This document shows, in pieces, positions 1 to 10,662 of a stretch of 10,662 bases of DNA. A program made the translations under genes and the position numbers. Position 1 is the stretch's first letter, and each line of letters opens with the position of its first letter. Under the pieces are notes generated by a model. It searched no databases and was not told the origin of the DNA. It saw only the letters and a list, made by a program, of their open reading frames with translations. Source of the stretch: Microcaldota archaeon (lineage in GTDB: Archaea > Micrarchaeota > Micrarchaeia > Anstonellales > Bilamarchaeaceae); NCBI GenBank assembly GCA_030666035.1, contig DAOUYQ010000013.1, positions 1 through 10,662 on the forward strand. The letters are read 5' to 3'.

Positions 1-12
1 AACAAGGATGAA

Positions 13-29
13 TCAGAGCTCCAGTTTCT
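13..29 (+). repeat. 17-base direct repeat, copy 1
   Basis: TCAGAGCTCCAGTTTCT occurs here and again at 161-177, exact and in the same orientation, 148 bases apart. The sequences after the two copies share only scattered pieces (ATTACTTT and GGTGAT). It could be a duplicated upstream segment, an element boundary or a dispersed genomic repeat. The window does not decide between these. Confidence 0.7.
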
Positions 30-61
30 GATTACTTTGGTGATTAGTGCTAAGCAGACAT

Positions 62-81
62 TATGTAACCATGGTTACATA
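62..81. promoter_or_regulatory. Perfect 20-base palindrome, possible operator
   Basis: TATGTAACCATGGTTACATA is its own reverse complement over all 20 bases, with no spacer. Uninterrupted dyads of this size are typical binding sites for dimeric helix-turn-helix regulators. The half-site GTTACATA recurs at 4893-4900, and as TATGTAAC at 8201-8208, both intergenic. No neighbouring gene encodes an obvious regulator. The DUF4234-like gene begins about 170 bases downstream, and whatever lies left of the window is unseen, so the target gene is unknown. Confidence 0.45.
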
Positions 82-160
82 TTACGTCGGTAGCGTAAAA
101 CGAGGGCTTTTTGGCTACTGTTTTTGGCAACGGAGCAAAACGGCAGAACAAAAACGGTAT

Positions 161-177
161 TCAGAGCTCCAGTTTCT
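161..177 (+). repeat. 17-base direct repeat, copy 2
   Basis: Second exact copy of the repeat at 13-29, same orientation, lying between the palindrome and the DUF4234-like gene. Confidence 0.7.
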
Positions 178-252
178 CATCCCTGGTTGGAGGGATAGAA
201 AAAACGCCAGAAGGTTTTAATTACTTTTTTCCGAAGCAGGTTTGGTGATCAT

Positions 253-573
253 ATAGGAGTAAAGAAAAGAGGGCCAATATTCGTAATTATTGCAAGCGTC
301 ATTACGCTTGGGATTTATGCGATTTATTGGTTCTATAATACGACTAGGGAACTAGGAGAAATCAACAAGAGCGAGACTAACCCGCTCCTGTGGACAATTG
401 GGCTGTTTATCCCGCTTGTGAACCTTTGGGTGTTCTGGAAATACTCCGGGGAAACGGAAAAGGCTTTGAAGAACAAGTACAGCCAGCTGATCCTCTTCCT
501 TGCATGGATTGTATTCTTCCCGATTGCACAGTACCTAACCCAAAAAGGAATCAATGAGTACGCTACGGCGTAA
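253..573 (+). CDS. DUF4234-like small membrane protein, start codon abnormal
   Basis: The frame ending at TAA 571-573 encodes about 106 residues that resemble DUF4234 proteins, a family of small membrane proteins of unknown role. A short basic segment (KKRG) is followed by a first membrane helix with the family-like string ITLGIYAIYWFYNTTREL, a second helix with LFIPLVNLWVFWKY, and a third ending in QYLTQKGINEYA, which matches the usual Gln and Asn near the family's end. The frame is open from the TAG at 196-198, but it contains no ATG at all, and its first in-frame GTG (418) lies beyond helix 1. I place the start at ATA 253, because GGTGATC (244-250), complementary to the archaeal 16S 3' end, sits just before it. 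A mutated start, a frameshift near 245-260 or a base error are alternatives, so the gene may be decaying. Confidence 0.7.
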   Translation: MGVKKRGPIFVIIASVITLGIYAIYWFYNTTRELGEINKSETNPLLWTIGLFIPLVNLWVFWKYSGETEKALKNKYSQLILFLAWIVFFPIAQYLTQKGINEYATA

Positions 574-599
574 CTCTTTTTTTACTTTTTTATTTTAGA
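574..599 (+). terminator. T-rich terminator after the DUF4234-like gene
   Basis: Immediately after the stop come T-runs of seven and six, then TATTTTA, on the plus strand. Archaeal RNA polymerase terminates at such T-tracts without needing a hairpin. On the opposite strand this tract is A-rich and would not stop the minus-strand gene that ends at 606. Confidence 0.5.
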
Positions 600-605
600 A
601 CTAGT

Positions 606-1124
606 TTATGCTGCCTTGCGCATTTTTTGGGGTTCCCTTCCCCTTCTTGCTGGAAGCCTGGACACTTTGGTGCTGGAATTGACAATCTCCCGGATATCTG
701 CCATTTCCCTAAGGGTTCTTCCATGCTTTTTTGCAGTTGTTCTGAGGTTCTTTTTCAGGAATCCCTTTGAAGAACTGTAAACAAGGTCTATTGTATCGCT
801 TATTCTCTCTGCCGGTTTTCCAGTTCTATCTTTCTCTTCCCTGAGAAGGATGGGGAATATCTTCGCCGGATAGTCCATTGAAATAAGGAAAACTGCTGCA
901 TCTGCCACTATTACCACGGATTCTTCAGGGTCCTTCATTGCCTTCACTAGCGTAGTAAGGTTCTGCTCTGTAATTGTGGCTGAATCGCCGAGGAGAACGT
1001 CCATAAATTGCTTCACTGCTTCTTTTCTTTTTTCAGGGGTTCCCTTTTCAATGAGTTCTATGAGTGCAACTGGGGTCTTGCGTATGCGCAACTCTGGGCC
1101 CAATGAAATTGCCTGTTCTCCCAT
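606..1124 (-). CDS. Short HEAT-like repeat protein with basic tail
   Basis: A 172-residue soluble protein of no recognised family. Residues 18-95 form amphipathic helix pairs of HEAT type: one around LIELIEKGTPEKRKEAVKQF, a second around LTTLVKAMKDPEESVVIVAD. The C-terminal 20-odd residues are rich in Arg, Lys and Pro (KVSRLPARRG onward) and look disordered. Residues 18-80 align by eye with residues 17-77 of the HEAT-like protein starting at 9543, sharing the G-x-P-E turn and the A-M-x-x-D stretch. HEAT repeats are protein-binding scaffolds, so an adaptor role is likely, but the partner is unknown. The frame extends upstream to 1277, but that would overlap the next gene's 3' end. ATG 1124 sits 25 bases after a good TATA box, fitting a leaderless mRNA. 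Confidence 0.75.
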   Translation of the reverse strand: MGEQAISLGPELRIRKTPVALIELIEKGTPEKRKEAVKQFMDVLLGDSATITEQNLTTLVKAMKDPEESVVIVADAAVFLISMDYPAKIFPILLREEKDRTGKPAERISDTIDLVYSSSKGFLKKNLRTTAKKHGRTLREMADIREIVNSSTKVSRLPARRGREPQKMRKAA

Positions 1125-1148
1125 ACTGATATATACCCATAGAAAGTC

Positions 1149-1156
1149 TTTTAAAT
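1149..1156 (-). promoter_or_regulatory. TATA box for the short HEAT-like gene
   Basis: The minus strand reads ATTTAAAA here, 24-25 bases before ATG 1124. This spacing places transcription initiation at or next to the start codon, so the mRNA is probably leaderless. The box lies in the 77-base gap after the pseudoprotease gene, so this gene need not depend on read-through. Confidence 0.55.
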
Positions 1157-1201
1157 CCACATTTTGGGACAAAAGATTATTGCACCCTCCCTTTGGGAGC
1201 T

Positions 1202-2521
1202 TCAGGCGTAAAAGTTGATTAGGAAGTACAATGGGATGAATGTGCAGAAGGTTATTGCCCACAGCCAAAAGTTCCATTTCTTAATTAGCAGGCCTGGCAT
1301 TGGCTTAAATGGAAGGATTTCAGTTACTGCAATTGCGGATGCAACGGTCTGGAAAACAGGCAGATATTCATGCGGGGCAATGAAGTTGAGAATAAAGATT
1401 GCAATTGCCACGAGCATTGCAACCGAAAGAACCGCCCATTTCATGAGTGCTGCTTTTCTCTCCATCTCCCTGGAGATATGCTCTACTTCAAAGCCCGGAG
1501 TCTGCAGGGTAAAACCAAAAATTGAGGAAACCCAGCAGAGTGCCCCTCCGGACCCCCAGAATACATATTCTGTGTGCGTTTTGTATTTTCCATCAAAGAG
1601 CCAGCGGGTAAGGGAGCGTATATAATAGAGTATTGCAACAAAAATTACTGCTGCTGCACCCATGGGAATAAGTTCCCAGCTAAATCCTGTATAGAGGTAT
1701 GCAACGCCCATTCCATAGAAGAATGCACCTGCGAATATTGCAAGCAGCTCACGGAAACGGACTGGAACCCCAAAGAGGTGGATTCCTGTGAATACTTCCT
1801 TGACATTTTTCCTTCCGGTATCCCTCTCCTTTGTTTTGAAGATTCCTGCTAAATAGATGCGGATTACCGGGATTGCAGCCAAGGCTAAAGTTGAGAGAAG
1901 AAAGGATATTATAGGAATTGCCCCCTTAGGAATCAGTGCCCTGAGCGGGGAGGTTTCTATTCCCTCTTTCCTTAAGTTGTGGTAACCGCGAAGGTCTGAG
2001 AGAATGAAGAATTTTCCTCCCCCCGGAGTGGTTCCGGAGCGCACCATCATTTTATCAGAAAGGTTCCAGGTCCTTTGCACAAGGCCTTCTTTTTCCAGAT
2101 AAAATGCAAGGTCGTTCTGGCTGGGGCCTCCGAGGATTACAAGAAAATCGTCTGAGCGGATGAGTGGGCGCGCCTCCTCATCACTTGTTCTCTTGAATTT
2201 AAAGAATACCGGGTGTTCATTTGCAAATGCAAGGAGCACTTCCTTCTCTGCAATGGAGAGGTCTGTCCCTATTACCAGGTAGCCTCTCTCCGAGATTATT
2301 TCCCTGAGGGGCCTTCCCCCATAAGAAGCGGAAATTTCCGAAGTCATTTCCCTTAATTCCGCTCTTGTGCGCTCATCCTGGACAAGGAACTGGGGCAGCT
2401 GGATTTCATTGGAATTCTGAATTTGGGGTGCAGGCTCTCTTGGCTCTGTGTGGAGCGCGGGCGCTGCTGTGCATATTGGAACGAGTAATAATAGAAAAGA
2501 CAGCAATGCAAGAAAACGCAT
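1202..2521 (-). CDS. Membrane pseudoprotease resembling site-2 protease (M50)
   Basis: A 439-residue protein with an N-terminal signal sequence (about residues 1-20), a predicted extracytoplasmic domain (21-200, including ILGGPSQNDLAF at 130-140), and six or so membrane helices from 202 to 436. The membrane part follows the order of archaeal site-2-protease-like proteins: LHLFGVPVRF-type entry (248-256), a helix where HExxH should lie, an IFGF...TPGFEV segment (334-346), then LPFKPMPG (403-410) and a K-W-N-x-W end. The catalytic positions are replaced. HExxH reads RSLTR (302-306), and the Asp-containing L-D-G motif reads M-P-G (408-410). I therefore infer an inactive homologue that may bind or sense rather than cleave. 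The alignment is by eye against remembered family patterns. It lies downstream of the cyclase gene, in the same direction. Confidence 0.65.
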   Translation of the reverse strand: MRFLALLSFLLLLVPICTAAPALHTEPREPAPQIQNSNEIQLPQFLVQDERTRAELREMTSEISASYGGRPLREIISERGYLVIGTDLSIAEKEVLLAFANEHPVFFKFKRTSDEEARPLIRSDDFLVILGGPSQNDLAFYLEKEGLVQRTWNLSDKMMVRSGTTPGGGKFFILSDLRGYHNLRKEGIETSPLRALIPKGAIPIISFLLSTLALAAIPVIRIYLAGIFKTKERDTGRKNVKEVFTGIHLFGVPVRFRELLAIFAGAFFYGMGVAYLYTGFSWELIPMGAAAVIFVAILYYIRSLTRWLFDGKYKTHTEYVFWGSGGALCWVSSIFGFTLQTPGFEVEHISREMERKAALMKWAVLSVAMLVAIAIFILNFIAPHEYLPVFQTVASAIAVTEILPFKPMPGLLIKKWNFWLWAITFCTFIPLYFLINFYA

Positions 2522-2543
2522 GGGGAATAAAAGAAAAGAAAGG

Positions 2544-2551
2544 ATTTAAAT
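2544..2551 (-). promoter_or_regulatory. TATA box for the pseudoprotease gene
   Basis: ATTTAAAT, identical on both strands, lies 22-30 bases before ATG 2521 on the minus strand, consistent with a leaderless start. It sits within 20 bases after the cyclase stop codon, so the pseudoprotease could be transcribed alone or by read-through. Confidence 0.5.
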
Positions 2552-2559
2552 TGGTTTAT

Positions 2560-4488
2560 TTATCCAGCAAGGAAGAGTTCCTTGTAAACACGCCTCATAT
2601 ATGGGTACATGCTGGTTTGGGATAGTTCACTTGCGATTGTTACCCAATCTACAGGTTCTTTTTCACCCTGGTGCGCCTTCCTTGTGCGCATAGACTGGAT
2701 TGTTCTGCTTAAGCGGATGATTTCTGCTGCGAGATCAACTTCGTCCCCTGTTGCTGATGAAATTGCCTTGTTCCTTCCGCTGAATGAAAGATTATCCAGC
2801 ACTTCAAGAGTTTCAGCAGGGAAGATGTCTTCCTGGGCTCCTCTTTTGCGCGCTGCTGCATTCCTCTCCTGGAGCAATTCTCTGGAAACACCCTGGAGAT
2901 TCCTTATCATTTCAACTACTTCAGGTCCATGGTCATCCTGCACAGTTGCGAGGGATTTTCCAAAGAGGCCCCCAATTCTCTGTGCTTTTGAAAAAGCAGT
3001 TGAAACTCCCTGGTCTGTTTCAGGAGGCTCTGCAAGCTTCAGGAGCCCGACTTCCGCAAGAAGCGAAGGGAGCACGATGCATTTTGCAACATATTCTTTC
3101 ATCTTTTCTTCGTTTATGTTTCCCTTTTTATCAAAAATTTCCTGCTGCACCAATTTGCCTTCAAGCGCCTGGAGATACTTATCCTGCTGCGCTCCCCAGT
3201 TCTTCTGGATTCCGTCCATGATGTAGAGTGCAACTCCTGCAGACCTGCAGGCTGTGCTGAATGCAAAGGAGGGTGAGCCTGTGTGCTGCATCAGGTACAT
3301 GATGTAAAACTCTGCAAGCGGGTTGAAATTAGTCTTTGTTGGGCAGCTATAATGGGTTGAAATATCCTCCACAAACTGCTCCAATTCGGATTTCTCTCCA
3401 TTTTCGCCTTTGTATTTTCCCCCGAGGAACATGTCCCTAAAGAGGCACTGCTCCGGAATAGAGCCGCTGTCTTCCTTGAAAGTAAGGTAATCCTTAAGCT
3501 CCCAGATGGAAATTTCATGCTTGCTTAGGCCTTTGAGCTTGAGGCCTGTGGCCTTTGCAAATTTCTCCTGGTAATATTCACGGCCGACTTTATTCTCAAT
3601 TTCCGAGAGTTCTTCAACAGTACAAAGCTTTTTTCCAACACCAGTTACAAGCAGGAAACGCATACGCTTTTCATGCTCTTCCCTCTTGAGAAGATACTCT
3701 GTCTTTGCATCAGCAAGCTGCTCGTCCTGGAGGTTTCTTCTCTCAAAAACGTGGAACAGGATTCCGCAAAGCTTGGATGCGCGTGCGCGCAGTTCAAATT
3801 CTTCAATAACCAGTTCCTTGCTTTTCGGAATGGTTTGGAGGTCCTTGCTCAATCTCCTGAGCTTTTTATCAATGGCATCAAGTGTTTTCTGGATCTCTTC
3901 TGCAGGCTGTGCCGGGACCAAGCGGAAGTACGGGTCCAGGGAAGTATATGCGTTCCCGTCCACTACAATTCCATCACGCTGTGCAAGGCCATTATACCTT
4001 GCTGCACGGTTCATCGTATCACAGATTACTGTGGGGCGTATTTTATTCTTGTTTATGAAAATGTATCCCATTGCCAGTGAAGCCCGAATATGGATTCTAA
4101 GGGATTCAGATTCTCCTTTTGTTTCCATCTCATAGTCAACAAGCTCATTGTGCTTTGAAAAAAGTGACCTTACGGTAAGGAGAACCCGGGCAGCTTCCGT
4201 GTTGCAAAGCCCCATATTGTCCCCGGTTGCCATAACCACCTGGGAAAGTGCATCCCCAATGAGTGTATCCATCATTGCCCTAAACGGCTTTGCTGAGCAA
4301 ATCAGGTATTTGTGCATCCTTCCAACTGTTGCATCCACTTCCTGCTGGGAACGGTTTTTTGCATCCCTGGTGGATTCTGCCTGGTCGGTCATGAGCGCGC
4401 ATCCCTTGAAATCATGCTGGGCATAGGGAAGTCCGCTATGCTCAACAACCGTCCTGCTGTAATCATCAACACTTGTATCCAAAATCAT
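2560..4488 (-). CDS. Class III nucleotide cyclase with degenerate HD-GYP-like C-terminus
   Basis: A 642-residue soluble protein. Residues 28-192 match the class III adenylate/guanylate cyclase domain. ALMTDQAEST (31-40) corresponds to the first metal-Asp motif, TLIGDAL (75-81) to the second, and CDTMNRAAR (156-164) to the transition-state Asn/Arg motif. D35 and D79 are 44 apart, as in well-studied family members, and N160 and R164 are four apart, as expected, so catalysis looks possible. The Lys and Asp that choose ATP are T75 and T153, so the substrate cannot be predicted. Residues 195-330 are helical and charged. Residues 392-640 look like an HD-GYP phosphodiesterase domain with its metal ligands lost: LLAEVG (476-481) stands where LLHDIG is usual, and DLAAEIIRLSRTIQSM (585-600) resembles the family's final motif. 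Class III cyclases are uncommon in archaea. Start ATG 4488 has a TATA-like box upstream. Confidence 0.75.
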   Translation of the reverse strand: MILDTSVDDYSRTVVEHSGLPYAQHDFKGCALMTDQAESTRDAKNRSQQEVDATVGRMHKYLICSAKPFRAMMDTLIGDALSQVVMATGDNMGLCNTEAARVLLTVRSLFSKHNELVDYEMETKGESESLRIHIRASLAMGYIFINKNKIRPTVICDTMNRAARYNGLAQRDGIVVDGNAYTSLDPYFRLVPAQPAEEIQKTLDAIDKKLRRLSKDLQTIPKSKELVIEEFELRARASKLCGILFHVFERRNLQDEQLADAKTEYLLKREEHEKRMRFLLVTGVGKKLCTVEELSEIENKVGREYYQEKFAKATGLKLKGLSKHEISIWELKDYLTFKEDSGSIPEQCLFRDMFLGGKYKGENGEKSELEQFVEDISTHYSCPTKTNFNPLAEFYIMYLMQHTGSPSFAFSTACRSAGVALYIMDGIQKNWGAQQDKYLQALEGKLVQQEIFDKKGNINEEKMKEYVAKCIVLPSLLAEVGLLKLAEPPETDQGVSTAFSKAQRIGGLFGKSLATVQDDHGPEVVEMIRNLQGVSRELLQERNAAARKRGAQEDIFPAETLEVLDNLSFSGRNKAISSATGDEVDLAAEIIRLSRTIQSMRTRKAHQGEKEPVDWVTIASELSQTSMYPYMRRVYKELFLAG

Positions 4489-4522
4489 GTTGATTCTGAA
4501 TGTGAAATCATCAAGCGGGCTA

Positions 4523-4864
4523 TTAATATTTAAGGAAACTGGGCACTCTGCCCGGGTCCCAGCTTTGAGGGTTTAACTCAAGCGGGCTTTGTGCCAGCCA
4601 TTCGAATAAAAGGTCTTTTTGGGAGTCCGGGCAGAGCGTAAGAAGCTCATTTAGCGTTGCATCCATTTTTTCCTGGTCGTGGAAAAGTGCATTCAGCCTG
4701 CAGTATTCCGGGAGCCTCTGCTTTGCATCATGCTTAAGCTCAATTGCTGAAGGGCGAAGCTTGCATTCTGTATCTGCTTTGGGGGACCTGCGCTTCACAC
4801 GCGGATTTGGGCCTCCCTCTTTCTGTGCACGAGATTTTTTCTGGATTTCTCTGGTTTCTGCCAT
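4523..4864 (-). CDS. Small basic hypothetical protein
   Basis: A 113-residue protein that I do not recognise. Residues 1-45 are strongly basic and probably disordered, with clusters such as RVKRRSPK that could bind nucleic acid or an acidic partner. Residues 46-110 are predicted helical and contain a compact segment around LNELLTLCPDSQKDLLFEWL. The frame continues three codons upstream to a GTG at 4873, but ATG 4864 is the likelier start. It ends 35 bases before the cyclase start and is co-directional with it, and the cyclase promoter overlaps its stop codon. A functional link to the cyclase is plausible but rests on position only. A GTTACATA element lies in its promoter. Confidence 0.65.
   Translation of the reverse strand: MAETREIQKKSRAQKEGGPNPRVKRRSPKADTECKLRPSAIELKHDAKQRLPEYCRLNALFHDQEKMDATLNELLTLCPDSQKDLLFEWLAQSPLELNPQSWDPGRVPSFLKY
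4525..4532 (-). promoter_or_regulatory. TATA-like box for the cyclase gene
   Basis: The minus strand reads TAAATATT here, inside a longer AT-rich stretch (4521-4533) that overlaps the end of the upstream gene. It is about 37-44 bases before ATG 4488, which would leave a leader of roughly 10-15 bases. Confidence 0.4.
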
Positions 4865-4892
4865 AAATATCACTTTTGGTGTTATAGTTAGT

Positions 4893-4900
4893 GTTACATA
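4893..4900 (+). promoter_or_regulatory. GTTACATA element between divergent genes
   Basis: This 8-mer is the half-site of the palindrome at 62-81. Here it sits just inside the TATA box of the minus-strand gene, between that box and the predicted start site, a position where a bound protein would block initiation. A five-base inverted repeat (GTTAT 4881-4885, ATAAC 4898-4902) overlaps it. Regulation is inferred from sequence alone. Confidence 0.3.
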
Positions 4901-4903
4901 ACG

Positions 4904-4913
4904 TTTTTAAATA
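4904..4913. promoter_or_regulatory. Shared TATA-like box between divergent genes
   Basis: TTTTTAAATA is the only strong AT box in the gap between the small basic protein gene (start 4864, minus) and the HEAT-like gene (start 4961, plus). It reads as a TATA box on either strand. Predicted leaders are about 15-20 bases for the minus gene and about 25 for the plus gene. An inverted repeat, GTGCGG (4914-4919) and CCGCAC (4933-4938), follows on the plus side near the predicted start site. Confidence 0.4.
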
Positions 4914-4960
4914 GTGCGGAAACGCAAAATAGCCGCACAAAGAGGGAAGCGTGCCCAAAA

Positions 4961-6103
4961 ATGTCGAAAAAGGAAAAAAGTGCAAATATCAGCAAAATTG
5001 CCCTCATTTTTAAACATTTAGAGGAAGAATATATTAATTGTATGGGCGGGTCCAAAGGTTTAAGTGGAGCCAGGATGGCGGAAGTCATCCGGCTTGCTAC
5101 AACTGATTTTAGTGTACTCAATTGCATTGGGCCAAAGGATTTGCAGGCTATTGCGGGCAGCGCGCTGCATGAACTTTCTCCTTCTGAGCTGCGGAGGTTC
5201 ATCATCACCTGTTTCAACTGCCAAAAAGAGAACCTGGGAATTATGATGGTGGATGAAGCAATTGCATACGCAATTGGTGGGGCTGGGAAGGAGGAACTTA
5301 TGAAAGCAGCAGTTGAGGTGATAGCTGCTCTTTCCACAAGCAACACGCTGGCGAAGGAGAAGCTATATGGGCTTCTGGAGCACGAGAATCCCGCAGTTGT
5401 TGGTGCGGTTGTGGAGAGCCTGGGGTACAGCTCCGATATGGAAAGATTCGGAAAAATATGCGGGCTGATGCTAAATCAGGATTTCAAAACCAGCCTTCTT
5501 GCAGTAGAATATGCAGAAGAATGCACGCAAAATGCTGCATTCAGAAAGCGGGAGGGCACTTATGCAATTGAACCTGCTTCAGAAGATTTTCTCAGGAATG
5601 CCCTTAATCGCCTTGAGGGCACATACAGGCAGCTTCAGGAAAGGGGGGGAGGACACCTAAAAAAGAGGATTATCCTGCTCATTGCATTAAGTTATAATGC
5701 GATTCTGGATTCCACGGAGTGGAAAATAGCAAAGGGGGAGGAAGTGGAAAAGAGGATATACTACAGCCTGGAGGAGCATCTGCATGAGGAGATTGGGCCA
5801 TCTGTGCGGCCGCTGCTCTTCAAGATGCTTTTGCATGGGGGAATTGAAGAGGGGACTGAGAAATCTGCGCTCAGCACCCTCGGGCGGCTGAGCAACAACA
5901 GGAAGCACCGGGCGAAAATCTCTTCCTGGATTAATAATGAGTATCTTATTCTCGAAAAACCAAAGAGCCTGCGGAACCTTGCATGGATGGTAAGGGACAG
6001 TTGCATGAGGGGAAAGCGGTTCTCTTCAATTCCTGCTCCTGCAAGCGATAAGACGAGCATAGTGCCAAAGGGGCTTGCTCCAAGCACTATGAAAAGGAAA
6101 TGA
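4961..6103 (+). CDS. HEAT-like repeat protein, 380 residues
   Basis: A soluble, mostly helical protein without a recognised family name. Its clearest HEAT-type pairs are at residues 110-155, with ELMKAAVEVIAAL followed by LYGLLEHENPAVVGAVVESL. Further helix pairs at 235-250 and 283-312 (ALSTLGRLS) fit an alpha-solenoid. The last 25 residues (SIPAPASDKTSIVPKGLAPS and beyond) are rich in Pro, Ser and Lys and look disordered, like the tails of the other HEAT-like proteins here. No catalytic motif is visible, so a scaffold or adaptor role is inferred. It is divergent from the cyclase block and convergent with the NurA-like gene, the two stops being only 2 bases apart. ATG 4961 is the first in-frame start after the promoter box. 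Confidence 0.75.
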   Translation: MSKKEKSANISKIALIFKHLEEEYINCMGGSKGLSGARMAEVIRLATTDFSVLNCIGPKDLQAIAGSALHELSPSELRRFIITCFNCQKENLGIMMVDEAIAYAIGGAGKEELMKAAVEVIAALSTSNTLAKEKLYGLLEHENPAVVGAVVESLGYSSDMERFGKICGLMLNQDFKTSLLAVEYAEECTQNAAFRKREGTYAIEPASEDFLRNALNRLEGTYRQLQERGGGHLKKRIILLIALSYNAILDSTEWKIAKGEEVEKRIYYSLEEHLHEEIGPSVRPLLFKMLLHGGIEEGTEKSALSTLGRLSNNRKHRAKISSWINNEYLILEKPKSLRNLAWMVRDSCMRGKRFSSIPAPASDKTSIVPKGLAPSTMKRK

Positions 6104-6105
6104 GC

Positions 6106-7128
6106 TTACCTGAATGGCCTTGAATTTCTTCTTAAATCCAACAGGCTTGGGCCTGCAAAAAGGCTTAGGGATTTCTTTGCCCGCTCCAGTTCCTGCGGGT
6201 TCATCATTGCCCTTAAATCCGCATCAATTAGGATTGCAGGATAGGCATAAGAGCGGTTAATGCTTGAAATTGTGGAGATGAAATCTGCGGTTTCGGAAAA
6301 AGACTTTTGGCCGTTTAGGAATTCAATTCGCATGGGGCGGTCAGCCATCACTGGTTTTATGTACATTGCGCATATTTTTTCTCCCCACTTCCCAAGTTCC
6401 CTTAGCACATGGTGTTTTTGGGGGGATTCGGAATATCTGAATGCAAAGGTTCTTTCCCCCTCTTTCAGGAGATGGTGGAGAAATACTGTATCCGATGCCC
6501 TGAGAGTTACCTGGGACCGAAGCATCTCCATTAACCTTCTTGAGCGGGAATCCTTTATTGCCCCTACAAGCACAATTGAATTTTCAGTGCAAAAAGAATA
6601 GAGCTCCTTGTAAGTGTTGAGCAGGGTCAGGTACTTTGGGAATATGCAGGATTCTTCTGCGGGCCGATCAGAGCTTAATGGGCAGATTGAGCCGTCCAAA
6701 AGAAGATAATCTGGAGTTTCTTTTTTTGCGGTTTCCAGTGCATTCTGGATTTCCAATTGCAGGCGGAAGAGGGAACTGTGCCAGAGCACTTCCCGCTCAT
6801 CCAGGCCTGTTTCCACTTCATAAGAAGGGTGGGAAAATGTCCTTGGGAAGTATGTGTGGGTGCTTATTGCCCCATCTGAATAATTGAACGTGGAGGAAAC
6901 TGCCTTTGCAATTAGGAGGTCGGCTCCATGCATTTCGTAGGCAAGGATTCCCCCATCTACTGCTGAAATTTTTCCTTCAATTTTTGTTTTATTTAAAGGA
7001 AGAATGAATTCAGGCTCCAGTGAGTCCTTTGGAATCCGGGCTTCTGAGCGAACTCTTTGTGCGGCATTTGCCCTGGAGCGTTCTATCTCCTGGATGTGCG
7101 CTGCTGCTTTTTTCAACTGCTCAAGCAT
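6106..7128 (-). CDS. nurA: NurA-family nuclease
   Basis: A 340-residue protein with the order of motifs found in NurA, the toroidal 5'-3' nuclease that works with the HerA translocase in archaeal DNA end resection. Visible are SAVDGGILAY (55-64, first metal Asp at D58), an acidic helix LQLEIQNALE (123-132, candidate Glu E126), YLLLDGSI (141-148, D145), LVGAIKDSRSR (187-197), and YPAILIDADLRA (296-307) near the end. The length is typical for the family. The C-terminal motif has Asp where many NurA proteins have His, so activity is likely but not certain. herA, which often adjoins nurA in archaea, is not in this window. Start ATG 7128 follows a TATA-like box by about 22 bases, giving a short or absent leader. 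Confidence 0.8.
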   Translation of the reverse strand: MLEQLKKAAAHIQEIERSRANAAQRVRSEARIPKDSLEPEFILPLNKTKIEGKISAVDGGILAYEMHGADLLIAKAVSSTFNYSDGAISTHTYFPRTFSHPSYEVETGLDEREVLWHSSLFRLQLEIQNALETAKKETPDYLLLDGSICPLSSDRPAEESCIFPKYLTLLNTYKELYSFCTENSIVLVGAIKDSRSRRLMEMLRSQVTLRASDTVFLHHLLKEGERTFAFRYSESPQKHHVLRELGKWGEKICAMYIKPVMADRPMRIEFLNGQKSFSETADFISTISSINRSYAYPAILIDADLRAMMNPQELERAKKSLSLFAGPSLLDLRRNSRPFR

Positions 7129-7149
7129 ATTCTAATTTTGCTTGGATGC

Positions 7150-7158
7150 TTAATAAAT
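7150..7158. promoter_or_regulatory. TATA-like box, nurA promoter and possible divergent start
   Basis: TTAATAAAT reads ATTTATTAA on the minus strand, 22-30 bases before the nurA start. On the plus strand the same box would place transcription initiation near 7176-7182, at the 5' edge of the predicted structured RNA. Bidirectional use is inference. Confidence 0.4.
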
Positions 7159-7173
7159 GAATGGGGGGTGGGT

Positions 7174-7255
7174 TTCCGGTGTCCACGCGAGCGCGGCAAT
7201 GGCGATTTGGAATCGGCATAAGAATCGGTTCCAAAATGTCACAAGGGCACCGGGA
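7174..7255 (+). ncRNA. Predicted structured RNA, closed by an 11-pair stem
   Basis: Bases 7174-7184 pair with 7245-7255 over eleven positions, two of them G-U. Inside, 7207-7216 pair with 7225-7234 over ten positions, also with two G-U pairs, closing an 8-base loop CATAAGAA. A small GC-rich hairpin (around 7186-7195) fits in the remaining space, suggesting a three-way junction. All four wobble pairs are G-U only when the plus strand is transcribed. On the minus strand they become A-C mismatches, so the RNA is probably plus-sense. It lies outside all genes, and a TATA-like box is placed to start it. I do not recognise a known class: it lacks a clear C/D or H/ACA signature and is not a tRNA. 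It ends more than 100 bases before the Yip1-like start, so it could also act as a long leader. Confidence 0.45.
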
Positions 7256-7345
7256 TGATAAACGGGTTTCCACTAAAAATGCAAAAGATGTCTATATAGT
7301 TGTAAAGAAGTGAAAAACACAAAAACTCACACAACTCTAAGAAGC

Positions 7346-7354
7346 ATTAATAAA
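7346..7354 (+). promoter_or_regulatory. TATA-like box for the Yip1-like gene
   Basis: ATTAATAAA lies 29-38 bases before ATG 7384, which would leave a leader of a few bases. A second AT-rich stretch (TCTATATAG, about 7291-7299) is an alternative with a longer leader. Confidence 0.45.
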
Positions 7355-7383
7355 CCCTTCTACGATAGGGCAGACGTGTTACT

Positions 7384-8082
7384 ATGGTGACCGACACGTA
7401 TACAAAAATGTTCCAGGCATTATTGCCAAAGAACATTAAAGACTTTGCCAAGAAAGGCGGGGGCACGGTGCAGGACGGAATTAAAGTCTTTGTGCTGGCT
7501 TGGATTATTACCCTTGTTCTTGGCATTATAGGATTCTTTGTTGCAGTAGGCACTGCGGGAGCAGAGATGCAGGCGCTCAGCAGCATGATTGGGCTGGAGC
7601 TCGTTGGATTCCTCGGAGTCGTGGTTCTGATTATTGGTTCGGTAATCGCGCTTATCTGGGGAGTTGTTGGCCAGTACATCATGCAGTATGTGGGAGCTTG
7701 GTGCGCAATTAGCTTTTTCAATGGAAAGGGAAAGTTTGCACACCAATTCTACGTAGTGATGTTATTCACTGGTGCGATAATGATTATCTCATCGGTGTTT
7801 GGGCTTCTGGATGCGATTGTTCCAGCCATTGTGATAGTTACTTCAATTATTTCTCTCGTGCTTTGGCTATGGAGCCTGTACCTGCTATACCTCACGATTA
7901 AGAACGTGCATGGCCTTGAGCTTGGGGGTTCAGTAATTTCCACCTTTGTAGTGCTCATTGTCGGAGTCGTGCTTACCCTCATTGTTGGGATCGCGCTTGC
8001 GGCAGTATTGGTGGGTGTAGTTGGAGCGGGTGCCCTTGGAGGCGTAGCAGCAACTGGAGGCCTTGGCAACCTGGGAATCTAA
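7384..8082 (+). CDS. Yip1-like multi-pass membrane protein
   Basis: A 232-residue hydrophobic protein resembling the YIP1/YIF1 domain family, whose archaeal members have no established function. A basic amphipathic N-terminus (residues 1-32) precedes about five membrane helices at roughly 33-57, 73-98, 122-142, 145-171 and 184-213. A conserved-looking polar turn with GQYIMQYVGAWCAISFFNGKG (middle part at 96-116) separates helices two and three. The C-terminus is a Gly-rich tail. It has its own promoter and a T-rich terminator, so it is probably monocistronic. It is one of three membrane proteins in the window, and nothing in its sequence ties it to the cyclase. Confidence 0.7.
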   Translation: MVTDTYTKMFQALLPKNIKDFAKKGGGTVQDGIKVFVLAWIITLVLGIIGFFVAVGTAGAEMQALSSMIGLELVGFLGVVVLIIGSVIALIWGVVGQYIMQYVGAWCAISFFNGKGKFAHQFYVVMLFTGAIMIISSVFGLLDAIVPAIVIVTSIISLVLWLWSLYLLYLTIKNVHGLELGGSVISTFVVLIVGVVLTLIVGIALAAVLVGVVGAGALGGVAATGGLGNLGI

Positions 8083-8090
8083 TCCATTCC

Positions 8091-8115
8091 CTTTTTCTTC
8101 TTTTTGTTTTCTCTA
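8091..8115 (+). terminator. T-rich terminator after the Yip1-like gene
   Basis: Three T-runs (TTTTT, TTTTT, TTTT) interrupted by C and G lie within 35 bases after the stop codon, with no hairpin needed for archaeal termination. Confidence 0.55.
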
Positions 8116-8290
8116 TATTAGACCTGTTTGGGCATAAGCAGGCAATTATTCTTCGCACTGATTTGGAGATGTGACTATTACGGTGATAATGCACGTAAGA
8201 TATGTAACTGGATGTACCTTGATTGTGGCAGTCTATGCCTAGAAAGAAAAAGAATTCGGTTTGATAACCACCTAAAAAAGAGGGGAGAAT
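8116..8290. other. Intergenic region before pth2 with a GTTACATA-type site
   Basis: No gene is evident. TATGTAAC at 8201-8208 repeats the half-site of the palindrome at 62-81. A 17-codon ATG ORF (8189-8242) follows a GGTGAT with a gap of only one base and is probably chance. No strong TATA box for pth2 was seen, but a purine-rich GAGGGGAG (8279-8286) precedes its start. Confidence 0.35.
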
Positions 8291-8632
8291 GTGTATAAAC
8301 AGGCGATGGTTGTAAGAAAAGATCTGAACATGTCCGTAGGGAAAATAAGCGCGCAGGTTAGTCATGCTTCGCTGGAGGCCTACAAGAAGGCATCGCCCGA
8401 GGTGAAGAAAGCCTGGGAAATGAGCGGGATGAAGAAGATTGTGCTGAAGGTTAATTCTGAGAAAGACCTGCTTGAGTATTTTATGCAGTGCAAGGATGCG
8501 GGAATGAAGCCTGCACTGATTCGGGATGCGGGGCATACGCAAATTCCTGCGGGGACGATTACTGGCTTTGGGGTTGGGCCTGCGGAAGAAATGGAAATAG
8601 ACAAAATTCTTGGGGAGCTAAAACTTCTCTAG
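8291..8632 (+). CDS. pth2: Peptidyl-tRNA hydrolase, archaeal/eukaryotic type (Pth2)
   Basis: A 113-residue enzyme of the Pth2 family, which cleaves the ester bond of peptidyl-tRNA released prematurely from ribosomes, recycling tRNA in the cytoplasm. The full family length is present. The N-terminal strand and helix read VVRKDLNMSVGKISAQVSHA, holding the conserved Lys and His. The later motif ALIRDAGHTQIPAGT holds the conserved Asp and Thr, followed by the usual GFGVGP. The start is GTG 8291, preceded by a GAGGGGAG ribosome-binding sequence five bases away. The overlapping ATG at 8289 is out of frame and quickly hits a stop, and the internal ATG 8306 would remove conserved N-terminal residues. 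The promoter of the next gene begins within ten bases of its stop. Confidence 0.95.
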   Translation: MYKQAMVVRKDLNMSVGKISAQVSHASLEAYKKASPEVKKAWEMSGMKKIVLKVNSEKDLLEYFMQCKDAGMKPALIRDAGHTQIPAGTITGFGVGPAEEMEIDKILGELKLL

Positions 8633-8640
8633 AATGCACA

Positions 8641-8648
8641 TTTATAAA
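8641..8648 (+). promoter_or_regulatory. TATA box for the 239-residue HEAT-like gene
   Basis: TTTATAAA lies 26-33 bases before GTG 8674, which predicts initiation at about 8670-8674 and a leaderless message. This spacing is the main reason for choosing that start codon. Confidence 0.55.
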
Positions 8649-8673
8649 CATTTATCCACATAGAGTAAATCTG

Positions 8674-9393
8674 GTGGCCTGTGTGTGGAAAACAGATGAG
8701 GGGCATAATGCGAGTATTGATCAGACAATACTGGCAGCTGTTAGGGATATCGAAGGGAAATCAAAGCCTCCCCAGGATGAGGGGGAAGCAAAGCTCAAGA
8801 GGATTTTTAGAGAATTGAGGAGCACTAAAAATTTTATTGAAAAACGAAAGATTGCCAAGGGGGTGCTTAGGGGCGAATATGGAATAAAAAATGAACTTCT
8901 TGCTAAATTTATGCTTGGGCCCATGGAATTTAATGAGATACTCGAAGACAAGAGGGATATTGGGCTTCCCCTTCTTGAGCTGCTTGGGGAGAAAAATGAA
9001 AAGGTGCGGATGAAAATTGTGAAGATGCTTGGGGAGAGGGGGAATGAAAAGGTGCCTCCTAAAATGTATTCTGGCTTGGATGAGGAGAAGTACGCGCTAA
9101 GGTATGGGTATGCCTGTGCGCTTGGAAGAATGAGCAGGAATATTAAGGATGAAAAAGTCCTTCGCGAGATGGAGGGTGTTCTTGCAGCCCGTGAGGATAA
9201 GGCGGGCATTTCTGGCGGTTTGATACTGGTGCGCCAGAGGCTTCAGGAGTTAAGTGGGGCAAATGATAGGAAAGGCATTCCTGCTAAATTGAGGATAGGT
9301 GGGGGAAGTGGGGCGCCAGGGAGAAGGGGGGATAAGACTAATCCAATGTTTGAAACTATGGTGGGCGTAGTGGAGAAGAACCTGCGGCGCTAA
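8674..9393 (+). CDS. HEAT-like repeat protein, 239 residues, GTG start
   Basis: A soluble helical protein with no recognised family. HEAT-type units are clear at residues 98-123 (LPLLELLGEKNEKVRMKIV then KMLGERG) and 138-170 (EKYALRYGYACALGRM, then VLREMEGVL). The first 50 residues are charged and less ordered. From residue 197 to 225 there is a Gly-, Lys- and Arg-rich linker (RIGGGSGAPGRRGDK), followed by a short amphipathic helix at the end. The frame is open well into pth2, but that upstream part is Cys- and Gly-rich and unlike the rest. GTG 8674 fits the TATA spacing, with GTG 8683 as the alternative. No catalytic motif is visible, so an adaptor role is inferred. The next HEAT-like gene follows in the same direction. 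Confidence 0.7.
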   Translation: MACVWKTDEGHNASIDQTILAAVRDIEGKSKPPQDEGEAKLKRIFRELRSTKNFIEKRKIAKGVLRGEYGIKNELLAKFMLGPMEFNEILEDKRDIGLPLLELLGEKNEKVRMKIVKMLGERGNEKVPPKMYSGLDEEKYALRYGYACALGRMSRNIKDEKVLREMEGVLAAREDKAGISGGLILVRQRLQELSGANDRKGIPAKLRIGGGSGAPGRRGDKTNPMFETMVGVVEKNLRR

Positions 9394-9510
9394 GGGAAAA
9401 ATGCAAAGCACCCTAACCCGAAAGTGAGCTTCTGGATACGTGAGAATGAGTAGCTGGAAGTTAGTTTGGGAAGAAGCAATTTATTACACAAAATTATACT
9501 TATAAGAACA

Positions 9511-9518
9511 TTTAAATA
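9511..9518 (+). promoter_or_regulatory. TATA box for the last HEAT-like gene
   Basis: TTTAAATA, the best archaeal TATA match in the window, is centred 28 bases before ATG 9543, so a leaderless message is expected. The gap 9394-9510 before it holds nothing I recognise. Confidence 0.6.
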
Positions 9519-9542
9519 GAGGATTGGGCACTATTATACAAT

Positions 9543-10662
9543 ATGAATTATAGGGCGGGGGAAACACCAAACCGATATCCTGGAGTGCCTCAAAGTATAG
9601 TAGATTCACTTCTCAGTGGAGCTCCTGAGATGGCCATAGCCAGGGTAGGATGGGTGATGGAGCAGAGCAAGACTTCCCCTAAAGCATTTCTGCTTCTGTT
9701 GGATGCGCTTATGGAAAGGGATGAGCATATTGTGAAGGATGCTGCACGCAAAGCTGTAATGAAGACAATTGAGGGCGCGCGTTATTTTCATGCTGATGAC
9801 CGGGTGTCGGAGATAAACTCCTGGATGCCCAGGCGGGAAAAGATAATTGAACCTTTAAGCTATGGGAGGGAAAAGGGAACCCTCTTTGTGAATCTGCTCA
9901 AAGCAGAAGAGAGGAAAAAGGCATTGCTGCTTGCTGCAAAGGGACTGGAGGACAACCTGGAGTATGTTGAGCGCATGGTGGCAGCCAAAGCGATGCTGGA
10001 GCTGCTGGGGAAAAGGGGAGAGCGTGAAGAAATTGTTACTGCGGTCAAAGGCATCATTAACAAGCTGGTTAGAATAAAGGAGGAAGACGCTGTGATTTTT
10101 ATCCTTCCCGGGCTGGGGGAGATGAGGGAAAATAATGCAGCAGTTGAAGTGCTAGGTTCACTGCTTGATAATAAAGCGCTTAGTGTTGGTGGGAAATGCG
10201 AAGTAATCCGGCAATTTCTGTTTATTGGAGGGCATGAAGCCCTGGAGCAGCTAAAAAAAGCAGTGGGAGATGAGAGGGTTGGGGTCAGGCTTGAAGCATA
10301 CCTGGTTATCGAGGGGCTTGAGTATCTGGATATGGAGGGTTCTGGAAATAAAGTGGAGCAGGTTATTGCCAGGGGGGCGCTCAATATGAATGAGAAGCCC
10401 AGGGTGAGAATCGAACTGATAAACTGGATGGGCGAGCATGGAAAGGATGTTCTGGTGCCCCTGGAACAGATTATTGGGCAGGAAACAGATGAAGAAGTGA
10501 TAGCTGCAGCAGAAAAAGCCAGCCTGAGAGTCGGAAAAAGGATGCAGCAGCAGGATTCTGGAGAGAGGACTTCTGATAAGCCTACCCTGACCCCTGGAGC
10601 TATTGGTGTGGGGAGCACTAAGGGGGAAAAATGCTCTCCTGATGAGAAAACAGGTGCAATAT
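9543..10662 (+). CDS. HEAT-like repeat protein, truncated by the window end
   Basis: The frame is open from ATG 9543 to the last base, giving 373 visible residues without a stop. It is an alpha-solenoid made of HEAT-type pairs, among them FLLLLDALMERDEHIVKDAA (49-68), AVGDERVGVRLEAYLVIEGL (240-259) and IELINWMGEHGKD (290-302) with VLVPLEQIIGQETDEEVIAA (303-322). From about residue 333 the sequence becomes polar and rich in Ser, Thr, Gly and Pro, like the tails of the neighbouring HEAT-like proteins, so the end of the gene is probably near. Its first 80 residues align by eye with the 172-residue protein at 606-1124. No enzymatic motif is visible. HEAT proteins usually act as scaffolds, and the partner is unknown. 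Confidence 0.8.
   Translation, partial: MNYRAGETPNRYPGVPQSIVDSLLSGAPEMAIARVGWVMEQSKTSPKAFLLLLDALMERDEHIVKDAARKAVMKTIEGARYFHADDRVSEINSWMPRREKIIEPLSYGREKGTLFVNLLKAEERKKALLLAAKGLEDNLEYVERMVAAKAMLELLGKRGEREEIVTAVKGIINKLVRIKEEDAVIFILPGLGEMRENNAAVEVLGSLLDNKALSVGGKCEVIRQFLFIGGHEALEQLKKAVGDERVGVRLEAYLVIEGLEYLDMEGSGNKVEQVIARGALNMNEKPRVRIELINWMGEHGKDVLVPLEQIIGQETDEEVIAAAEKASLRVGKRMQQQDSGERTSDKPTLTPGAIGVGSTKGEKCSPDEKTGAI

What the first reader, a model, noticed from the sequence alone, without database searches (positions are those of the whole stretch)
2560..4488. Archaeal class III cyclase fused to an apparently inactive HD-GYP-like domain
The N-terminal domain keeps both metal Asp residues (D35, D79, exactly 44 apart) and the Asn/Arg pair (N160, R164), so it looks catalytically competent. 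The C-terminal 250 residues follow the HD-GYP pattern but lack its metal ligands (AEVG in place of HDIG, and Ser in place of the late Asp). A live synthetase joined to a dead phosphodiesterase-like domain suggests the HD part is a ligand sensor. Class III cyclases are rarely reported in archaea.
Basis: partly seen in the sequence, partly recalled or inferred. Interest (0 to 1): 0.78.

Follow-up and report, generated by a model that had tools for sequence, protein, structure and literature searches.

The report
Archaeal cyclase with two dead-enzyme partners
A small-genome archaeon appears to carry an enzyme of the cAMP-making kind fused to a worn-out phosphodiesterase-like domain and encoded beside a worn-out membrane protease, a combination that looks like an undescribed signalling unit in a group where such signalling is barely known.

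The parts
2560..4488 (-). Main frame of the cyclase gene, 642 aa (residue 1 at 4488); P0002 residue number minus 125 = number here
   Evidence: relatives; NG86 dN 0.203, dS 1.896 to L020, dS near saturation
4523..4873 (-). N-terminal piece of the same gene in another frame (ORF of 116 aa); mostly helical in the P0002 model
   Evidence: 49% identical to residues 1-112 of the L020 protein over 110 codons; separate A2 profile match, model 8-99, E 2.8e-22
4520..4545 (-). Place of the frame break (A-rich stretch) that splits the gene; assembly error or real damage not distinguished
3481..4428 (-). Class III nucleotide cyclase domain (about residues 21-336), including a helical insertion
4384..4386 (-). 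D35, first metal Asp
4252..4254 (-). D79, second metal Asp (GD motif)
3997..4011 (-). N160 to R164, Asn/Arg pair
3544..3900 (-). Helical insertion, about residues 197-315, between the cyclase core and its last strand
   Evidence: AF2 secondary structure of P0002 322-440; boundaries are my reading
3487..3534 (-). Invariant Lys-Gly (residues 319-320) and the strand read as the last of the cyclase sheet (328-334)
2563..3480 (-). Degenerate HD-GYP-like domain, residues 337-642
3046..3057 (-). AEVG (478-481), the place of HDIG
1202..2521 (-). Partner gene, 439 aa: signal-peptide-like start, outer domain (S-layer-like in relatives), S2P/M50-like membrane half without zinc ligands; starts 38 bases after the cyclase gene

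Best explanation
A signalling unit of two co-directional genes. The first encodes a protein of about 765 aa: an N-terminal helical domain, a class III nucleotide cyclase core with a helical insertion, and a C-terminal HD-GYP-derived domain without a usable metal site. The second encodes a membrane protein derived from site-2 (M50) proteases that has lost its zinc site. Proposed working: the cyclase acts as a homodimer making a 3',5'-cyclic mononucleotide of unknown base; the dead HD-GYP domain holds or senses a nucleotide or protein partner and gates the dimer; the dead protease couples the cyclase to an envelope signal. Shown by computation: cyclase fold and residues, loss of the other two active sites, purifying selection, adjacency in three genomes. 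Inferred: catalytic activity, gating and coupling.
Confidence: 0.58

Rival explanations
1. Pycsar-like antiviral pair: the cyclase makes a cyclic pyrimidine nucleotide on infection and the adjacent membrane protein is the killing effector.
Against: Ordinary cyclases score higher. The Arg/Gln or Lys/Phe of PycC clades E and D near the second Asp are not found: those columns carry T/V/N, I/V/T and S/N in all 27 (residues from PMC11224242; clade B positions could not be placed). The partner has no PADLOC match and no PF00027 domain is found in the genome. The partner is S2P-derived and absent from the cyclase's side in 7 of 10 carriers. Neighbours F6, F7, NurA and Yip1 are shared with L019, so it is not an obvious defence island.
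Confidence: 0.12
2. The C-terminal half is an unrelated helical bundle that only looks like HD-GYP; the protein is a cyclase with a private regulatory domain.
For: No sequence match to PDB or Pfam; Foldseek best HD-GYP E 0.19, below two chains of one designed helical protein; hhalign probability 7.0 and 1.6%.
Against: All ten best VIA rows (six proteins) are HD-GYP or HD phosphodiesterases; the profile comparison exceeds 200 of 200 shuffles with 27 rows and 199 of 200 with 23, with the C-terminal motif roughly in register.
Confidence: 0.2
3. In this genome the gene is a decaying pseudogene.
For: Frame break between the two pieces; the N-terminal piece is less conserved (NG86 dN/dS 0.455/1.743).
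Against: The other 642 codons are open with NG86 dN/dS about 0.11 to L020; an 83%-identical relative is intact; breaks in A-rich runs are a common assembly fault (general knowledge).
Confidence: 0.15
4. Both the cyclase and the HD-like domain are non-catalytic and the protein is a nucleotide-binding regulator.
For: Adenine-specifying Lys absent (T, V or N in 27 of 27); no known receptor.
Against: Metal Asp pair, Asn, Arg and the late Lys-Gly are invariant at 17% identity, which a binding-only domain need not keep.
Confidence: 0.12

Closest known systems
Class III nucleotide cyclases (CyaB of Pseudomonas, CyaC of Spirulina, Rv1625c, RhoGC)
   Same: Fold, both metal Asp, Asn/Arg pair, late Lys-Gly and strand
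   Different: About 120-residue helical insertion before the last strand; adenine-specifying Lys replaced by T, V or N; no Pfam match for the window protein
HD-GYP domain phosphodiesterases (DvhD 9rbz, PA4781 4r8z, 4mcw, Bd1817 3tm8)
   Same: Overall helical arrangement and weak profile similarity
   Different: No HD at the HDIG place, no HHE, no GYP, no late Asp in 27 of 27 sequences
Pycsar pyrimidine cyclases (PycC)
   Same: Class III core; weak PADLOC profile match; 44-residue Asp spacing
   Different: Clade D and E pocket residues near the second Asp differ; partner has no PADLOC match
Site-2 proteases / Peptidase M50 (for the partner gene)
   Same: Membrane half found by one profile with PF02163 proteins
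   Different: HExxH becomes R[ST]xxR and LDG becomes MPG; added outer domain, S-layer-like in relatives but below Pfam cut-off
Degenerate HD-GYP protein HdgB of Streptomyces (PMC6205966, two passages)
   Same: HD-GYP descendant lacking key residues, retained and expressed
   Different: Nothing in the two passages links it to a cyclase

Membership tests
Class III nucleotide cyclase | Cyclase fold | tested here: met
Class III nucleotide cyclase | Two metal-binding Asp plus Asn and Arg | tested here: met
   D160 26 of 26 (one row truncated), D204, N285, R289 27 of 27
Class III nucleotide cyclase | Passes the Pfam PF00211 cut-off | tested here: inconclusive
   Window protein no match; 2 of 12 relatives match at E up to 1, L019 over the cut-off
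Class III nucleotide cyclase | Adenine-specifying Lys (adenylate cyclase sub-type; role of the Lys recalled) | tested here: not met
   T in 19, V in 4, N in 4 of 27; so 'adenylate cyclase' is not claimed
Class III nucleotide cyclase | Homodimer and activity | not testable with these tools
   No dimer prediction or assay made
HD-GYP phosphodiesterase | HD superfamily fold | tested here: met
HD-GYP phosphodiesterase | HD, HHE and late Asp metal ligands | tested here: not met
   xE in 26 and SD in 1 of 27 at the HD place, no HHE, no Asp at either late column
HD-GYP phosphodiesterase | GYP motif | tested here: not met
   0 of 27 C-terminal domains contain GYP
Pycsar (PycC system) | PycC profile match | tested here: inconclusive
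   E 0.0036 for the window protein, best 0.0081 among 12 relatives
Pycsar (PycC system) | Pyrimidine-specifying residues of PycC clades D or E | tested here: not met
   M, T, I, S at the corresponding places of the window and P0002; Phe at the first place in 4 of 27 only
Pycsar (PycC system) | Adjacent cyclic-nucleotide-binding effector of a known type | tested here: not met
   Partner has no PADLOC match; PF00027 absent from G000, which is 82% complete; unknown effectors not excluded
Peptidase M50 / S2P (partner gene) | Sequence homology of the membrane core | tested here: met
   Profile A8 finds L079 (8.5e-10) and L081 (5.0e-9), both over the PF02163 cut-off; the partner itself and the long HExxH relatives scanned are below that cut-off
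Peptidase M50 / S2P (partner gene) | HExxH and LDG zinc ligands | tested here: not met
   RSLTR and MPG in the window; R[ST]xxR and MPG in all 4 cyclase-adjacent copies

The most novel reading that the evidence does not exclude
An archaeal transmembrane signalling system in which two worn-out enzymes, an envelope-facing site-2 protease as sensor and an HD-GYP domain as receptor, were recruited to control a live cyclase that makes a non-standard cyclic nucleotide read by an undiscovered receptor, in Micrarchaeota with genomes of about 1 Mb in which no CRP-type receptor was found.
Probability: 0.25. Interest if true: 0.82.

Novelty: new variant of a known kind. Interest (0 to 1): 0.6.

Why it matters
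How archaea make and read cyclic mononucleotides is open: PMC8646023 (passages) reports 3',5'-cNMPs in archaea without identified cyclases and says very few predicted archaeal adenylate cyclases are class III, and a 2005 census (PMC1183210, passages) found no class 3 cyclases in archaea apart from diverged, probably inactive frames. A divergent cyclase family that keeps the catalytic residues, with intact members in near relatives, gives a protein to assay. The pairing with a dead site-2 protease would be a case of a pseudo-protease recruited to second-messenger control; I saw none described in listings 91 and 102 (titles and abstract starts only, 10 of 10 and 8 of 19 papers shown).

Tried and rejected
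Pfam, NCBIfam, PHROGs and PDB phmmer on the single window protein gave only chance hits: set aside because profile and structure agree on a cyclase. Adenylate cyclase as such: not claimed, for lack of the Lys. tRNA and Rfam scans empty. Viral contigs: 57 pattern matches, none a relative. A profile search of the protein database with A2 returned only known members; all three protein searches scored only about 8,000 candidates sharing most words, so the 21 proteins seen, the window's own included, are a lower bound. Search of the C-terminal domain alone over 301 genomes found the same 10 carriers plus one weak 99-residue frame in G247 (E 2.8e-4, not followed). PF00211 over 301 genomes missed G002, whose protein passes the cut-off, so 18 of 301 is a lower bound. 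The N-terminal helical domain and the helical insertion were not folded alone; nothing is claimed about their folds. The observed profile scores differ a little between (27.2 and 22.0; 29.7 and 21.3) because the column rule was changed. L054-L064 and several canonical-cyclase loci were not examined further.

Full report
What is there. The finding's coordinates hold a 642-residue frame on the minus strand, 4488..2560; the plus strand read in that frame is full of stops. The window is contig C132, 10,662 bases, of a 0.95 Mb genome, 82% complete. Five relatives in named records are Candidatus Micrarchaeota MAGs. The protein database gave 21 proteins including the window's own over two searches. 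A profile search finds matches in 12 of 84 genomes of the order; two of these (G057, G079) are short, weak and belong to stand-alone canonical cyclases, leaving 10 carriers.

The frame is a fragment. Of 27 sequences compared, those not cut short have 733-808 residues. The missing ~125 N-terminal residues are encoded just upstream in another frame, 4873..4523 (116 aa), and the genome search returns two overlapping matches, model positions 8-99 and 82-749. So there is a frame break near 4520-4545; I cannot say whether it is real. The main piece is under strong purifying selection against L020 (NG86 dN 0.203, dS 1.896, near saturation; the second method failed for it).

The partner gene. 38 bases downstream on the same strand lies a 439-residue protein with a signal-peptide-like start and several hydrophobic segments. 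The same gene follows the cyclase in G004, and twice in a row in G028. Its profile finds relatives in 19 of 84 genomes of the order. Two of the six short ones were scanned (L079, L081) and are over the Peptidase M50 cut-off; the partner itself and the long relatives scanned are not. An S-layer outer-domain match, best E 5e-4 and below cut-off, covers part of the front of several long relatives but not of the window's protein. Of 14 long relatives, 9 keep HExxH and LDG, all in genomes without the cyclase family; all 4 cyclase-adjacent copies have lost them, and so has L068 from G062, which has no cyclase. All 6 short relatives keep both. The loss goes with the cyclase but is not exclusive to it, and the four copies are related, so no probability is claimed.

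Distribution and receptors. Three of 10 carriers have this partner next to the cyclase. Five carriers of one genus have a different neighbour, PF02636 in the one copy scanned. Two carriers of the window's own genus have a cyclase only about 17-20% identical, without the partner; in G002 it sits among the window's own neighbours (F6, F7, NurA, Yip1) but in the opposite orientation. None of the 10 carriers shows a CRP-type cNMP-binding domain (PF00027: 2 of 84 genomes, G048 and G066, the latter below cut-off). The own genome is 82% complete, so absence is not proof.

Interpretation. What changes is the frame break, the domain border, the unsuitable clustering test and a second dead enzyme as neighbour. 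I think the most likely working is a homodimeric cyclase gated by a pseudo-HD domain and coupled to the envelope by a pseudo-protease. The domains rest on computed evidence; gating and coupling rest on adjacency and analogy. One database entry of the family already bears the name 'class 3 adenylate cyclase' (P0005), so the cyclase call is not new in itself. Of the papers listed (8 and 5) no title or abstract start is about a Micrarchaeota cyclase. Of the four, three were checked by passages and those passages describe no class III cyclase fused to HD-GYP; two of them, from 2005 and 2006, place HD-GYP or c-di-GMP phosphodiesterases outside archaea, which makes the HD-GYP genes of this phylum notable.

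Noticed in passing
window 1202-2521 (-): Pseudo-S2P membrane protein; HExxH replaced by RSLTR and LDG by MPG
   Followed up: yes
window 4520-4545 (-): Frame break splitting the cyclase gene
   Followed up: partly
L102 and L103 (G276, G277): Canonical class III cyclase and an HD-GYP gene with intact motif lie about 1-2 kb apart, on opposite strands, in two genomes of one genus
   Followed up: partly
phylum-wide: Canonical class III cyclases in at least 18 of 301 and HD-GYP matches in 29 of 301 genomes of this archaeal phylum, although a 2005 census and a 2006 survey placed such domains outside archaea (passages)
   Followed up: no
L018 7294-9609 (-), L019 8553-10880 (+): Second, about 17-20% identical version of the cyclase in the same genus; the L019 copy sits among the window's own neighbour genes in the opposite orientation
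   Followed up: partly
window 606-1277 (-), 4961-6103 (+), 8488-9393 (+), 9543-10662 (+): HEAT-like or uncharacterised proteins around the operon; F6 (606-1277) and F7 (4961-6103) recur beside the cyclase in G004 and G002
   Followed up: no
window 6106-7128 (-), 7384-8082 (+), 8291-8632 (+): NurA nuclease, Yip1-domain protein and archaeal peptidyl-tRNA hydrolase Pth2
   Followed up: no
L050, L052, L053 (G048:C126): The only genome of 84 in the order with cNMP-binding domains over the Pfam cut-off: three matches on one contig, two of them inside one 1042-residue frame
   Followed up: no
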